Positions 1 to 64,000 of a stretch of DNA of 64,000 nucleotides are shown piece by piece (position 1 is the first letter of the stretch; each line of letters starts with the position of its first letter). Source of the DNA: Flavobacterium sp. K5-23 (GTDB lineage: Bacteria; Bacteroidota; Bacteroidia; Flavobacteriales; Flavobacteriaceae); assembly GCF_023278045.1 (NCBI RefSeq), contig NZ_CP056783.1, positions 2,265,501 to 2,329,500 of the forward strand, in the 5' to 3' direction. The notes under the pieces are model-generated. The model was not told where the DNA came from. It searched no databases and worked only from the letters and a program-made list of their open reading frames with translations. Position numbers and translations under genes: made by a program.

Positions 1-2461
1 GTGGTTCTACTAATTGCTTAACGATGGCAAGTCCTAATCCTGTTCCTCCATACAATCTTGAGGTGTCGCTGGTTGCCTGTTGGAAATCATCAAAAATAGA
101 GTCTATTTTACTTTCCGCAATTCCTATTCCTGTATCCGAAACGGCAAATTCAATAGTAGAGTTTTCTTCATCTTCATCCAATAAACGAATACTAACGGTA
201 ATTTTTCCTTTTGAAGTGAATTTTATGGCATTACTTACTAGATTCAAGATGATTTGATGAAGGCGAACAGGATCTCCCAGTAATACTTTTGGAATGGTAT
301 CATCATATTCCGTTACCAATTCTAGATTTTTTTCCTTTATTTTTGTTTCAAATACGTGAAGCATTGCTGAAATTGAAGAGGATAATTTAAAAGGTACTTT
401 TTCAAAAGTCATTTTTCCAGCATCAACTTTTGCTAAATCAAGAATGTCATTGATTAGTACAATTAGTGCATCCCCACTCAATTTTATGGCTGTTAAATAT
501 TCTTTTTGCTTATCGGATAAATCTGTTTTGAGCACTACTTTAGTAAATCCGATAATTGCATTCATAGGCGTCCGGATTTCGTGACTCATATTGGACAAAA
601 ATTGTTGTTTTGCTTTTACGGCAGTTTCAGCAATTTGTGTAGCATTCTCGGCATTTCTTTTTTCTTCTTCAGCAATCCCCGTTGCTAACTCGGCAAAAAT
701 TTTGGCCTCAATCAGTTCGGTTGCTATTCTTTTTTGAACTGTAATATCTCTTGCTGCTGCAAAAACCCCAAGAACATTACCGTCATCATCCCTATAAACG
801 GATGCATTGTATAAAACATCTATTAATTCTCCGTTTAAATGTTTTAAGGTTAATGGATAATCTTCAACATACCCTTTTTCAAAAACTTGTCTGTATCCTT
901 CTTGTGCTTTTTCAGGCTCGGTAAAATAATTAGAAAAATCAGTGCCAATAAGCATTTCACGCGATACTCCGGTAGCTTCAATTAATGCATTATTAACATC
1001 TGTTATTTTTCCTGCTGGACTAATGGTTACAAGAGGATCTAAACTTGCTTCTAATAAACTCCTAGCGTATTTTGAAGCTAGCTTTAAAGAATTGTTGATT
1101 TTTTCGAGTTCTTTATTGTCTATTTCCCTTTTTTCTTTTTCTTTATTCTGGAATTTAAGTTCAATGTCGGCAATCACTAATTCTGCGGCCCGTTTTTCCT
1201 TTTCATCATTTTGATATGCCAGTTCTTTATTGGCAATAACTAACTCAGCTGCTCGTTTTTCTTTTATCTTGTTTTGAAAAGCCAATTCTTCATTTGCAAT
1301 TACAAGTTCATTCGCTCGATTCTCCCTTTCTTTATTTTGGTAGGCAAGTTCTTCGTTAGCAATAATCAACTCATTTGCACGCTCTTCTTTTTCTTTGTTT
1401 TGAAAAGCTAATTCTTTGTTGGCAATACGTAAATCTAACGCCCACTTTTGTTCAGCGATATCTCTGGCAACGATTACCACTCCCAAAATAGTACCACTAT
1501 CATCTTTATAAACTGATCCGTTGAATAAAACATCAGTAAGTTTTCCTTCTTTATGTCTAATTGTAAGAGGAGAATCAGCAACAGATCCTTTGGCAAAAAC
1601 TTCTTGATATACTTCCCGAGCTTTTTGTGGTTCTGTGAAATAATCGAAGAAATCAGAACCTATAAGTTCATTTCGTTCCACTCCTGTAATATTTACCGTT
1701 GCTTGATTAGTATCCATAATTTTACCTTCGGTACTAATGGTTACTAATGGATCAAGACTTGCTTCAATGAGGCTTAGAGAATATTGTGAGGCTAATTTTT
1801 GGTCTGCCGTAAATGCCTCTAATTGGTTATTTCTAGTTTTTAAATTTTTGACATTTATAAAGATAAAAGTAAAAATTGCAACGATGAAAATAAGAAGAAT
1901 AAAAAACAGAAATTGAGAATAAGTATTGCTTTGTTCCTTTTCAATTTTTCGTTGTTTGAGTAATCGAAACTCGGCTGAATTAATATCCGTAAGTAATTTT
2001 TTTATTTTTTGTGTAATGTTTTTCCCTTTTATAAGGATTTGTAACTTTTCACTTTCGGTCAATTTATTTTGCTTTCTGTCTTCAATTATCTGGTTAACTA
2101 ATATTAACTTTTCGACAGTTTTACCTTTCAAGGAATCGATGCGTACTTGCTGATTAATATTTTCTTTAGTGAGTTCCGATAATGCGAACAAGTTCGCATT
2201 CATTTTATTTACCGAGCTTTTGAATGATTCTAAAAAAAAGTCATTCTCCGTAATCATATAGCCTCTTGACATAGTTTCAATATCAAGAATACCCAAAAGG
2301 ATATTGTCACTTTTATGGATCACTTCCTGAGTATGCTCAATCAAATTACTTGTTGATTTTGCTTTTATATTATTATAATAGAAAATAACCAATACCGATA
2401 GCAACAGTATTGCCATAAGGAAATAAGAAAGGTATGTTCTTTTTTCGGATACTAATTTCAT
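1..2461 (-). CDS. CHASE3-PAS-PAS sensor histidine kinase (3' end beyond window)
   Basis: Membrane histidine kinase; about 820 residues are visible and the C-terminus lies beyond the left edge. Read from the ATG at 2461, it has TM1 near residues 10-27, a CHASE3-like periplasmic helical region (about 35-165), TM2 (about 175-197), a PAS domain, a coiled coil of four 21-residue repeats (355-438), a second PAS very similar to the first, a HisKA motif SHEIRTPMNAIIGF with phospho-acceptor His627, and a HATPase domain with DTGIGI and GTGLGL. A receiver domain could follow outside the window. The start overlaps the stop of the upstream AraC-type gene in an ATGA arrangement, so the two are probably one operon and the regulator may be its output. 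CHASE3 ligands are generally unknown. Confidence 0.9.
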   Translation of the reverse strand, partial: MKLVSEKRTYLSYFLMAILLLSVLVIFYYNNIKAKSTSNLIEHTQEVIHKSDNILLGILDIETMSRGYMITENDFFLESFKSSVNKMNANLFALSELTKENINQQVRIDSLKGKTVEKLILVNQIIEDRKQNKLTESEKLQILIKGKNITQKIKKLLTDINSAEFRLLKQRKIEKEQSNTYSQFLFFILLIFIVAIFTFIFINVKNLKTRNNQLEAFTADQKLASQYSLSLIEASLDPLVTISTEGKIMDTNQATVNITGVERNELIGSDFFDYFTEPQKAREVYQEVFAKGSVADSPLTIRHKEGKLTDVLFNGSVYKDDSGTILGVVIVARDIAEQKWALDLRIANKELAFQNKEKEERANELIIANEELAYQNKERENRANELVIANEELAFQNKIKEKRAAELVIANKELAYQNDEKEKRAAELVIADIELKFQNKEKEKREIDNKELEKINNSLKLASKYARSLLEASLDPLVTISPAGKITDVNNALIEATGVSREMLIGTDFSNYFTEPEKAQEGYRQVFEKGYVEDYPLTLKHLNGELIDVLYNASVYRDDDGNVLGVFAAARDITVQKRIATELIEAKIFAELATGIAEEEKRNAENATQIAETAVKAKQQFLSNMSHEIRTPMNAIIGFTKVVLKTDLSDKQKEYLTAIKLSGDALIVLINDILDLAKVDAGKMTFEKVPFKLSSSISAMLHVFETKIKEKNLELVTEYDDTIPKVLLGDPVRLHQIILNLVSNAIKFTSKGKITVSIRLLDEDEENSTIEFAVSDTGIGIAESKIDSIFDDFQQATSDTSRLYGGTGLGLAIVKQLVEP
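1148..1399 (-). repeat. Four tandem 63-bp repeats encoding a coiled coil
   Basis: Four consecutive 21-codon units (pattern NKExEKRAxELVIANEELAxQ) lie inside the kinase gene and span exactly 252 bp. Each unit is three heptads, so copy number can change without breaking the coiled-coil register between the two PAS domains. Confidence 0.85.
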
Positions 2462-3054
2462 AAAGCGGTTGTGGAATTTTTATCAATTGGATTGCCAATC
2501 TCTTCAATTGGGCTTCGCCTTTTGTCTTTCAATTGTTTAAAATGAGAAGGGGAAAGTCCTGTAACTTTCTTGAACTGACTTGATAAATGCGCCACACTAC
2601 TGTATCCCATTTTCCAAGCTATTTCGGTAATATTGTGTTCGCCATAAATAATCAATTCTTTGATGCGTTCCGTTTTATGGGCGATAATAAATTGTTCGAT
2701 TGTAGTTCCCTGTACCTCTGAAAATAAATTAGATAAATACGTATAATCGTGGTTTAATTTTTCGCTTAAGTAATCGGAGAAATTTATTTTGATAACTTCC
2801 GCAGAGTGGTGAACCATTTCGATAATTACATTTTTGATTTTTTCAATCAGCATTGCTTTTTTATCATCCATTAATTCCAACCCTGAATTTCGCAGGTTGG
2901 CTTTGAGAATAGTACGTTGTTCGATTGAAATGTTTTCCATGATCTCAACTTCGCCTAAATCAACTACAATAAAATGTAGACCTAGGCTTCTTAACTCTTC
3001 TTTTACAGCTATTTTACATCGGTTGCTAACCATGTATTTTATATATAATTTCAA
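2458..3054 (-). CDS. AraC-family helix-turn-helix regulator
   Basis: 198-residue transcription regulator. The C-terminal ~100 residues form an AraC-type double helix-turn-helix (NITEIAWKMGYSSVAHLSSQFKKVTGLSPSHFK). The N-terminal ~75 residues (MKLYIKYMVSNRCK...) are a small conserved domain found in Bacteroidota regulators beside sensor kinases; no sugar-binding cupin is present, so it is not a typical arabinose-type regulator. Its TGA stop overlaps the kinase ATG, so kinase translation is probably coupled to it. A role as a DNA-binding partner of the kinase is inferred from this arrangement only; there is no receiver domain to accept phosphate. Confidence 0.85.
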   Translation of the reverse strand: MKLYIKYMVSNRCKIAVKEELRSLGLHFIVVDLGEVEIMENISIEQRTILKANLRNSGLELMDDKKAMLIEKIKNVIIEMVHHSAEVIKINFSDYLSEKLNHDYTYLSNLFSEVQGTTIEQFIIAHKTERIKELIIYGEHNITEIAWKMGYSSVAHLSSQFKKVTGLSPSHFKQLKDKRRSPIEEIGNPIDKNSTTAL

Positions 3055-3461
3055 ATTATTTTGTTTTAAACAGATTAGGTAAAATTCGGGCTATTATTTT
3101 CGAAAAGACTTATACAAATTTCATAAAAAGTTGTATAATTCACACATATTAATTGAATTTATTTTTAATAAATCCTGATATTTTTTGGAAATAGAGTTAG
3201 TTAGATTTAAACTGATTTGAATCTAATTGGCATTATTTTTTTAAAGTTACAAATAAGACTTGACAAAAGAGTTTCTAATTAATTCTAAAACAATTAAATG
3301 TGTTTTCAAGATGACTTTGATTTTTTTAGGGTTTCCCTATGAACTCTTGGTTTAGGACCTTTCTTATTGACATTAATAGGAATGATGTATTTATTAGGTA
3401 AAATTAAATGTGTTTTAAGAAAGTCTATATTATATGGAGGGCGGACGCCATTAGAAAAAAA
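3055..3461. other. Intergenic stretch without a gene
   Basis: AT-rich gap upstream of the AraC-type gene, presumably holding its promoter. The only structure seen is a degenerate direct repeat around AATTAAATGTGTTTT, at about 3293-3307 and 3403-3417. I see no coding potential. Confidence 0.4.
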
Positions 3462-3581
3462 TAGTTCCTGATACTAAAAGGGGAGTCCTTCAACGGAAAC
3501 CTGCCTCAAAATAAATTTTGAGTTTGTTTTTTGTTTTAAAACGTGTTCTCAAAAGCAAGCTTTTGTCACAAGTTTTAAAAC

Positions 3582-3609
3582 AAAAAACCCGAAACTTTCG
3601 TTTCGGGTT
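3582..3609 (-). terminator. Terminator of tRNA-Ser copy A
   Basis: A 9-bp perfect stem (AACCCGAAA / TTTCGGGTT, loop of 6) is followed on the minus strand by a T tract, directly downstream of the tRNA. Confidence 0.85.
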
Positions 3610-3616
3610 TCCTTCG

Positions 3617-3701
3617 CGGAGAAAGAGGGATTCGAACCCCCGGACCTGTTACAGTCAACAGTTTTCAAGACTGCCGCATTCGACCGCTCTGCCATTTCTC
3701 C
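3617..3701 (-). tRNA. tRNA-Ser (anticodon UGA), copy A
   Basis: 85-nt class II tRNA on the minus strand. The 7-bp acceptor stem is GGAGAAA / TTTCTCC with discriminator G; the anticodon loop is CTTGAAA with anticodon TGA, followed by a long variable arm. The T-loop GGTTCGAATCC is intact. No CCA is encoded, as is usual in Bacteroidota. It decodes UCA and related serine codons. A second copy lies at 13424-13508. Confidence 0.95.
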
Positions 3702-3936
3702 AGTCTGTCGCTTTCATTATCTGATTGCGAGTGCAAATATAGGATTTGTTTTGATATATAAAATAGAAAATCAATAGAATTTTCTGTTTTTTGTATCAAA
3801 TAATTTTCCTCTTTTATTGAATTGTTTTTTTGTTTTTTATACTTTGTTCTTTTTAAGACAGATAGGTATTCTAAAATTGTGATTCTTGCATATTGAATAG
3901 TTAGATAAAGAACAATTCGAGTGCAAAAAAAGAATC

Positions 3937-4524
3937 TTAATAATATAACCTAAAATCGAGTAGTTTGCAAAGTTCATAGTGTTTTTGATGTAATTCTTCA
4001 ACAATCTCAATGACATTATCTTCTTCTTGACACAAACAAAAGAATGATTTGTCAAGATTGATGCTTGTTAGGTTGTTAAATGCCACTCCGTAACCTGAAA
4101 TCGCACGCGCTCCTGTAATGTCCAAAAAGTATTGGGCTTCTTCCTCGCTTAAGTCTAAGATTTTTGTATTGGCAAAATGCATAATTTTCCCCGTCAGTTT
4201 TCCTTCAAAAAGCTCCGCTATTTCTTCTAGACTGTAATAATAGTCATTGAGGCAAATGTTGTTTGCTTCGCCTTTCATAACTAAGTAGATTATTTCATAA
4301 TCTTTAAAGTTATGGTCATCATAGCGCAAGGCACCTAAACTTTCTTCTAATCCTTCAATTGTGTCACAGGTTTTATAAATACTCGAAATCCCTTGCTCTA
4401 GCGCTAATAACTCTAAGTTTTTGAGTACTTCAGTAGTGGTGGAAATTTCTATGTCTGGAACGGCTTCGAGACAGAAAATAAATTTATCTGGATCTAAGTA
4501 AATGGTTTTATCTAGAGTATTCAT
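3937..4524 (-). CDS. Hypothetical protein, DUF6642-like (degenerate caspase-like fold?)
   Basis: 195-residue soluble protein without signal peptide or membrane segment. The pattern FIFCLEA ... YLVMKGE ... YSLEEIAELFEGKLTGKIMHFANTK ... FLDITGARAISGYG resembles, from memory, the DUF6642 family, in which the equivalents read HG and HFGSC. Here the histidine (KGE) and the cysteine (ANTK) of that pattern are absent. If the family is protease-like, this member would be inactive. It lies alone between tRNA-Ser copy A and the signalling genes. The function is unknown and the family assignment is tentative. Confidence 0.65.
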   Translation of the reverse strand: MNTLDKTIYLDPDKFIFCLEAVPDIEISTTTEVLKNLELLALEQGISSIYKTCDTIEGLEESLGALRYDDHNFKDYEIIYLVMKGEANNICLNDYYYSLEEIAELFEGKLTGKIMHFANTKILDLSEEEAQYFLDITGARAISGYGVAFNNLTSINLDKSFFCLCQEEDNVIEIVEELHQKHYELCKLLDFRLYY

Positions 4525-4639
4525 TAGTTGTGAATTAATAAGTCTTAAAGTCTAAAGTCAAAAAGACAGTTTCGGATATTTTTTGTATTATAATTTTAAG
4601 ATGACATCCGTTTTAATTAGGTATCGCAATTTTTTGCTT

Positions 4640-4918
4640 TCAATGCTTTTTTTTTAGTCCTTTTTTGGTTAGATGATAGGTTTGTTTTGAACGGGTAGGT
4701 TTATCCGGAATGGTCATTTCAACCCAACCTTCTTCTATGGCGGAGTTTAAATACGTATCTCGTAAATTGTCACGGTGTTTTAACTCCAATGCTTCTTGTA
4801 TTTCATCACGATTCATTTCTCCGTCTAATACCCATAAGTCTCTTTCGATTTGAGTAAAATAGTAAAGACTTGCCCGTAGCAGGACGGTATATCGTGACTG
4901 AAAAACCTTCTTATACAT
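4640..4918 (-). CDS. Small winged-helix protein resembling a Fic C-terminal domain
   Basis: 92 residues. The core (LDGEMNRDEIQEALEL ... DTYLNSAIEEGWVEMTIPD ... YHLTKKG) matches the small winged-helix domain that usually ends Fic-family proteins and some ATP-dependent helicase-like proteins. There is no Fic catalytic motif (HPFxxGNGR) in or around the gene. An in-frame TAA lies directly before the ATG, so the protein cannot extend upstream; it is a free-standing domain or the remnant of a lost larger gene. It could bind DNA or a partner protein. Confidence 0.6.
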   Translation of the reverse strand: MYKKVFQSRYTVLLRASLYYFTQIERDLWVLDGEMNRDEIQEALELKHRDNLRDTYLNSAIEEGWVEMTIPDKPTRSKQTYHLTKKGLKKKH

Positions 4919-4992
4919 TTATTCGAAACTCTTATTGTTGAAGAAGTTTTTAAAATAAAAGTTCTGTTTAATTGGCTATTTACTTTTAATTA

Positions 4993-7809
4993 TTACTGGA
5001 AGTAATTTCGAATCAATGCCAATAATTCATTTTTTATAATGGGTTTCTTAATATAATTATTGCATCCAGCTTCGATTGTCTTATCTCTGTCCTCAGATAG
5101 TCCAAAAGCTGTCTGTGCTATAATTATAACTTCTTTGTTAAATTGTCGAATTTCACGAGTTGCTTCATAACCGTTTAAATCAGGCATTTGAATGTCCATC
5201 AATATTAAATCAATGTCAGGATTATTGCGGAAAACCTCAACTGCCTCTTTACCAGTACTAACTTTTAACGTTTCTTTACTATACGTTTCGACTGATTTTG
5301 AAATTAGCTTTTTAGATATTTCGTCATCTTCAGCAATTAAAATTTTCAACTTTTTAATATGCCTTTCTGTGTCTGCCGACACGTCATTTTCAATAATTAT
5401 TTTTTGTTTGTAATCAGAATTATATGGAATGGTAAAGTAAAAAGTACTCCCTTTCCCTTCTTCGCTTTCTGTCCAAATTGTACCTCCAAGCATAGCAACA
5501 TAAGCTCTTGAAATTGTTAATCCCAAACCGGCTCCTTCACGAGCCATTCTGTCAACAATTTCTGCTTGTATAAAACGTTCAAAGATGGCTTCCTGTCTGT
5601 CTTTTGAAATACCTATTCCGGTGTCCTTTATGTAAAATTCAAGATTAAAAGAACTATCAGGGATGCTGTTCTTTTTTAAAACATATCCAAATTCTATTGA
5701 CCCTTGATCTGTGTATTTTATAGCGTTTTTCACAAGATTAGAAAGGATACTAATAAATTTTTCCTTATCTGTATTAATAAACGATTCTTTATCAGGCACC
5801 CCATTGTTAATAATAATATTTAGTCCTTTCTTTTCAGCATCAAGTTTTAAGAGGTTATATACAAATTCTGTTTGTTCATTAATATTAATCTCAGAATTAT
5901 ACGTATCCATTGTTCCAGATTCAATTTTGGATATAGTTACAATGTCATTGATGATATTAAGCATTCGCGCACCACTTTTTCCAATAATATCAATATATTC
6001 TTGTTGCTCTTCGCTATTTAAACCGGGTTCTTTCAGCAATTCAGCAAAGCCAAGAATTCCATTCATAGGTGTGCGAATTTCATGACTCATATTGGCTAAA
6101 AAGGCTGATTTTAATCGATCAGATTCTTGTGCTTTATCTAATGCTTTAACTAAATCTTCTTCATGCCTAATACGCTCGATAGAAATACTAATTTGGTGAG
6201 AAATGATTTCTAATACTTCTTTGTCTTTCTCAGTATAAGCATCAGGATTGGTATAGCTCTGTACAACTATGACGCCTATTACTTTTCCTTTTATTTTAAG
6301 TGGGACTCCAAGCCAAATTTTTGATTCAAAACCAATTTGTTCAATTCCCTCTTCTTTTTCCAATTGAATCACATCTTCAGCATTCAATAACAAGGAAACA
6401 CCTTTTTTAAACACCAGTGAAGTAAGTGTTTTTCCAGCGGGAAATTCAGAGATGTCCTCCTGTAAATCCTTATAAAATGGCAAATTAAACGTATTGGCTT
6501 TTTTATTGTAAAGTGCCACAAAGAAATTGGTTACATCTACTAAACGGCCTAATTCTGTATGTACAAATTGCATAAACTCACCTATGTCAGGAGTAGTTTG
6601 TACGGCATTGGAAATATTTAATATAACACTTTGAATGGTTTCTGCTCTTTTTTGTTCAGTAATGTCTTTATTTACACCGCGCTGTCCTAAATAATTTCCA
6701 TCATCATCATAGACTGGCCTGCAAAAATGACTGATCCATTTTTCATTTCCATTAAGACATATAATAATAAACTCTATAGGTTTATATATCAATTCTTCTA
6801 GTCTTAAAAAATGATTGTCAAGCATTTCTCTATAATCTGTATGGGCTATTTCTACGAGTAAATTATTATTCTTCACAAAATCTTCGTGAGTGTATCCACA
6901 TATTTTTTCGCATGTTGGAGAGTTATAGATATATGTTCCTTTTTGATCAATCCAAAACTCCCATTCAGTAGCATAATCCGCTAGTAATCTAAATTTCGTT
7001 TCGCTTTGTTTTAAGGCTTGTTTTTGGCGTTCTAATTCACGTCGTCTATAGGCGTTCAACAATACTGTAGGCAAATGTATCAAGTAATTATTGTGTTTTG
7101 TCACATAATCATCGGCACCAATTTTTAAAGCTTCAACAGCTATATTCTCATCACCTTGACCCGTCACAATTACTATTGGAATTAACAACTTACGTACTTG
7201 TCTTATTTCTTTAATAATTTCTAAAGCATTGATACCTGGTAATTGAAAATCGAGTAAAAGCACATCGTAATCGCTTTCGATTCCGGAATTAGTAGGTAAT
7301 TCACTTAATGCCAACTCGCCAGAAGCAATTACATTTAAATGAATGTATGGAGCGTATCTACCAAAGTGATTTTTGGTTAATTCTACATCCGCTTTATGAT
7401 CTTCAACGTATAAAACTTTGATGTGTTTTCTGTTTTCAATCGTATGGTTTAAGGTAAACTCTATTTGATCTGGGATAATTTCTTGATAACCTTGTCTTTT
7501 AGGCAAATAATTATTGGCGCCAGCTTTAAGACTTGCTATGGCAATATCTTCGGAGCCTACAGATGTAAATATAATGACAGGCAAATTATTGTACGCCGTA
7601 CGTAACTCAATCAACAAATCCATTCCATTGCCATCAGGCAGGTTTAAATCAATTAAAGCGATGTCAAAAGGTTGTTCCTCTTTAAGCAAACTACGCGCCA
7701 CAGACAGTGTAGTCGCTAGGTGTAAATCAGCATTTGGCCAACGATTCTTGATCGCTCTACCTACTAAATCAGCATCTGTAGGATTATCTTCCAATAACAA
7801 TATTTTCAT
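4993..7809 (-). CDS. Hybrid histidine kinase REC-REC-PAS-GAF-HisKA-HATPase-REC
   Basis: 938-residue soluble kinase without membrane segments. In order: receiver 1 (Asp54, Lys104), receiver 2 (Asp187, Lys238), PAS (about 270-388), GAF (about 395-548), HisKA (SHEIRTPMNGILGF, His576), HATPase (DTGIGI at 729-734, GAGLGL at 759-764) and receiver 3 (Asp872, KKP loop at 921-923). With receivers at both ends it can be an input as well as a source of phosphate. Its ATG directly abuts the TAG of the upstream single receiver (no intervening base), so the two are translated together. The signal for the GAF and PAS domains cannot be read from sequence. Confidence 0.92.
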   Translation of the reverse strand: MKILLLEDNPTDADLVGRAIKNRWPNADLHLATTLSVARSLLKEEQPFDIALIDLNLPDGNGMDLLIELRTAYNNLPVIIFTSVGSEDIAIASLKAGANNYLPKRQGYQEIIPDQIEFTLNHTIENRKHIKVLYVEDHKADVELTKNHFGRYAPYIHLNVIASGELALSELPTNSGIESDYDVLLLDFQLPGINALEIIKEIRQVRKLLIPIVIVTGQGDENIAVEALKIGADDYVTKHNNYLIHLPTVLLNAYRRRELERQKQALKQSETKFRLLADYATEWEFWIDQKGTYIYNSPTCEKICGYTHEDFVKNNNLLVEIAHTDYREMLDNHFLRLEELIYKPIEFIIICLNGNEKWISHFCRPVYDDDGNYLGQRGVNKDITEQKRAETIQSVILNISNAVQTTPDIGEFMQFVHTELGRLVDVTNFFVALYNKKANTFNLPFYKDLQEDISEFPAGKTLTSLVFKKGVSLLLNAEDVIQLEKEEGIEQIGFESKIWLGVPLKIKGKVIGVIVVQSYTNPDAYTEKDKEVLEIISHQISISIERIRHEEDLVKALDKAQESDRLKSAFLANMSHEIRTPMNGILGFAELLKEPGLNSEEQQEYIDIIGKSGARMLNIINDIVTISKIESGTMDTYNSEININEQTEFVYNLLKLDAEKKGLNIIINNGVPDKESFINTDKEKFISILSNLVKNAIKYTDQGSIEFGYVLKKNSIPDSSFNLEFYIKDTGIGISKDRQEAIFERFIQAEIVDRMAREGAGLGLTISRAYVAMLGGTIWTESEEGKGSTFYFTIPYNSDYKQKIIIENDVSADTERHIKKLKILIAEDDEISKKLISKSVETYSKETLKVSTGKEAVEVFRNNPDIDLILMDIQMPDLNGYEATREIRQFNKEVIIIAQTAFGLSEDRDKTIEAGCNNYIKKPIIKNELLALIRNYFQ

Positions 7810-8253
7810 CTACAATTCGTTTTTTATTAATGGTTTGTTTAACACACTCCAGTACAATTCTATTTGACTAGCCACTTCTATAAAATTATCAAAATTAACC
7901 GGTTTTACAATATACGAATTCACACCAAATTTATAAGCCCTTTCGAGGTCTGTACTTTCTAGGGATGAGGTTAATACCACAATTGGGATGGCCTTGTAAT
8001 GCTCATGAGATTTGAAGATTCTCAACACTTCTAAACCATCCACTTTAGGCAATTTTAAATCAAGTAGAATAACAACTGGAATCAATTCTCCTTCGTCCCA
8101 TTTTTGGATATAACTCAAAGCTTCTTCACCATCACGCGCCACTTGAATGGGATTAGTGAGGTTTTTAGTTTTAAAAGCACGTAAGGTTAAATCAACATCA
8201 ACAGGACTGTCTTCTACTAATAAAATTGGATTGTTGTATAATTTTTTTTTCAT
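7810..8253 (-). CDS. Single-domain response regulator (Rcp1-type)
   Basis: 147-residue receiver with no output domain: acidic pair E14-D15, phospho-acceptor Asp65 (VVILLDLKLP), Thr95 and Lys117 (VKP). The insertion after the first acidic strand and the LKLPKVDGLEVL wording are typical of the Rcp1-like receivers that accompany phytochrome-type or periplasmic-sensing kinases. It sits between two kinases, 11 nt after the upstream one and directly abutting the downstream one. It probably shuttles phosphate from the kinase at 8265-11138 to the hybrid kinase; that direction is an inference. Confidence 0.92.
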   Translation of the reverse strand: MKKKLYNNPILLVEDSPVDVDLTLRAFKTKNLTNPIQVARDGEEALSYIQKWDEGELIPVVILLDLKLPKVDGLEVLRIFKSHEHYKAIPIVVLTSSLESTDLERAYKFGVNSYIVKPVNFDNFIEVASQIELYWSVLNKPLIKNEL

Positions 8254-8264
8254 ACGATGAAGTT

Positions 8265-11138
8265 TTATTTTTTAAATTCTAAATAAAAACAAGTTCCTTT
8301 GTTCATTTCACTTTCGGCCCAAATCCTTCCATTCATTCTTCGCATGGCTTTTTCTACCATAGCTAAACCAATTCCGGTTCCTTCAAATTCTTCTGGTAAA
8401 TGTAAACGTTGGAATATTTTAAAGATCCTGTCATGGTATTTCATGTCAAAACCAATCCCGTTGTCCTTAACAAATATAAGCCAATGTGTTGAATTTTCGC
8501 TACTTCCGATTTCAATTTCAGGTTTTTCACTTTTACTTGAAAATTTTATAGCATTATCTAACAAATTACGAATCACTAATTTTAATCCGTTAGTATCAGC
8601 CAAAAGCATAAAATCTTTTGGTAAAGACGTTTTGATTTGAACTTTTGACTTTTTTATTTCACCTGACAAGAGTACTATCAAATCATTAATTAATGGTTGT
8701 AACGCTACATTTTTAATTTGAAAATCTTGTCGTTCTAAGTGCGAATAAGACAGTAAGTCTTCAATTAAATGATTCATTTGTTTTGCACCACCTCGAATAT
8801 TATTTAAAAATTCTTGGGCCTCTTCATTCAGATCTTTTTTATAAAGATCTATCAATAATTTACTATATCCATCAATCCCTCTTAATGGAGCTTTTAAATC
8901 GTGTGATACGGAATAGGTAAAAGTTTCCATTTCGGCATTGATTTCCACTAGTTTTTGGTTAGCTTTTTCTATTCGTTCTGATTGTTCATTGATATCATCA
9001 ACTAAGTTTAATAAGGCATCTTGGCTTTGTGCTAATTCTTTGGTACGTTCTTGGACCATTTCTGATAAATTCTCTCTATACTTTTTAAGCTCATGTTCTG
9101 TTTTTTTACGGTCAGTAATGTCTATGGCCATACCACATACAAAAGTTTTTCCCTCTTCAACTTGTATCGAAAATTTATTTATCAAGTAATGCAAAACATG
9201 ACCGTTTTCATCCCTTATAATTTCCTCGGTTTCCAATAATTGATTGGTTTCTAGTACCAAACGATCATTTTTTTGAAGTTGCAGTGCGGTTTCTTTGTCA
9301 AAAATTGACAAATCATCTTTTCCTTTAATGGTTTCCAATGAAATATTAAATTTCTCTTCATACGCTTTGTTTAAGAAAACATAAGCTAGATTTTCATCTT
9401 TTATCCAAGCAATTGCTGATGTATTATTCATAAAAGCTACAAAGCGCTGTTCGCTTTCTTTGAGGGCTTGTACAGCTTTTTTACGGTCTGTAACATCATG
9501 GAAAAAGATGGATAAGCCATCTTCTGTGGGCACTATATTGTTTTCAAACCAACGATCCCAAGGCGAATAATAATCTTCAAAACTGATAAATTCTCGGGTT
9601 TCTACTGCTTTGTGGTAGTTGTTATAAAACGGTTGGCCTACGCCTTCTGGAAACTCGGTCCAAATATGTTTTCCAACTAACTCTTCTGGTTTTCTGCCAA
9701 ACATAGCAGCAGCTCTTTGGTTAACATAGGTATAAATCCAATTCTTATCTAAAGACACAAATCCATCAGTCATGTTTTCGATGGTATTTAACATCATTTC
9801 ATGAGATTCTCTAGCTTCACTATTTAATTTTTTCCAGATTGAAAGGTCTCTCAAAGAAAATATCGAAAATAGTATTTCCCCTGTTTTATCTCTAACAGAA
9901 CTTACATTAAGTGATACATAAATTTTATCGCCTTTTTTAGTTTTAATAATTAATTCATTTTCAGAAACTTCCCCAGTTTTACCAAATTCCCTGAATACTT
10001 TTTTTACTTCTTCCAGACAATCATCATGATACATTTTGAATACTGGATTCCCAATAACTTCTTCCCTTAAATAACCTGTTTTCTGAAGAACGGTTTCATT
10101 ACATTGTAAAATACGGGCATCAATTGGTGATACAGAAACAAACATATCGGGCGATTTATTATAAAGTATTTTAAATTTTTCTTCAGATTCGTAAAGGGCT
10201 TTTATTGTTTTTTCTCGCTTTTCAATTTCTTGTTGAATTTCATTGGTTCTTTTTCTAATGGTATAACGAAGCGCTAATATCCAGCTGGATATCAAAATTA
10301 TTATTATTATTAGAATAACACCAATTGGAATTATATTTTCAGCAATCCAGGATTTTTGCTCTTTTTCTATCCATTTTTCTCTTAGCTCATCTAATTTTCC
10401 ATTTTCCTTAAGTCTAAATAAACCAGTATTAATTTGCTTTAATAACTGGTCATTTCCTTTTAATACAGCAAATGACAATTCTCTCGGTAAAACAGGTCTG
10501 CTAATTGTCACTACATTTTTAATGTTATATTTTTTTAATGCATGATGCGCGATAATTTGTGACACTATAGCAGCGTCACACTTGCCTTCTGAAAGTTGAA
10601 TTAGTGCCTCAGGTTCGCTTGGAACAGGGACTACAATTATTTCTGGGTAATTAGATATTAAATATTCTATTAAGGTTGATCCAGCTTGAGCGGCAACTCT
10701 TTTTCCTTTCAGATGCTCAACCGAAGTGATTGAATGCTCCCCTTTTCTTACGTACAATTCATCATAATTTATTTCATGAGGAACTGCATAATCTACTATT
10801 TTTTCACGCTCTTTTGAATAAAACAGGTCTACTATATCAATAGTTTTTTGGGTTTCAAACTCATATTTGATATTTGACCAAATCCCTAATTTTATTTTAA
10901 CGTTAAACCCCATTTCTTCAGAAATCGCTCTAATCAAATCAACATTAAATCCGGAAGGGTTGCCTTTGTTATCAAGAAATTCATATGGTGGAAAATTATT
11001 GTCACTGCCAAAAACTAATGTATCTTTTTCTAAAGTTTGAGAAAATGAGTTGGCGGAAAAAAACATCAATAACAAAATAAAAATTTCTAAAATTTTAGTC
11101 TTGGTTTTTATAAAATATGAAAGTTTAAATTGCTCCAT
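8265..11138 (-). CDS. Sensor kinase with periplasmic solute-binding domain (SBP_bac_3-PAS-HisKA)
   Basis: 957 residues. Signal peptide (about 1-34, ending SFSQ), a type 3 periplasmic solute-binding domain (about 38-260, as in BvgS-like sensors and amino-acid-binding proteins), one membrane helix (266-290), a short coiled coil, three PAS domains (about 310-435, 445-552, 560-677), a long coiled coil, HisKA (TYSVSHDLKAPLRGIDGY, His746) and HATPase (NGIGF at 893-897, GTGIGLAM). The HDLKAPLRGI form is typical of kinases paired with Rcp1-type receivers, and the next gene is one. It probably senses an amino acid or similar small ligand in the periplasm. Confidence 0.92.
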   Translation of the reverse strand: MEQFKLSYFIKTKTKILEIFILLLMFFSANSFSQTLEKDTLVFGSDNNFPPYEFLDNKGNPSGFNVDLIRAISEEMGFNVKIKLGIWSNIKYEFETQKTIDIVDLFYSKEREKIVDYAVPHEINYDELYVRKGEHSITSVEHLKGKRVAAQAGSTLIEYLISNYPEIIVVPVPSEPEALIQLSEGKCDAAIVSQIIAHHALKKYNIKNVVTISRPVLPRELSFAVLKGNDQLLKQINTGLFRLKENGKLDELREKWIEKEQKSWIAENIIPIGVILIIIIILISSWILALRYTIRKRTNEIQQEIEKREKTIKALYESEEKFKILYNKSPDMFVSVSPIDARILQCNETVLQKTGYLREEVIGNPVFKMYHDDCLEEVKKVFREFGKTGEVSENELIIKTKKGDKIYVSLNVSSVRDKTGEILFSIFSLRDLSIWKKLNSEARESHEMMLNTIENMTDGFVSLDKNWIYTYVNQRAAAMFGRKPEELVGKHIWTEFPEGVGQPFYNNYHKAVETREFISFEDYYSPWDRWFENNIVPTEDGLSIFFHDVTDRKKAVQALKESEQRFVAFMNNTSAIAWIKDENLAYVFLNKAYEEKFNISLETIKGKDDLSIFDKETALQLQKNDRLVLETNQLLETEEIIRDENGHVLHYLINKFSIQVEEGKTFVCGMAIDITDRKKTEHELKKYRENLSEMVQERTKELAQSQDALLNLVDDINEQSERIEKANQKLVEINAEMETFTYSVSHDLKAPLRGIDGYSKLLIDLYKKDLNEEAQEFLNNIRGGAKQMNHLIEDLLSYSHLERQDFQIKNVALQPLINDLIVLLSGEIKKSKVQIKTSLPKDFMLLADTNGLKLVIRNLLDNAIKFSSKSEKPEIEIGSSENSTHWLIFVKDNGIGFDMKYHDRIFKIFQRLHLPEEFEGTGIGLAMVEKAMRRMNGRIWAESEMNKGTCFYLEFKK

Positions 11139-11154
11139 TTTGACAACTTTTTTT

Positions 11155-11631
11155 TTATTGATTTTTCAATTTTTCAATTTCCTTTTTAAGTTCGGTCATT
11201 CTTAATTCGCGCCCCACAAAAATTTTATTCAATTTATCTAATTTTTTATTTTTTCCTTCAAGTTCTAGTGTTCTGTCTTTTACTATTTCTTCTAAATGTT
11301 CTCGGTAATTTTTAAGCTCTTCTTCGGTTTTTTTCCGTTCCGTAATATCCGTAGAAATTCCGCCAACAGCATAAACCTCTCCCACAGCATTAAAAACCGG
11401 AAATTTCACAGTTAAATAATGATGTTTAATGTCCAATTCTATATTTACTTCTTCAAAGGTTGCGGCTTTTTTAGTGTTTATAATTACTAAATCATTAGAT
11501 CGATGTTCATCAGCGACCTCTAAAGACATAATTGAGTTGCGGGTTAAGCCTACAAAATCCTTAAGAGCTATATTAAAAAGTCTTTCAAATTCTCTGTTGA
11601 ATAATAAAATTTTGCCTTCAATGTCCATCAA
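11155..11631 (-). CDS. C-terminal fragment of broken sensor: PAS plus coiled coil
   Basis: 158 residues if begun at the TTG or ATG near 11631. A PAS domain (MDIEGKILLFNREFERLF ... GGISTDITERKKTEEELK) is followed by a coiled coil ending EKLKNQ. The same open frame continues upstream to about 11691, adding LFKSNQLTLDIINNSSSLIY, which is the natural start of the PAS domain, before hitting a TAA. It has no kinase domain. It lies in the same frame as the solute-binding-domain gene at 11710-13011 and is best read as the distal part of that gene after nonsense mutations. It may not be translated alone. Confidence 0.6.
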   Translation of the reverse strand: MMDIEGKILLFNREFERLFNIALKDFVGLTRNSIMSLEVADEHRSNDLVIINTKKAATFEEVNIELDIKHHYLTVKFPVFNAVGEVYAVGGISTDITERKKTEEELKNYREHLEEIVKDRTLELEGKNKKLDKLNKIFVGRELRMTELKKEIEKLKNQ

Positions 11632-11709
11632 GTAAATTAATGAAGATGAATTATTAATGATATCTAGAGTTAATTGATTGCTTTTGAAAAGTTACTCTTG
11701 TGTTTTTTT

Positions 11710-13011
11710 TCAAATGGAAATATCTCTCCAAGAAGATATTGAAAACAGTATTTTTCCTGTTTTATCTCTTATGGATTTCACATTAAGACTTACATTAATA
11801 TTAGTCCCTTTTTTAGTTTTAAGTATTAATTCTTTTTCTGAAACTTCACCAGTTTCAACAAATTGATGGAATACTTTTTTCACTTCTTCCTTACAATCAT
11901 TATGGTACATTTTGAATATTGGAGCTCCAATAACTTCTTCCCTTAAATAGCCTGTCTTCTGAAGTAAGGTTTCATTACATTGTAAAATACTACCATCATT
12001 TGATGATACCGAAACAAGCATATCAGGCGATTCGTTATAGAGAGCTTTAAATTTTTCTTCCGATTCGTGCAATACTTTTGTAATTTTTTCTCGCTCTTCA
12101 ATTTCTTGTTGAAGTTTGATATTAGTTAGTGTAAGTTCTTTAGTTTTGCTTTTTACAAGTTTTCTAAATATCCAAGCAATTATTAGGGTAACTCCAATAG
12201 CAAAAATTAATAACAATCCACCCCATTTCACCCATTTAGGAAGTTGATAAGCTATTATAACACTGTCTCCATACCATTTTCTTAAAATAATGTGATAGGG
12301 CGATCTTGAATCAGTTTTCCAAGCAATAAGGTGTTTGTCAATTGTTTTAATAAGCTCTTCGTTCTTTCCCTTAGGTACTGCAAATAATAGTTTATTAGGA
12401 TTAAAAAGGATAGGAGTTTCTACAAGGTCAAAATTTTCTAAATTTGATTTTGTCCATATATTATTACTTACGCCAGCATCACATTTATTTGTTTTTACAT
12501 ATTGCATTACATCATCATATGAATCTAATTCAATAAATTCACAATTGAGCTCAAATCTTTCAGTGAGTTTAGAAAAGTTGATTCCATGAACCCCTCCTTT
12601 TAGAACGGCTACTTTCTTGTTTTTTAAATCAAGAATGTCTTGGATAGGTGCGTTTTTGGTTGTGCAAACTACACCCCAAATAGTAATGACAGCTTCATCA
12701 TTATAATCAACAAATTCCTTTCTTTCTGGTAGATAGGTTATGCTGGTTATAATGTCTAATTTGGAATCTTTTAAATTCTCTAAACTTTGATCCCAAGTAT
12801 CGAAAACATATTCTATTTTCCAATTTTCTTTTAGGGCAATTTCGTTTATTAAATCAACAAAAATACCACTTGGAACCCCAGAATTATCTTTATGAACCAA
12901 AGGAAAATTTTGATAAATACCCACTTTTATTGTTTTTTGAGCATTTATCTCTGGTGAACTAAGGGAACAAAAAACAATAATTGCAAATTTTATAAGGAAT
13001 GACTTTGTCAT
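11710..13011 (-). CDS. N-terminal fragment of broken sensor: SBP_bac_3-TM-PAS
   Basis: 433 residues: signal peptide (about 1-25, ending INAQ), type 3 solute-binding domain (about 27-250), one membrane helix (about 265-290), coiled coil, and a PAS domain ending at DISI where TGA interrupts. The PAS is very close in sequence to the first PAS of the kinase at 8265-11138 (shared YNESPDM/YNKSPDM, ILQCNET and LLQKTGYLREEVIG-like stretches), so the two sensors are recent duplicates. As a fragment it could still make a membrane-anchored periplasmic binding protein without signalling output. Confidence 0.8.
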   Translation of the reverse strand: MTKSFLIKFAIIVFCSLSSPEINAQKTIKVGIYQNFPLVHKDNSGVPSGIFVDLINEIALKENWKIEYVFDTWDQSLENLKDSKLDIITSITYLPERKEFVDYNDEAVITIWGVVCTTKNAPIQDILDLKNKKVAVLKGGVHGINFSKLTERFELNCEFIELDSYDDVMQYVKTNKCDAGVSNNIWTKSNLENFDLVETPILFNPNKLLFAVPKGKNEELIKTIDKHLIAWKTDSRSPYHIILRKWYGDSVIIAYQLPKWVKWGGLLLIFAIGVTLIIAWIFRKLVKSKTKELTLTNIKLQQEIEEREKITKVLHESEEKFKALYNESPDMLVSVSSNDGSILQCNETLLQKTGYLREEVIGAPIFKMYHNDCKEEVKKVFHQFVETGEVSEKELILKTKKGTNINVSLNVKSIRDKTGKILFSISSWRDISI

Positions 13012-13209
13012 AAGATACTTTATTTCAGATTTAAATGTACTAAATTAGTTTTTATGGCAGCGCATTAAAAATTAATAATTACTGAAATAACATTTGAAGG
13101 TTAGCTACTTCATTTATTTTTGCATAGGGATAAAGATTAGCTGTATCAACACATTTACACATTTAAGTAACACTATATTCTTTTTCGTTTTATAGCTTGT
13201 TCTCAAAAT
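13012..13209. other. Intergenic stretch left of the tRNA-Ser repeats
   Basis: Presumed promoter region of the sensor fragment that starts at 13011. I see no gene or strong structure. Confidence 0.35.
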
Positions 13210-13269
13210 CTTTAAAACAAAAAACCCGAAACTTTCGTTTCGGGTTTCCTTAGCGGAGAAAGAGGGATT
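13210..13269 (-). pseudogene. Remnant of a third tRNA-Ser: 3' end plus terminator
   Basis: About 60 bp match the tRNA terminator (stem at 13223-13246) and the last ~15 nt of the tRNA-Ser gene (GGAGAAAGAGGGATT on the plus strand). At that point the sequence jumps directly into the start of the 280-bp repeat (AGTTCCTGAT). The 5' three quarters of the tRNA are gone. This shows the unit was once tandemly repeated and then partly deleted. Confidence 0.8.
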
Positions 13270-13388
13270 AGTTCCTGATCCCAGAAGGGGAGTCCTACAA
13301 AGGAAACCTGCCTCAAAATAAATTTTGAGTTTGTTTTTTGTTTTAAAACGTGTTCTCAAAAGCAAGCTTTTGTCACAAGTTTTAAAAC

Positions 13389-13416
13389 AAAAAACCCGAA
13401 ACTTTCGTTTCGGGTT
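13389..13416 (-). terminator. Terminator of tRNA-Ser copy B
   Basis: Same 9-bp stem, 6-nt loop and T tract as in copy A, directly downstream of the tRNA on the minus strand. Confidence 0.85.
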
Positions 13417-13423
13417 TCCTTCG

Positions 13424-13508
13424 CGGAGAAAGAGGGATTCGAACCCCCGGACCTGTTACAGTCAACAGTTTTCAAGACTGCCGCATTCGACCGCTCTGCC
13501 ATTTCTCC
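13424..13508 (-). tRNA. tRNA-Ser (anticodon UGA), copy B
   Basis: 85 nt with a sequence identical to the copy at 3617-3701: the same GGAGAAA acceptor stem, TGA anticodon, long variable arm and discriminator G, and no encoded CCA. Two intact identical copies only 9.8 kb apart agree with the segmental duplication of the flanking DNA. Confidence 0.95.
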
Positions 13509-13674
13509 AGTCTTTCGCTTTCATTATCTGATTGCGAGTGCAAATATAAGCCCCTTTTTCGGTTTTCAAAACAATTTAGATTAAAATTTCAGTCCTTTTT
13601 CAAACTATTTTTTAATTGTTTCATTTCCTTGTGATTAGGAATTGGGTTGTTTTGTTAAACTAGCTTATTTGCTG

Positions 13675-14808
13675 CTAATATTTTACATATTCTGTGATTT
13701 CAAGACCATAACCTATCATACCCACACGTTTCCCTTGTTCAGTATTCGATACAAGTCGGATTTTAGAAATGTCTATATCGTGAAGAATTTGTGCTCCAAT
13801 ACCAAAATCTTTGTTGTCAATGATGATTTTTGGTGCTTTCATTTCTCCTCCAGCCTGAATTGTTTTCAGTTCAGAGATGCGGTTTAATAAATTTACAGAT
13901 TGCATGTCTTGGTTAATAAAGATTACGGCACCTTTACCGTGATCATTTATTGTTCTAAACATATCATCTAATTGCTGGTCTGCATTATTAGTTAATGTGC
14001 CTAATAAATCATTGTTTACTTGAGAAGAGTGGATTCTAGTCAATATAGCTTCACCTAAATTCCAAGTTCCTTTTGTCAAAGCAATATGTATCTGCTTATT
14101 TGTTGTTTGCTGGTACGCTCTTAGTCTAAAATCTCCAAAACGGGTTTTGATCTCAAAATCCTCTTTCTTTACAATCAGGCTATCGTGTTGCATTCTGTAT
14201 GCAACCAATGCTTCGATAGAAACTAATTTTAAATTAAATTTTTTAGCGACTTTAACCAATTGTGGTAAACGAGCCATAGACCCATCTTCATTCATGATTT
14301 CGACGATTACCCCAGCCGATTTAAAACCAGCAAGTCGAGCGAAATCGATTGCAGCTTCTGTATGTCCTGTTCTTCTAAGAACTCCTCCTTGTTTAGCAAT
14401 TAATGGAAAAATATGCCCTGGTCTTGCTAAATCATGTGGTTTTGTATCTGGGTTTACTAATGCTTGAATAGTTAGCGCCCTGTCTGAAGCTGAAATTCCG
14501 GTTGTTACACCATTACCTCTCAAATCTACCGAAACTGTAAATGCAGTTTCCATAGGGTCTGTATTATTGCTGACCATTACGTGTAAACCTAATTCTTTAC
14601 AACGGCTTTCTGTTAATGGGGCGCAAATTAATCCACGACCGTGAGTGGCCATAAAATTTATCATTTCCGGTGTAACCTTTTCGGCTGCAGCAAGGAAATC
14701 ACCTTCATTTTCTCTGTCTTCATCATCAACTACAATTATGATTTTACCTTGGCGGATATCTTCAATTGCTTCTTCTATTGTGTTGAGTTGTATTTTATGA
14801 TTAACCAT
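13675..14808 (-). CDS. ribB: 3,4-dihydroxy-2-butanone 4-phosphate synthase with degenerate GTP cyclohydrolase II domain
   Basis: 377 residues. The N-terminal DHBP synthase domain (about 1-205) converts ribulose 5-phosphate to the four-carbon riboflavin precursor and keeps its signature [10 protein letters not shown] (28-37), RPGHIFPL and the GHTEAAIDF motif. The C-terminal part has the fold wording of GTP cyclohydrolase II ([15 protein letters not shown]...), but the cysteines that bind zinc in active RibA are replaced (SSQ ... NNADQQ). This domain should therefore not open GTP, and a separate RibA is expected elsewhere. It lies 9 nt after the LptF/G-type gene. No FMN riboswitch precedes it. 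Confidence 0.93.
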
Positions 14809-14817
14809 GAGTGGTAT

Positions 14818-16281
14818 TTATTTTTGAGATGGAAATATTTTTTGTGCTATTATTTGTGCTATTTTTTGGAATGGAGCTAGAATTACATCCATATTTATAA
14901 GTCCTATATCGTTTGTAGCTCTATAGGTTAATAAAATTGCCAACGGAGAAAGTATAAAAGAGGACATCCAGGCTCCCATAAACGGAGATAGTCCATTTTC
15001 CTGCGATATTCTTTTTCCAAAAGTATTTATAAAGTGAAATGAAATAAAAATCAATACGGCGAAAACAATAGGTAGACCAAGGCCTCCTTTTCTAATAATT
15101 GCGCCTAACGGAGCTCCTATGAAAAACATTAGAAAACAGGCAAACGCGATCACAAATTTATCATAGAAAGCTAACATGTGATTGTTGATGTTTTTTTGCT
15201 TATTGTCTAAATCAGTTTTTGTAGCATCAATGGAGTAACTTGTACTTAGGATATTACTGCTTGCCATTTTCAAAAGATCTAGTTTTTGAACATTGGTATA
15301 TAAAGATAGTATGTCGTTAGGGATTTTATTGTTTTTTTTTGCTGCCTTAGTGGTGTCGCTTTTAGGAGTATTACTATTTAAAGAAATACCAGTTCTTAGA
15401 TTGATGTTTTCTGAATAGGACGCAATATCAGTATTTAAATTATTTTTCAATGAATCAATAGTGTAGTTTAATTCATTTACGGTCAGCATTGTATTAGTGC
15501 TTGTTGTGTTTTCATCGCCTTCGTTAACCTTGTTCAATTGTGACAAGTCGATATTGATGGTGTATTTTTCGAAAGCGCTTTTAGCAAATGGTAATTTGCT
15601 ACGGTCTACGTAATTTTTTGGAGTGATGTCCTCGTAATAATTTCCTTTATTGAGAACTAATTGTAAGATGCTTGATTTTTCACTACTTATCAGTTCGCCA
15701 TCTTTCGCTTTTATTACGGTTTTACTTCCATCGCCAATATTCGATTTTTTATGAATCGTAACTCCTGTAAGGACATTTCCGTTTTTTCCTGATTTTTTAT
15801 TTACTTTAATGTTGTAATCCCCAACATTGCTAAACTGCCCTTCAGTTATGGCCATAGCTGGTTTTACTTGAGCGATACTTTTTCTGAAATTGATGAACTT
15901 GTATTCAGCAAACGGAATTACATTATTCGCGAAAAAGAAAGCTACAATGCTCAATAAAAGAATAAATATCGTCAAACTTCTCATTGCTCTTTGAAGCGAT
16001 ATTCCAGCTGATTTCATTGCGGCAAACTCGTAATTCTCAGCGAGATTACCAAAAGTCATAATTGAAGCTAATAAAATCGATAGGGGTAGTACCAATGGAA
16101 TTATTCGAGGCATAGAAAAAAGAAGGAATTTTATAATCATAAATCCATCCAAATCTTTACCTGCTAATTCAGCTATAAAAAGCCAAATAGTTTGAAGAAT
16201 GAAAATGAAAAATAAGATTACAAATACCGTGGCAAATGTAGTCAGGAATGTTTTTAATAAGTACTTGTCAAGAATTTTCAC
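14818..16281 (-). CDS. LptF/LptG-family permease
   Basis: 487-residue inner-membrane protein of the YjgP/YjgQ family, the transmembrane part of the ABC exporter that pulls lipopolysaccharide out of the inner membrane. Membrane helices lie near residues 13-38, 55-78, 100-122 and in a C-terminal cluster (about 375-465); between them lies the periplasmic beta-jellyroll region (about 140-340). The start MKILDKYLLKTFLTTF is typical of the family. Sequence alone does not separate LptF from LptG. It lies 7 nt after lolA, forming an envelope-biogenesis run with lolA and ftsK. Confidence 0.9.
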   Translation of the reverse strand: MKILDKYLLKTFLTTFATVFVILFFIFILQTIWLFIAELAGKDLDGFMIIKFLLFSMPRIIPLVLPLSILLASIMTFGNLAENYEFAAMKSAGISLQRAMRSLTIFILLLSIVAFFFANNVIPFAEYKFINFRKSIAQVKPAMAITEGQFSNVGDYNIKVNKKSGKNGNVLTGVTIHKKSNIGDGSKTVIKAKDGELISSEKSSILQLVLNKGNYYEDITPKNYVDRSKLPFAKSAFEKYTINIDLSQLNKVNEGDENTTSTNTMLTVNELNYTIDSLKNNLNTDIASYSENINLRTGISLNSNTPKSDTTKAAKKNNKIPNDILSLYTNVQKLDLLKMASSNILSTSYSIDATKTDLDNKQKNINNHMLAFYDKFVIAFACFLMFFIGAPLGAIIRKGGLGLPIVFAVLIFISFHFINTFGKRISQENGLSPFMGAWMSSFILSPLAILLTYRATNDIGLINMDVILAPFQKIAQIIAQKIFPSQK

Positions 16282-16288
16282 CTATAAC

Positions 16289-16933
16289 TTAATCTAATTT
16301 ATTGATATAATAATTTGGATATTTATTTTCGGCAAAGGTAAATTGATTTTTTGACAAAGGTTGGTTGGTTTTAAAAGAATTAACTGTTAAAGTAGTTTTT
16401 GTTCCTTTTTTACCTATTTCAATAAGATTATAAATGTGTTTAGTCTGTACATCGATACCTAAAAGAATTTCTTTTCTCTGATCTCTAGAGTTTGTAGGTA
16501 CTAATTTAATGTATTGAATTTTGCGGCCTCTTACATTTTGTAAAATATCCATAGAATAACGGTAACCATGGTTGAAAAAAGTTAACATTTTTGAAGGTGT
16601 AATAGCATTATCATCGTTTTCATTTAGATTCGAAATAGTAATTTCTTCATCTTCGGGTACAATAGTGTATGTTTTTCTTCCGTCAAATATTTTAGTAACA
16701 CCCATAAAGTTTAAAACATAACGATTGTCTTTCATCGTAACGTTTCCTTTGCTGTCTTGATTGATGTTTTCTTTAGAATTATTTAAAGAATATTTAAAGT
16801 CTATAACTATATTATCATAGCTTTTTACTTTTGAAGTTACTTGATCTAAAAGATTTTTAGCTTTTTGATCTTGTGCTTGTATCGAAAAAGTGAATAATAA
16901 AAGGAATGATAATAAGATTGCTTTTTTAATCAT
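16289..16933 (-). CDS. lolA: Outer-membrane lipoprotein carrier protein LolA
   Basis: 214 residues with a signal peptide (about 1-20, ending SIQAQ). The mature part reads as a LolA-type half barrel (LLDQVTSKVKSYDNIVIDFKY ... GNVTMKDNRYVLNFMG ... IFDGRKTYTIVPEDEEI). LolA carries lipoproteins across the periplasm to the outer membrane. Bacteroidota generally lack a recognisable LolB, so the carrier may deliver its cargo by itself. It lies between ftsK and the LptF/G-type gene. Confidence 0.9.
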   Translation of the reverse strand: MIKKAILLSFLLLFTFSIQAQDQKAKNLLDQVTSKVKSYDNIVIDFKYSLNNSKENINQDSKGNVTMKDNRYVLNFMGVTKIFDGRKTYTIVPEDEEITISNLNENDDNAITPSKMLTFFNHGYRYSMDILQNVRGRKIQYIKLVPTNSRDQRKEILLGIDVQTKHIYNLIEIGKKGTKTTLTVNSFKTNQPLSKNQFTFAENKYPNYYINKLD

Positions 16934-16987
16934 GGTTTTGTTTTTAATTTGAAAGAAGTATTAATTTTTAATCTTCGCTTTCAAAGT

Positions 16988-19429
16988 TTAATTGTTTTGT
17001 TCATTGTTGAAAAATTGATCAAGAGAACTCATATCTAGAATATTAACGGATCTTGCTTTGCTTCCTTCAAACGGGCCAACAATTCCAGCAGATTCTAATT
17101 GGTCTATTAAACGACCAGCTCTGTTGTAGCCTAGTTTAAGTTTTCTTTGCAATAGTGATGCCGATCCTTGTTGTGCATTTACAATTACCTCTGCGGCTTC
17201 TCTAAACAATGCGTCTCTGTCGGATATATCCACATCAAGATTGATGCCACTATCTTCTCCTACAAATTCTGGAAGTAAATAAGCTGTCGCATATGCTTTT
17301 TGTGAACCAATGAAATCAGTGATTCTTTCCACTTCAGGAGTGTCTATAAAGGCACATTGTACCCTTACTACATCATTTCCATTAGTGTAAAGTAAATCTC
17401 CTCTACCTATTAATTGATCTGCTCCTTGAGTGTCCAAAATAGTTCTAGAGTCAATCTTAGACGTTACTCTAAAGGCTATTCTTGCAGGGAAGTTGGCTTT
17501 TATCAATCCTGTAATTACATTTACAGATGGTCTTTGTGTAGCAATAATTAAATGGATTCCTATGGCACGAGCTAATTGTGCAAGTCGGGCTATGGGGATT
17601 TCCACTTCCTTTCCGGCAGTCATAATTAAATCGGCAAATTCATCAACTACTAAAATGATGTACGGTAAAAAACGGTGTCCATTTTCTGGATTTAGTTTTC
17701 TGGATTTAAACTTATCGTTGTATTCCTTAATGTTTCTCACCATAGCATCTTTCAGCAAGGAGTAACGATTGTCCATTTCAACACAAAGCGAGTTCAAAGT
17801 GTTGACTACTTTAGCATTATCAGTAATAATGGCGTCGTCAGTATCTGGAAGTTTAGCCAGATAATGTCTTTCAATTTTATTGAAAAGAGTCAATTCCACT
17901 TTTTTGGGATCGACCAAAACAAATTTTACTTCAGCTGGATGTTTCTTGTAAAGTAATGATGTTAAGACAGCATTTAAACCAACAGATTTTCCCTGACCCG
18001 TAGCTCCCGCCATTAAAAGGTGAGGCATTTTTGCAAGATCGACTACAAATGTCTCGTTTGAAATTGTTTTACCTAAAGCTATAGGAAGTTCCATTTCAGC
18101 TTCTTGAAATTTTGCCGAACCTATAACGCTTTTCATGGAAACCATTGTAGGATTCTTGTTTGGAACTTCGATACCAATAGTTCCTTTTCCTGGGATAGGA
18201 GCAATGATACGGATTCCTAATGCAGATAGTGATAAAGCAATATCGTCCTCTAAACTTTTTATTTTTGAAATACGAATACCAGCTTCTGGAACAATTTCGT
18301 ATAAAGTTACAGATGGACCTACTGTCGCCTTAATTTGAGCAATTTCTATTTTGTAGTTGCGTAAAGTATCTACAATTCGGTTTTTATTTTCTTCTAATTC
18401 TTCTTGGTTGATCGTAATTCCACCAGTAGAATATTCTTTTAATAAATCGATTGTTGGGTATTTGTAATTGGATAAATCCAATGTTGGATCAAATAATCCA
18501 AAATCAGCTACTAATCGTGAAGCTAGATTCTCTTCAATTATTGTCTCTTCTGGTGCGGTTTCAACCACAAAAGAATCTTTAACGTCATCTGTACTTTCTA
18601 CAACATTTGTTTCAACAGGTTTTGGTTTTGAAACAGGATCCAGATTAATTTCAGATGAATTATTAATCGTGGGTTTTAAAGATTCTTTATTAATTTCAAA
18701 TTGTGAAGGAGTAGGTTTTAAAACAATATTTTCTAAAGCTTCGTCTTCGGGCACTGCAAATTCTTCTAAATTATAGGCGCCATCGCCCGTGTTTATTGGA
18801 TTTGAACCTAAATCCGATTTGATTTCTTTTTTGGTATTTTCGAAAAAGGACTGTATTCTTTCAGGGGAAATCTTTAGTTTAAAAATAACATAAATTATTA
18901 GACCAAAAATCAACAGAAGCAAAGTCCCCGTTTTTCCAATGTAATCTTGAGAAAATATATTTAATTCATAGCCTATTGTTCCTCCCAATTCAGGGGTAGA
19001 GGTGGCAAAAAAACCAAAGAGAATTGAAAGAATAATAATGGCGAATAAATCCCAAAACCAAATATTCTTTAGTTTTTTTGTTGGGATATTCAGTACAAGG
19101 AAAATACCGGAAAGGAAAACTAAACGAACGAAAACGAACGAAGCGATTCCGAAACCTTTGTATATGAAAAGATCGGCTAAAAAGGCACCAAATTTCCCTA
19201 ACCAATTTTGAACTGTTTCAGAACGGTCTGTAAATTCTCTTACAGCACTCTGATCTTCTTGCCCGTATATAAAAAAGGAAATAAAGGCAAGTAGTAAAGC
19301 GACAGAAAATAATACCAAAAGACTGCCCAAAATAATTTTGTGCTGTTTAGTAAATTCCCATGATTTCTCTACTTTTGATTTTGAATCCGTTTTTTTATCT
19401 AAAGTTTCTTTCTTTGTAGTTTTTGCCAT
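16988..19429 (-). CDS. ftsK: DNA translocase FtsK
   Basis: 813 residues. About four N-terminal membrane helices (33-185) are followed by a hydrophilic, acidic linker (about 195-330) and the motor domain with Walker A GATGQGKS (475-482) and Walker B ILVVDEFADL (Asp596, Glu597). A winged-helix gamma domain (about 745-805: REAAEVIVNAQQGSASLLQRKLKLGYNRA) reads KOPS sites and contacts XerD. It moves chromosome dimers and termini through the closing septum. The linker is short compared with the E. coli protein. It is transcribed with dgkA upstream and lolA downstream. Confidence 0.95.
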   Translation of the reverse strand: MAKTTKKETLDKKTDSKSKVEKSWEFTKQHKIILGSLLVLFSVALLLAFISFFIYGQEDQSAVREFTDRSETVQNWLGKFGAFLADLFIYKGFGIASFVFVRLVFLSGIFLVLNIPTKKLKNIWFWDLFAIIILSILFGFFATSTPELGGTIGYELNIFSQDYIGKTGTLLLLIFGLIIYVIFKLKISPERIQSFFENTKKEIKSDLGSNPINTGDGAYNLEEFAVPEDEALENIVLKPTPSQFEINKESLKPTINNSSEINLDPVSKPKPVETNVVESTDDVKDSFVVETAPEETIIEENLASRLVADFGLFDPTLDLSNYKYPTIDLLKEYSTGGITINQEELEENKNRIVDTLRNYKIEIAQIKATVGPSVTLYEIVPEAGIRISKIKSLEDDIALSLSALGIRIIAPIPGKGTIGIEVPNKNPTMVSMKSVIGSAKFQEAEMELPIALGKTISNETFVVDLAKMPHLLMAGATGQGKSVGLNAVLTSLLYKKHPAEVKFVLVDPKKVELTLFNKIERHYLAKLPDTDDAIITDNAKVVNTLNSLCVEMDNRYSLLKDAMVRNIKEYNDKFKSRKLNPENGHRFLPYIILVVDEFADLIMTAGKEVEIPIARLAQLARAIGIHLIIATQRPSVNVITGLIKANFPARIAFRVTSKIDSRTILDTQGADQLIGRGDLLYTNGNDVVRVQCAFIDTPEVERITDFIGSQKAYATAYLLPEFVGEDSGINLDVDISDRDALFREAAEVIVNAQQGSASLLQRKLKLGYNRAGRLIDQLESAGIVGPFEGSKARSVNILDMSSLDQFFNNEQNN

Positions 19430-19449
19430 TTTTCAATTTGGGGTTATAG

Positions 19450-19824
19450 CTATAAAATTCTTGGCATATAAATGATTACACCTATTATTATTGCTGTCAT
19501 TGCTGCAAAAAATACAGAACCAGCAGCGATGTCTTTAATAAACCCAATACGTTCATGATAGTTGGGATGTATAAAATCGGCTATTTTTTCAATAGCGGTG
19601 TTCAAACCTTCAATACTCAAAACTAAACCAATGGCAAATGTTTGAAAAAGCCATTCAGTAGGAGTGATCCCGAAATAAAATCCAGCAACAGTTAATAAGA
19701 CACCAATTGAGAATTGTACCATGATACTATGCTCAGTAGTAATCAATTTAAAAGCTCCTTTATAAGCGTAGGTAACGCTTTTTAATCTTCCGGTAAAGAA
19801 GCTGTTGTCTTTTTGAAATTCCAT
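19450..19824 (-). CDS. dgkA: Diacylglycerol kinase (DgkA family)
   Basis: 124-residue small membrane enzyme with three helices (about 35-60, 63-82, 98-120) and the family signature EGLNTAIEKIADF (about residues 76-88). It phosphorylates diacylglycerol or undecaprenol to recycle lipid released by envelope synthesis. The start is well supported (MEFQKDNSFFTGRLKSV). It lies between ftsK and tpx, with short gaps on both sides. Confidence 0.92.
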   Translation of the reverse strand: MEFQKDNSFFTGRLKSVTYAYKGAFKLITTEHSIMVQFSIGVLLTVAGFYFGITPTEWLFQTFAIGLVLSIEGLNTAIEKIADFIHPNYHERIGFIKDIAAGSVFFAAMTAIIIGVIIYMPRIL

Positions 19825-19834
19825 TATTTATGTT

Positions 19835-20332
19835 TTATAGTGCTGCTAATGCTGCTTCGTAGTTTGGTTCATCCACAATTTCATTTACTTGTTCAGTATG
19901 TGTAATTGTTCCATTGGCATCTATAACAATTAAAACTCTAGAATGTAAACCAGCTAATGGTCCATCAACTATTTCCAAACCGTTGTTTTTACCAAAATCA
20001 CCACCGTTGAAATCAGATAAGTTGATTACATTTTCAAGTCCTTCAGCACCACAAAAACGTTTTTGGGCAAAAGGTAAATCTCTTGAGATACATAATACAG
20101 AAGTGTTTTCTAAACCTGCAGCTGTTTCATTAAATTTTCTAACAGAGGTTGCACATGTTCCAGTATCAATACTTGGGAAAATATTTAAAACTAATTTTTT
20201 ACCTGCAAAATTACCTAAAGTGGCAATTGAAAGGTCATTTTGAATTAATTTAAAATCAACTAATTTCGAACCTACTTTTGGTAATTCACCTATTGTGTTT
20301 ATTGGATTTCCACCTAATGTAATTGAAGCCAT
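19835..20332 (-). CDS. tpx: Thiol peroxidase Tpx
   Basis: 165-residue atypical 2-Cys peroxiredoxin that reduces H2O2 and alkyl hydroperoxides in the cytoplasm. The peroxidatic Cys60 sits in [13 protein letters not shown] and the resolving Cys94 in KRFCGAEG, the expected Tpx spacing. Full length for the family. It has its own TACTTTTG -7 box about 24 nt upstream, so it probably starts the dgkA-ftsK run. Confidence 0.95.
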
Positions 20333-20355
20333 GTTTTATATTTTTTAATGAGGTT

Positions 20356-20363
20356 CAAAAGTA
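20356..20363 (-). promoter_or_regulatory. Probable -7 box for tpx
   Basis: TACTTTTG on the minus strand fits the Bacteroidota -7 consensus TAnnTTTG and lies 24 bp before the start codon. No clear TTG at -33. Confidence 0.4.
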
Positions 20364-20463
20364 TGAAAATTATTTCAGAATTAGGTTTTAAGATTCAAGA
20401 TTTTAGTTCCAATGTCAAACTGTGGTAACCAAATGTTTCTTTGATAAATAGAATGTAATTGCA

Positions 20464-20494
20464 TAAAAAAAGCACTCCGTAAAGAGTGCCTTTT
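20464..20494 (-). terminator. Terminator after the small DUF6952-like gene
   Basis: A GCACTC/GAGTGC stem with a 6-nt loop is followed on the minus strand by a run of T. It separates the thioredoxin-side genes from tpx. Confidence 0.7.
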
Positions 20495-20522
20495 GATAAT
20501 ATTGAAAAAGATAATAGTTGTT

Positions 20523-20780
20523 TTACTTGTCGATAGATCCTAAAACTCGCTTCATAAAAGTATTTAAAGCTTCTTTTTTATCAGTACCGTTTTTAATAAG
20601 TTTATGTACTTCTAAAGCGCCGTACATATTTGAAATTAACTCACCTATAACATCTAATTCTTCCTCTTTCAAAGACGAAATTTCAGTCATGGCTTCTAGA
20701 ACTTCAATTGTTTCAACAATATAATCTTGATCGTTTTCTTCAATGAATTGAGTAAGATGTTTTATTACTGGTAACTTCAT
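20523..20780 (-). CDS. Small conserved protein (DUF6952-like)
   Basis: 85-residue, all-helical, acidic soluble protein (MKLPVIKHLTQFIEENDQDY...). From memory it matches a small family, DUF6952, seen in flavobacteria next to thioredoxin and peroxiredoxin genes, the same setting as here (thioredoxin upstream, tpx downstream). It has no cysteine, so it is unlikely to do redox chemistry itself; an accessory or binding role is only a guess from the neighbourhood. Confidence 0.75.
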   Translation of the reverse strand: MKLPVIKHLTQFIEENDQDYIVETIEVLEAMTEISSLKEEELDVIGELISNMYGALEVHKLIKNGTDKKEALNTFMKRVLGSIDK

Positions 20781-20914
20781 GTTTTTTTAGTTTAAAGTTT
20801 AAGGTTTAAAAAAGTTTAAGGTTTATATGCTGCCATTGAACATTATGCAATAAAGTTTAAATCTAAATTTTAATTGCGTTGTTGAACAATTTTAAACGTT
20901 AAACAAAGAAAACT
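20781..20914. repeat. AT-rich degenerate repeats (GTTTAAAG-like)
   Basis: The gap between two minus-strand genes is filled with variants of AGTTTAAGGTTTAAA in both orientations. Similar wording recurs near 44278-44295. It looks like a species-specific intergenic repeat rather than coding DNA. Confidence 0.4.
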
Positions 20915-21223
20915 TTAAACAATTTCGTTTACTAATTCTATAAGTACATCCTGTTTGTTCGTTTGCGTTTCGTTTACTAATACTCCGTTTACGAAAGTGG
21001 CAAAAGTAGGCAGGTTACTTACATTAGCTAATTTTCTTGATTCAGGAGAATTCTCAGCGTCCACAAGTACAAAAGTAATTCCTTCGTTTTCAGTAGCCAG
21101 TTTTTTAAATTTTGGTTTCATAATTCGGCAATTACCACACCATGAAGCAGAATATTGTACTACTACTTTATTATTTTCAGTAACCAATGAGGCTAGGGTA
21201 TCTTCGTTTAATTCTATTAACAT
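20915..21223 (-). CDS. Thioredoxin-family protein with WCGNC active site
   Basis: 102-residue single-domain thioredoxin. The active site is Trp28-Cys29-Gly30-Asn31-Cys32, where classical thioredoxin has Pro between the cysteines; the cis-Pro loop is present (SNLPTF). Replacing Pro normally raises the redox potential, so this may be a dedicated partner of the nearby peroxiredoxins rather than the general thioredoxin. It lacks a signal peptide. It lies upstream of the small DUF6952-like gene and downstream of the peroxiredoxin gene. Confidence 0.9.
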   Translation of the reverse strand: MLIELNEDTLASLVTENNKVVVQYSASWCGNCRIMKPKFKKLATENEGITFVLVDAENSPESRKLANVSNLPTFATFVNGVLVNETQTNKQDVLIELVNEIV

Positions 21224-21238
21224 TTGTTTCTTTTTTTA

Positions 21239-21401
21239 GGTTCAAAGCAACAAAGGTCCATAGGTTCAGAGGTACAAAGTTGCAAAGGTTTTTTTTGAGT
21301 TGAAAAGTTACAAAGGTTCAGAGTTACAGAGTTTTAGAAACTGTGTAAATAGAAGTAGCAAAAACTTTGCGACTATCTGACTTTGAACCTTTGTTACTTT
21401 T
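21239..21401. repeat. Degenerate CAAAGGTTCAGAG-type repeats
   Basis: Between thioredoxin and peroxiredoxin, variants of CAAAGGTTC and AGTTACAAAG recur at roughly 10-12-bp steps, with one inverted copy at the right end (TTTGAACCTTTGTTACTTTTG). There is no coding potential. It resembles a repeat family scattered in flavobacterial intergenic DNA. Confidence 0.5.
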
Positions 21402-21402
21402 G

Positions 21403-22041
21403 TTAATTTAAGCTTAAGTATTCAGCAGTACTTTTTCTGTCAGCACTCATCGCTTCTTTACCAGCTTCCCAGTTAGCAGGACAAACTTCTCCTTTTTCTT
21501 GGATATGAGCGTAAGCATCAACCATACGTAAATATTCGTTTACGTTTCTACCTAATGGCATATCGTTAACGCTTTCGTGGAAAATTTTCCCTGTTTCATC
21601 GATTAGGTAAGTCGCTCTGAATGTAACATTAGATCCTTCGATAATTACTGAATCAGTTTCTTCGCTATATTCAGTTGAATCAATATCAAGAATCCCTAGG
21701 ATGTTAGATAAGTTTCTGTTTGTGTCAGCAAGAATTGGGTAAGTTACCCCTTCAATTCCACCGTTGTTTTTTGGAGTGTTTAACCAAGCAAAATGTACTT
21801 CGTTTGTATCACAAGAAGCACCAATTACAATTGTGTTTCTTTTTTCAAATTCTGGTAATGCAGCTTGAAAAGCGTGTAATTCCGTTGGGCAAACAAAAGT
21901 GAAATCTTTTGGGTACCAAAACAAAAGTACTTTTTTGTTGTTTTTTGTAGCTTCTTCGAAGATATTGATTTTCATGTTATCACCCATTTCTGAAATAGCA
22001 TCTACTGCAATACTTGGGAATTTTTTACCTACTAATGACAT
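21403..22041 (-). CDS. Peroxiredoxin (typical 2-Cys, AhpC/Prx type)
   Basis: 212 residues. Peroxidatic Cys51 in DFTFVCPTE and resolving Cys187 in GEVCPANW near the C-terminus mark a typical 2-Cys peroxiredoxin that works as a dimer and is reduced by thioredoxin. The WCGNC thioredoxin just downstream is a plausible reductant. Full length. A TATTTTTG -7 box lies about 33 nt before the start. Confidence 0.93.
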   Translation of the reverse strand: MSLVGKKFPSIAVDAISEMGDNMKINIFEEATKNNKKVLLFWYPKDFTFVCPTELHAFQAALPEFEKRNTIVIGASCDTNEVHFAWLNTPKNNGGIEGVTYPILADTNRNLSNILGILDIDSTEYSEETDSVIIEGSNVTFRATYLIDETGKIFHESVNDMPLGRNVNEYLRMVDAYAHIQEKGEVCPANWEAGKEAMSADRKSTAEYLSLN

Positions 22042-22073
22042 AATTATATATTTATTATTAATTTTTTCTGTGG

Positions 22074-22081
22074 CAAAAATA
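22074..22081 (-). promoter_or_regulatory. Probable -7 box for the peroxiredoxin gene
   Basis: TATTTTTG on the minus strand, 33 bp before the start codon, fits TAnnTTTG. No clear -33 TTG. Confidence 0.4.
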
Positions 22082-22160
22082 GCTAATAAAGAAGAGTTTG
22101 GATAATCAATTTCAATTATATAATATTATGAAGTGATAGTATTTGACTATGATTGAAATA

Positions 22161-22197
22161 AATAAAGCCATAACTTGATGTAAGTCATGGCTTTATT
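22161..22197 (-). terminator. Terminator after nhaC
   Basis: An 11-bp stem (AATAAAGCCAT / ATGGCTTTATT) with a 15-nt loop lies downstream of the nhaC stop. The flanking A/T runs would allow termination in either direction. Confidence 0.65.
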
Positions 22198-22222
22198 GTT
22201 ATAAATGGATTTGAAATTACTT

Positions 22223-23683
22223 TTAGCTATTTGCTTTTTCTGTTACCAATTGTCTAATTTTTATATTGAATGCAGCAAAGATTAAAGTCATAAACGGACT
22301 TAAAATATTAAAGAAAGCATAAGGTAAATAATCTAAAGTAGATACGCCTAAAGTACCAGATTGATAGGCTCCACAAGTATTCCAAGGAATCAAAACTGAT
22401 GTTACTGTTCCGGCATCTTCTAATGTTCTACTTAAATTTTCAGGAGCAAGTCCTTTTTCCTTGTAGGCTTTTGCAAACATTTTTCCAGGAACTACAATAG
22501 CTAAATATTGGTCTGAAGCCGTAATGTTTAATGCTAAACAACTTCCTACAGTTGAAGCAAAAAGTCCAAAAGTAGTATGGGCCAGTTTTAATAAAGTTTG
22601 ACTTATTCTAGCCAAAGCGCCTATAGCATCCATAATTCCTCCAAAAACCATAGCACAAAGTATCAACCATATGGTTCCTAGCATTTTTTGCATTCCTCCT
22701 GAAGTAAATAAGTCAGCCAGGGTTTTGTTTTCTGTGGGGATAACGATTTTTCCAGTGATGGCATCCATTACACCTCTATAGGCCGATTGAAAAGTCATCG
22801 TTTCAACACCTGCAATTTGATTGACAATATGGGGTTGAAATAATACCGCAAAAACAGCCGCAAGTAGTGTTCCTACTAACAATGCAACTAAAGGCTCCGT
22901 TTTTCTTATGATTAAACCAATAACAATAGCAGGTACTAAAAATAACCATCCCGATACTGTAAAAGTAGCTTCAATATCATTTAATAGGCTAGCTATATCT
23001 ACATTCCCTTTTATATCTACATTTAATCCCAAGATTATAAATAGAATTAAAGTGATGATGAATGTTGGAATTGTAGTTAAGGTCATGTATCTAATATGGG
23101 TAAACAAATCAGTTCCAGCCATAGCCGGAGCAAGATTAGTCGTATCCGACATAGGAGAAAGTTTATCACCAAAATAAGCACCTGAAATAACAGCTCCAGC
23201 AACCATTCCTAGATCAAAACCCAGTGCGCCACCAACGCCTATTAAAGCAATACCTACAGTTGCACTCGTTGTCCAAGAACTCCCTGTTGCAATTGATATA
23301 ATTGAACAGATTACTACTGTTGCGGGTAAAAATATGGCGGGACTTAGAATTTGTAATCCAAAATAAATCATCGTAGGTATAATACCGCTTATCAACCAAG
23401 TTCCAGCCAAAGAACCAACCATTAGTAGTATTAAAACAGCACCAACAGTCGACTTTATGTTTTCGGCTACTTCATCCATCATTTTTTTATAGGAAACTTT
23501 ATTAAAGAAACCTACAATAGCAGCAACTGCGCCACCTAATAATAAAACAAATTGATTACTACCGCTTAAAGCTTCGTCTCCGTAAACGAATACATTAAAA
23601 CCCAACATTATTATAAGCGCTATAACTGGAATTAAAGCTTCTCCTATTGATAATTCTTTATTTCTTAAAATTCTTGTATCCAT
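22223..23683 (-). CDS. nhaC: Na+/H+ antiporter NhaC
   Basis: 486-residue inner-membrane protein with about 11-12 helices. It shows the NhaC-family wording GDKLSPMSDTTNLAPA (about 174-189) and TASDQYLAIVVPGKMF, followed by the glycine-rich LIPWNTCGAYQSGTLGV. It exchanges Na+ for H+ and helps with pH and sodium balance. It is monocistronic, between the peroxiredoxin gene and the cell-wall recycling genes. NhaC relatives also include malate/lactate exchangers, so the substrate is not certain. Confidence 0.9.
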   Translation of the reverse strand: MDTRILRNKELSIGEALIPVIALIIMLGFNVFVYGDEALSGSNQFVLLLGGAVAAIVGFFNKVSYKKMMDEVAENIKSTVGAVLILLMVGSLAGTWLISGIIPTMIYFGLQILSPAIFLPATVVICSIISIATGSSWTTSATVGIALIGVGGALGFDLGMVAGAVISGAYFGDKLSPMSDTTNLAPAMAGTDLFTHIRYMTLTTIPTFIITLILFIILGLNVDIKGNVDIASLLNDIEATFTVSGWLFLVPAIVIGLIIRKTEPLVALLVGTLLAAVFAVLFQPHIVNQIAGVETMTFQSAYRGVMDAITGKIVIPTENKTLADLFTSGGMQKMLGTIWLILCAMVFGGIMDAIGALARISQTLLKLAHTTFGLFASTVGSCLALNITASDQYLAIVVPGKMFAKAYKEKGLAPENLSRTLEDAGTVTSVLIPWNTCGAYQSGTLGVSTLDYLPYAFFNILSPFMTLIFAAFNIKIRQLVTEKANS

Positions 23684-23888
23684 TCTATGTTATTTGAGTT
23701 CGCAATATAAAGAAAAAAGAAGCTAATAGCCTAACGGGTTTTTTAAGATTTTTTTTTTGTATCGAATTAAATATGGGAGTTTTTTAAGCGAAATTGACAA
23801 TGTTTGACTGTGTCTATTGTCAAATTCGTTTATCAGTTGCCATTTGGAATCGTATCCGAATAATAAATACGTGTATGTTTTAAAGGGG

Positions 23889-25487
23889 TTAAATCCCTCT
23901 AATATGCACAGGAAGAGCGCCTTTGCATTCTAGGTTCTCCAGTAATTGCCGTGCTGCATTTTCATGAAATTCTTCGAAGTCTTGGTAAACTTGAACGATC
24001 CCTAATGCTGATGTGATGTTAGGAATAACTTGCAATGCATACGGGTTTCCAAAAACATATAAAAGACACTTTTTGTTGATAAATAGTTTTTTCATAACTT
24101 CCAAAACGGCATCTTCTATATCAAAATTATTCATTGGCTTTGCCTTTGGAACAAATAATGAAATAATTATAGTATCGTAATCAATCAGTTTTTCTTCTAT
24201 CTCTTCAACTCCTTTAGTATCCTCCATTTCAATTGAAAATTCGGCTGAAGCCAAAGTAGAAGCTAGGGTTTTAAAGAAGGTGTTGTCGGTGTTTTTGTAT
24301 AGGCTTAGTTTGGCCAGTTTGCCTCTTTTTGCAGCCTCAAAAACAACAGCAGTATTGTTATTGTCTTTTATTTTTGTGATGCTTTTCTGTGCAATTTTAG
24401 TGTTTAAAAGCGAAGCGGTATCAAAATCTAAATTGGTTTCAACAGCAGTATTCGAAGTTAACAAGCCTACTTTTTCTTTGCATTTCATTAAACGAGTATA
24501 ACTGGCCTCAATACGTTCAGGACTTGCGTTTTTAAGTATTTCCTGAATTCCTTCTGGGACATTTTCGGCAAAACACAAGACATCATTTCCGGCATTAAAA
24601 GCTTCCCATTCCAGTTGGCCTTTCGTGTCGTATAATTTGGATACACTATGCATATTCAACGCATCCGAAATCACTAAACCATCATAATTTAATTGCTTTC
24701 GCAAAAGAGTCTCAATAATGGGTTTGGATAATGTAGCCGAAGTGTCTTTTCCATCGTTTAAAGCAGGAACTGCTAAATGCCCGATCATTATCGAATCGAC
24801 ATTATTCTCGATTCCTTTGATAAACGGATACAATTCGTTCTCCATTAACTCCTCTAAGCTTTCTTCTAATACGGGTAATCCCAAATGAGAATCCACATTC
24901 GTATTCCCGTGTCCAGGGAAATGTTTCAGGCAGCCTAAAACTCCCACATCGCTCATTCCTCTTAAATATTCAAGGGCAAAACGGGCTACTTTTTCTTTGT
25001 TTTCACCAAAGGAACGGTACCCAATCACGGGATTATTCGGGTTGTTATTGATATCTGCTAATGGTGCCAGATTGTAATGAATTCCAGCCGATTTTAAGTC
25101 CAATCCTATTTGTCTCCCCACTTCGTAAACCAACTGAGATTCACTTTCAGGTAAAGCGCCTAGCGTGATAGCGTAAGGATATTGAGGTGTTTTTTCAACT
25201 CGCATAGCAAGTCCCCATTCCGCATCAATACTCATTAATAGGGGAGTGGTGGCGCATTTTTGATATCGAACAATAAGGTCTTTCAGTCGCAGATAACTAT
25301 CGTCATTAAAAACAATCTTTTTCTTGGTTTCATAGTTAGTTGCCGCACTGGCTCTACTGTGAAAAAAAGTAAGTCCACCTATGTTGTTGTCTCTAATTAA
25401 TTGTTCTGTAGCTTGAATATTTTCTTCAGTGTCGTTGATGAAAACGGCAGGGAAAAAGAATTGACCTATTTTTTGTTCTAATGTCAT
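23889..25487 (-). CDS. Glycoside hydrolase family 3, NagZ-like beta-N-acetylhexosaminidase
   Basis: 532 residues. The N-terminal family 3 barrel (about 1-335) carries the NagZ-type acid/base loop KHFPGHGNTNVDSHLGLP (188-205, with the Asp-His pair D199/H201) and nucleophile Asp275 in LVISDALNMHSV. A further ~195-residue C-terminal domain follows, which short NagZ proteins lack. It should remove N-acetylglucosamine from cell-wall fragments. There is no signal peptide, so it acts in the cytoplasm on muropeptides brought in by the neighbouring AmpG-like transporter. Confidence 0.88.
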   Translation of the reverse strand: MTLEQKIGQFFFPAVFINDTEENIQATEQLIRDNNIGGLTFFHSRASAATNYETKKKIVFNDDSYLRLKDLIVRYQKCATTPLLMSIDAEWGLAMRVEKTPQYPYAITLGALPESESQLVYEVGRQIGLDLKSAGIHYNLAPLADINNNPNNPVIGYRSFGENKEKVARFALEYLRGMSDVGVLGCLKHFPGHGNTNVDSHLGLPVLEESLEELMENELYPFIKGIENNVDSIMIGHLAVPALNDGKDTSATLSKPIIETLLRKQLNYDGLVISDALNMHSVSKLYDTKGQLEWEAFNAGNDVLCFAENVPEGIQEILKNASPERIEASYTRLMKCKEKVGLLTSNTAVETNLDFDTASLLNTKIAQKSITKIKDNNNTAVVFEAAKRGKLAKLSLYKNTDNTFFKTLASTLASAEFSIEMEDTKGVEEIEEKLIDYDTIIISLFVPKAKPMNNFDIEDAVLEVMKKLFINKKCLLYVFGNPYALQVIPNITSALGIVQVYQDFEEFHENAARQLLENLECKGALPVHIRGI

Positions 25488-25508
25488 AAAGTACTATTGT
25501 TATTGAAC

Positions 25509-25650
25509 CATATAAGTCATATAAGTTAAAAAAATGAAATATACAACGGCATTATACCAAAATCATTGGACTAAAATATAATAATTAATGGTATAAGTAG
25601 AGTTTGGTAAAAAAAACTTAAATGCCCTTATATGTCTTATATGTTTTAAA
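25509..25650. repeat. Inverted TATAAG repeat pair
   Basis: CATATAAGTCATATAAG at 25509-25525 is matched by the reverse-oriented CTTATATGTCTTATATG at 25627-25643, both next to A/T runs, with about 100 bp between. Each arm is itself a near-duplicate of a CATATAAG unit. This may form a cruciform or an RNA hairpin between the transporter and the glycosidase genes. Confidence 0.55.
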
Positions 25651-25661
25651 AACTTTTATGT

Positions 25662-26936
25662 TTATTTTTCCTCCGTTTTCTTCCCGAAATTATCCGGATA
25701 GATTAAATAACGCGATAATATTAAGCCTGGAATAGTCGCAATGAAAACCCAAATAAAGAAATTGGCGTAGCCTAAATATTCTTGAATAAATCCACTTAAC
25801 ATTCCAGGAAGCATCATTCCTAAAGCCATAAATCCGGTAGCAAGTGAATAATGAGAGGTTTTTGATTCGCCTTCGGCTACATAAATTAAAAACATCATAA
25901 AGGCTGCAAAACCAAAGCCATAACCAAATTGCTCTGCAATAACAGTAGCATAAACATAGTAAACCGATTCTGGATGAAAATGGGAAAGTAATATGAAACC
26001 AATAATAGGCAAGTGCATCATTAAAATCATTGGAAGCATCCATTTTCTTAAACCATCTCTAGAAATGGCAATTCCGCCTAAAATCCCACCTAAAGTCAAT
26101 GATATAACACCAAAAGTCCCGTAAATGATTCCTACATCCTGAGTTGTCAATCCCATTCCACCAACGCTTTTTTCATCTATTAAAAAGGGAGTCAACATTT
26201 TTAATAATTGTGATTCTCCTAATCTGAATAATAAAATGAAAGTCAAAACCAGACCAATTTGTTTCTTTTGAAAGAAGCTAGAAAATACAGACCCAAAACT
26301 TACTTTTGATTCAAGTGCCTTTTCTTTTGATTGAGTTGTAGTTTCGATTTTTGGTGTAGAAAAATAATTATAGACTGTAAGTACCGCCATAAGCAAACCT
26401 ACTATAATCATTGTATATGACCAAGCTTGTTGTTTGTCTCCAAAACGCTGTTCGAGATAACCTCCTATAACTACAATTAGTCCATTTCCGGTAAGCATTG
26501 AAAGGCGGTAAAAAGTACTTCTGATTCCTAAGAAAAATGATTGTTGGTCTTTTTCTAGCGCTAGCATATAAAACCCATCACTCGCTACATCATTAGAAGC
26601 CGATGCAAAAGCCGCAACCCAAAAAACTGCCAAACTGATTACAAAGAAGTGATTCATGGGAATGGTTAATCCTACTATTACAAAAGCAATAGCGATTAAT
26701 AATTGCATGAATAGAAACCATTTCCTTTTAGTGGAATACAAGTCTATAAAAGGACTCCATAAAGGTTTTATAACCCACGGAAGGTAAAGCAAACTCGTAT
26801 ATATCCCGATATCTTCATTGCTGATACCTAGGTTTTTATACATAATAACTGAAACCGAAATAATAATTGCATAAGGCAATCCCGAGGCAAAGTTTAATAC
26901 AGGTATCCAATACCAAGGTCTATTGTCTATTTTCAT
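25662..26936 (-). CDS. AmpG-like MFS transporter (muropeptide permease)
   Basis: 424 residues, about 12 membrane helices, major facilitator fold. The N-terminus (YWIPVLNFASGLPYAIIISVSVIMYKNLGI) and the helix 2-3 loop (LPWVIKPLWSPFIDLYSTKRKW) match the AmpG family, which imports anhydro-muropeptides for recycling. Its start overlaps the end of the GHL10 gene by 17 bp, and a NagZ-like glycosidase follows, so extracellular cutting, import and cytoplasmic breakdown are encoded in order. Confidence 0.88.
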   Translation of the reverse strand: MKIDNRPWYWIPVLNFASGLPYAIIISVSVIMYKNLGISNEDIGIYTSLLYLPWVIKPLWSPFIDLYSTKRKWFLFMQLLIAIAFVIVGLTIPMNHFFVISLAVFWVAAFASASNDVASDGFYMLALEKDQQSFFLGIRSTFYRLSMLTGNGLIVVIGGYLEQRFGDKQQAWSYTMIIVGLLMAVLTVYNYFSTPKIETTTQSKEKALESKVSFGSVFSSFFQKKQIGLVLTFILLFRLGESQLLKMLTPFLIDEKSVGGMGLTTQDVGIIYGTFGVISLTLGGILGGIAISRDGLRKWMLPMILMMHLPIIGFILLSHFHPESVYYVYATVIAEQFGYGFGFAAFMMFLIYVAEGESKTSHYSLATGFMALGMMLPGMLSGFIQEYLGYANFFIWVFIATIPGLILSRYLIYPDNFGKKTEEK

Positions 26937-28497
26937 TCTTTTTAGGGCTTTGAATTATTTTAATTTCAGTAGTCGTATTTAATAATGTAGGTGCACTTTC
27001 ATTACCATAAAAATCGATAAAAGAAACCGCATAAGCACTATTTTCATCCGTTTTATTTTTTTGAATGACTATGTTTATAGTGTCCTTTTTTTCATGGAAT
27101 GCAATTTTATCAATAATCTGACTCGCATTATTAACGTCAATTTTCAAAGCTGTTTTAGCATTGTAAACCATCACGTAACGTACCATAGTATTCTGTGGAT
27201 AGTTTAGCGTAAATGTAGAACAAGTACTGTCTGATGAATAATTACATACTGTTGGGATATCAGTAATGGTTTTTTTCGAATTAGGCACAGGAAGTGGCAA
27301 TGCTGGATATTTGTATTGATTTTCAATTAGTAACTTAGTTACTGAATTGTTTTTGTTTACAAAAGATTTGGCACTAAAATAAGCGTTTCCACTAATGTTT
27401 TTGTAACTTCTTGTTATGTCAATCTGATTTGGTATTTCGGTTGGGTCGTTCCATCTTTTATCGGAATCAGCATTTATTTTATAACTACTGTTTCCTATGT
27501 AGATGGCTGTATTCTTAGAGTTATTGGCCCACCATTTCAATAATTTAGTATATGAAGCAGTACGATGATCCATACTCCAGTACAATTGTGGAAGCAAGTA
27601 ATCAATCCAGCTGTGTTCCATCCATGCTAAAGGATCTGCAAATAAATCATCATAATTTGTTTGTCCTGATTGCGTGTCTGAACCCCTTGGATCTACTGAT
27701 TTGTTTCTCCAAACCCCAAACGGACTGATACCAAATTGTACCCAAGGTTTTACATTTTTGATAGCGTAAGAAGTGTATTTTACATAGTTGTTTACATTCA
27801 ATCGTCTCCAGTCTTCTAAACTCATACCATTACCATATTTTTTAAATGAGGCGGTGTCATTAAATTCTTCACCAGTAATTTTATAAGGATAAAAGTAATC
27901 GTCAAAATGAATGGCATCGATATCATAATTTTTAACTACTTCTTCAACAACGGCAACTAAATGAGTTTGAACCTCTGGTAAAGCAGGGTTGTAGTAGTAT
28001 TTTCCACCATATTTAATCATCCATTCGGGATGTTTGTTTACATCGTGGTCTGGACTTAAGGTTTCTGTTTTTAAGTCGAATGTGGCACGAAAAGGATTCA
28101 ACCAAGCGTGAAATTCAAATCCGCGATTATGTGATTCCGTAATCATCCATTGCAAAGGATCGAAATTATTAGCGGGAGCTTTACCTTCTTTTCCAGTTAA
28201 GTAACGGGACCAAGGAGCTAGTTTTGAAGGGTAAAAAGCATCTCCTACACTACGAATCTGTACGATTACTGCATTGTAGTTCAGTTTTTTATAAGTATCT
28301 AATATCTCTATGAAATCGGCTTTTTGCTTTTCGATAGGATCAACACCACTTTTTGGCCAGTCAATATTTACCACTGTGGCAATCCAAACTGCTCTAAACT
28401 CGTTTTTAGGATTCATAATGGTATCTTGGGAAAAACCATTCCAAAACGATAATAGAAATAAAGAAAGCAAGAAAAATGAGGTGCTGTTTTTAGTCAT
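26920..28497 (-). CDS. GHL10-family glycosyl hydrolase (DigH-like), secreted
   Basis: 525 residues. Signal peptide (about 1-24, ending NGFSQ), then the GHL10/DUF187 barrel (about 30-350) with EFRAVWIATVVNIDWP, NYNAVIVQIRSVGDAFYPS, FHAWLNPFRA, YDIDAIHFDDYFYPY and FGISPFGVWRN; a C-terminal beta domain follows (about 400-510). The E. coli relative DigH cuts denuded peptidoglycan strands. Here it begins an operon with an AmpG-like importer and a NagZ-like glycosidase, which supports a role in cell-wall turnover. There is no lipobox cysteine, so it is probably periplasmic or secreted. Confidence 0.88.
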   Translation of the reverse strand: MTKNSTSFFLLSLFLLSFWNGFSQDTIMNPKNEFRAVWIATVVNIDWPKSGVDPIEKQKADFIEILDTYKKLNYNAVIVQIRSVGDAFYPSKLAPWSRYLTGKEGKAPANNFDPLQWMITESHNRGFEFHAWLNPFRATFDLKTETLSPDHDVNKHPEWMIKYGGKYYYNPALPEVQTHLVAVVEEVVKNYDIDAIHFDDYFYPYKITGEEFNDTASFKKYGNGMSLEDWRRLNVNNYVKYTSYAIKNVKPWVQFGISPFGVWRNKSVDPRGSDTQSGQTNYDDLFADPLAWMEHSWIDYLLPQLYWSMDHRTASYTKLLKWWANNSKNTAIYIGNSSYKINADSDKRWNDPTEIPNQIDITRSYKNISGNAYFSAKSFVNKNNSVTKLLIENQYKYPALPLPVPNSKKTITDIPTVCNYSSDSTCSTFTLNYPQNTMVRYVMVYNAKTALKIDVNNASQIIDKIAFHEKKDTINIVIQKNKTDENSAYAVSFIDFYGNESAPTLLNTTTEIKIIQSPKKNENRQ

Positions 28498-28754
28498 TAC
28501 AGATGTGTTAATTTAAGTGCCAAAAATAGTTTTTTTAGCCAAATTTTGGTGATAAAATTTCATTATTATTTGGATACCAATATAACAGCAATTTCTTTGC
28601 CAAATATATTTTCGAATAATTCTTTAGCTAATTGCCGTTTCTGATTTTTTCTTATTTGATTTATTAATAAATGAGGCGTTATATTTTTATATTTGTCAAT
28701 CGTTGTCATAGCAACTGACTTTTCTCTTAATTTAGTTTTTATAATGTAATTTAC

Positions 28755-31670
28755 ATGTCGATATCTTCCCAATTAAATCAATTAGCATCGTCTTTAGAAG
28801 GTACCCTTTTATATGATGAATTGCATAAAACACTTTATGCAACAGATGCTTCTGCTTACCGAATTATGCCTCAGGCGGTAGCTATACCTAAAACCGTTGA
28901 TGATATTGTAAAACTAATGCTTTTTGCTCGTGAAAATAATATCTCTCTAACTCCTAGAACGGCGGGAACTTCCTTAGCGGGGCAAACTGTTGGTGACGGA
29001 ATTGTGGTAGATGTTTCAAAGCATTTTACGAACATTGTCTCTTTCGATAAAGATAAGAAAACGATAACGGTTCAGCCTGGAGTTATCCGGGATGTGCTGA
29101 ATTTATATTTAAAACCACACGGATTATTTTTTGGTCCTAATACTTCCACTTCAAGTCGTTGTATGATAGGCGGGATGGTAGGGAATAATTCTTCGGGGAC
29201 GACATCGATTCGGTATGGCGTTACCCGAGACAAAATTGTAGAAATTAAAGCAGTTTTGAGTGATGGTTCCCAAGTGGTTTTTGGCGAATTAACCTCGGCT
29301 CAATTTATTGAAAAGACTAAAGGAAACAGTTTAGAAAACGACATTTACAGAAAGTTATTCGAAGAATTATCAGTTGCCGCAACACAAGAAGAGATAAAAA
29401 ACGAGTTTCCAAAACCCGAAATTCACCGTCGCAATACGGGTTATGCGGTGGATATTTTATTGAAGTCGGATTTGTTTTCGGGAACTGAGCCAACAATAAA
29501 CGTTGGGAAATTACTTTGCGGAAGCGAAGGAACTTTGGCATTTACTACTGAGGTTACTTTGAAAGTGGATGTTTTGCCTCCTTCGAATAATGTAATGGTT
29601 GTCGCCCATTTTCATTCCATTCAGGAAAGTCTGGAAGCGGTTGTGACAGCTATGAAACATCATTTGTACACTTGTGAAATGATGGATGATACTATTTTGA
29701 ACTGTACCAAAAACAACAGAGAACAGGCCAAAAACCGTTTTTTTATTCAAGGCGATCCTAAGGCAGTGATTATGCTTGAAGTGGCTTCTTACGAAAGTAT
29801 GGAAGATGCCGAAATGCAAGCGAATGCTTTGATAGCTGATCTTGAGAAGTATAATTTTGGCTATGCTTTGCCTAAGATTTATGGAACCGATATTGATAAA
29901 ATAAACGAGTTGCGTAAAGCAGGTCTTGGACTTTTAGGTAGTATTGTTGGCGATGAAAAAGCAGCTGATTCTATTGAGGATACAGCAGTTGAACTAAGTG
30001 ATTTACCGAGTTATATTGCCGAATTTTCGGCTATGATGGAACGTCACGGTCAGGAAGCAATATACTATGCGCATGCCGGAGCGGGTGAGATCCATTTGCG
30101 TCCTGTGTTAAATTTAAAAACAAAAGAAGGCGTTCATCAGTTTAGAAACATCGCTACTGAAGTGGCTGTTCTAGTAAAAAAATATAGAGGTTCGTTAAGT
30201 GGAGAACACGGTGACGGAATCGTGAGAGGGGAATTTCTTCCTTTTATGATAGGCGAGAAAAACTATGAGTTGTTAAAGCGCATTAAATTAGCTTTCGATC
30301 CTTATTCGGTTTTGAATATGGGGAAGATTGTGAATGCTTTAAAAATGGATGAAAATCTACGCTTTGAACCCGGTAGAGAAGAACCAGATATTGAAACGAT
30401 TCAGGATTTCACTGATAGTATGGGAATTTTGCGTTTGGCCGAGAAATGCAATGGCTCGGGAGATTGTAGAAAACCACCTTCGGCTGGAGGAACGATGTGT
30501 CCGAGCTATCGTGCCACCCGAAATGAAAAAGACACGACTCGTGCCCGCGCCAATGCCTTAAGAGAGTATCTAACCCATTCTGAAAAAGACAATAAATTCA
30601 ACCATAAAGAGCTTTATGAAGTTTTCGAATTGTGTGTGAGTTGTAAAGCTTGCGCCAGTGAATGCCCTAGTAATGTAGATGTATCGGCCTTGAAATCGGA
30701 GTTTTTATATCAGTACCAAAAAGCAAACGGTTTTTCTATTCGAAATAAAATCTTTGCACATAATGCTAAATTGAATAAACTAGGTAGTCTTTTGCCTGGA
30801 GCGACAAATTTCATACTCAACCAATCCTTGGTGAAAAAGAGTATGGGAATTGCTTCCAAAAGGGAAGTTCCTTTATTGGCACCCAAATCATTCCGAAAAT
30901 GGTATGAAAAGAACAAATCTAAAACGGGACAAACGAGTTTTGTAAACGGAAAAGTGTATCTTTTTTGTGATGAATTCACGAATTACTATGATGTTTCGGT
31001 GGGGATTGATGCATTCGAATTATTATCGAAATTAGGATATGAGGTTGTAATGGTTAATCACGAAGAAAGCGGAAGAGCGTTTATATCCAAAGGTTTTCTG
31101 GAAGAAGCTAAGGCTGTGGCCAATAAAAACGTGGCGGTTTTTGCTCCAATAGTTTCTGATGATTGTCCGTTGATAGGTATTGAGCCATCAGCTATCTTGA
31201 CTTTCAGGGACGAATATTTGCGACTGGCAGATGATAAAGAAAGTGCAACAACCTTGTCTAAAAACGTATTTACTATTGAAGAGTTTTTTAAAAATGAAAT
31301 AGCATCAAATAGAATCCACTCCGAACAGTTTTCAACTGAAGACAGACAAATAAAAATCCACGGACATTGCCATCAAAAATCATTGAGTTCGATTGAAGCT
31401 ACTTTTGCAATGCTGAATTTACCCAAAAACAACAAAGTGACCATTTATAATTCGGGTTGCTGTGGTATGGCAGGTTCTTTTGGTTATGAGCAAGAGCATT
31501 ATGATATTAGTATGCAAATGGGGGAAGACACTTTGTTTCCAAAAATTCGTTCTACTGATACTATTGTGGAGATAGCGGCTGCAGGTACCAGTTGTCGCCA
31601 TCAAATATTTGACGGAACCAAAAGAAAAGCGCAACATCCTGTAACAATATTAAAAAATTGTTTGAAATAG
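28755..31670 (+). CDS. FAD-binding and 4Fe-4S oxidoreductase (YdiJ/D-2-hydroxyacid dehydrogenase type)
   Basis: 971 residues. An FAD_binding_4 domain (about 40-215, with TPRTAGTSLAGQTVGDGIVVD) and a vanillyl-alcohol-oxidase-type C-terminal domain (to about 540) precede two ferredoxin-type clusters (CNGSGDCRKPPSAGG and MCPSY near 565-580; CVSCKACASECPS near 626-638). A C-terminal CCG-type half (HGHCHQKSL, SGCCGMAGSFG) completes it. This is the layout of E. coli YdiJ, a membrane-associated D-2-hydroxyglutarate dehydrogenase, and of related D-lactate dehydrogenases that pass electrons to quinone. The exact substrate cannot be told. It is monocistronic. Confidence 0.9.
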   Translation: MSISSQLNQLASSLEGTLLYDELHKTLYATDASAYRIMPQAVAIPKTVDDIVKLMLFARENNISLTPRTAGTSLAGQTVGDGIVVDVSKHFTNIVSFDKDKKTITVQPGVIRDVLNLYLKPHGLFFGPNTSTSSRCMIGGMVGNNSSGTTSIRYGVTRDKIVEIKAVLSDGSQVVFGELTSAQFIEKTKGNSLENDIYRKLFEELSVAATQEEIKNEFPKPEIHRRNTGYAVDILLKSDLFSGTEPTINVGKLLCGSEGTLAFTTEVTLKVDVLPPSNNVMVVAHFHSIQESLEAVVTAMKHHLYTCEMMDDTILNCTKNNREQAKNRFFIQGDPKAVIMLEVASYESMEDAEMQANALIADLEKYNFGYALPKIYGTDIDKINELRKAGLGLLGSIVGDEKAADSIEDTAVELSDLPSYIAEFSAMMERHGQEAIYYAHAGAGEIHLRPVLNLKTKEGVHQFRNIATEVAVLVKKYRGSLSGEHGDGIVRGEFLPFMIGEKNYELLKRIKLAFDPYSVLNMGKIVNALKMDENLRFEPGREEPDIETIQDFTDSMGILRLAEKCNGSGDCRKPPSAGGTMCPSYRATRNEKDTTRARANALREYLTHSEKDNKFNHKELYEVFELCVSCKACASECPSNVDVSALKSEFLYQYQKANGFSIRNKIFAHNAKLNKLGSLLPGATNFILNQSLVKKSMGIASKREVPLLAPKSFRKWYEKNKSKTGQTSFVNGKVYLFCDEFTNYYDVSVGIDAFELLSKLGYEVVMVNHEESGRAFISKGFLEEAKAVANKNVAVFAPIVSDDCPLIGIEPSAILTFRDEYLRLADDKESATTLSKNVFTIEEFFKNEIASNRIHSEQFSTEDRQIKIHGHCHQKSLSSIEATFAMLNLPKNNKVTIYNSGCCGMAGSFGYEQEHYDISMQMGEDTLFPKIRSTDTIVEIAAAGTSCRHQIFDGTKRKAQHPVTILKNCLK

Positions 31671-31972
31671 ATTGTTAATATATTGTGTAGTCGTCACTGA
31701 AAATTGCTTTTTTTGGCAGCTTCAAATATACCGAACTGTTTAATATTTATTTTTTAGTTATTTGTCTCCATTAAAAATACATCATTTGCTTTTTAAACAA
31801 TGGAAAATGTATAATTTGACTTATTATATGGTTTGTAATAAAAAATATCACCTCATTTCTTGGTAGATTGAAATTGTTTTATACATTTGGTTTTTAATTA
31901 AAACTTGCGTTATTGTTACAATAAAAGCATATTATTTACGGGATATTAATTTTTAATGAGAAATTTTAGAGT
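31671..31972. other. Intergenic region before the APC permease
   Basis: About 300 bp, very AT-rich. It must hold the permease promoter, but I find no convincing TTG/TAnnTTTG pair, hairpin or small gene. Confidence 0.35.
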
Positions 31973-33898
31973 ATGACATTTTCAAGTTTATTTAGAAAAA
32001 AGACAGTACAAGATATTTTAAAACAGGTTGAAAAAAATGAAGCTGACGGGCATAATGCTTTAGGAAGACATTTAACTGCGAGAGATTTAACTGCTTTTGG
32101 TATTGCTGCAATTGTAGGTGCCGGTATTTTTAGTACGATAGGGAAAGCCAGTTCTGATGGTGGACCTGCAGTGATTTTTCTGTTTTTATTTACGGCTTTA
32201 GCTTGTAGTTTTGCTGCTTTTGCTTACGCAGAATTTGCTTCTATGGTTCCCGTTTCCGGTAGTGCTTATACTTATTCTTATGTTGCTTTTGGGGAACTGA
32301 TGGCTTGGATCATTGGTTGGGCCTTAATTATGGAGTATGCCATAGGTAATATAACCGTCGCCATTTCCTGGAGTGATTATTTTACGGGATTACTCGAAAG
32401 TGGCGGTCTGCATTTACCGCAATGGGTTCAAATGGATTATTTGTCAGCATCAAACGGGTTTAAAGACGCTACAGCTTTAATGCAAAGCGGAAAATCTTTT
32501 GAAAATTTAGCCGAACCATTAAAAGCTGCCTATACCGCTTGGACAACTTCACCAACGATAGGTTCCTTTCATCTAGTGGCCGATTTGCCAGCTTTGTTTA
32601 TCATTATTTTGATTACGGCATTGGTATATCGTGGGATGAAAGAATCTCGTAATGCGAGTAATGTTATGGTTGTCGTTAAATTATGTATTATCCTTTTAGT
32701 AATAGCAGTGGGTGCATTTTATGTAGATACTGAAAATTGGACACCATTCGCGCCTAACGGTGTGAGCGGAATATTGAAAGGAGTTTCAGCGGTTTTCTTT
32801 GCTTATATAGGTTTTGATGCTATTTCGACAACTGCCGAAGAGTGTAAAGATCCACAACGTGATTTACCTCGAGGAATGATGTGGGCCATTATTATATGTA
32901 CCATTTTATATATTGTAATTGCCTTGGTTTTAACCGGAATGGTGAATTATAGCGAATTGAATGTGGGTGATCCATTGGCTTTTGTATTTCATAAACTGAA
33001 TTTAAAATGGATGTCGGGGATTATTGCGGTGAGTGCCGTAATTGCAATGGCGAGTGTTTTATTGGTTTTCCAAATGGGACAACCTCGTATCTGGATGAGT
33101 ATGAGTCGTGATGGTTTGTTGCCAAAGAAATTCTCAAGAGTACACCCAAAATATAAAACACCTTCATACGCTACAGTAGTTACCGGATTTGTGGTTTCAG
33201 TTCCTGCTTTGTTTTTGAACCTGACTATGGTAACTGATTTGTGTAGTATAGGAACATTATTCGCTTTCGTATTAGTTTGTGCGGGTGTATTAGTGTTGCA
33301 AAACAAGAAAGATATTCCAAGAGGGAAATTCAAAACGCCTTATATGAATTCAAAATATGTAATTCCTTTTATGCTGGCTGCAGGATTATTCTATGCTTTT
33401 AATTACAACAATAAGGCTACGATGGGTTTCATTACTAATGAAACAAAAACTGTTAACGCAACGGATATCATCACTTCTTTAAACAAAGAAGAATCTAAAA
33501 AAGTATATGAATATTTATTGAGTATCGATACTAAAAAGAACACTGCCGAAACTCAGGATTTAGAATCTATGTTAATGCAATACCAACAAGACGATACTAA
33601 ATACGCAGAAGTAGTTGCAGGATTACCTATAGGTGATGAACTGAAGTTTGAAAGTGGTTTCGATTTGTTCAAACACAAAATACCAATGTGGATTTTCTTA
33701 ATCTCATTAATAGGATTGACAGTGTGGTCATTCAAGGAAAATTTATCTTTAATTCCTTTGTTGGGATTAGTAAGTTGCTTGTATATGATGGCGGAATTAA
33801 GCGTTTGGAACTGGATTTATTTTTCCATCTGGTTGCTTATCGGGCTTTCAATTTACTTTGGCTTCAGCCGAAAAAACAGCAAGCTGAGTCATATGTAG
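31973..33898 (+). CDS. APC-superfamily amino-acid permease (cationic type)
   Basis: 641 residues. The APC signature GIAAIVGAGIFSTIG lies at 43-57; about 12-14 helices follow, with the conserved FFAYIGFDAISTTAEECKDPQRDLPRG (275-301). The N-terminus DILKQVEKNEADGHNALGRHLTARDLTAFGI matches the CAT-type subgroup, which takes up basic or branched-chain amino acids. A ~90-residue soluble segment (478-568), rich in Lys, Asp, Glu and Gln, separates two late membrane helices; this is not part of the usual fold. A rho-independent terminator follows directly. Confidence 0.9.
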   Translation: MTFSSLFRKKTVQDILKQVEKNEADGHNALGRHLTARDLTAFGIAAIVGAGIFSTIGKASSDGGPAVIFLFLFTALACSFAAFAYAEFASMVPVSGSAYTYSYVAFGELMAWIIGWALIMEYAIGNITVAISWSDYFTGLLESGGLHLPQWVQMDYLSASNGFKDATALMQSGKSFENLAEPLKAAYTAWTTSPTIGSFHLVADLPALFIIILITALVYRGMKESRNASNVMVVVKLCIILLVIAVGAFYVDTENWTPFAPNGVSGILKGVSAVFFAYIGFDAISTTAEECKDPQRDLPRGMMWAIIICTILYIVIALVLTGMVNYSELNVGDPLAFVFHKLNLKWMSGIIAVSAVIAMASVLLVFQMGQPRIWMSMSRDGLLPKKFSRVHPKYKTPSYATVVTGFVVSVPALFLNLTMVTDLCSIGTLFAFVLVCAGVLVLQNKKDIPRGKFKTPYMNSKYVIPFMLAAGLFYAFNYNNKATMGFITNETKTVNATDIITSLNKEESKKVYEYLLSIDTKKNTAETQDLESMLMQYQQDDTKYAEVVAGLPIGDELKFESGFDLFKHKIPMWIFLISLIGLTVWSFKENLSLIPLLGLVSCLYMMAELSVWNWIYFSIWLLIGLSIYFGFSRKNSKLSHM

Positions 33899-33928
33899 TT
33901 TTATTCTATAAGAAATTATTTTATACAG

Positions 33929-33959
33929 ACCGTCTTGATTCAATTCAAGGCGGTTTTTT
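33929..33959 (+). terminator. Terminator after the APC permease
   Basis: ACCGTCTTGA / TCAAGGCGGT stem (one G-T pair), loop of 6, then six T, 30 nt after the stop. Confidence 0.8.
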
Positions 33960-33974
33960 AAATTAGGAATGTCT

Positions 33975-34063
33975 CTTGTAAATGTTGAAAAGTATATAAG
34001 AAAAATAGTGTTATTAAAACAAAACGCTTGAAAAAGTTGTATACATTTGATGTTATTTACAAG
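33975..34063. other. Left boundary of the cassette array (attI/attC-like candidate)
   Basis: A 9-bp inverted repeat (CTTGTAAAT at 33975-33983, ATTTACAAG at 34055-34063) ends exactly where the first cassette core GTTAGTAGCC begins. It does not share the TTTAGTGGAATT core of the three sites downstream, so it may be a boundary or primary site rather than another copy. Confidence 0.35.
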
Positions 34064-34197
34064 TTAGTAGCCAGTTACTCCAAAAATGCGAAGAAGAAAG
34101 AAATAATGAGAAATTCACAGTTAATATTAGAAAATTGAAAAGAGTTTAAATTACTAATTAAATAGATAGGATTAACGCAAAAAAAATAGAGCCAAAA

Positions 34198-34695
34198 GTG
34201 GAAAATACAATAACAAATACTCAAATTAATAACAAAACAAAATTTGCTATCCTTCCAATTATAATTTGTTTGTTTGTGACAATAACATCATTAGGATTAT
34301 TTTATTTAACTATAAATTCATCTAAAGCAGGAATTTTTCTTCCTATACTTTTATTGATATTTGTAATTTTTTTTTGGTTAACTGAATTCAGAACTAGAGC
34401 TCATAAAATAGAAATCCAAAATGAAAAGATTATAGTAAGTGAATATTTTGGACTTGGAAAAAACAAAGTTTTTAAGTTAAAGGATTTAGAAGGATTTAAT
34501 GTATTACTTCAACCAAGTAAATCTGGTTATTATGAATATATATTTATACTCAATGAAGGAAAACGAATTGCTTCAATTTCAGAATTTTACCATAGAAATT
34601 ATAAAACTATGAAATCTGTAATTGAGAAAGAAATTAAATATTTGGGGAAAACCGAATATAAATTCAAATACGGATATGAAGAGATGTTTAAATAA
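34198..34695 (+). CDS. Cassette 1 gene: small membrane protein with PH-like domain
   Basis: 165 residues starting at GTG; no ATG is available in the N-terminal part. Two membrane helices (about 17-38 and 44-62) are followed by a soluble beta-rich domain (IEIQNEKIIVSEYFGLGKNKVFKLKDLEGFNV), similar in wording to bacterial PH-like membrane proteins. I do not recognise the family. It is the only gene between a GTTAGTAGCC core (34063) and its exact complement GGCTACTAAC (34761), so it has the shape of an integron-type gene cassette. Confidence 0.65.
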   Translation: MENTITNTQINNKTKFAILPIIICLFVTITSLGLFYLTINSSKAGIFLPILLLIFVIFFWLTEFRTRAHKIEIQNEKIIVSEYFGLGKNKVFKLKDLEGFNVLLQPSKSGYYEYIFILNEGKRIASISEFYHRNYKTMKSVIEKEIKYLGKTEYKFKYGYEEMFK

Positions 34696-34760
34696 AAATA
34701 ATACTGCCGGCAGAAACTTGAAAAGTTTGCGATTAAATCATATTTCCGAAAAAAATAACC

Positions 34761-34888
34761 GGCTACTAACCGCCATTTAGCGAGATTGTGGGTTTAGTGG
34801 AATTTCCGTTTTTTAATGACGTTTACGTTCAGCCGAAAGTACTCGTTTTCAAAAGTCCACAACCTCGCTAAGTGTCATAACGTTGGGC
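34761..34888 (+). repeat. attC-like site 1
   Basis: 128-bp imperfect palindrome. The left end GGCTACTAAC is the exact complement of the GTTAGTAGCC that opens cassette 1. The arms TTTAGCGAGATTGTGG and CCACAACCTCGCTAA pair with one G-T. The right end AACGTTGGGC opens cassette 2 and fits the integron core GTTRRRY. The interior shares TTTAGTGGAATT and a CGTTnAnCCGAAA stretch with sites 2 and 3. Confidence 0.65.
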
Positions 34889-34921
34889 AACATATTAACC
34901 AAAAAAGAACGAAACCAAAAA

Positions 34922-35623
34922 ATGAAAAAAATTGTAATATTAAGTCTGATTTTATTGTCAGCTAAAAGTTTCTCACAAACAAAAAATTTTATCGATTTAC
35001 CATATATTGAAACTTCAGCTAAAGTTGATACTTTAGTAGTTCCAGATAAAATTTATCTGAATATTATGATTACGGAAAAGGACACAAAAGGCAAAATATC
35101 TGTTGAAGAACAGGAGAAAAAAATGAATGATAAATTAAAATCTCTCGGAATTGCAACGGAAAAACAATTGACTTTAAACGACTTATCTAGTAATTATAAA
35201 AAATACTTTTTAAAACAACAAGACATTCAAAAAAGCAAAAACTATACTTTAATAGTTTATAATGCGAAAGTTGCGGGAAAAGTAATAATCGGTTTAGAAG
35301 AAATTGAAGTATCAAATGTTACATTAGAAAAAACAGAATACTCAAAAGCTACAGAGATGATTTTGACTTTAAAAAGCAAAGCAATACTGAAAGCAAAAAA
35401 TCAAGCAATTGCGATGACTAAACCAATAAATCAAAAAGTTGGAAATGCAATTTATATTTCAGATTATAATAATATTTCAAATATGTTAAGTGGAAGAGCA
35501 GCAGGACTTCAAATTCGTGGAATGGCACCCTTAAAAGATAAAGACAACTTTGAACCAATTGACATTGAGTTCGAAAAAATAAAAATTGAAACCGAAGTTA
35601 AAGTGACATTTAAACTGGAATAA
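34922..35623 (+). CDS. Cassette 2 gene: SIMPL (DUF541) domain protein
   Basis: 233 residues from the ATG at 34922; an earlier in-frame start at 34883 falls inside the core site and would bury the signal peptide. Signal peptide (about 1-19, KSFSQ), then a SIMPL/DUF541-type domain (IETSAKVDTLVVPDKIYLNIMITEKD ... ILKAKNQAIAMTKPINQKVGNAI ... VKVTFKLE). This domain is found in periplasmic or surface proteins of largely unknown role. Near its C-terminus lies LSGRAAGLQIRGM (DNA 35485-35523), which looks like the plug motif of SusC-type TonB-dependent transporters. It is the sole gene between GTTGGGC (34882) and GCCCAAC (35634). Confidence 0.75.
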   Translation: MKKIVILSLILLSAKSFSQTKNFIDLPYIETSAKVDTLVVPDKIYLNIMITEKDTKGKISVEEQEKKMNDKLKSLGIATEKQLTLNDLSSNYKKYFLKQQDIQKSKNYTLIVYNAKVAGKVIIGLEEIEVSNVTLEKTEYSKATEMILTLKSKAILKAKNQAIAMTKPINQKVGNAIYISDYNNISNMLSGRAAGLQIRGMAPLKDKDNFEPIDIEFEKIKIETEVKVTFKLE

Positions 35624-35633
35624 AAATACGATT

Positions 35634-35757
35634 GCCCAACAGCTGTTTTGAGCTAGCTGGAGTTTAGTGGAATTACCGTTCCGCATCAAGTTTTCGTTAA
35701 GCCGAAAACTGAAAGGTTACGAATTTCCAGCCATCTCAAAATGGCGAAACGTTAGTG
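35634..35757 (+). repeat. attC-like site 2
   Basis: 124-bp imperfect palindrome. The left end GCCCAAC (fits RYYYAAC) is complementary to the GTTGGGC that opens cassette 2. Outer arms: TTTTGAGCTAGCTGGA and TCCAGCCATCTCAAAA. An inner perfect 8-bp hairpin is AGTTTTCG/CGAAAACT. The right end AACGTTAGTG opens cassette 3. It shares most of its sequence with site 3. Confidence 0.7.
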
Positions 35758-35793
35758 TCAACCAAACCTCACGAAATCAAAAAAGAAGAATTT

Positions 35794-36288
35794 ATGAAAA
35801 AAATATTGCTTATTTTATTTACAATTTTACTCTTAAATTGTTCAAAAAAAGCAGACACTTTTGATTTATCTATTTCAAATCACAATTATAAATTAGATAT
35901 AGAAACAGGGGAATTAAATATAGATTGGTACAGAAATTATAAAGGTCAAGTACAATTTTCTAAAGAAGAAAACGAAAAAATAAATGAATTAATATACAAA
36001 TATCATTTAGACACGTTAAAAGGAGAAAAATGGGTTTGTGGAAATGAAATTTTAATTATGCCTAATTTTAATGACGTAATTACACTGAAAAAAAAGAATT
36101 CAATAACTTCTAAAATATACATTTCTACTCAAGTGAGTTTAGAAAAATCTAAACCAAATAAAACTGAAATTGATATTTTTAACTTTAAAGAAGAGTTTTT
36201 TAAAATTCTGAATAAAAACGGTGATTTTAAAAGAAATATGGATACCTTAAAAATTGCTAAAGAAAATGACAAAAGACTATTTCTATAA
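35794..36288 (+). CDS. Cassette 3 gene: small lipoprotein of unknown function
   Basis: 164 residues from the ATG at 35794; a GTG at 35755 would start inside the core site and is rejected. Lipoprotein signal MKKILLILFTILLLNC with the lipobox Cys at residue 16. The mature part (about 148 residues, Lys-rich, two further Cys-free halves) matches nothing I recognise. It has the highest A+T look of the three cassette genes. It is the only gene between GTTAGTG (35751) and its complement CACTAAC (36298). Confidence 0.7.
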   Translation: MKKILLILFTILLLNCSKKADTFDLSISNHNYKLDIETGELNIDWYRNYKGQVQFSKEENEKINELIYKYHLDTLKGEKWVCGNEILIMPNFNDVITLKKKNSITSKIYISTQVSLEKSKPNKTEIDIFNFKEEFFKILNKNGDFKRNMDTLKIAKENDKRLFL

Positions 36289-36297
36289 ATTGGCAGC

Positions 36298-36421
36298 CAC
36301 TAACAGCTGTTTTGATATAGCTGGAATTTAGTGGAATTACCTTTTCGCATCAAGTTTTCGTTAAACCGAAAACTGAACGGTTACTAACTTCCAGCAATCT
36401 CAAAGTGGCAAAACGTCAAAC
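36298..36421 (+). repeat. attC-like site 3
   Basis: 124-bp imperfect palindrome closely similar to site 2: left end CACTAAC (complement of the GTTAGTG opening cassette 3), arms AGCTGTTTTGATATAGCTGGA and TTCCAGCAATCTCAAAGTGGC, inner hairpin AGTTTTCG/CGAAAACT. The right end reads AACGTCAAAC instead of AACGTT, and no matching left core follows the next gene, so this is probably the last site of the array. Confidence 0.7.
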
Positions 36422-36579
36422 TGTCTAAAAACCAGATTAAGATAAGAGCCTATCGCTAACAGCGAAGGTTAGTTACGTGCACAGCAGCAACGCCCGAGGA
36501 AAGGAATATAAATCAACGTATAAGAAAGAAGCTGTACAATAGTTTCCACTTTTGAAATACTTAAACACATTACTAAAAA

Positions 36580-36972
36580 ATGAACGGAGAAAAGAATTTA
36601 GAATTACTTTTAAAAACGATGAACCCAAAACTGAATATCGGTAAATATGTGTTTTGTAAAGTTGAGAATTTAGAAAAAATCACTTTGAATGACATTGTAA
36701 TGACTTTCAAAGAGGAAGAAGGGATTACGGTTATTGCGGAAAAAGAAATTGCAGAAAAACTAAATTTAGACTATTCTTATGTTGCTTCTTGGATTACATT
36801 AACAATTCATTCTTCATTAGAGGCAGTAGGACTTACGGCAGCATTTTCAAAAGCATTGTCAGAAAATGGTATTAGTTGTAATGTTGTTGCCGCTTTTTAT
36901 CACGATCATATTTTTGTTGACATAAAAGATACTGAAAAAGCAATGGAAGTTCTAAATGATTTTTCGAAATAA
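36580..36972 (+). CDS. ACT-domain protein
   Basis: 130 residues forming two ACT-like halves (LLLKTMNPKLNIGKYVFCKVENLEKI ... LTIHSSLEAVGLTAAFSKALSENGISCNVVAAFYHDHIFVDIKD). The second half matches the ACT_3/ACT_7-type family of small free-standing regulators; ACT domains usually bind amino acids. There is no catalytic domain and its target is unknown. It is followed 72 nt later by a thioesterase-fold gene in the same direction. It does not end in an attC-like site. Confidence 0.8.
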   Translation: MNGEKNLELLLKTMNPKLNIGKYVFCKVENLEKITLNDIVMTFKEEEGITVIAEKEIAEKLNLDYSYVASWITLTIHSSLEAVGLTAAFSKALSENGISCNVVAAFYHDHIFVDIKDTEKAMEVLNDFSK

Positions 36973-37044
36973 ATAAAAAGAATAGCTTTGTAAACTTTTA
37001 AGCGTAATCATAAAGCATCTAATGCTAAAAATAATAATTAACCA

Positions 37045-37572
37045 ATGTCAGTATATAAAACAATTGCAGAATTAGGGTCTAAGTTTGTTGGGAAAAGTAA
37101 ACTCTTTAAATACGGGTTTAACTATTCGCCTATGTATAGAAGAAGTACAGCCAAGATAATCGATATTTCAGAGGATTTATTGAATGTAACAGTTAAACTT
37201 CCTATAAGTTATAAAAACAAGAACTACGTAAACTCCATTTTTGGAGGAAGTATGTTTTCGGCGGTTGATCCTATACCTATGATTCAGTTGATGAATTTAT
37301 TAGGGAATGATTTTGTTGTTTGGGATAAAGCAGCAGAAATCTATTTTAAGAAACCAGCCAAAGAAAATTTGTTTGCGGACTTCGTTTATACAATGAGTGA
37401 AATAGACGAAATTAAAGCGAGAGTGGAGAGTGAAAACGAAATTGAAATCACTACAATTACAAAGCTCACCAATCTAGATCGTACCGTAACATACTGTGAA
37501 GTTAAGAAGACGATTTATATCGCTGTTAAATCATTTTACATCGAAAAAAAGAAATTAAAAAACCGACAATAG
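37045..37572 (+). CDS. DUF4442 hotdog-fold protein (putative thioesterase)
   Basis: 175 residues with one hotdog domain. The wording YSPMYRRSTAKIIDISEDLLNVTVKLP ... NSIFGGSMFSAVDPIPMIQLMNLLG ... WDKAAEIYFKKPA is that of DUF4442, a group of PaaI-like acyl-CoA thioesterase relatives. No signal peptide. Substrate unknown. Its 3' end lies 15 bp before the duplicated end of the PLP-enzyme gene that bounds the light-sensing block. Confidence 0.82.
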   Translation: MSVYKTIAELGSKFVGKSKLFKYGFNYSPMYRRSTAKIIDISEDLLNVTVKLPISYKNKNYVNSIFGGSMFSAVDPIPMIQLMNLLGNDFVVWDKAAEIYFKKPAKENLFADFVYTMSEIDEIKARVESENEIEITTITKLTNLDRTVTYCEVKKTIYIAVKSFYIEKKKLKNRQ

Positions 37573-37587
37573 TAGTTTTAATTTAAT

Positions 37588-37715
37588 CTATAATTTTTAT
37601 AGTACTCCAATTTCCAGCATACAAGCCTTCATCATTTCGTATGTTCTTTCGATATTGTTGTCTAAACCTATAGAGAAACGAATTAATCCATCAGTTAATC
37701 CCATTTCTACTTGTT
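37588..37715 (-). pseudogene. Duplicated 3' end of the PLP-enzyme gene, copy A
   Basis: 128 bp identical to 42278-42405, same orientation. It contains the last ~39 codons and the stop (37597-37599) of the gene at 42287-43486, then diverges after ...CTACTTGTT. It has no start or promoter, so it is a dead copy. With the intact copy it brackets the four-gene light-sensing operon. Confidence 0.95.
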
Positions 37716-37992
37716 TCTAAGTAGTCTATCATCTTTTATTGTCAGCAGAAAAGTATAACTATAAAAAATCAGAATAGAATTTTTTATAGTGTATAAATAA
37801 ATAAATTATTTAATTTAAAAAACAGCATTACATCTATATTTAAGGGAATAATATTATGAATTAAATAATCAAATTTATTATGTTTTGTTGTTGTTTTTTA
37901 TTAATTTAGAATTTTATAAAAAGTTTAAAATTATCACATAATTGAATACTTAAAAGGACTAAAATATAATTTCATCTTGAATTAATTTAAAT
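37716..37992. promoter_or_regulatory. Leader of the B12/bilin operon
   Basis: Extremely AT-rich 277-bp leader with no cobalamin-riboswitch-like structure that I can see. A weak promoter candidate is TTG at 37942-37944 with TATAATTT at 37965-37972, 20 bp apart and ending 20 bp before the ATG. Confidence 0.3.
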
Positions 37993-39312
37993 ATGGAAGA
38001 AGTAGTAAACACAACGTATAGTTCATTACAAAATATTTTTTTATTTGATGTTTCAAAAGAAGAGCAATGTAAATTTGATATTTATTTTGCATTAGAATTA
38101 TTGCAAACAAAAGACAAAGTATTAATTACAGTTGGAAGTCTGTGGATTGAATCTATTTTTCAAGCTCTTAATTTTGATAAAAATGTGCATTCCTCTTTAT
38201 TTTTGAATTTAGAACTAAACTTAAAAGTAACACATCCAGATCTTGCAAAACTTGCAGTCTTAGCCGCAAATGTTACGGTATTATCCGTTGGGGAGTATAT
38301 AAATAGAGAAGAGACTCTTATAAATAATATTACGAATTGGCATATTAAGTTGTTTTCTAAAATTGATAAAAGTGCGATTCCTCAGTATTTAAATAGCATG
38401 AAAAATGACGGACAGAAACATATTGATTTTATATATGAATCTAAAGAAAATGAAAGCTTAGAAATATTTGTAGCATATTGTAGTTGGGTTAATTCAGTGC
38501 TTTCTTCGTTAAAAGTCGAAACAATTAGCTTAGTTAGATTTTTAAATACCATTAAAATTTTTATGAATATTCAATTAATAGAAGAACCTTTTGTTTATGA
38601 TATTTTTATTAATGAGGGGATAAGTTCTCTATTAAAACAAAAAAATAATGATATTTTGATGAATGATTTTACTGAGCCAATACATAGTGAATATTTGAAA
38701 TTACTTCTAAAAGGAGAACGACAAAAAGCGGGTATTTTGATTCATAAATTATTAGATGATGGAATGGATATTAAAACTATTTATTTGAAAATTTTTCAAG
38801 AATCTCAATACGAAATAGGGCGGCTTTGGGAAAAAAACGAAATTTCGGTTGCACAAGAACATTATTGTACAGCGACAACCCAAATGATTATGTCTCAATT
38901 ATATCCTAAAATCTTTAAAGAGAATAGTCTAAATAAAAATATTGTTGCGACATGTGTAGGTGACGAATTACACGAAATTGGAGTGAGAATTGTTGCAGAT
39001 TTCTTAGAAATGGAAGGCTGGAATACATACTATTTAGGCGCAAACACACCGATTATTGCTATTATAGAAGCTATTGAAGAATATAAGGTTGATATCCTTG
39101 CGATTTCGGTAACGATGGTTCCACATGTTAAAAATGCCAAAGAATTAATCCAGGAAATAAGAGAAAAATCATCACGAGAAGTAAAAATTTTAGTTGGTGG
39201 ATATCCTTTTCATATTGATGAAAATTTATGGATAAAAATAGGTGCTGATGGATTTTCAAAATCAGCGATTGATGTTCATAATACAGCAATTAAATTATTA
39301 AAAGCTATTTAA
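37993..39312 (+). CDS. Cobalamin-binding sensor protein with CarH-like photoreceptor signature
   Basis: 439 residues, soluble. Residues ~230-305 form a B12-binding helical cap and ~313-435 a Rossmann-type B12 domain with the lower-ligand motif ELHEIG (His327) and LGANTP. The cap carries Trp279-x9-Glu289-His290 (LWEKNEISVAQEH), the upper-face signature of CarH-type adenosylcobalamin light sensors. Unlike CarH/LitR there is no MerR DNA-binding domain; the first ~225 residues are a helical/mixed region that I do not recognise. Its TAA overlaps the ATG of the kinase gene (TAATG), so it probably signals through that kinase. Confidence 0.88.
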   Translation: MEEVVNTTYSSLQNIFLFDVSKEEQCKFDIYFALELLQTKDKVLITVGSLWIESIFQALNFDKNVHSSLFLNLELNLKVTHPDLAKLAVLAANVTVLSVGEYINREETLINNITNWHIKLFSKIDKSAIPQYLNSMKNDGQKHIDFIYESKENESLEIFVAYCSWVNSVLSSLKVETISLVRFLNTIKIFMNIQLIEEPFVYDIFINEGISSLLKQKNNDILMNDFTEPIHSEYLKLLLKGERQKAGILIHKLLDDGMDIKTIYLKIFQESQYEIGRLWEKNEISVAQEHYCTATTQMIMSQLYPKIFKENSLNKNIVATCVGDELHEIGVRIVADFLEMEGWNTYYLGANTPIIAIIEAIEEYKVDILAISVTMVPHVKNAKELIQEIREKSSREVKILVGGYPFHIDENLWIKIGADGFSKSAIDVHNTAIKLLKAI

Positions 39313-40946
39313 TGAAAAACGGATTTTCTACATATTGTACACAATACGGCGTAATAAAAGAAATCATTCATGATGGTGTTGGTATTTTAGTTCTAGACAA
39401 ATCTTTTTTGACTTTAGTAGAGAAATCAAGCATGGGCAAATTTTTTTCCTTTTTAAAAGAATTAAATGATAAAAGAAGTGCTATTGGATGGGAAGTTAAT
39501 TTTGAATTTATAAACAACGAGTATCACACCTATTATATAGCAGGGATAAAAAATGATAATGATACCCTAACTATTATAGGTTCTACAGAAAATAGGAGTA
39601 CACGTAAATTTTACGAGGACTTAATGTTGATAAATAATGAACAAGCAAATAACATTCGTTTGTTATTAAAAAATGATAATAAAAAAGACCAATCAATAAA
39701 AAAGACCAATAAATCATTTGATGAGTTGACAAAGTTAAATAATGAGATGGCAAATCTTCAAAGGGAACTCATCAGAAAAAATAACTTATTAGATACAGCT
39801 AATAGCAAACTGGAAGAATTAGATATTTTGAAAAATAATTTTTTAGGAATGGCAGCTCATGATCTTAGAAATCCACTTTCTTTTATTCAAAATTATAGTG
39901 AGATTCTTCTGAATGAATCAAGTACAATAAAAGAAGGTGAAAAGGAACAGATATTGACAGATATTCATAAATCAAGTTTAATGATGTTGAGTATTGTAAA
40001 TGATTTTTTGGATGTAAGTAAAATTGAATCTGGTAAATTAGATTTAAATATATCAAAGGTTGATTTAATTGAGATTATAAAAGCAAGTATTGAATCTAAT
40101 AATTTTATTGCTTTAAAGAAGGAGATAAAATTAGATTTTCATAGTGTTATGAAATCTTTTATTATTGATGTAGATTCTAATAAAATTCTTCAAATATTGA
40201 ATAATTTAATTTCAAATGCTATAAAATATTCACATTCTATTACTAATGTTGATATAAATTGTATTATGAATGAGAATGAAATATTAATTGAAGTTATTGA
40301 CCAGGGCCAAGGTATTCCTTCGTCTGAATTAAAAAACATATTTAATGCCTTTACTATTACAAGTGTAAAGTCGACGGCTAATGAGAAAAGTACGGGGTTA
40401 GGATTGTCAATAGTAGAAAAAATTGTTAAGGCGCATGGAGGTGAATGTGGGGTAAAAAGTGAAGTTGGAGTTGGATCTGTATTTTGGTTTACAATTCCTT
40501 TTAAAGATGAGCAGCTTAATAATAATACGGTAATTGAAAAAGTTTACGAAGGAAATAGTTACGATTGTTTAAATGGAAAAGTAGTTTTAATTGTTGATGA
40601 TGATAATTTAATGAGAAAATTGGAAGAAAGAATTTTCTTGAATCAAAATTGTGAGGTGCTTATTGCTTGCAATGGACTTGAAGCTATTGAAATTATTAAT
40701 AAAAGAGATAAAATAGATTTTATATTAATGGACTATTTAATGCCTATTATGAATGGTATAGAAGCTACTCTTGAAATTAGAAAAAAATATTCTCAATATG
40801 AATTACCTATATTTGGATTAACCGGTTTGTCAGAAGTTGAAGTAAAAAATGAATTGATAGCAGCAGGAATGAATGACGTGCTTGTTAAACCTATTAAAAA
40901 AGATCAAATAATTGAATCACTTCTTAAATTAGTTTTAAATGGATAA
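39312..40946 (+). CDS. Hybrid histidine kinase with C-terminal receiver
   Basis: 544 residues, no membrane segment. An N-terminal ~100-residue PAS-like domain without recognisable cofactor residues is followed by a coiled coil (about 130-172), HisKA (GMAAHDLRNPLSFI, His183), HATPase (N302, DQGQGI at 330-335, STGLGLSI) and a receiver (acidic D429-D431, Asp474, Lys526). There is no phytochrome GAF/PHY pair and no bilin-binding Cys motif that I can see, so bilin would have to act elsewhere. It is translationally coupled to the B12 protein (1-nt overlap) and overlaps the reductase gene by 8 nt. Confidence 0.9.
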   Translation: MKNGFSTYCTQYGVIKEIIHDGVGILVLDKSFLTLVEKSSMGKFFSFLKELNDKRSAIGWEVNFEFINNEYHTYYIAGIKNDNDTLTIIGSTENRSTRKFYEDLMLINNEQANNIRLLLKNDNKKDQSIKKTNKSFDELTKLNNEMANLQRELIRKNNLLDTANSKLEELDILKNNFLGMAAHDLRNPLSFIQNYSEILLNESSTIKEGEKEQILTDIHKSSLMMLSIVNDFLDVSKIESGKLDLNISKVDLIEIIKASIESNNFIALKKEIKLDFHSVMKSFIIDVDSNKILQILNNLISNAIKYSHSITNVDINCIMNENEILIEVIDQGQGIPSSELKNIFNAFTITSVKSTANEKSTGLGLSIVEKIVKAHGGECGVKSEVGVGSVFWFTIPFKDEQLNNNTVIEKVYEGNSYDCLNGKVVLIVDDDNLMRKLEERIFLNQNCEVLIACNGLEAIEIINKRDKIDFILMDYLMPIMNGIEATLEIRKKYSQYELPIFGLTGLSEVEVKNELIAAGMNDVLVKPIKKDQIIESLLKLVLNG

Positions 40947-41634
40947 ATTTTTAGAATGGACAAAAGAGGAAGTTTTAAAAGAATTATCAAGCTTTAATTT
41001 GGAAATTGAAACTTGGCCAGTGGATTTTCAAAGGAAAATTTTGGGTAGTAATTCAAAGCCTCTTTTATTAGAAGGTTGTGGTTATATTGATGAGCTAAAA
41101 AAAATTAATATTAAGTACACATCCATTTACGGTAGTAATTTAGGAATAACGACACTTATTATCTACCCTATTAATGACACGATTAACTTACCCATATTTG
41201 CTGTTGAATGGGTAGTAATTGCTGAAAAAATACATCTGTTGGTTTTAGATGTTGTTTATGTTGAAAACGCAAAAAAAAATATTTCGAATCAATTTAGAAA
41301 GTTACAAGAGGAAAAGTTAAAGATTTTTCCTCTTAACAAAGAAATTCCGGATTGGTATATTGATATAATGGGGCCACATACTATTTATGGAAATTCAACC
41401 AAAGATAAACTAGGTGAAATGAAAAAAATGTTTAAAGAATACTTAAAGTTATATGGCGATGAATTGAACTTAAAATATAAAAATATCTCTTCAGGGCCGG
41501 AACATGAAAAGATAAAAAAATATAAAATTCACCATTATTTAAATTCACCGGCTAAAAGAATTTTGACAACTGACACTCTGTGGGTTGATGATTATTTAAA
41601 ATTATATCACTTTGGACCTGCATATATAATTTAA
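40939..41634 (+). CDS. Ferredoxin-dependent bilin reductase-like protein
   Basis: 231 residues, close to the usual 230-260 of PcyA/PebA/PebB/HY2 enzymes, which reduce biliverdin to phytobilins with electrons from ferredoxin. Similar wording is seen in the central sheet (LPIFAVEWVVIAEKIHLLVLDVVYV, 84-108), the strand near GPHTIY (145-150) and the C-terminal helix region (YLNSPAKRILTTDTLWVDDYLKLYHFGPAYI). Glu90 stands where many family members have Asp or Glu; I cannot assign the regiospecificity. The gene lies directly before a heme oxygenase (2-nt gap), the enzyme that makes its presumed substrate, which strongly supports the call. Confidence 0.78.
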   Translation: MDKFLEWTKEEVLKELSSFNLEIETWPVDFQRKILGSNSKPLLLEGCGYIDELKKINIKYTSIYGSNLGITTLIIYPINDTINLPIFAVEWVVIAEKIHLLVLDVVYVENAKKNISNQFRKLQEEKLKIFPLNKEIPDWYIDIMGPHTIYGNSTKDKLGEMKKMFKEYLKLYGDELNLKYKNISSGPEHEKIKKYKIHHYLNSPAKRILTTDTLWVDDYLKLYHFGPAYII

Positions 41635-41636
41635 TT

Positions 41637-42188
41637 ATGATACACGAAAAATTAAAAAAAGAAACAACCTTACTACATCGTAATGTTGAACGTAATTCGA
41701 TGTTAAAAAGAGTAATGGATCCAAATTTAACGGTAGATTATTATTCCATAATTATAGAAAAATTTTATCATTTTCATCAAGAAATTGAAACTCAATTAGT
41801 GAAATTTAATAATCAGCATAAACTTATAACCGACTTAGATAACCGACTTAAATGTGATTTTCTTGAAGCTGATATTGTAGAATTAAATATTGTTAAAACT
41901 AATTTACCTAAAAGATATATAGAAATAAATACGGCCGAAGATTTTTTTGGTGTATTGTATGTAATCGAAGGCTCTACATTAGGAGGACAATATATTATTC
42001 CAAAATTAAATGTATCACTGCCAGAATTAAAGCATTCATACTATAATGGATTTGGGGATGAAACTAGAAATTTATGGCTAACATTTATTAATCAATTGAC
42101 ATCTACACAAGACGCCCTTAATCATGAAGAAGTTGTAAAAAGTGCAAATTTGACCTTTTCAACCTTAATTGAATTGTTTAAAGAATAA
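41637..42188 (+). CDS. Biliverdin-producing heme oxygenase (BphO type)
   Basis: 183 residues. The proximal heme ligand is His14 in the N-terminal helix (TTLLHRNVE), and the distal-helix signature is YVIEGSTLGGQYI (108-120), typical of bacterial BphO proteins associated with phytochromes. It opens heme to biliverdin, CO and iron. It is the last gene of the operon, 2 nt after the bilin-reductase-like gene, and is followed by a strong terminator. Use in bilin synthesis rather than iron scavenging is inferred from the neighbour. Confidence 0.92.
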   Translation: MIHEKLKKETTLLHRNVERNSMLKRVMDPNLTVDYYSIIIEKFYHFHQEIETQLVKFNNQHKLITDLDNRLKCDFLEADIVELNIVKTNLPKRYIEINTAEDFFGVLYVIEGSTLGGQYIIPKLNVSLPELKHSYYNGFGDETRNLWLTFINQLTSTQDALNHEEVVKSANLTFSTLIELFKE

Positions 42189-42230
42189 ATGATTTTTAAA
42201 GATTTAAAAACCATTTTTTCTAGAATTTAA

Positions 42231-42268
42231 AAAAAATCCGTTTAAGAGAAATCTTAAACGGATTTTTT
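42231..42268. terminator. Strong bidirectional terminator
   Basis: A 17-bp perfect stem (AAAAAATCCGTTTAAGA / TCTTAAACGGATTTTTT) with a GAAA loop sits between the converging heme oxygenase and PLP-enzyme genes and can serve both. It lies inside the inserted block, ten bp before duplicate copy B. Confidence 0.92.
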
Positions 42269-42286
42269 CAAATTAACCTATAATTT

Positions 42287-43486
42287 TTATAGTACTCCAA
42301 TTTCCAGCATACAAGCCTTCATCATTTCGTATGTTCTTTCGATATTGTTGTCTAAACCTATAGAGAAACGAATTAATCCATCAGTTAATCCCATTTCTAC
42401 TTGTTCTTCCATAGGAATTTCGCTTGAAGTTGAACTTCCCGGAGCACTAAACAAAGTCTTGTAGAAACCTAAGCTTACCGCTAAGTAACCCAAATTACGT
42501 TTTTGCATCAATTCCATTAATTCATTGGCTTTCGCTAAAGAACCTGCATCGACAGTCATCATACCTCCAAAACCATATTCTGGATTTATCATTGAAGCAT
42601 ATAATTTATGACTTGGATGACTTGCTAAACCTGGGTAAACTGTTTTTAGTCCGTCCTTTTCAAAACGCTCTGCTAGATAAGCAGCATTATAACTGTGTTG
42701 TTTGATTCTAAGGTGTAGCGTACGTAAATTTTTCATCACACTTGCTGAACGCATACTGTCCATCGTAGGTCCTAATAACATACTGGCACCACTATTTACA
42801 TTTTTCAAGTCATTGATAAATTCTTGTGACGCACAAGTTACACCACCTACAGTATCACTACTTCCGTTGATGTATTTTGTTAAACTATGAATCACGATAT
42901 CAGCTCCCAATTTTATTGGAGTAACTGATAACGGTGAGAATGTATTATCAACAACCAATTTCAGATTGTGTTTTTTTGCTATTTTAGATAGACCAGCAAT
43001 ATCAGCCACTTCAAGCAATGGATTACTTACTGTTTCACAGTATAGCACTTTTGTGTCAGCCGTGATAGCAGCTTCCACTACGTCAAGTTTTGTGATGTCT
43101 ACAAAAGTTGTTTTTACACCTAATCTTGGTGCAAAATTTTTCAAGAAAGCATATGTTCCGCCGTAGATCGTTCTACTGGAAACAATATGATCACCTGCAC
43201 CACACAATTGTAGTAATGTAGGTGTGATAGCTCCCATACCAGATGCTGATACATTAGCAGTTTCTGTTCCTTCCATAGCAGCAAGTGCTTGGTCTAAATA
43301 TAAATTACTAGGAGAGGAGTGACGAGAATACAAGTAACAACCTTCCATATTTCCTTCAAAGGTATCAAACATCGTTTTTGCCGAAAGGAAAGTATAAGTT
43401 GATGAGTCTGAAATAGATGGGTTTACACCACCAAATTCACCAAAATACTGTAAGTCTTGAATATTGTCTGCGGGATTGAATTTCAT
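42287..43486 (-). CDS. Cys/Met-metabolism PLP enzyme (methionine gamma-lyase-like)
   Basis: 399 residues, full length for the family. The PLP-binding lysine is Lys204 in HSLTKYINGSSDTVGG; other family motifs are YSRHSSPS (53-60), ASGMGAI and VDNTFSPL (179-186). Such enzymes act on homocysteine, methionine or O-acyl-homoserine. At the position of the methionine gamma-lyase active-site cysteine (YGCT) this protein has glycine (YGGT, 108-111), as in sulfhydrylases and cystathionine enzymes, so a lyase label is uncertain. It is divergent from an Lrp-type regulator. Its 3' end exists a second time at 37588-37715. Confidence 0.88.
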   Translation of the reverse strand: MKFNPADNIQDLQYFGEFGGVNPSISDSSTYTFLSAKTMFDTFEGNMEGCYLYSRHSSPSNLYLDQALAAMEGTETANVSASGMGAITPTLLQLCGAGDHIVSSRTIYGGTYAFLKNFAPRLGVKTTFVDITKLDVVEAAITADTKVLYCETVSNPLLEVADIAGLSKIAKKHNLKLVVDNTFSPLSVTPIKLGADIVIHSLTKYINGSSDTVGGVTCASQEFINDLKNVNSGASMLLGPTMDSMRSASVMKNLRTLHLRIKQHSYNAAYLAERFEKDGLKTVYPGLASHPSHKLYASMINPEYGFGGMMTVDAGSLAKANELMELMQKRNLGYLAVSLGFYKTLFSAPGSSTSSEIPMEEQVEMGLTDGLIRFSIGLDNNIERTYEMMKACMLEIGVL

Positions 43487-43539
43487 TTTAATGTTGGTTT
43501 ATTGTTAGTTAATTATTTTATTGTCAAATCGTTTAATAT

Positions 43540-43552
43540 TGGCTTTAAGCCA
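43540..43552. promoter_or_regulatory. Palindromic operator candidate between PLP enzyme and Lrp genes
   Basis: TGGCTTTAAGCCA is a perfect 13-bp palindrome, 54 bp before the PLP-enzyme start in the divergent intergenic region. A binding site for the adjacent Lrp-type regulator is plausible. Confidence 0.4.
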
Positions 43553-43661
43553 GTATAAAATTTGGGTTGTTATAATTTCATAAGAATCTCTAATGAGATG
43601 TATTGTAAAGTAAGCGTATTTAGAGTTTATTGTCAATGATATGATTAAAACTCAGTTTATT

Positions 43662-43669
43662 TATCTTTG
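43662..43669 (+). promoter_or_regulatory. Probable -7 box for the Lrp-type gene
   Basis: TATCTTTG fits TAnnTTTG and lies 72 bp before the ATG. A TTG at 43630-43632 is too far away (29 bp) to be a standard -33 element. Confidence 0.4.
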
Positions 43670-43741
43670 ATATCATAATTATGTAGATTTTTTATCTATT
43701 TTTATCAAAATTTTAATGCTTTCGCCAAAAAAACGACTATT

Positions 43742-44200
43742 ATGACCTTAGATGCCATCGATAAAAAACTGTTATTATTATTACAAACCGATAGTAAGAA
43801 AACCACAAAAGAACTTTCTTTAAAGTTAAATCTTTCGGTTACTGCAGTTTATGAACGTGTTAAAAAGTTGGAACGAGAAGGGATTATTGATAAATATGTA
43901 GTGTTGCTCAACAAATCAAAAGTAGAGAAAGGGTTTGTGGTTTTCTGTCATTTAAAACTGATTCAGCACACTAGAGAATTTTTGACCAATTTTGAAAGCG
44001 AGGTAGTCAAGCTAAAAGAAGTTTTAGAATGCCACCACGTAAGCGGTGATTATGATTATATCCTGAAGATTGTGGTAAAAGATATGGAGGCTTATAGAGA
44101 ATTCCTGGTTACTAAATTGACCACCTTACAACACATTGGAAGTACTCAAAGTACCTTTATGATTAATGAAGTTAAAAACACTACAGTTCTGGAAGTATAG
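43742..44200 (+). CDS. Lrp/AsnC-family transcription regulator
   Basis: 152 residues. An N-terminal winged helix-turn-helix (about 3-60: AIDKKLLLLLQTDSKKTTKELSLKLNLSVTAVYERVKKLEREGII) is joined to a C-terminal RAM/ligand-binding domain (ECHHVSGDYDYILKIVVKDMEAYREFL). Proteins of this family sense amino acids and usually regulate a neighbouring gene; here the divergent PLP enzyme of methionine/cysteine metabolism is the obvious target. Full length. Confidence 0.93.
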   Translation: MTLDAIDKKLLLLLQTDSKKTTKELSLKLNLSVTAVYERVKKLEREGIIDKYVVLLNKSKVEKGFVVFCHLKLIQHTREFLTNFESEVVKLKEVLECHHVSGDYDYILKIVVKDMEAYREFLVTKLTTLQHIGSTQSTFMINEVKNTTVLEV

Positions 44201-44305
44201 AAAAAATTGACATAAATGCTAAAATTGCAGGTAGAGTATGTATAGCATAGCGAAATTCGTAACAAAAAAACCTGAACTTTAAACTTTAAACAAAACTTAA
44301 TTCCT

Positions 44306-44313
44306 TAATTTTG
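44306..44313 (+). promoter_or_regulatory. Probable -7 box for lpdA
   Basis: TAATTTTG fits TAnnTTTG and lies 35 bp before the ATG. No TTG at the right distance upstream. Confidence 0.4.
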
Positions 44314-44348
44314 TGCTTCGAAAATAATATACACATAAAAAATATACT

Positions 44349-45752
44349 ATGAGTTCATTTGACGTAGTCATTATTGGTTCAGGACCAGGAGGATATGTAT
44401 CAGCTATTCGTTGTGCACAACTGGGTTTCAAAACAGCAATTATCGAAAAATATTCAACTCTAGGAGGAACATGTCTTAATGTAGGATGTATTCCATCTAA
44501 AGCATTGTTGTCCTCTTCTCACCATTTTGCTGAAATTAAACATTTTGCTGATCACGGAATTGAAGTTACTGGTGAAGTAAAAGTTAACTTAGAGAAAATG
44601 ATTGCTCGTAAGAAAGCAGTTGTGGATCAAACTTCAGGTGGAATCAATTACTTAATGGATAAAAATAAAGTAACTGTTTTCAATGGTTTAGGTTCGTTTG
44701 TAGATGCAACTCACGTTGCTATTGCAAAAGAAGATGGAACAACTGAAACTATTGAAGGTAAAAATATCATTATTGCAACAGGTTCTAAGCCTTCTTCATT
44801 GCCTTTTATCAAAATTGACAAAGACAGAATTATCACTTCAACTGAAGCATTAAGCTTGAAAGAAGTGCCTAAGCACCTTGTTATTATTGGTGGAGGTGTA
44901 ATTGGAATTGAATTAGGACAAGTATATCTACGTTTAGGTGCGCAAGTATCTGTAGTGGAATTTATGGATCGTATCATTCCTGGAATGGACAGTTCATTGT
45001 CTAAAGAATTGACTAAAGTATTGAAGAAACAAGGAATGAAATTCTATGTTTCTCATAAAGTACAGTCGGTTGAAAGAAACGGAGATGCAGTTACAGTTCA
45101 GGCTGAAAACGCAAAAGGAGAAACAATCACTCTTGAAGGAGATTATGCATTAGTTTCTGTAGGGCGTCGTCCATACACTGACGGATTGAATGCAGATAAA
45201 GCTGGAGTAAAAATATCTGATAGAGGACAAGTAGAAGTAAACGATCATTTGCAAACTTCGGCTTCTAATATTTATGCAATTGGCGATGTAGTTCGTGGAG
45301 CAATGTTAGCACACAAAGCGGAAGAAGAAGGAACTATGGTTGCTGAAATCTTAGCGGGACAAAAACCACATATCGATTATAACTTGATTCCTGGAGTTGT
45401 TTATACTTGGCCAGAAGTGGCTGCAGTAGGGCAAACAGAAGAGCAATTAAAAGCTTCTGGAACAGAATATAAAGTGGGAAGTTTTCCTTTCAAAGCTTTA
45501 GGTCGTGCTAGAGCAAGTGGAGATTTAGATGGTTTTGTAAAAATCCTTGCTGACGCAAAAACCGATGAGGTTCTTGGAGTTCATATGATTGGAGCCAGAA
45601 CTGCGGATTTAATTGCTGAAGCAGTTGTTGCAATGGAATTCAAAGCATCTGCTGAAGATATTTCTAGAATGTCACACGCACATCCTACATTTGCGGAAGC
45701 GATAAAAGAAGCGGCATTAGCAGCTACTGACAATAGAGCATTACACGTATAG
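44349..45752 (+). CDS. lpdA: Dihydrolipoyl dehydrogenase (E3)
   Basis: 467 residues. FAD-binding GSGPGGYVSAI (11-21), redox-active disulfide GGTCLNVGCIPSK (Cys42, Cys47), NAD-binding IGGGVIGIELG, second FAD motif YAIGDVV, and the C-terminal catalytic HAHPTFAEA. It reoxidises lipoamide in pyruvate, 2-oxoglutarate and branched-chain dehydrogenase complexes and in glycine cleavage. It stands alone here without E1 or E2 genes, as is common in Bacteroidota. A strong terminator follows. Confidence 0.96.
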   Translation: MSSFDVVIIGSGPGGYVSAIRCAQLGFKTAIIEKYSTLGGTCLNVGCIPSKALLSSSHHFAEIKHFADHGIEVTGEVKVNLEKMIARKKAVVDQTSGGINYLMDKNKVTVFNGLGSFVDATHVAIAKEDGTTETIEGKNIIIATGSKPSSLPFIKIDKDRIITSTEALSLKEVPKHLVIIGGGVIGIELGQVYLRLGAQVSVVEFMDRIIPGMDSSLSKELTKVLKKQGMKFYVSHKVQSVERNGDAVTVQAENAKGETITLEGDYALVSVGRRPYTDGLNADKAGVKISDRGQVEVNDHLQTSASNIYAIGDVVRGAMLAHKAEEEGTMVAEILAGQKPHIDYNLIPGVVYTWPEVAAVGQTEEQLKASGTEYKVGSFPFKALGRARASGDLDGFVKILADAKTDEVLGVHMIGARTADLIAEAVVAMEFKASAEDISRMSHAHPTFAEAIKEAALAATDNRALHV

Positions 45753-45773
45753 TTAAATATACTTTATTATAAT

Positions 45774-45813
45774 AAAACAGAAACCCGTTCAATTTGAACG
45801 GGTTTCTGTTTTT
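45774..45813. terminator. Bidirectional terminator between lpdA and the DoxX-like gene
   Basis: A near-perfect 17-19-bp stem (AAACAGAAACCCGTTCA / TGAACGGGTTTCTGTTT) with A and T flanks lies between converging genes. Confidence 0.9.
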
Positions 45814-45826
45814 ATAAAACATTTGA

Positions 45827-46204
45827 TTATTCTGCTTTGAAAAGACCTTTGTAGTTTTCCCAATGAGTGAAGATTAAAAAGATATTACCTACGAATACAA
45901 ATATGGCAATAGGTAGGTTGTCTGGTGTCAAGAAATAGTTAATCAATAAAATATTCAAAGTAACCGGAAAAATCATAAGATTCGCTAAAGTCATGTATTT
46001 TCCAGTGACAAAGGAAAGACCACATAGTAACTCAATTGCTTTTGCTAACGGTAGCAAATAAGTAGAAGCTACTAAGCCAACTTGAAATGCCTTGAATTCT
46101 CCTGTTGTTGCTGGTTCTGGCGCTAGGTGAAAGAAATAACTAACGGAAGTATAAAGAAACAAAAGACCAAGCATGGTTCGGATAATGAGGGTTGCGATTT
46201 TCAT
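45827..46204 (-). CDS. DoxX-like membrane protein
   Basis: 125 residues with four helices (about 5-22, 43-66, 70-92, 98-115). Start MKIATLIIRTMLGLLFLYTSVSYFF and the PLAKAIELLCGLSFVTGKY segment are typical of DoxX-type proteins. Members range from quinol oxidase subunits to components of oxidative-stress complexes; nothing here narrows the role. It is monocistronic and converges on lpdA. Confidence 0.8.
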   Translation of the reverse strand: MKIATLIIRTMLGLLFLYTSVSYFFHLAPEPATTGEFKAFQVGLVASTYLLPLAKAIELLCGLSFVTGKYMTLANLMIFPVTLNILLINYFLTPDNLPIAIFVFVGNIFLIFTHWENYKGLFKAE

Positions 46205-46635
46205 AGTATAATAGGATTATTGGTTAAATGATTAAAATGAATTATTATGGAATTTCACGTTAACTCTGGCAATAAATTCTCGTAGCTTTTTTTAAATTGG
46301 CAAAACGAGGTGTGTAAATCCATCTACATTCTTGTGGTTTTATTTAAAAAACGACACCTTTCTTCACTTACTTTTTACTAGTTCTTCTACTTTTTCTCTA
46401 CTTCTACATTAATTCCCAGTATCACTTCAGTGTGTATTTTATATTTATTTTTTGGTAAAGCCTTTAAAACGTTCTCCATTTTATAAAAATGCTCATACGT
46501 TTTTTCTTAATGTATTTATATTTCCAGTTTTATTTCAATTCGATTAAGACTGTTAAACTCAATACCTTATTGTAAATTTACAAAAAAAATAGACTAATTT
46601 TCTGATATTCGAATATTTAAGGTTTTTTTTTATCG
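46205..46635. other. Intergenic region without recognised elements
   Basis: About 430 bp between divergent genes. Pyrimidine-rich and AT-rich, with no ORF of note, no strong hairpin and no repeat seen elsewhere in the window. Confidence 0.4.
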
Positions 46636-46643
46636 TAATTTTG
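46636..46643 (+). promoter_or_regulatory. Probable -7 box for pabB
   Basis: TAATTTTG fits TAnnTTTG. It overlaps the first possible TTG start (46641), which argues for a downstream start for pabB. Confidence 0.35.
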
Positions 46644-47951
46644 AATTTTAAAGAAACTTTATTTTTGAGAACTTCCGTTTACAAGCAAATTTCAGAGCCA
46701 AAATTGTTTAAAGACCAGCTATTATATTGGTCACAACAGTACCGTGAAATTATTTTTTTGGATAGTAATGATTACCCGCAGGAATATTCAAATTACGATT
46801 GTATTCTAGCCGTAGATGCTTTTACTTCTATAAAAACCGACTACCATAATGCATTTGAAGACTTAAAACAATACCAGCAAATTACTAAAGATTGGCTTTT
46901 TGGTTATTTGGCTTATGATTTGAAAAATGATTTAGAAGTTTTGAATTCCAATAATTTTGACGGACTGTATTTTCCTGATTTATTTTTCTTTCAACCCAAA
47001 AAAATATTATTATTAAAAGGGAACCAACTCGAAATTCAGTATCTCAATATGTGTGATGATGAATTAGAAGAGGATTTTGAGGATATTCTAAAGCAAAAAA
47101 CAAATTCTGACTTTCAACAATCTTCCATTGCTATAAAGAATAGAATTTCAAAGGAGCTTTATCTTGATAAAGTGACTAAAATGCTAGATCACATTCATCG
47201 TGGGGATATTTATGAGGCAAATTTTTGTATGGAATTTTATGCCGAGGATACAATCATCAATCCATTGGATAAGTTTCTTAAGCTCAATGAAATTTCAAGA
47301 CCTCCTTTTGCAGTATTTTTAAAAAATAATAAACATTTTTTACTTTCTGCAACACCGGAGCGTTATCTAAAAAAAGAAGGTGAATTATTGATTTCACAAC
47401 CTATTAAAGGAACTGCAAAACGATTTGAGGATGCAATTGAAGATGAAGAAGCTAAGAAATTATTGGCTTCAGACCCAAAAGAACGTGCCGAAAACATAAT
47501 GATTACTGATTTAGTCAGGAATGACTTGTCCCGTATTGCACAAAAAGGGTCGGTTACAGTATCTGAGCTATGCGGAATTTATTCTTTTATGCAGGTGCAT
47601 CAAATGATTTCTACCATAACAGCAAAATTAGATACCCAATATTCAGTTACAGATGTTTTAAGATCCACTTTTCCAATGGGAAGTATGACCGGTGCTCCTA
47701 AAATATCGGCAATGAAAATCATTGAAGAACTGGAAGAAACAAAACGTGGCTTGTACAGTGGGGCAGTGGGCTACTTTACTCCTAATGGTGATTTTGATTT
47801 TAATGTCGTTATCCGTAGTATATTGTATAATGAAGAGAATAAGTATGTTTCGTTTTCAGTAGGAAGTGCCATAACGGCTCAATCTATTCCTGAAAAGGAA
47901 TATGAAGAATGTTTGCTTAAAGCAAAAGCAATGCAAGTCGTTTTGAGTTAA
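46641..47951 (+). CDS. pabB: Aminodeoxychorismate synthase component I
   Basis: 436 residues from a TTG at 46641; a second in-frame TTG at 46665 (MRTSVYKQ...) is perhaps the true start because a -7 box overlaps the first. Chorismate-binding domain (about 165-430) with PIKGTAKR (the PabB form; anthranilate synthase has PIAGT), DPKERAENIMITDLVRNDLSRI, STFPMGSMTGAPKISAM and SGAVGYF. It makes 4-amino-4-deoxychorismate for folate. The partner glutamine amidotransferase is not adjacent. It begins a run with tilS and dsbD. Confidence 0.92.
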   Translation: MNFKETLFLRTSVYKQISEPKLFKDQLLYWSQQYREIIFLDSNDYPQEYSNYDCILAVDAFTSIKTDYHNAFEDLKQYQQITKDWLFGYLAYDLKNDLEVLNSNNFDGLYFPDLFFFQPKKILLLKGNQLEIQYLNMCDDELEEDFEDILKQKTNSDFQQSSIAIKNRISKELYLDKVTKMLDHIHRGDIYEANFCMEFYAEDTIINPLDKFLKLNEISRPPFAVFLKNNKHFLLSATPERYLKKEGELLISQPIKGTAKRFEDAIEDEEAKKLLASDPKERAENIMITDLVRNDLSRIAQKGSVTVSELCGIYSFMQVHQMISTITAKLDTQYSVTDVLRSTFPMGSMTGAPKISAMKIIEELEETKRGLYSGAVGYFTPNGDFDFNVVIRSILYNEENKYVSFSVGSAITAQSIPEKEYEECLLKAKAMQVVLS

Positions 47952-47998
47952 TTTGAATTCATAATTCGATATTAAATTTTAATCTTTATTTTTGAAGG

Positions 47999-49321
47999 AT
48001 GCAAACTAAATTCGAAAATCATATTTCCAATAATTTTTCGTTTCTAAATGGAAAAAAACTCCTTTTAGCGACTAGCGGTGGCCTTGACAGTATGGTTATG
48101 GTGCACTTGTTCCAGAGTTTGAATTGCGAAATGGCGCTTGCCCATTGTAATTTTCAACTTCGTGGGCTGGAGAGTTTTGGGGATCAGAATTTTGTTCAGG
48201 AATATGCTGAAACAAATGACATTCCGCTTTTTGTTACCCAATTTGATACTCAGGCTTTCGCCAATGATTATAAACTTTCCACCCAAGTTGCCGCACGTGA
48301 TTTACGATACAACTGGTTTTACGAGCTTCTTGAAACTGAAAATTATGATTATGTACTCACAGCACATCACGCAGATGACAATATCGAAACCTTTCTTATT
48401 AATTTAAGTCGGGGAACTGGTTTAGAAGGATTGCTTGGAATTCCTGAACAAAATGATAAAATCATCCGACCCTTATTGCCTTTTTCTCGTTATGATATTG
48501 CAAATTATGCTGAGGAGAATAATATAGAGTGGAGAGAAGACAGCAGTAACGCCTCCGATAAATATTTACGAAATAAAATTCGGCACGACTTAGTTCCTTT
48601 ATTAAAAGAACTCAATCCGCAGTTTATAGATTCTTTCCAGAAAACCCAATCGTACCTTCAGGAATCTCAAGCTATGGTAGAGGATGCCTCAATTATGGTG
48701 TATCAGCAGGTAGCAAAACAAGAAGGGGAAGCAATTTATTTTGACCTAAATCAATTGATAAGATTGCCTAATTATGAATCTTATTTATACCAATGGTTGA
48801 AGGAATTTGGTTTTTCAGCTTGGGATGATATTTATAATTTGGTCGAAAGTCAGTCTGGCAAGCAAGTGTTTTCGGCAGAATTCAGATTACTGAAAGACAG
48901 AGAATTCATAATCTTGAGCCCGATAAATTTTGAAGAGGAGCAATCGGAATATTTTATTGAAAAAGAAGTTACAGAAGTTAATATTCCCTTAAAACTTATA
49001 TTAAGTAAGGTATCTGACATTTCATTAACTGCAAATACAACTATATTTGTCGATGAAGATAAGTTGGAATTTCCATTAGTTTTGCGTCGCTGGAATGAAG
49101 GTGATTATTTTCAACCTTTTGGAATGGAAGGAAAATCTAAAAAACTGAGCAAACTTTTCAAAGATGAGAAATTATCTCTATTAGAAAAAGAAAACGTTTG
49201 GATTTTATGTTCCAATAATACAATTGTTTGGGTAGTTGGGCTCAGACAGGATAACCGATTTAGAATAGAAAACACAACAAAAAACACAACAAAAAACATA
49301 TTAAAAATACAATTAGAATAA
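47999..49321 (+). CDS. tilS: tRNA(Ile)-lysidine synthase
   Basis: 440 residues. PP-loop SGGLDS (26-31), then the family motifs ALAHCNFQLRGLES, TAHHADDNIETFLINLSRGTGLEGL and WREDSSNASDKYLRNKIRHDLVP, followed by the middle and C-terminal domains (LRRWNEGDYFQPFGMEGKSKKLSKLFKD). It converts the wobble cytidine of tRNA-Ile(CAU) to lysidine, an essential step. Starts 47 nt after pabB; its TAA overlaps the dsbD ATG by one base. Confidence 0.95.
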   Translation: MQTKFENHISNNFSFLNGKKLLLATSGGLDSMVMVHLFQSLNCEMALAHCNFQLRGLESFGDQNFVQEYAETNDIPLFVTQFDTQAFANDYKLSTQVAARDLRYNWFYELLETENYDYVLTAHHADDNIETFLINLSRGTGLEGLLGIPEQNDKIIRPLLPFSRYDIANYAEENNIEWREDSSNASDKYLRNKIRHDLVPLLKELNPQFIDSFQKTQSYLQESQAMVEDASIMVYQQVAKQEGEAIYFDLNQLIRLPNYESYLYQWLKEFGFSAWDDIYNLVESQSGKQVFSAEFRLLKDREFIILSPINFEEEQSEYFIEKEVTEVNIPLKLILSKVSDISLTANTTIFVDEDKLEFPLVLRRWNEGDYFQPFGMEGKSKKLSKLFKDEKLSLLEKENVWILCSNNTIVWVVGLRQDNRFRIENTTKNTTKNILKIQLE

Positions 49322-51372
49322 TGAAGAAGTTTATTTTTTTACTACTCGCTTTTTTGGCTTTTGCCAATGTCAACTCTCAAATACTTGATCCTGCCAAATG
49401 GACTACCAAGATTGAAAAAAAATCAGACAATACGTATATCCTAGTTTTTGATGCCGTTATAGAAAAGGATTGGCATTTGTATTCGCAGTTCACTCCTGAC
49501 GGAGGGCCATTAGCCTTAGAGGTTGTTTTTAAAAATCAAAAAGGAAATTTCACTCTTAATGGTAAAGCCAAAGAGAGTAAAACGAGAACAGCTTACAATG
49601 ATATTTTTGAGGTAAACGAAACGTTTTTTGAAAAAAAGGCTCAAATACGTCAGGAAATTACAATTACAAACCCAGCAATTTCAAAAGTTGAGGTGGAGTT
49701 GAACTATCAGGTTTGTAAAGAAGTTTGTATCAATGTGGAGAAAAAAATCACTTTCTCTATTCCTGCATTTAAAACTCTAAGCACTGCTCCAGTGGTTAAA
49801 GTTGAAACAGAAACCGCAATTGCTGAAGTAGAAGGAAAAACAGACACAACAAAAGTTGACGCTCTAGTTCCTACTTTAGGTGTTAGTCAAGGATTAGTTA
49901 CTGCTGATGATAAAGAAGTTGCTGTTGAGGCTTCAACAGAAGGTTCGCAAAGAGGATTGTGGTCTATCTTTTTTATTGCTTTTCTATCTGGATTTGCAGC
50001 CTTACTTACGCCATGTGTGTTTCCTATGATTCCTATGACTGTGAGCTTTTTTACAAAGCAAAGCAAAAATAAAGCAAAGGGAATTAGAAACGCTTTCATA
50101 TACGGAATTTCGATTATTGTTATCTATGTAATGCTAGGATTTATAGTTACTTGGGTTTTTGGTGCAGGTGCCTTGAATGCTTTATCTACGAATGTTTGGT
50201 TTAATATTATATTCTTCATTTTATTAGTGGTTTTTGCTGCTTCATTTCTGGGAGCATTCGAAATTATGTTGCCTAATTCTTGGGCAAATAAAGTAGACAA
50301 TCAAGCGGATAAAGGTGGAATTATAGGGATATTGTTTATGGCTTTGGCTTTGGCAATCGTCTCTTTCTCTTGCACAGGACCTATTGTAGGGACATTATTA
50401 GTGGAAGCAGCTTCCAAAGGAGGAATCGCGCCAGTTATTGGAATGCTTGGTTTTTCATTGGCTCTAGCCTTACCATTTATGTTATTTGCCATGTTCCCGG
50501 GATGGTTGCATTCTTTGCCAAGATCTGGTGGATGGTTGAATACCGTGAAAGTGGTTTTAGGATTTCTTGAACTGGCTTTGGCTTTTAAATTTTTATCGAA
50601 TGCCGATTTAGTATTGCAATTGCATTTATTAGAAAGAGAAGTATTCTTAGCTATATGGATTGCTATTTTTGGAACTTTGGCTCTTTATTTATTCGGGAAA
50701 ATTACTTTGCCTCATGACAGTCCAATGTCTCATATATCTGTGGGACGTTTAATGATGGGACTATTGGTTTTAACCTTTACAATATATTTAATTCCTGGTC
50801 TTTGGGGAGCGCCTTTGAAAATAATCAGTGCTTTTCCACCTCCTATGGAGTACAGTGAAAGTCCTTATGGCGTGGGAGGTTCTCGTGGAAATACTGTAGC
50901 TGCAGTCTTACCTGATGGTGCTAAAAGTGGTCCTCATGGGATTGTGGTTTTTGATGATTATGAGAAAGGATTAGCTTATGCTAAAACAGTAAACAAGCCA
51001 ATTATGCTGGATTTCACTGGCCATGCTTGTGTGAATTGTCGAAAAATGGAAAATAATGTTTGGTCAGAAGCCAATATATTACCCATATTAAATAACGAAG
51101 TAGTACTTATTTCTTTATATGTTGATGATAAAAGAGAATTGCCTAAGAGCGAACAGTTTGTGTCTAAAATTACGGGTTCTGAAATTGAAACAGTAGGGGA
51201 TAAGTGGACTGAATTTATGATATCAAAATACAAAACAAATACTCAGCCGTTGTATGTAATTACAGACTTAGAAGGAAATAACCTTAATGAAACTAAACCA
51301 ACAATTAGTTATGTAGGTGTTCAAGAATACGAGTCTTGGTTGAAAGAGGGAGTTTCTAAATTCAAAAAATAA
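49321..51372 (+). CDS. dsbD: Thiol:disulfide interchange protein DsbD
   Basis: 683 residues. Signal peptide (about 1-19); N-terminal periplasmic domain with its cysteine pair Cys132/Cys136 (YQVCKEVCINV); membrane domain (about 212-500, eight helices) with Cys232 in TPCVFPM and Cys351 in SCTGPIVG; C-terminal thioredoxin-like domain with Cys570/Cys573 (HACVNCRKM). All three cysteine pairs needed to carry electrons from cytoplasmic thioredoxin to periplasmic partners are present. It overlaps tilS by one base. Confidence 0.94.
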   Translation: MKKFIFLLLAFLAFANVNSQILDPAKWTTKIEKKSDNTYILVFDAVIEKDWHLYSQFTPDGGPLALEVVFKNQKGNFTLNGKAKESKTRTAYNDIFEVNETFFEKKAQIRQEITITNPAISKVEVELNYQVCKEVCINVEKKITFSIPAFKTLSTAPVVKVETETAIAEVEGKTDTTKVDALVPTLGVSQGLVTADDKEVAVEASTEGSQRGLWSIFFIAFLSGFAALLTPCVFPMIPMTVSFFTKQSKNKAKGIRNAFIYGISIIVIYVMLGFIVTWVFGAGALNALSTNVWFNIIFFILLVVFAASFLGAFEIMLPNSWANKVDNQADKGGIIGILFMALALAIVSFSCTGPIVGTLLVEAASKGGIAPVIGMLGFSLALALPFMLFAMFPGWLHSLPRSGGWLNTVKVVLGFLELALAFKFLSNADLVLQLHLLEREVFLAIWIAIFGTLALYLFGKITLPHDSPMSHISVGRLMMGLLVLTFTIYLIPGLWGAPLKIISAFPPPMEYSESPYGVGGSRGNTVAAVLPDGAKSGPHGIVVFDDYEKGLAYAKTVNKPIMLDFTGHACVNCRKMENNVWSEANILPILNNEVVLISLYVDDKRELPKSEQFVSKITGSEIETVGDKWTEFMISKYKTNTQPLYVITDLEGNNLNETKPTISYVGVQEYESWLKEGVSKFKK

Positions 51373-51421
51373 GATTTCTTTTTTGTATGTTTTAAAAACG
51401 TATTAAGAAATCTCAAAAACT

Positions 51422-51452
51422 ATCCTGTTCCTTTTTGGACAGGATTTTTTTT
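51422..51452 (+). terminator. Terminator after dsbD
   Basis: ATCCTGT / ACAGGAT stem, loop of ten, then a run of eight T, 50 nt after the stop. Confidence 0.85.
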
Positions 51453-51623
51453 GTTTTACTTCGAATGATTTTATCAATGAAAAAAGTGGGCATTATTAGT
51501 TTGAACTAGAATTGTAAGTGTCAGATTAGCTCAGTTAATATGTTACATGATATAAGTATTGATTGTTTATTGCTGGCTTTTTTTAATGTGCTCAATCCTA
51601 TTTTAAGTTTTCGATATAATGCC

Positions 51624-51656
51624 AAAAAAAACACCCTGAAAAATAATTTCAGGGCG
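51624..51656 (-). terminator. Terminator after amt
   Basis: CCCTGAAAT-type stem (CCCTGAAA / TTTCAGGG) with a short loop, followed on the minus strand by eight T. Confidence 0.85.
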
Positions 51657-51680
51657 TTTAAGGGTATTGATGTTAATTGT

Positions 51681-52994
51681 TTACAAGAACTCTCCGTGTT
51701 GAGAAATATCTAAACCTAGTTCTTCTTTGTCTTCGCTTACTCGTAATGGAGTTATTTTGTTTACTATAAAGAAAAGGAAGTATGACGCTGTAAAAGCAAA
51801 AATGGATACAATTACCAATGCTGTTAATTGATTCAGGAATAAAGTTGTTTCACCAAAAACAAGTCCTTGATCAGTTACTGCTGAATTTACAGAGCTAGAA
51901 GCAAATACTCCTGTCAACAGCATTCCAGTCATTCCTCCTACACCGTGACAAGCAAATACATCTAAGGCATCATCAATTTTTCCTTTTGGAAATTTACTCA
52001 CAACAAGATTGCTTACGATGCTACTGAAGATTCCTATGAAAATAGCATGTGGAATACTTACGAAACCTGCTGCGGGTGTAATTGCCACTAATCCTACAAC
52101 TGCTCCTATACAAGCTCCCATTGCAGATAGTTTATGACCTAATATTTTATCAAGGAACACCCAAGCCATTCCAGCTGCTGCGGCTGCAACTGTAGTTGTT
52201 CCTAGTGCTTGAACAGCCAGCCCATTGGCTCCCATAGCTGATCCTGCATTAAAACCAAACCACCCAAACCATAGTAAGCCTGTTCCAAGTAATACATAGG
52301 TGATTCTCGCAGGATTTACTTTTTGGATTTTTCTTTTTCCTAAAAACATAGCTCCAGCTAAAGCAGCCCATCCCGCACTCATGTGTACAACAGTTCCACC
52401 GGCAAAATCCAATACTCCCATTTTAAAGAACAATCCATCTGGATGCCAAGTCATGTGACATAAAGGAGAGTAAATTAATAATATAAATAAAACCATAAAC
52501 AATAAATAAGCCCAGAAACGGATTCTTTCAGCAAATGCTCCTGTAATTAATGCAGGGGTAATGATTGCGAATTTAGCTTGAAATAAAGCAAATAACATAA
52601 ATGGAATTGTTGGGGCTAATCCCCAAGCTGTTTTTGTGCCTACGCCTTGAAAAAACAAGTTAGAAGTGGGGTCACCAATAATTCCTCCTATAGAAGTTCC
52701 GAAAGAAAGCCCAAATGCAACAACTACCCATAGCACAGTTACAATTATCATAGCCATAAAACTTTGCAGCATAGTACTGATGACATTCTTTTTACCTACC
52801 ATACCTCCATAAAAGAAACCTAACCCAGGTGTCATAATCAATACAAGAGCGGTTGCGACAATCATCCAAGCAGTGTCTCCCGTGTCAAAAGCGACTTCTT
52901 TTGTAGGATTCGGATGTGCAGTTAGTATAAAAGTTGAAAATAAGGTTAATACCAAAATGGTGATCAAAATCACACTCAAAATAATTTTTCGCAT
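51681..52994 (-). CDS. amt: Ammonium transporter (Amt family)
   Basis: 437 residues, about 11-12 helices. Family features are DTAWMIVATALVLIMTPGLGFFYGGMVGKKN (N-terminal), the ammonium-path histidine segments (DFAGGTVVHMSAG and FACHGVGGMTG) and FNAGSAMGANG. It conducts ammonium across the inner membrane. The usual glnK (PII) partner gene is not beside it. Two GGGGT-containing direct repeats lie upstream. Confidence 0.95.
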   Translation of the reverse strand: MRKIILSVILITILVLTLFSTFILTAHPNPTKEVAFDTGDTAWMIVATALVLIMTPGLGFFYGGMVGKKNVISTMLQSFMAMIIVTVLWVVVAFGLSFGTSIGGIIGDPTSNLFFQGVGTKTAWGLAPTIPFMLFALFQAKFAIITPALITGAFAERIRFWAYLLFMVLFILLIYSPLCHMTWHPDGLFFKMGVLDFAGGTVVHMSAGWAALAGAMFLGKRKIQKVNPARITYVLLGTGLLWFGWFGFNAGSAMGANGLAVQALGTTTVAAAAAGMAWVFLDKILGHKLSAMGACIGAVVGLVAITPAAGFVSIPHAIFIGIFSSIVSNLVVSKFPKGKIDDALDVFACHGVGGMTGMLLTGVFASSSVNSAVTDQGLVFGETTLFLNQLTALVIVSIFAFTASYFLFFIVNKITPLRVSEDKEELGLDISQHGEFL

Positions 52995-53040
52995 TGTTTT
53001 TTAGTTTTAATTTTCGTAAAAATATATATTTACACAATGC

Positions 53041-53104
53041 ACCCCTATTAAAGTAAACTTCAATTTTAAATTTTTGTAAATTTAGCAATTAGACCCCTAT
53101 TAAA
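53041..53104 (-). promoter_or_regulatory. Direct repeats upstream of amt
   Basis: ACCCCTATTAAA occurs at 53041-53052 and again at 53093-53104, same orientation and 52 bp apart, about five helical turns. This is 47 and 99 bp before the amt start, so it could be a paired activator or repressor site. Confidence 0.45.
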
Positions 53105-53159
53105 TTACGGGTGTGTTATTAAAAACAAATAAAATTATTAATTTGAGAATTTATATTTT

Positions 53160-53197
53160 AAAAAAAAAGTGCCAATTGCTTTTGTTGCAATTGACAC
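53160..53197 (-). terminator. Terminator after the PH-domain gene
   Basis: An 11-bp stem (GTGCCAATTGC / GCAATTGACAC, one mismatch as G-T) with a 7-nt loop is followed on the minus strand by about eight T. Confidence 0.85.
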
Positions 53198-53226
53198 AGT
53201 TTATGTTTAAATCTAATAAGATTATA

Positions 53227-53604
53227 TTATTTCAAAATATGTTGACTTAATATTTTATAGACTTCATTGATGTTATTGTCTTTTCCAAATTGTTTTTTAA
53301 TTGGTGTGGTTTCTCCTGTTATCCAAATTTTTAATTCAGCATCCAAATCTAAAATCCCACCACTTTCTTTTGAAAATTTCTTGATACTTGAATATGGGAT
53401 TGATTGATAATCAACTTTCGAACCAGTCACTCCTTGCTTTTCTACAAGTATTAGACGTTTATTAGTAAATATAAACATGTCTCTTATTACTTTATAGGCC
53501 TTTTCAATTAATTCTCCATCAATTAATATAGGTTCAAATTCTTTTGAAACTTTTTCTATGCTAACTTCTGAAGCATTGCCTAATATTGCATTAAATATTC
53601 CCAT
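53227..53604 (-). CDS. Bacterial PH-domain protein (bPH_1/DUF1696 type)
   Basis: 125-residue cytoplasmic protein made almost entirely of one PH-like domain: LIDGELIEKAYKVIRDMFIFTNKRLILVEKQGVTGSKVDYQSIPYSSIKKFSKESGG ... IWITGE. The RDMFIFTNKRLILV wording is characteristic. The function of the family is unknown. It lies 8 nt after the amidohydrolase gene and may share its transcript. Confidence 0.88.
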   Translation of the reverse strand: MGIFNAILGNASEVSIEKVSKEFEPILIDGELIEKAYKVIRDMFIFTNKRLILVEKQGVTGSKVDYQSIPYSSIKKFSKESGGILDLDAELKIWITGETTPIKKQFGKDNNINEVYKILSQHILK

Positions 53605-53612
53605 ACAGTTAT

Positions 53613-54917
53613 CTATTTCTGATTGTATTTTTCTTTGTATTTTTTATAAAGTTCAGTTTGATGCGTTTCAAGATTTAAAGTCCTTCCTTGAATAAAAGCA
53701 GCTGTCAATTTATTAGTTCTCATATCTAAAGCATCACCCTCCGAAATAAATAAAGTAGCATCTTTACCTTCTTCTAGAGTACCGCATAAGTCATCGATAC
53801 TTAATAATTTTGCCGTATTAGATGTAATTAATTGTAACGCTTGTTCTTTGTCTAAGCCGTAAGCCGCACAAGTTCCAGCAAGAAAAGGTAGGTTTCTAGT
53901 GTTCATACGTTCCATATCTCCACTGTTTTCAAGACCTACAACAACTCCTTTATCAGTAAGTATTTTTGCCATTTTGTATGGTAAATCTACATCTTGATCG
54001 TCTCTTTCAGGTAAATCATGAACACGTCTCAATAAAACCCCTATTCCGTTCTCTTTTAGTAAGTCGGCTGATTTATAGGCTTCAAAACCACCCACAATAA
54101 CTACTTTTTTAATTTCATTATCTTTAGCTAACTGAATTCCGTCAATTATTTGTTTTTCTGAATTGGCATGTATAAACAAAGTTTGAGTACCGTCAAATAA
54201 ACCTTTAGTAGATTCTAAAACTAGATTACGTTCTTTAGCTTCAGATGAATTATATGCTTTTGAATTTTTCAAGAAAACCGAAACTTCATTAATTTGTTTG
54301 ATATAGTCTTTATTTACAGAAATGCTTCCTGGTTCAAACTTAGATCCTCCTTTTCTATAAATGGTAGGGAAGTCTAAATGAATACCATCATTTTCTTTAA
54401 TAAGAGCGTCATTATAATTCCAGGCATCAAGTTGAACTATAGAAGATGTTCCAGAAATTCTACCGCCTCTAGGAGTAATTTGAGCCATCAAAATACCATT
54501 AGGACGTACGGTTTCGATTACTTTAGAATCTGCGTTATAGGCTATGATACTTCTTACGTTTGGGTTAAGATCACCAATTTCGCTTTCATCATCAGATGAT
54601 TTTACTGCGTCAATTTCTACAAGTCCTAATGTTGAATTAGGAGCAATGAAACCGGGATAAACATGTTTTCCTGAAGCGTCGATTGTTACTTCATAAGCGT
54701 CTTTCGCTAATCGTATTAGTTTTGAATCTGCTACTAGAACTATTTTTCCATCTTTAAAACCTATGGCGCTATTTTCTATTATTTTACCATTCCCTAAATG
54801 GGCTGTAGCATTTAATATTAGAATAGACTTGGTTTGTTTTTTAGCTGGACTATGTTGTGCGTTTGTATTTGTCGTAATGACAAATAGAAAAAGCAATAGA
54901 GATATATTTTTTCTCAT
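53613..54917 (-). CDS. Secreted amidohydrolase-family protein, degenerate metal site
   Basis: 434 residues with a signal peptide (about 1-20). Amidohydrolase-like composite domain: SILILNATAHLGNGKIIENSAIGFKDGKI ... YPGFIAPNSTLGLVEIDAV ... and a C-terminal barrel end (ITSNTAKLLSIDDLCGTLEEGKDATLFISEG). Where active family members have the metal-binding His-x-His after PGFID, this one reads IAPNST, so the classical site is lost. It lies 43 nt after the larger amidohydrolase gene; the pair may form a complex of one active and one scaffold subunit. Confidence 0.82.
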   Translation of the reverse strand: MRKNISLLLFLFVITTNTNAQHSPAKKQTKSILILNATAHLGNGKIIENSAIGFKDGKIVLVADSKLIRLAKDAYEVTIDASGKHVYPGFIAPNSTLGLVEIDAVKSSDDESEIGDLNPNVRSIIAYNADSKVIETVRPNGILMAQITPRGGRISGTSSIVQLDAWNYNDALIKENDGIHLDFPTIYRKGGSKFEPGSISVNKDYIKQINEVSVFLKNSKAYNSSEAKERNLVLESTKGLFDGTQTLFIHANSEKQIIDGIQLAKDNEIKKVVIVGGFEAYKSADLLKENGIGVLLRRVHDLPERDDQDVDLPYKMAKILTDKGVVVGLENSGDMERMNTRNLPFLAGTCAAYGLDKEQALQLITSNTAKLLSIDDLCGTLEEGKDATLFISEGDALDMRTNKLTAAFIQGRTLNLETHQTELYKKYKEKYNQK

Positions 54918-54960
54918 GAGTTGATTTTTTATTAGATAATTATGTTTCCTTATCAGTTAA

Positions 54961-57960
54961 TTATAATTCCTCTAAGGTGTCACAATGGTTTTCCTTTTTT
55001 TCTTTTTTAAGAGGCTCTCTAGTTTTAGCGCCACTGTTTTTTTCTTTCAACAATTGTAAGATAAGCTCGTTTCGTTCCTTTGCAAGTGAAGTTCTTTGCT
55101 CTTCATCTTTTTGTAAATCATAATAAACTGCTCCGTCTATAACCGTTTTTTCAGCTTTTGCATAAATAGATAATGGGTTGTTATTCCATAAAACAACATC
55201 GGCATCTTTACCTATTTTTATACTTCCTACTTTATCATCAATACGCAATAACTTTGCAGGATTTAATGTTACAAATTTCCAAGCATCTTCTTCAGATACA
55301 TTACCGTATTTTACTGCTTTTGCAGCTTCTTGATTTAATCTTCTTGACATTTCCACATCATCCGAGTTATAAGCAACAACTACACCTTGCTTGTGTAATA
55401 ATACACCGTTGTAAGGGATTGCGTCATTTACCTCAAATTTATATGCCCACCAGTCAGAGAATGTAGAAGCTCCAACACCATGTTTTTTCATTTCATCAGC
55501 TACTTTATATCCTTCTAAAATATGAGTAAAAGTATTCACTCTAAAATCGAATTTTTCAGCAACATTCATTAGCATTAAAATTTCAGATTGTACATAAGAG
55601 TGACAACTAATAAAACGTTCTTTATTGATTATTTCAGCTAAAGTTTGTAATTCTAAATCTACTCTTGGAGCTTTTTGTTTGTCTTTTTTTCCAGATGCAT
55701 TGTATTTTTTCCATTCATTGTCATATTCTTTCGCTCTTTGGAAGTAATCAGTAAATACTTGTTCTACACCCATTCTGGTTTGTGGAAAACGTGTTGGGTT
55801 TGAAATACCCCAATTAGCTTGTTTTACATTTTCTCCTAAAGCAAATTTTATAAATCCAGGTTGGTTTTTATACAACATTTCTTCAGGTGATGCTCCCCAT
55901 TTCCATTTTACGATTGCTGAACGACCACCAATTGGATTTGCTGAGCCATGTAATAATTGAGATGTTGTAACCCCTCCTGCAACACTTCTATAGATATTAA
56001 TATCTTCTGAATTTACAACATCTTGAATCGTTACTTCGGCAGTTGAATTATGACCACTTTCATTAACTCCATTAGAAATGGCAATATGAGAATGTTCGTC
56101 AATAATACCACTTGTCAAATGTTTTCCTTTTGCATCAATAACTGTAGCTGATGCATCAGAAATGTTTTTACCTATTGCACTAATCTTTCCGTTTTTAATT
56201 AAAACATCCGTTAGTTCTAGAATTCCTTCTTTCTCATTTGTCCAAACCGTTGCGTTTTTAAACAATAAAGTTTGTTGTGTTGGTTTTTGAAGATTACCAA
56301 AAGAAGTATTTGGAAAAGTTAACGCATGAATAGCACGAGGCTTTTCAGGTTTTGTAGTGTCTTTTTCTTTTACAAAATCAGAAGTTCTCAATGCTGTCCA
56401 ATTAACTTCTTTTCCATTTGAGATTACAGCTTTTCCGTTTAATTTTTTTACATTATCAATAAAACCGGATAATCTTACGTAGTCAGTACTTATTGAATCT
56501 TTTGGTTTTATTAAAGCCGTAATCCAATTATTAGCTACTGTAAGTTTTACATCTAATTTTTTTGCATTTGCTGTTTTGATTTCAGTTTTTGGAGCTGCTA
56601 TTTCCCCATCGATTTTCATTTTATAAACAGTGTTGTCTATTGTTAAATCATAATTTCCTCTAATGTCTTTTGTAGAGATGTCATTTATAACATATTTCGA
56701 TCCTTGAACCCAATTTTCGTAAAATGTAGTTTTCTCATCAAAAATTTCTCCTGAAGTAATTACAAAATTTGCCAAGCTACCATTAGATAAACTACCTATT
56801 TCATTGCTTTTTCCTAATAAAGATGCAGGAACAGTAGTTAAAGCTTCTAATGCTTTGGTTTTATCATAACCAAATTTTATAGCTTTTAATAAATTAGTTC
56901 TAAATTCTTCTATTTTAGCAAGTTTGTCTGTCGTTAAGGCAAACAAAATTCCGTTTTCTGATAAGATTTTCAGGTTCGTTGGTGCTTGATTCCAAAAACG
57001 TAAATCACTTAATTCCATTTGATCTGTTTGATATGGATCAGAAACATCATAAGCTTCAGGAAAGTTTACAGGAATAATGAATTTTGCATTTGTTTTTTTA
57101 ATTTCTTCAATTCGCTCAAATTCATTTCCAGCTCCTTTTAAAATATAGTTTAAGCCAAATTCTTGAGCTAATTTTGCAGCTCTTAAACTGTTTAATTTAT
57201 CTTCAGAAGTAAAGATTTGAACTAATTTTTCATTGTTGATTAGTGCTTCTAATGAGGCATCTTTAGTCAATGAGTTACCATTTTTATACCAGTTTAGGTC
57301 TAAATACATTTGGCGTATCAAAGCCATCATACCCATTAATGAACTTGGATAGGCTTGATTTGTTGTAACGCTTCTTGTAAATCCTAAATGATTTGTTACT
57401 TTGTTTGATAATAAACGGTGTTCTTTATTGAAGTTGTTCAAAGCCACTAAAGTTCCAGTTCCTCTAGCTATACCATCTTGAACATGTGTTCCTACTACAC
57501 CAAAACCAGCTTTTAACAGCTCTTCTGCCTTGGGTTGATCGTATGTAAAACCTTCATAAGCATTTACTTGTGAACGAATATTTTCATTCCAGTAGTACCC
57601 TTCTTTTTTAGTATCGTATAAAGGGTTTCTGCCATTTCCAGGATTTCTTTGAGGTTTTGCAACTCCAAAATCAGTGTAAATATCGATAAAAGAAGGATAG
57701 ATAGATTTTCCGTCTAAGTCAACTGTGATACTGTTTTTAGGGATACTAATGTTGTTCCCGGCTGCAATTACTTTGCCATTTTGGATAAGTAAAGTTCCTT
57801 TGTCAATAATTTTAGTAGGTGTTACATAAATCTTAGCATTTGTAAATGCAGTGTAATTATTGTTTTTATTGTGAACACTTTCATTGTTTGGAAAGTATTC
57901 TTGCGCATTCGTTTTTGGGATTAAAATCGCAAAAAAAAGGATGAGAATAAGTCTTTTCAT
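54961..57960 (-). CDS. Large secreted protein with two amidohydrolase domains
   Basis: 999 residues, signal peptide about 1-19. Two tandem amidohydrolase modules: the first (about 38-430) has lost the His-x-His (YPSFIDIYTDFG), while the second (about 570-975) keeps it (SGIIDEHSHIAIS) and further plausible metal ligands (FISCHSYV, VNTFTHILEGY, AYNSDDVEMS). One active and one dead module therefore lie in one chain. The C-terminus ends in a Lys/Glu-rich tail. Substrate unknown; relatives are annotated as imidazolonepropionase- or dipeptidase-like. Confidence 0.85.
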   Translation of the reverse strand: MKRLILILFFAILIPKTNAQEYFPNNESVHNKNNNYTAFTNAKIYVTPTKIIDKGTLLIQNGKVIAAGNNISIPKNSITVDLDGKSIYPSFIDIYTDFGVAKPQRNPGNGRNPLYDTKKEGYYWNENIRSQVNAYEGFTYDQPKAEELLKAGFGVVGTHVQDGIARGTGTLVALNNFNKEHRLLSNKVTNHLGFTRSVTTNQAYPSSLMGMMALIRQMYLDLNWYKNGNSLTKDASLEALINNEKLVQIFTSEDKLNSLRAAKLAQEFGLNYILKGAGNEFERIEEIKKTNAKFIIPVNFPEAYDVSDPYQTDQMELSDLRFWNQAPTNLKILSENGILFALTTDKLAKIEEFRTNLLKAIKFGYDKTKALEALTTVPASLLGKSNEIGSLSNGSLANFVITSGEIFDEKTTFYENWVQGSKYVINDISTKDIRGNYDLTIDNTVYKMKIDGEIAAPKTEIKTANAKKLDVKLTVANNWITALIKPKDSISTDYVRLSGFIDNVKKLNGKAVISNGKEVNWTALRTSDFVKEKDTTKPEKPRAIHALTFPNTSFGNLQKPTQQTLLFKNATVWTNEKEGILELTDVLIKNGKISAIGKNISDASATVIDAKGKHLTSGIIDEHSHIAISNGVNESGHNSTAEVTIQDVVNSEDINIYRSVAGGVTTSQLLHGSANPIGGRSAIVKWKWGASPEEMLYKNQPGFIKFALGENVKQANWGISNPTRFPQTRMGVEQVFTDYFQRAKEYDNEWKKYNASGKKDKQKAPRVDLELQTLAEIINKERFISCHSYVQSEILMLMNVAEKFDFRVNTFTHILEGYKVADEMKKHGVGASTFSDWWAYKFEVNDAIPYNGVLLHKQGVVVAYNSDDVEMSRRLNQEAAKAVKYGNVSEEDAWKFVTLNPAKLLRIDDKVGSIKIGKDADVVLWNNNPLSIYAKAEKTVIDGAVYYDLQKDEEQRTSLAKERNELILQLLKEKNSGAKTREPLKKEKKENHCDTLEEL

Positions 57961-57995
57961 AAGGTTTGGTTAATTTTAGCTAAAAATAATAGATT

Positions 57996-58013
57996 TAATG
58001 CAATAATGCATTA
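57996..58013. promoter_or_regulatory. Inverted repeat upstream of the large amidohydrolase gene
   Basis: TAATGCA / TGCATTA separated by four bases, 36 bp before the start codon. A small operator-like palindrome with unknown partner. Confidence 0.3.
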
Positions 58014-58074
58014 AAAATAAGAAAAATAACATTTTTGCTATATGTTGTGTTGATATTTTAAATAGGTATAAAAT

Positions 58075-58110
58075 AAAATGGGAGTTGACTGTAAATCAAC
58101 TCCCATTTTT
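58075..58110. terminator. Terminator after the racemase operon
   Basis: A 14-bp perfect stem (AAAATGGGAGTTGA / TCAACTCCCATTTT) with a 7-nt loop lies 28 nt after the last gene of the minus-strand operon. The A and T flanks suit either direction. Confidence 0.88.
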
Positions 58111-58137
58111 ATAATTATAAAAAAATTTTATGAAAAA

Positions 58138-59211
58138 TTATCCTATTGTTTTCTGAATATAATCTGAGTTTAAAAGATATAATGCACCCATGTATTTAAT
58201 TTTAAAAGAAACTAAATCTCCTATTTTATATTTCTTTTTTGAATTTGAAATATCTATTACTAGCATATCTGAACTCGCGTCAATAATTGTAATGTCACTA
58301 TCTTCTGCTTCTATGTATTGCGGTTGCATATCTAATAATCCAATATCTAGAATTGCTCGTAATGAGGTATCCCCTAAATCTCCTGAATCACTTGGCACAT
58401 AAGAATTACCTACACCACTTTCTCCTAACTCACCTGTAGGCGCATCTGGTTTTTCGGTAATTTCTATAATTTCCGAATACAATTTAAAAACATCATTGTG
58501 CATTCCTTCTATAGTTTCACCCGTAAAAAGATCTTTACCAAAGAATAAAGCTTCTCCTATTCTAAAATGATTGACTGCCATAGGTCGCGCATTTTTCAAT
58601 ATTAACGGTATTGCCACTGATGTTCCACCGGATACCCAAGGGATTGTGATATTGAATTTAGCTTCAATCAATTGTTTGTATAAGCTCAACTGGATCAATT
58701 TATCTTGTGTAGGCATAATACCGCTTAAACAATTTAAATTGGTTCCAATACCACGAATTTCGATATTTGGTAATTTTAAAATATCGCCATAAAATTCAAC
58801 TAACTCTTCACCCATAACACCTTCACGCAAATCACCCATTTCAATCATAATTATGATTTTATGAATTTTATTTTGTTTTTGGGCTTCTTTAGAAAGTAAT
58901 TGAATAGTGTAAATTTCAGTGTTGAAACTAACATCTGCATATTTTACAATGTTTTCAATGCTTCGCTTTGCAGGAGGCTTAATATATACGGTTTGAATTT
59001 CTGGATTTAAAGCTTTTATTTTCTTTAAATTACTTATTCGTGAATCATGCATTTCCCTTACGCCTAATGCAATAATTTCTTTCAGATAAATTTTATTTCC
59101 ACATAAAAGTTTAGAAACCACTCCCCATTGAATGTTTCTGGATTTAAAGATATTATCAAGAAAAGCGTAGTTTTCTTCTAGTTTCTTTCTATATAATTTT
59201 ATAAAAGCCAT
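58138..59211 (-). CDS. Alanine/ornithine racemase-family PLP protein
   Basis: 357 residues. The N-terminal alanine-racemase-type barrel has the PLP lysine Lys34 (WGVVSKLLCGN) and ligands around SGGTSVAI. It resembles the ornithine-racemase/YhfX branch rather than Alr, and its C-terminal domain is shorter and different. It overlaps the alr gene by one base (TAATG), so two PLP racemases are made from one message. Substrate unknown; ornithine or another basic amino acid is possible. Confidence 0.85.
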   Translation of the reverse strand: MAFIKLYRKKLEENYAFLDNIFKSRNIQWGVVSKLLCGNKIYLKEIIALGVREMHDSRISNLKKIKALNPEIQTVYIKPPAKRSIENIVKYADVSFNTEIYTIQLLSKEAQKQNKIHKIIIMIEMGDLREGVMGEELVEFYGDILKLPNIEIRGIGTNLNCLSGIMPTQDKLIQLSLYKQLIEAKFNITIPWVSGGTSVAIPLILKNARPMAVNHFRIGEALFFGKDLFTGETIEGMHNDVFKLYSEIIEITEKPDAPTGELGESGVGNSYVPSDSGDLGDTSLRAILDIGLLDMQPQYIEAEDSDITIIDASSDMLVIDISNSKKKYKIGDLVSFKIKYMGALYLLNSDYIQKTIG

Positions 59212-60362
59212 TATTCTATAATTTTTCGTGGAATTGTTTTCGATATTCGGGTTAATAATTCATAATTCAGTTGGTTACTGAAATCACTGAATGAAGCAAC
59301 TGAAACCGAGAGCTCATTTTGTGAACCTATTAGAACTACTTCATCATCTTTCTTTATTGTCTCAATATCTGTGACATCAACACTCATCATATTCATATTT
59401 ACAGATCCTACAACAATGCAACGATGTCCGTTTATGAGGACTCTTCCCTGATTGCTTAATGACCTACTATAACCATGTGAATAACCAATGGGTACCACTG
59501 CAATTTTCATTTTTCTTTCGGCTAAAAAACTAGTTCCATAACCTATGAAGTCACCAATATTCACTTTTTTTACACTCATCACTTTACTTTTCCAAGTAAT
59601 GACACGATTAAGTGGATCTATTTTATTCTTTTTTGTATTCAAATAATTGACGAATACTTCGGGACTTGGCCACAAACCGTATTGCATAATTCCGATTCGA
59701 ACCATATTCATTCTTGTTTCCGGAAACATTATTGATGCTGCGGAACAAGCGGAATGTTTGATTTCAGGTTTAAGGTCATTCTTACAAAGATACTGATAAA
59801 TTTCTTCAAATCGTTTGATTTGTTTGTCCACCCTATAATAGTTTGCGATGCTTTCTGCTCCTGCGTAATGGGTACAAAGTCCTTTAAAAACTACATGCTC
59901 AGCTTCTTTTTTTAGAAACGAAATAACATTGTTTAATTCTGATTTTTCAAAACCAGTTCGGTTCATTCCCGTTTCCACTTCGATGTGAACTTTGGCTTTT
60001 TTATGAAGTTTTTTTGCCATTTTAGTGGCTTTTGTAAGTCGGTATTTATCAAATACAAAAAACTCAACATCATTAGCAACCACCCATTCCATATCTTCAT
60101 CTTGAACGAGCCCCATCACCATAATAGTGACTAAATCTTGTAATTCAGTTTTAACTACTTTGGCTTCTTCGACATCAAAAACCGAGAAGTGGGTTACGCC
60201 GCATTGGTAAGCCATAGTGACAAATTCCCGAACGCCATGCCCATAGGCATTTCCTTTTACAACGGATGAAAGTATTACTTTTTTTCCAAATTCTTTTTTA
60301 AGGAAATCTATGTTTTTTTGATAGGCTGAACGGTTAAGTTCTATGATTGAATTAGTGTGCAT
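59211..60362 (-). CDS. alr: Alanine racemase
   Basis: 383 residues. PLP lysine Lys36 in SSVVKGNAYGHG, opposite catalytic Tyr275 in GDFIGYGTSF, and the C-terminal beta domain with VPIGYSHGYSRSLSNQGRVLINGHRC and VNMNMMSVDVT. It interconverts L- and D-alanine. Start MHTNSIIELNRSAYQKN. It overlaps the upstream M20 gene by 11 nt and the downstream racemase by one. Because it sits in a catabolic-looking operon and not by mur genes, it may be a degradative rather than a cell-wall racemase. Confidence 0.92.
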   Translation of the reverse strand: MHTNSIIELNRSAYQKNIDFLKKEFGKKVILSSVVKGNAYGHGVREFVTMAYQCGVTHFSVFDVEEAKVVKTELQDLVTIMVMGLVQDEDMEWVVANDVEFFVFDKYRLTKATKMAKKLHKKAKVHIEVETGMNRTGFEKSELNNVISFLKKEAEHVVFKGLCTHYAGAESIANYYRVDKQIKRFEEIYQYLCKNDLKPEIKHSACSAASIMFPETRMNMVRIGIMQYGLWPSPEVFVNYLNTKKNKIDPLNRVITWKSKVMSVKKVNIGDFIGYGTSFLAERKMKIAVVPIGYSHGYSRSLSNQGRVLINGHRCIVVGSVNMNMMSVDVTDIETIKKDDEVVLIGSQNELSVSVASFSDFSNQLNYELLTRISKTIPRKIIE

Positions 60363-61506
60363 TCGTTATTTGTTTGCTTATTTGGTAAAAAATGGAAACT
60401 CCGGTTTTAATGATTTCATCCGGAAAATCATAATCAGGATTGTGAAGAGCGGGTGTGTTTATTCCAGAACCCAGCCCAAACATTGCTCCGGGATATTGCT
60501 GGGTAAACAATCCAAAATCTTCTCCCCAAGTAAAAGGGGTTTCTTTTTCCAATAGTTCGAAATTATTAATTTTCGCTGCATTTCTGATGTGATCTGCAGC
60601 CTGTTTATTATTTTCATTTGCTTGAAAACCTTGCGTCCAAGAAATGTTACATTCTAATTGGTGTTCTTTTGCTATGGATTGTGCTAATTTTTCAAGAGTG
60701 ATTTCCACTTTCTTCATTTGCAAATTGCTGTCGCTTCTTACCGTAAAATGAACTTCTCCAGCTCCGGCCGAAACCCCATAGGCTTTTTTCCCCATTTCAG
60801 TATAGATTGGGGTAACCAGACAATAATCTTCTTTTGAAATATCAGCCTGAATGATTTTGTTAAATTGAGTAATTATCGAAGCAATTGCCAAGGCGGGATT
60901 GATTCCTTTCTCTGGTTCACCTGCATGGGCAGTTACTCCGTTTAGTTTTATAATCACACTATTAACGGCACAAGTAAAGGTGTCGTTTTTAACAACAATT
61001 TGATTTTTGGGAAAACCAGGTAAATTGTGCAAGGCAAAAACAAAATCGGGTTTTAGCGTTGCAAACTTGGGATCGGAATATATTTTTTGAGCACCGCTGC
61101 CGTCTTCTTCTGCGGGTTGAAACAACAAAATAACTGATCCTGTTTCGGGTTTGTTATGATGTAATTCGGTTGCTAAACCACATAAAATAGCCATATGGCC
61201 ATCATGACCGCATTTATGGGAAACCCCATTTGTTAGCGAACGATGTTCGAAAGTGTTTATTTCTTCAATGGGTAAAGCGTCTAGTTCACAACGAAATAAA
61301 ACGGTTTTACCCGTTTTATTTCCTTTGTAAATAGCGACTACACCTGTAGTTCCAATGTTTGTAATCAATTCATCAGGAGGGAAATTTTCTAGAAAAGAAG
61401 TGATTCTTTTGGCCGTTTCAAATTCCACTCCCGAAACTTCCGGATGTTGATGTAATTCCTTTCGCAATAGCGTAAGTGCGGCTATGCGTTGGTTTAAATT
61501 TTCCAT
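60352..61506 (-). CDS. M20-family amidohydrolase (hippurate/N-acyl amino acid hydrolase type)
   Basis: 384 residues. Zinc-binding and catalytic motifs are CGHDGHMAILCGLA and FQPAEEDGSGA (the general base is in the EE pair), followed by HNLPGFP and the lid-domain dimer region ending TPFTWGEDFG. The family removes acyl groups from amino acids or splits small amides. It has no signal peptide. It lies 6 nt after the GNAT gene and overlaps alr. With a transporter, an acetyltransferase and two racemases it suggests use of N-acyl or D-amino acids. Confidence 0.9.
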   Translation of the reverse strand: MENLNQRIAALTLLRKELHQHPEVSGVEFETAKRITSFLENFPPDELITNIGTTGVVAIYKGNKTGKTVLFRCELDALPIEEINTFEHRSLTNGVSHKCGHDGHMAILCGLATELHHNKPETGSVILLFQPAEEDGSGAQKIYSDPKFATLKPDFVFALHNLPGFPKNQIVVKNDTFTCAVNSVIIKLNGVTAHAGEPEKGINPALAIASIITQFNKIIQADISKEDYCLVTPIYTEMGKKAYGVSAGAGEVHFTVRSDSNLQMKKVEITLEKLAQSIAKEHQLECNISWTQGFQANENNKQAADHIRNAAKINNFELLEKETPFTWGEDFGLFTQQYPGAMFGLGSGINTPALHNPDYDFPDEIIKTGVSIFYQISKQITNAH

Positions 61507-61512
61507 TTTGGA

Positions 61513-61947
61513 TTATTTTACAAGACGCATTTCCAGGTATTTATTAGTAAATCCTAGTTTTTCGTATAATATTTTTGCAGGATTATTTGGCTCTACGTGA
61601 AGTGCAATATTCCCTTCTGAAATTGAGATGGCTTTTTGCATCAATTGTTTTCCGTATCCTTTACCACGCTGACTGTTATCAACGGCGATATAAACCAAAA
61701 TGTTTTCTGGAATGAAATCTTTCATACCCGTATTGTTTAAAATTGTAACACCTACAATTTTATCCTCGTCTAAACCCACTACGACATTTCCTCCTTTATC
61801 AGGATTCATTACGTAAGCGATACATTTTAGAATATCTTCGATTTTATCTCCGTATTCCTCTAAATGAGTATATAAAAATTCAGCAACTATTTGATTAGTA
61901 TAGGTTTTGTCTTCTCCTGAAGCTGCATTAATTATTTTGAATTCCAT
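61513..61947 (-). CDS. GNAT-family N-acetyltransferase
   Basis: 144 residues, one GNAT domain. The acetyl-CoA loop is Q/R-x-x-G-x-G/K in NSQRGKGYGKQLMQKAI, followed by LHVEPNNPAKILYEKLGF. Substrate unknown. It overlaps the end of the upstream symporter gene by 20 bp and lies 6 nt before the M20 amidohydrolase gene. An acetyltransferase next to an N-acyl hydrolase may act on the same amino acids. Confidence 0.9.
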   Translation of the reverse strand: MEFKIINAASGEDKTYTNQIVAEFLYTHLEEYGDKIEDILKCIAYVMNPDKGGNVVVGLDEDKIVGVTILNNTGMKDFIPENILVYIAVDNSQRGKGYGKQLMQKAISISEGNIALHVEPNNPAKILYEKLGFTNKYLEMRLVK

Positions 61948-63400
61948 TTTGTTTTTCTTTTTTGTTATAATGATATAATGATAGTGTAATAAATAAAATC
62001 AGTGAAACACTTATGCCGTAAATATTCGCGTCTAAATGTTCTGGTAATTTAAGTCCTAAAGGTAATTTATTTTTGGTAATAATTAAAATAATGGTGGTAC
62101 TACCTCCAAAAAGCATACTCCAAAAAGCAGCAATAGGATGGCTTTTCTTCCAAAATAAAGCACCAAGGACAGGAATGAATAATCCTGAAACCATAAAGGC
62201 GTAGGAGTAGAGCATAAGTTCCAATACATTTTGCATTTGGGATGCCAATAAAATGGCAAATACACCAATTAATAATGTGACTATTTGTGAAAGTTGAAGT
62301 TCTTTTTTATGGGTTAATGCTTTTTTCGAAAATTTAGCCAGAATATCAGTAACAATATTTCCGGAGGCAGCCATTAAGCAGCTATCAGCTGTGGAAAGTA
62401 TAGCCGAAAAATAGGAGGAAAGCATCAATCCCATTAATCCAACAGGTAGAATCGTTGCCAGTAAAATAGGTAACCCCATTTCGCTATCCATAGATGAAGC
62501 ATCTGTAATTCCTTTAAACATTCCGTTAGTGGCGGCTACTTTGGCTAGCATTCCAAGAATTACACCCATAAATGCCATAATAGGCCATTCGAAAACACCA
62601 GCAATTAACCAGGCTTTTTTCGCTTCTTTTTCTCCTTTACTGGCATAAATTCTTTGGTATAATGTCATTCCCACAAACCAAATGGGAATAATGGTTATGG
62701 ACCAATTTAATATTTGGTACCATTCGACATTGGTTAATGATAAATATTCAGGAGCTAATGTGGCCTTGATAACATCATATCCACCTACAGCGGTATAAGC
62801 TATTGGTATTCCAATAAAAACCAATCCACCTATTAATATTAACCACTGAATAGTGTCCGTATATATAACAGCTTTCAATCCCCCAATTGCCGTATAAATT
62901 ACAGCGATTGCACCCATAACGATCAGTGCCGTTTGTAAGTTTAAACCCTCTATGGTTGCCGAAGCTAATTTGGCTCCAGCCAAAACTTGAGAACTCGTAA
63001 AACCGATGTACCCAATAGCAGAAATAATTCCGGCCAAAAGCGCCACTTTACCGTTATAGAAATGATTGAAAATTTGTGGGAAAGTAAAAAATTTATGTTT
63101 ATGTCCCAGGTGACTCACTTTTGGAATTAAATATACTGCACTCAACCAAGCGCCCAGAAGTCCCGTGAATAACATCCACGAACCGGAAATTCCCATAGTG
63201 AAACCAAGTCCTCCTAAACCGATTGAGAATCCTCCACCTACATCAGTGGCGACAACGGATAAACCAATGTGCCAGGAACTCATATTTCTACCACTTACAT
63301 AAAAGTCTTCGGCAGTTTTGTTTTTATTGAAAAAATAAACACCAACTCCTAACATAGCCAGCATATAAACAACAAAGATTAGATAATCTATCCAGTGCAT
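61928..63400 (-). CDS. Sodium:solute symporter (SSS family)
   Basis: 490 residues, about 13 helices. SSS features are DYLIFVVYMLAMLGVGVYFFNKNKTAEDFYVSGRNMSSWHIGLSVVATDVGGGFSIGLGGLGF and the sodium-site region (SSYFSAILSTADSCLMAASGNIVTDI). It carries a small organic solute with Na+. It is the first gene of a five-gene overlapping operon with GNAT, M20, alr and a second racemase, so the solute is probably an amino acid or an N-acyl derivative. Confidence 0.92.
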   Translation of the reverse strand: MHWIDYLIFVVYMLAMLGVGVYFFNKNKTAEDFYVSGRNMSSWHIGLSVVATDVGGGFSIGLGGLGFTMGISGSWMLFTGLLGAWLSAVYLIPKVSHLGHKHKFFTFPQIFNHFYNGKVALLAGIISAIGYIGFTSSQVLAGAKLASATIEGLNLQTALIVMGAIAVIYTAIGGLKAVIYTDTIQWLILIGGLVFIGIPIAYTAVGGYDVIKATLAPEYLSLTNVEWYQILNWSITIIPIWFVGMTLYQRIYASKGEKEAKKAWLIAGVFEWPIMAFMGVILGMLAKVAATNGMFKGITDASSMDSEMGLPILLATILPVGLMGLMLSSYFSAILSTADSCLMAASGNIVTDILAKFSKKALTHKKELQLSQIVTLLIGVFAILLASQMQNVLELMLYSYAFMVSGLFIPVLGALFWKKSHPIAAFWSMLFGGSTTIILIITKNKLPLGLKLPEHLDANIYGISVSLILFITLSLYHYNKKEKQNGIQNN

Positions 63401-63839
63401 TTTTTTTAATTTTCGGATTATTTAATAGCCTGTAAATGGAATTTTTCCAAGAGGCAAAGATTACAGCAAGCTGTAAAAAAAAGGATGATTTTTAATCTGA
63501 TTTCAGGAATATGAAATCGCAGAATAAGAGTGTGTGAATTATTGATAATAATTCAAAAATTAACCCAAAAATCAAATAAACAACGGCAAATATAAGAAAA
63601 TATATCCAAAAGACTAGTAATTGTTCAATGAATTGGTTTTGAATGGCTGTCGGGATATTGCTTTTTATAAGGCAATACAATTGCGGGTTAGAATTTGATA
63701 CTTCTTATAGCCGTCAAGTGTGTTTTTTATTTGGTATCAAATAGCCTCTGATTGTATGATTGTTATTTGATTTTATAATTTGAATAAAAAATATGAAAAG
63801 GTGTGTTAAAATTCATTATTTTTAAGAAAATTATATAGG
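63401..63839. other. Divergent intergenic region
   Basis: About 440 bp between the symporter operon and the ComM-type gene, presumably with a promoter in each direction. A 62-codon minus-strand ORF (63492-63680) with one hydrophobic stretch is present but unsupported. I see no convincing promoter or repeat. Confidence 0.4.
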
Positions 63840-64000
63840 ATGTTAGTAAAAGTTTTTGGGAGTGCCGTTTTCGGAGTTGAAGCTACAACAATCACAGTAG
63901 AGGTAAATATAGACAAAGGAATTGGGTATCACTTAGTGGGTTTGCCAGACAATGCCATTAAAGAAAGCAGTTATAGAATCGCTGCAGCTTTAAAAAACAA
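63840..64000 (+). CDS. ComM/YifB-type Mg-chelatase-like AAA ATPase (5' end only)
   Basis: Only the first ~53 codons are in the window: MLVKVFGSAVFGVEATTITVEVNIDKGIGYHLVGLPDNAIKESSYRIAAAL. This is the conserved N-terminus (subunit-ChlI-type domain) of the YifB/ComM family, whose members help branch migration during natural transformation. The ATP-binding domain lies beyond the right edge. The start follows a weak AGG. Confidence 0.9.
   Translation, partial: MLVKVFGSAVFGVEATTITVEVNIDKGIGYHLVGLPDNAIKESSYRIAAALKN

Follow-up and report, generated by a model that had tools for sequence, protein, structure and literature searches.

Four adjacent genes in the non-photosynthetic bacterium Flavobacterium sp. 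K5-23 appear, from their sequences, to encode a B12- and bilin-dependent light sensor, its signalling kinase and both enzymes that make its pigment. All four are complete and lie on the + strand at 37993-42188 of the window, the 64,000-nucleotide stretch of DNA that was analysed. They encode a photocobilin-type protein of 439 amino acids (37993-39312, +), a hybrid histidine kinase of 544 amino acids (39312-40946, +), a divergent ferredoxin-dependent bilin reductase (FDBR) of 231 amino acids (40939-41634, +) and a heme oxygenase of 183 amino acids (41637-42188, +). Successive reading frames overlap by 1 nt, overlap by 8 nt and are separated by 2 nt, which confirms the close linkage described in a first-pass annotation of this DNA; its account of a B12 light-sensor candidate, a hybrid kinase, an FDBR-like protein and a heme oxygenase in one operon is likewise borne out by Pfam matches. 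We consider it probable that the operon encodes a two-component system that is built on a photocobilin and is self-sufficient. A combined cobalamin/bilin sensor, which that annotation took to be new, is not new in itself, as photocobilins were published in 2024 (PMC10979010); we found no published description of one that, as here, supplies its own pigment and does so with an unusual enzyme.

A photocobilin-type sensor

The first protein consists of an N-terminal stretch, a globin, a B12 four-helix bundle and a Rossmann domain. A globin HMM built without the K5-23 protein matches residues 104-216 (38302..38640, +) with a domain E of 5.5e-11 (about 30 sequences searched), and a profile of this phycobilisome-like region (seven rows, K5-23 protein included) matches allophycocyanins and the photocobilin structures 8J2W/8J2X. 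Pfam Phycobilisome (PF00502) gave no match to the K5-23 protein at E<=1 and was found at the N-terminus of two of the 10 relatives scanned (P0028 and P0033); a MetOD1 match of 17.4 bits lies below the cut-off. In the alignment with the photocobilin SasPcob, a single numbering offset of 6 fits His108, Asp270 and Trp296 alike, and the key B12 and biliverdin contact residues of SasPcob are kept. D139 corresponds to Asp270 (Asp in 36 of 38 rows) and W165 to Trp296 (invariant in the 38-row alignment). AbPcob has His in place of the Asp270 equivalent, so this Asp is not a strict requirement. The protein thus has the phycobilisome-like globin fused to a B12 domain, and the biliverdin-contacting Asp and Trp, that characterize photocobilins.

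The preceding 103 residues (37993..38301, +), with a CKFD motif and W51, match the globin HMM at a domain E of 0.11 and are possibly, judging from sequence, a decayed second globin. Extra globins are clear in relatives of about 530-550 amino acids (E 5e-12 to 8e-22, in a small database), and three-globin relatives (P0005, P0009, P0010 and P0014) carry CxRD at the N-terminus. We rejected a covalent, Cys-bound bilin as the general rationale for the FDBR, because the photocobilins at other FDBR-bearing loci (L001, L004 and L005) have no such N-terminal Cys.

The B12 region matches Pfam B12-binding_2 (58.5 bits, cut-off 23) and B12-binding (82.3 bits, cut-off 32.1), and the best PDB matches of the whole protein are to SasPcob (8J2X/8J2W), over residues 232-419. 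Within the B12-binding region (38689..39249, +), the CarH upper-face residues previously pointed out are present as W279-x9-E289-H290, the lower ligand H327 lies within E325-L-H327 and a GANTP motif is also found; the region therefore has both the W-x-EH and the E/DxH motifs of a CarH-like photocobilin domain. It shares with CarH the B12-binding fold and adenosyl-contacting residues but lacks a DNA-binding domain, having a globin and a kinase partner instead. We infer that this is a photocobilin-type protein, predicted to bind AdoCbl and a bilin and to respond to light.

The light-responsive B12 signature of SignatureFinder (GxxW, EH, GxxH, GxxxP) is only partly present: GxxW, EH and GxxxP are found, and GxxH fails letter for letter because D324 replaces the G, which occurs in two of the 38 alignment rows. 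The missing element would suit a protein that senses redox or B12 status rather than light, with heme oxygenase and FDBR serving heme or iron metabolism. Moreover, 20 further genomes encode a related B12 protein, and 19 of them have no match to the heme oxygenase family PF01126 (the exception is a partial match of 26 bits), including all 15 in which the B12-protein match extends into the globin. However, the upper-face W/E/H and GxxxP are retained, and AdoCbl-binding proteins with such residues are described as light-responsive (PMC10979010, PMC11796333), so that we judge this explanation improbable. Given the rarity of PF01126 in their genomes, such B12 proteins may often work without a bilin, or with another enzyme family.

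The kinase carries a photocobilin-partner domain

The second gene (39312..40946, +) encodes a partner domain (residues ~1-165), HisKA (59.6 bits, cut-off 26.9), HATPase_c (85.8, cut-off 26.4) and a receiver (Response_reg, 83.2, cut-off 30.2), and the catalytic motifs of a hybrid histidine kinase are intact in the alignment. The partner domain (39312..39806, +) has no Pfam match. A profile of it was built from K5-23 and loci L001, L004 and L005, and these three loci were excluded from the 77 independent loci subsequently compared. At 53 of the 77 it matches the gene adjoining the photocobilin (E<=1e-5), in every case downstream. Matches were also found at 15 of the 21 loci L099-L119, and at 14 of the 15 phylum-sample loci whose B12-protein match extends into the globin. 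Judged by its recurrence beside the photocobilin at the 53 independent loci, the N-terminal domain of the kinase is a dedicated photocobilin partner. At L001, L004 and L005 it instead forms a short protein of its own that lacks kinase domains (the Pfam scan covered L001).

Two readings had been put forward in the first-pass annotation: that two light-sensing cofactors feed one kinase, or that the bilin serves a phytochrome elsewhere. The former fits better, since the first protein carries a bilin-binding-type globin beside its B12 domain and genes of this kinase family recur next to those of photocobilins.

Pigment enzymes and the identity of the bilin

The fourth protein matches heme oxygenase (PF01126) with 59.2 bits (cut-off 23) and is the sole such match in the K5-23 genome. 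The host also carries a cobalamin adenosyltransferase gene (PF01923, 213.6 bits), and a MerR-B12 protein is encoded elsewhere in its genome.

Pairs of heme oxygenase and FDBR usually supply phytochromes or phycobiliproteins, and this usual role would favour a bilin made for another protein of the cell. Nevertheless, the phytochrome domains PHY and PAS_2 had no match in the whole 3.49 Mb genome, which speaks against the phytochrome reading, and a bilin-binding-type globin is encoded in the operon itself; we regard a destination outside the operon as very unlikely. Each of the two domains was matched in one of 14 control genomes, and these negatives are not absolute, as the same genome-search method with PF05996 missed the known FDBR of K5-23. 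A rhodopsin search had no match even in the control genomes and is therefore uninformative.

By three sequence-profile comparisons, the 231-residue protein (40939..41634, +) belongs to the FDBR family: it matches Fe_bilin_red (PF05996) with 40 bits (E 4.7e-10, cut-off 31) and PHROG 7278, 'ferredoxin oxidoreductase' (E 5.3e-9), and hhalign against phage PcyA/PcyX gave P 95.9 and E 5.5e-9. A profile match and an alignable layout are thus common to this protein and PcyA, PcyX and other FDBRs, whereas its identity to seven phage PcyA/PcyX sequences is 15-21% and none of the PcyA catalytic residues Glu76, His88 and Asp105 (numbering checked against 2D1E) is kept. In the alignment, Glu76 has no Glu counterpart, T72 stands at His88 and E90 at Asp105, setting the protein apart from PcyA. 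It differs equally from the pre-2 pre-PcyA enzymes, which have Asn at the His88 position and retain Asp105 (PMC10151467). A profile search yielded only six members of this divergent family; PF05996 matches five of its seven rows at E<=1, and none of the seven departs from T72 or E90.

The K5-23 FDBR may be inactive, as the three catalytic residues of PcyA are absent. One explanation is therefore a sensor that uses biliverdin only, in which the FDBR would be an inactive relative that carries bilin to the globin or loads it there, or that drains excess biliverdin. It draws further on SasPcob, which holds biliverdin without a Cys (the K5-23 globin has Met at that position), and on the BBAG-2 globins, which bound biliverdin when co-expressed with an active, phytochromobilin-making pre-2 FDBR (PMC10151467). 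Because those globins did not take the reduced product, linkage to an FDBR is no proof of phytobilin use. On the other hand, the invariance of T72 and E90 resembles that of a working site, and activity is clear in pre-3 FDBRs, which have Thr in place of His88, and weak in pre-1, which lacks all three residues (PMC10151467). We hold the biliverdin-only sensor to be rather unlikely. The most novel possibility, which we likewise regard as less likely than not, is an active founder FDBR of a new Thr/Glu lineage, whose reduced phytobilin, not biliverdin, would be the photocobilin antenna. A genome search for a small ferredoxin as electron donor (Fer2) gave four matches, all in frames of 250-425 amino acids and none a small ferredoxin.

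Proposed mechanism

Heme oxygenase would convert heme to biliverdin, and the FDBR may then reduce this to a phytobilin. In the sensor, the globin would hold the bilin beside AdoCbl in the CarH-like domain. Illumination would break the Co-C bond, with the bilin as the absorber of red or orange light and B12 as that of green light. Cleavage would alter the shape or oligomer of the sensor and, through contact with the partner domain, autophosphorylation of the kinase; phosphate would then pass to the receiver of the kinase itself and from there to a regulator whose gene lies elsewhere. Both the sensor-kinase contact and the use of the FDBR product rather than biliverdin as chromophore are steps that we infer.

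Comparison with known systems

The closest known proteins, SasPcob and AbDPcob, likewise have a B12 domain with W/EH and E/DxH and a globin with the Asp270 and Trp296 equivalents (PMC10979010). In K5-23, by contrast, the globin is N-terminal and preceded by an extra stretch, and the operon adds a separate hybrid kinase partner, heme oxygenase and FDBR. That work concerned two purified proteins and left open the in-cell source of bilin and any kinases driven; 'heme oxygenase', 'operon' and 'histidine kinase' do not occur in its main text. A 2023 study described gene clusters, mostly from Myxococcales, that combine an FDBR with a bilin-binding globin and a B12-binding protein (PMC10151467), and its main text does not name Bacteroidota. 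This pre-2 FDBR/BBAG-2 cluster similarly links an FDBR to a B12 protein, a bilin-type globin and sometimes heme oxygenase, whereas K5-23 fuses globin and B12 domain, includes a kinase and has Thr/Glu rather than Asn/Asp in the FDBR active site.

In K5-23 a single 4.2-kb operon brings together the sensor, the enzymes for its pigment and a kinase with a recurrent partner domain, so that chromophore and output could be tested by transferring the four genes to E. coli. The FDBR represents a rare Bacteroidota lineage, with a bearing on the origin of phytobilin synthesis. Were the Thr/Glu FDBR active and a phytobilin the antenna, the system would be a B12 photoreceptor that drives a kinase and whose colour range is tuned by a phytobilin, carried on a compact cassette that is self-sufficient and moves between Bacteroidota.

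Distribution and signs of insertion

A gene-order search in other Bacteroidota, as the first-pass annotation had proposed, recovered photocobilin, FDBR, heme oxygenase and partner domain at three loci (L001, L004 and L005, the last two near-copies). At 12 loci of other Bacteroidota photocobilins, 41 small ORFs yielded neither FDBR nor heme oxygenase among the best 25 of 45 families; a weak single match could lie among the other 20. As a check for a single origin of the FDBR link, the five FDBR-labelled proteins on the photocobilin tree need four label changes, and 79 of 500 shuffles did as well or better; the unlabelled rows are mostly of unknown context, and one is identical to L005. A PF05996 search of 397 genomes gave no match, though it also missed the known K5-23 FDBR, and was discarded.

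Among a 395-genome sample of the order Flavobacteriales, the photocobilin is present only in K5-23, and the operon lies between perfect 128-nt direct repeats (37588..37715, +, and 42278..42405, +). The left copy corresponds to 3'-terminal sequence of the PLP-enzyme gene next to the operon, and the right copy lies at the 3' end of the intact Cys/Met-metabolism PLP-enzyme gene (42287-43486, -). From this restricted occurrence and the flanking repeats, the operon was probably acquired recently. The repeats, like the globin and the role of the N-terminal kinase domain as a partner, had gone unremarked in the first-pass annotation. GC content is weak evidence, being 26.5% in the insert and 32.7% in the window, with a stretch of neighbouring DNA equally low.

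A phage origin was rejected, as viral contigs held no photocobilin relative; searches of the phage collection gave two records for heme oxygenase (E 0.3) and four for the L004 FDBR (E 8). Among 72,556 plasmid records, 11 contain a photocobilin relative (E<=1e-20), none covering >80% of its length. No cobalamin riboswitch was among the matches of the search, and promoter-like sites in the window were close to expectation for both the Bacteroidetes-type -7 element (96 observed, 107.6 expected) and sigma-70-like sites (32 observed, 34.4 expected). A pattern scan for terminators found none at 42235..42264. Direct reading of the sequence there reveals a perfect 13-bp hairpin flanked by A and T runs, which is likely to be a two-way terminator between the operon and the PLP-enzyme gene.

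Layout of the operon

Four closely packed genes on the + strand encode a photocobilin-type protein (37993-39312), a hybrid kinase (39312-40946), a ferredoxin-dependent bilin reductase (FDBR; 40939-41634) and a heme oxygenase (41637-42188), as given by ORF calls and Pfam; successive junctions are a 1-nt overlap, an 8-nt overlap and a 2-nt spacing. The first-pass annotation had proposed this gene set, and we confirmed its coordinates, with all four products reaching the curated Pfam cut-offs for the named families. Of the neighbouring genes, those scanned have ordinary roles in metabolism, transport and maturation. Literature searches of open-licence papers listed no account of this four-gene unit, in which the ordinary components of a recently named sensor class, together with an unusual reductase, form a new, self-supplying arrangement.

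A photocobilin with a globin domain

Residues 233-419 of the first protein form a CarH-like B12 domain. Among solved structures the best matches are 8J2X and 8J2W of the photocobilin SasPcob (E 1.7e-22, over residues 232-419), and the motifs W279-x9-EH, ELH and GANTP are all found; the SignatureFinder signature for light-responsive B12 proteins also has a GxxH element, to which there is no exact fit.

Before residue 230, no Pfam family exceeded its cut-off (MetOD1, 17.4 bits versus 23.8). A protein search in which 8000 candidates were scored gave at least 3618 relatives at E<=1e-5; two of the ten scanned, P0028 and P0033 (both ~353 aa), match PF00502 (phycobilisome protein) at their N-termini, over a stretch that aligns with the region before residue 230 here. 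A globin profile built solely from six single-globin relatives matched residues 104-216 (domain E 5.5e-11; database of ~30 sequences), and a seven-row profile, with the first protein among its rows, matched PDB allophycocyanins (E 1.2e-5) and SasPcob (E 7.6e-5). SasPcob His108, Asp270 and Trp296 correspond to H327, D139 and W165, with a single offset of 6 along the SasPcob chain; the D139 position is Asp in 36 of 38 alignment rows, and W165 is invariant. Judged by sequence, the first protein is a photocobilin with its globin on the N-terminal side, and both domain orders exist among photocobilins according to PMC10979010.

Longer Bacteroidota relatives carry two or three globins, and the first 103 residues of the window protein may represent a decayed globin copy (E 0.11). 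Up to three globins occur in P0005, P0009, P0010 and P0014 (~548 aa); their N-terminal globin, itself weakly supported, bears a phycobiliprotein-like CxRD motif, which hints at a covalent bilin.

The kinase and its partner domain

The HisKA, HATPase_c and receiver domains of the kinase are all intact, and a Pfam scan of residues ~1-165 matched nothing. A profile of this stretch (the partner domain) was constructed from the window kinase and its counterparts at the related loci L001, L004 and L005. Of the 77 loci other than those three, 53 have a gene on the downstream side of the photocobilin that it matches at E<=1e-5. When all 80 loci are counted there are 56 matches, 50 of which lie within 300 nt of the photocobilin, and most matches span profile positions 4 to ~160. 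In a phylum sample of 395 genomes, the profile matches 15 of 21 loci: 14 of 15 where the first-protein match reaches into the globin (the sole miss, L118, has in-frame stops) and one of six where it covers the B12 part only.

A Pfam scan of nine proteins with the partner domain found HisKA and HATPase_c in seven; those of L001 and L061 consist of the partner domain alone, and those of L004, L005 and L046 are equally short. We take the partner domain to be a putative contact domain of photocobilin-controlled kinases, and the short, kinase-less proteins suggest an adaptor form. Divergently oriented genes next to two operons with a kinase-less partner domain match HATPase_c, over the cut-off in L001:7485-8882 (-) and under it in L004:7618-9030 (-).

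Predicted bilin synthesis and host cofactors

Three comparisons agree in placing the third gene product in the FDBR family. It matches PF05996 at 40 bits and PHROG 7278 ('ferredoxin oxidoreductase') with an E of 5.3e-9, and an hhalign comparison against phage PcyA/PcyX gives a probability of 95.9 and an E of 5.5e-9 across 158 columns. PHROG 7278 was not matched by the L001 FDBR among four FDBRs scanned, nor PF05996 at E<=1 by two of seven FDBR rows. Against 5.8 billion proteins, a word-based search with the single sequence returned only itself; a four-row profile found six proteins at E<=0.01, the window FDBR included. The top PDB match is a PcyA (E 0.06).

Operon heme oxygenase scores 59.2 bits, and its H14 and EGSTLGG, presumably the heme ligand and distal motif, align with H15 and EGSTMGA of the L004 enzyme. 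It is the sole PF01126 match in its own genome. Among 20 further genomes that encode a related B12 protein, one has a PF01126 match (partial, 26 bits), and none of the 15 whose B12-protein match reaches into the globin does. The L001 frame (L001:11815-12291; 20.4 bits versus a cut-off of 23) is missing its N-terminal part and is a broken gene or an assembly error.

In the FDBR, the positions of PcyA His88 and Asp105 are occupied by T72 and E90, both invariant in 7/7 rows, and PcyA Glu76 has no counterpart in the alignment with PcyA/PcyX. According to PMC10151467, pre-1 FDBRs lack all three of Glu76, His88 and Asp105, and the His88/Asp105 positions hold Asn/Asp in pre-2 and Thr/Asp in pre-3; by these residues, the Thr/Glu lineage of the window fits none of the three. 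The same text reports a three-gene cluster of a pre-2 gene, a B12-binding protein and a globin, of which the window operon is a fused (globin plus B12) counterpart with an added kinase. Bacteroidota are not named in its main text, which has no word beginning 'bacteroid'.

The strain's genome also encodes a cobalamin adenosyltransferase and two further B12-binding_2 proteins. One, of 300 aa, is CarH-like with a MerR domain (G000:C1:1816195-1816395; L086:1207-2109), beside a gene that by eye looks like a potassium channel; the other, in a 900-aa frame, is taken for MetH. Fer2 is matched four times in the genome, each time within a frame of 250-425 aa, with no small ferredoxin identified among them, and no PHY or PAS_2 domain was found in this genome.

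Distribution and signs of insertion

In the phylum sample, 21 genomes have a gene for a homologue of the first protein (E<=1e-40), and in 16 of these, the strain's own included, the match extends into the globin; the FDBR profile matched once in that sample, to the window's own protein. In an order sample (395 genomes), the first protein was found at E<=1e-20 in its own genome only. An FDBR and heme oxygenase stand beside the photocobilin in three of 80 genome_contigs loci, L001, L004 and L005, all Bacteroidota MAGs, L004 and L005 being near-copies; at all three the partner-domain protein comes first, followed by photocobilin, FDBR and heme oxygenase. On the photocobilin tree, FDBR-bearers fall on two branches, one with P0007 and the window protein, itself a long branch, and one with the remaining FDBR-bearers.

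The operon appears to be a recent insertion. A perfect 128-nt direct repeat (37588-37715 and 42278-42405) has the sequence of the 3' end of the PLP-enzyme gene beside the operon. In the related genome G1142 (L088), whose PLP enzyme is 94% identical, the match to the thioesterase-like gene ends at 1423 and that to the PLP enzyme at 1501, and the two genes are therefore adjacent there. Of 11 relatives, this is the one in which the adjacency was seen; the flanks of the remaining ten show no thioesterase gene. The insert contains no further ORF >=60 aa and therefore no integrase. A second direct repeat, of 115 nt at 90%, lies upstream of the operon region (35638-35752 and 36302-36416).
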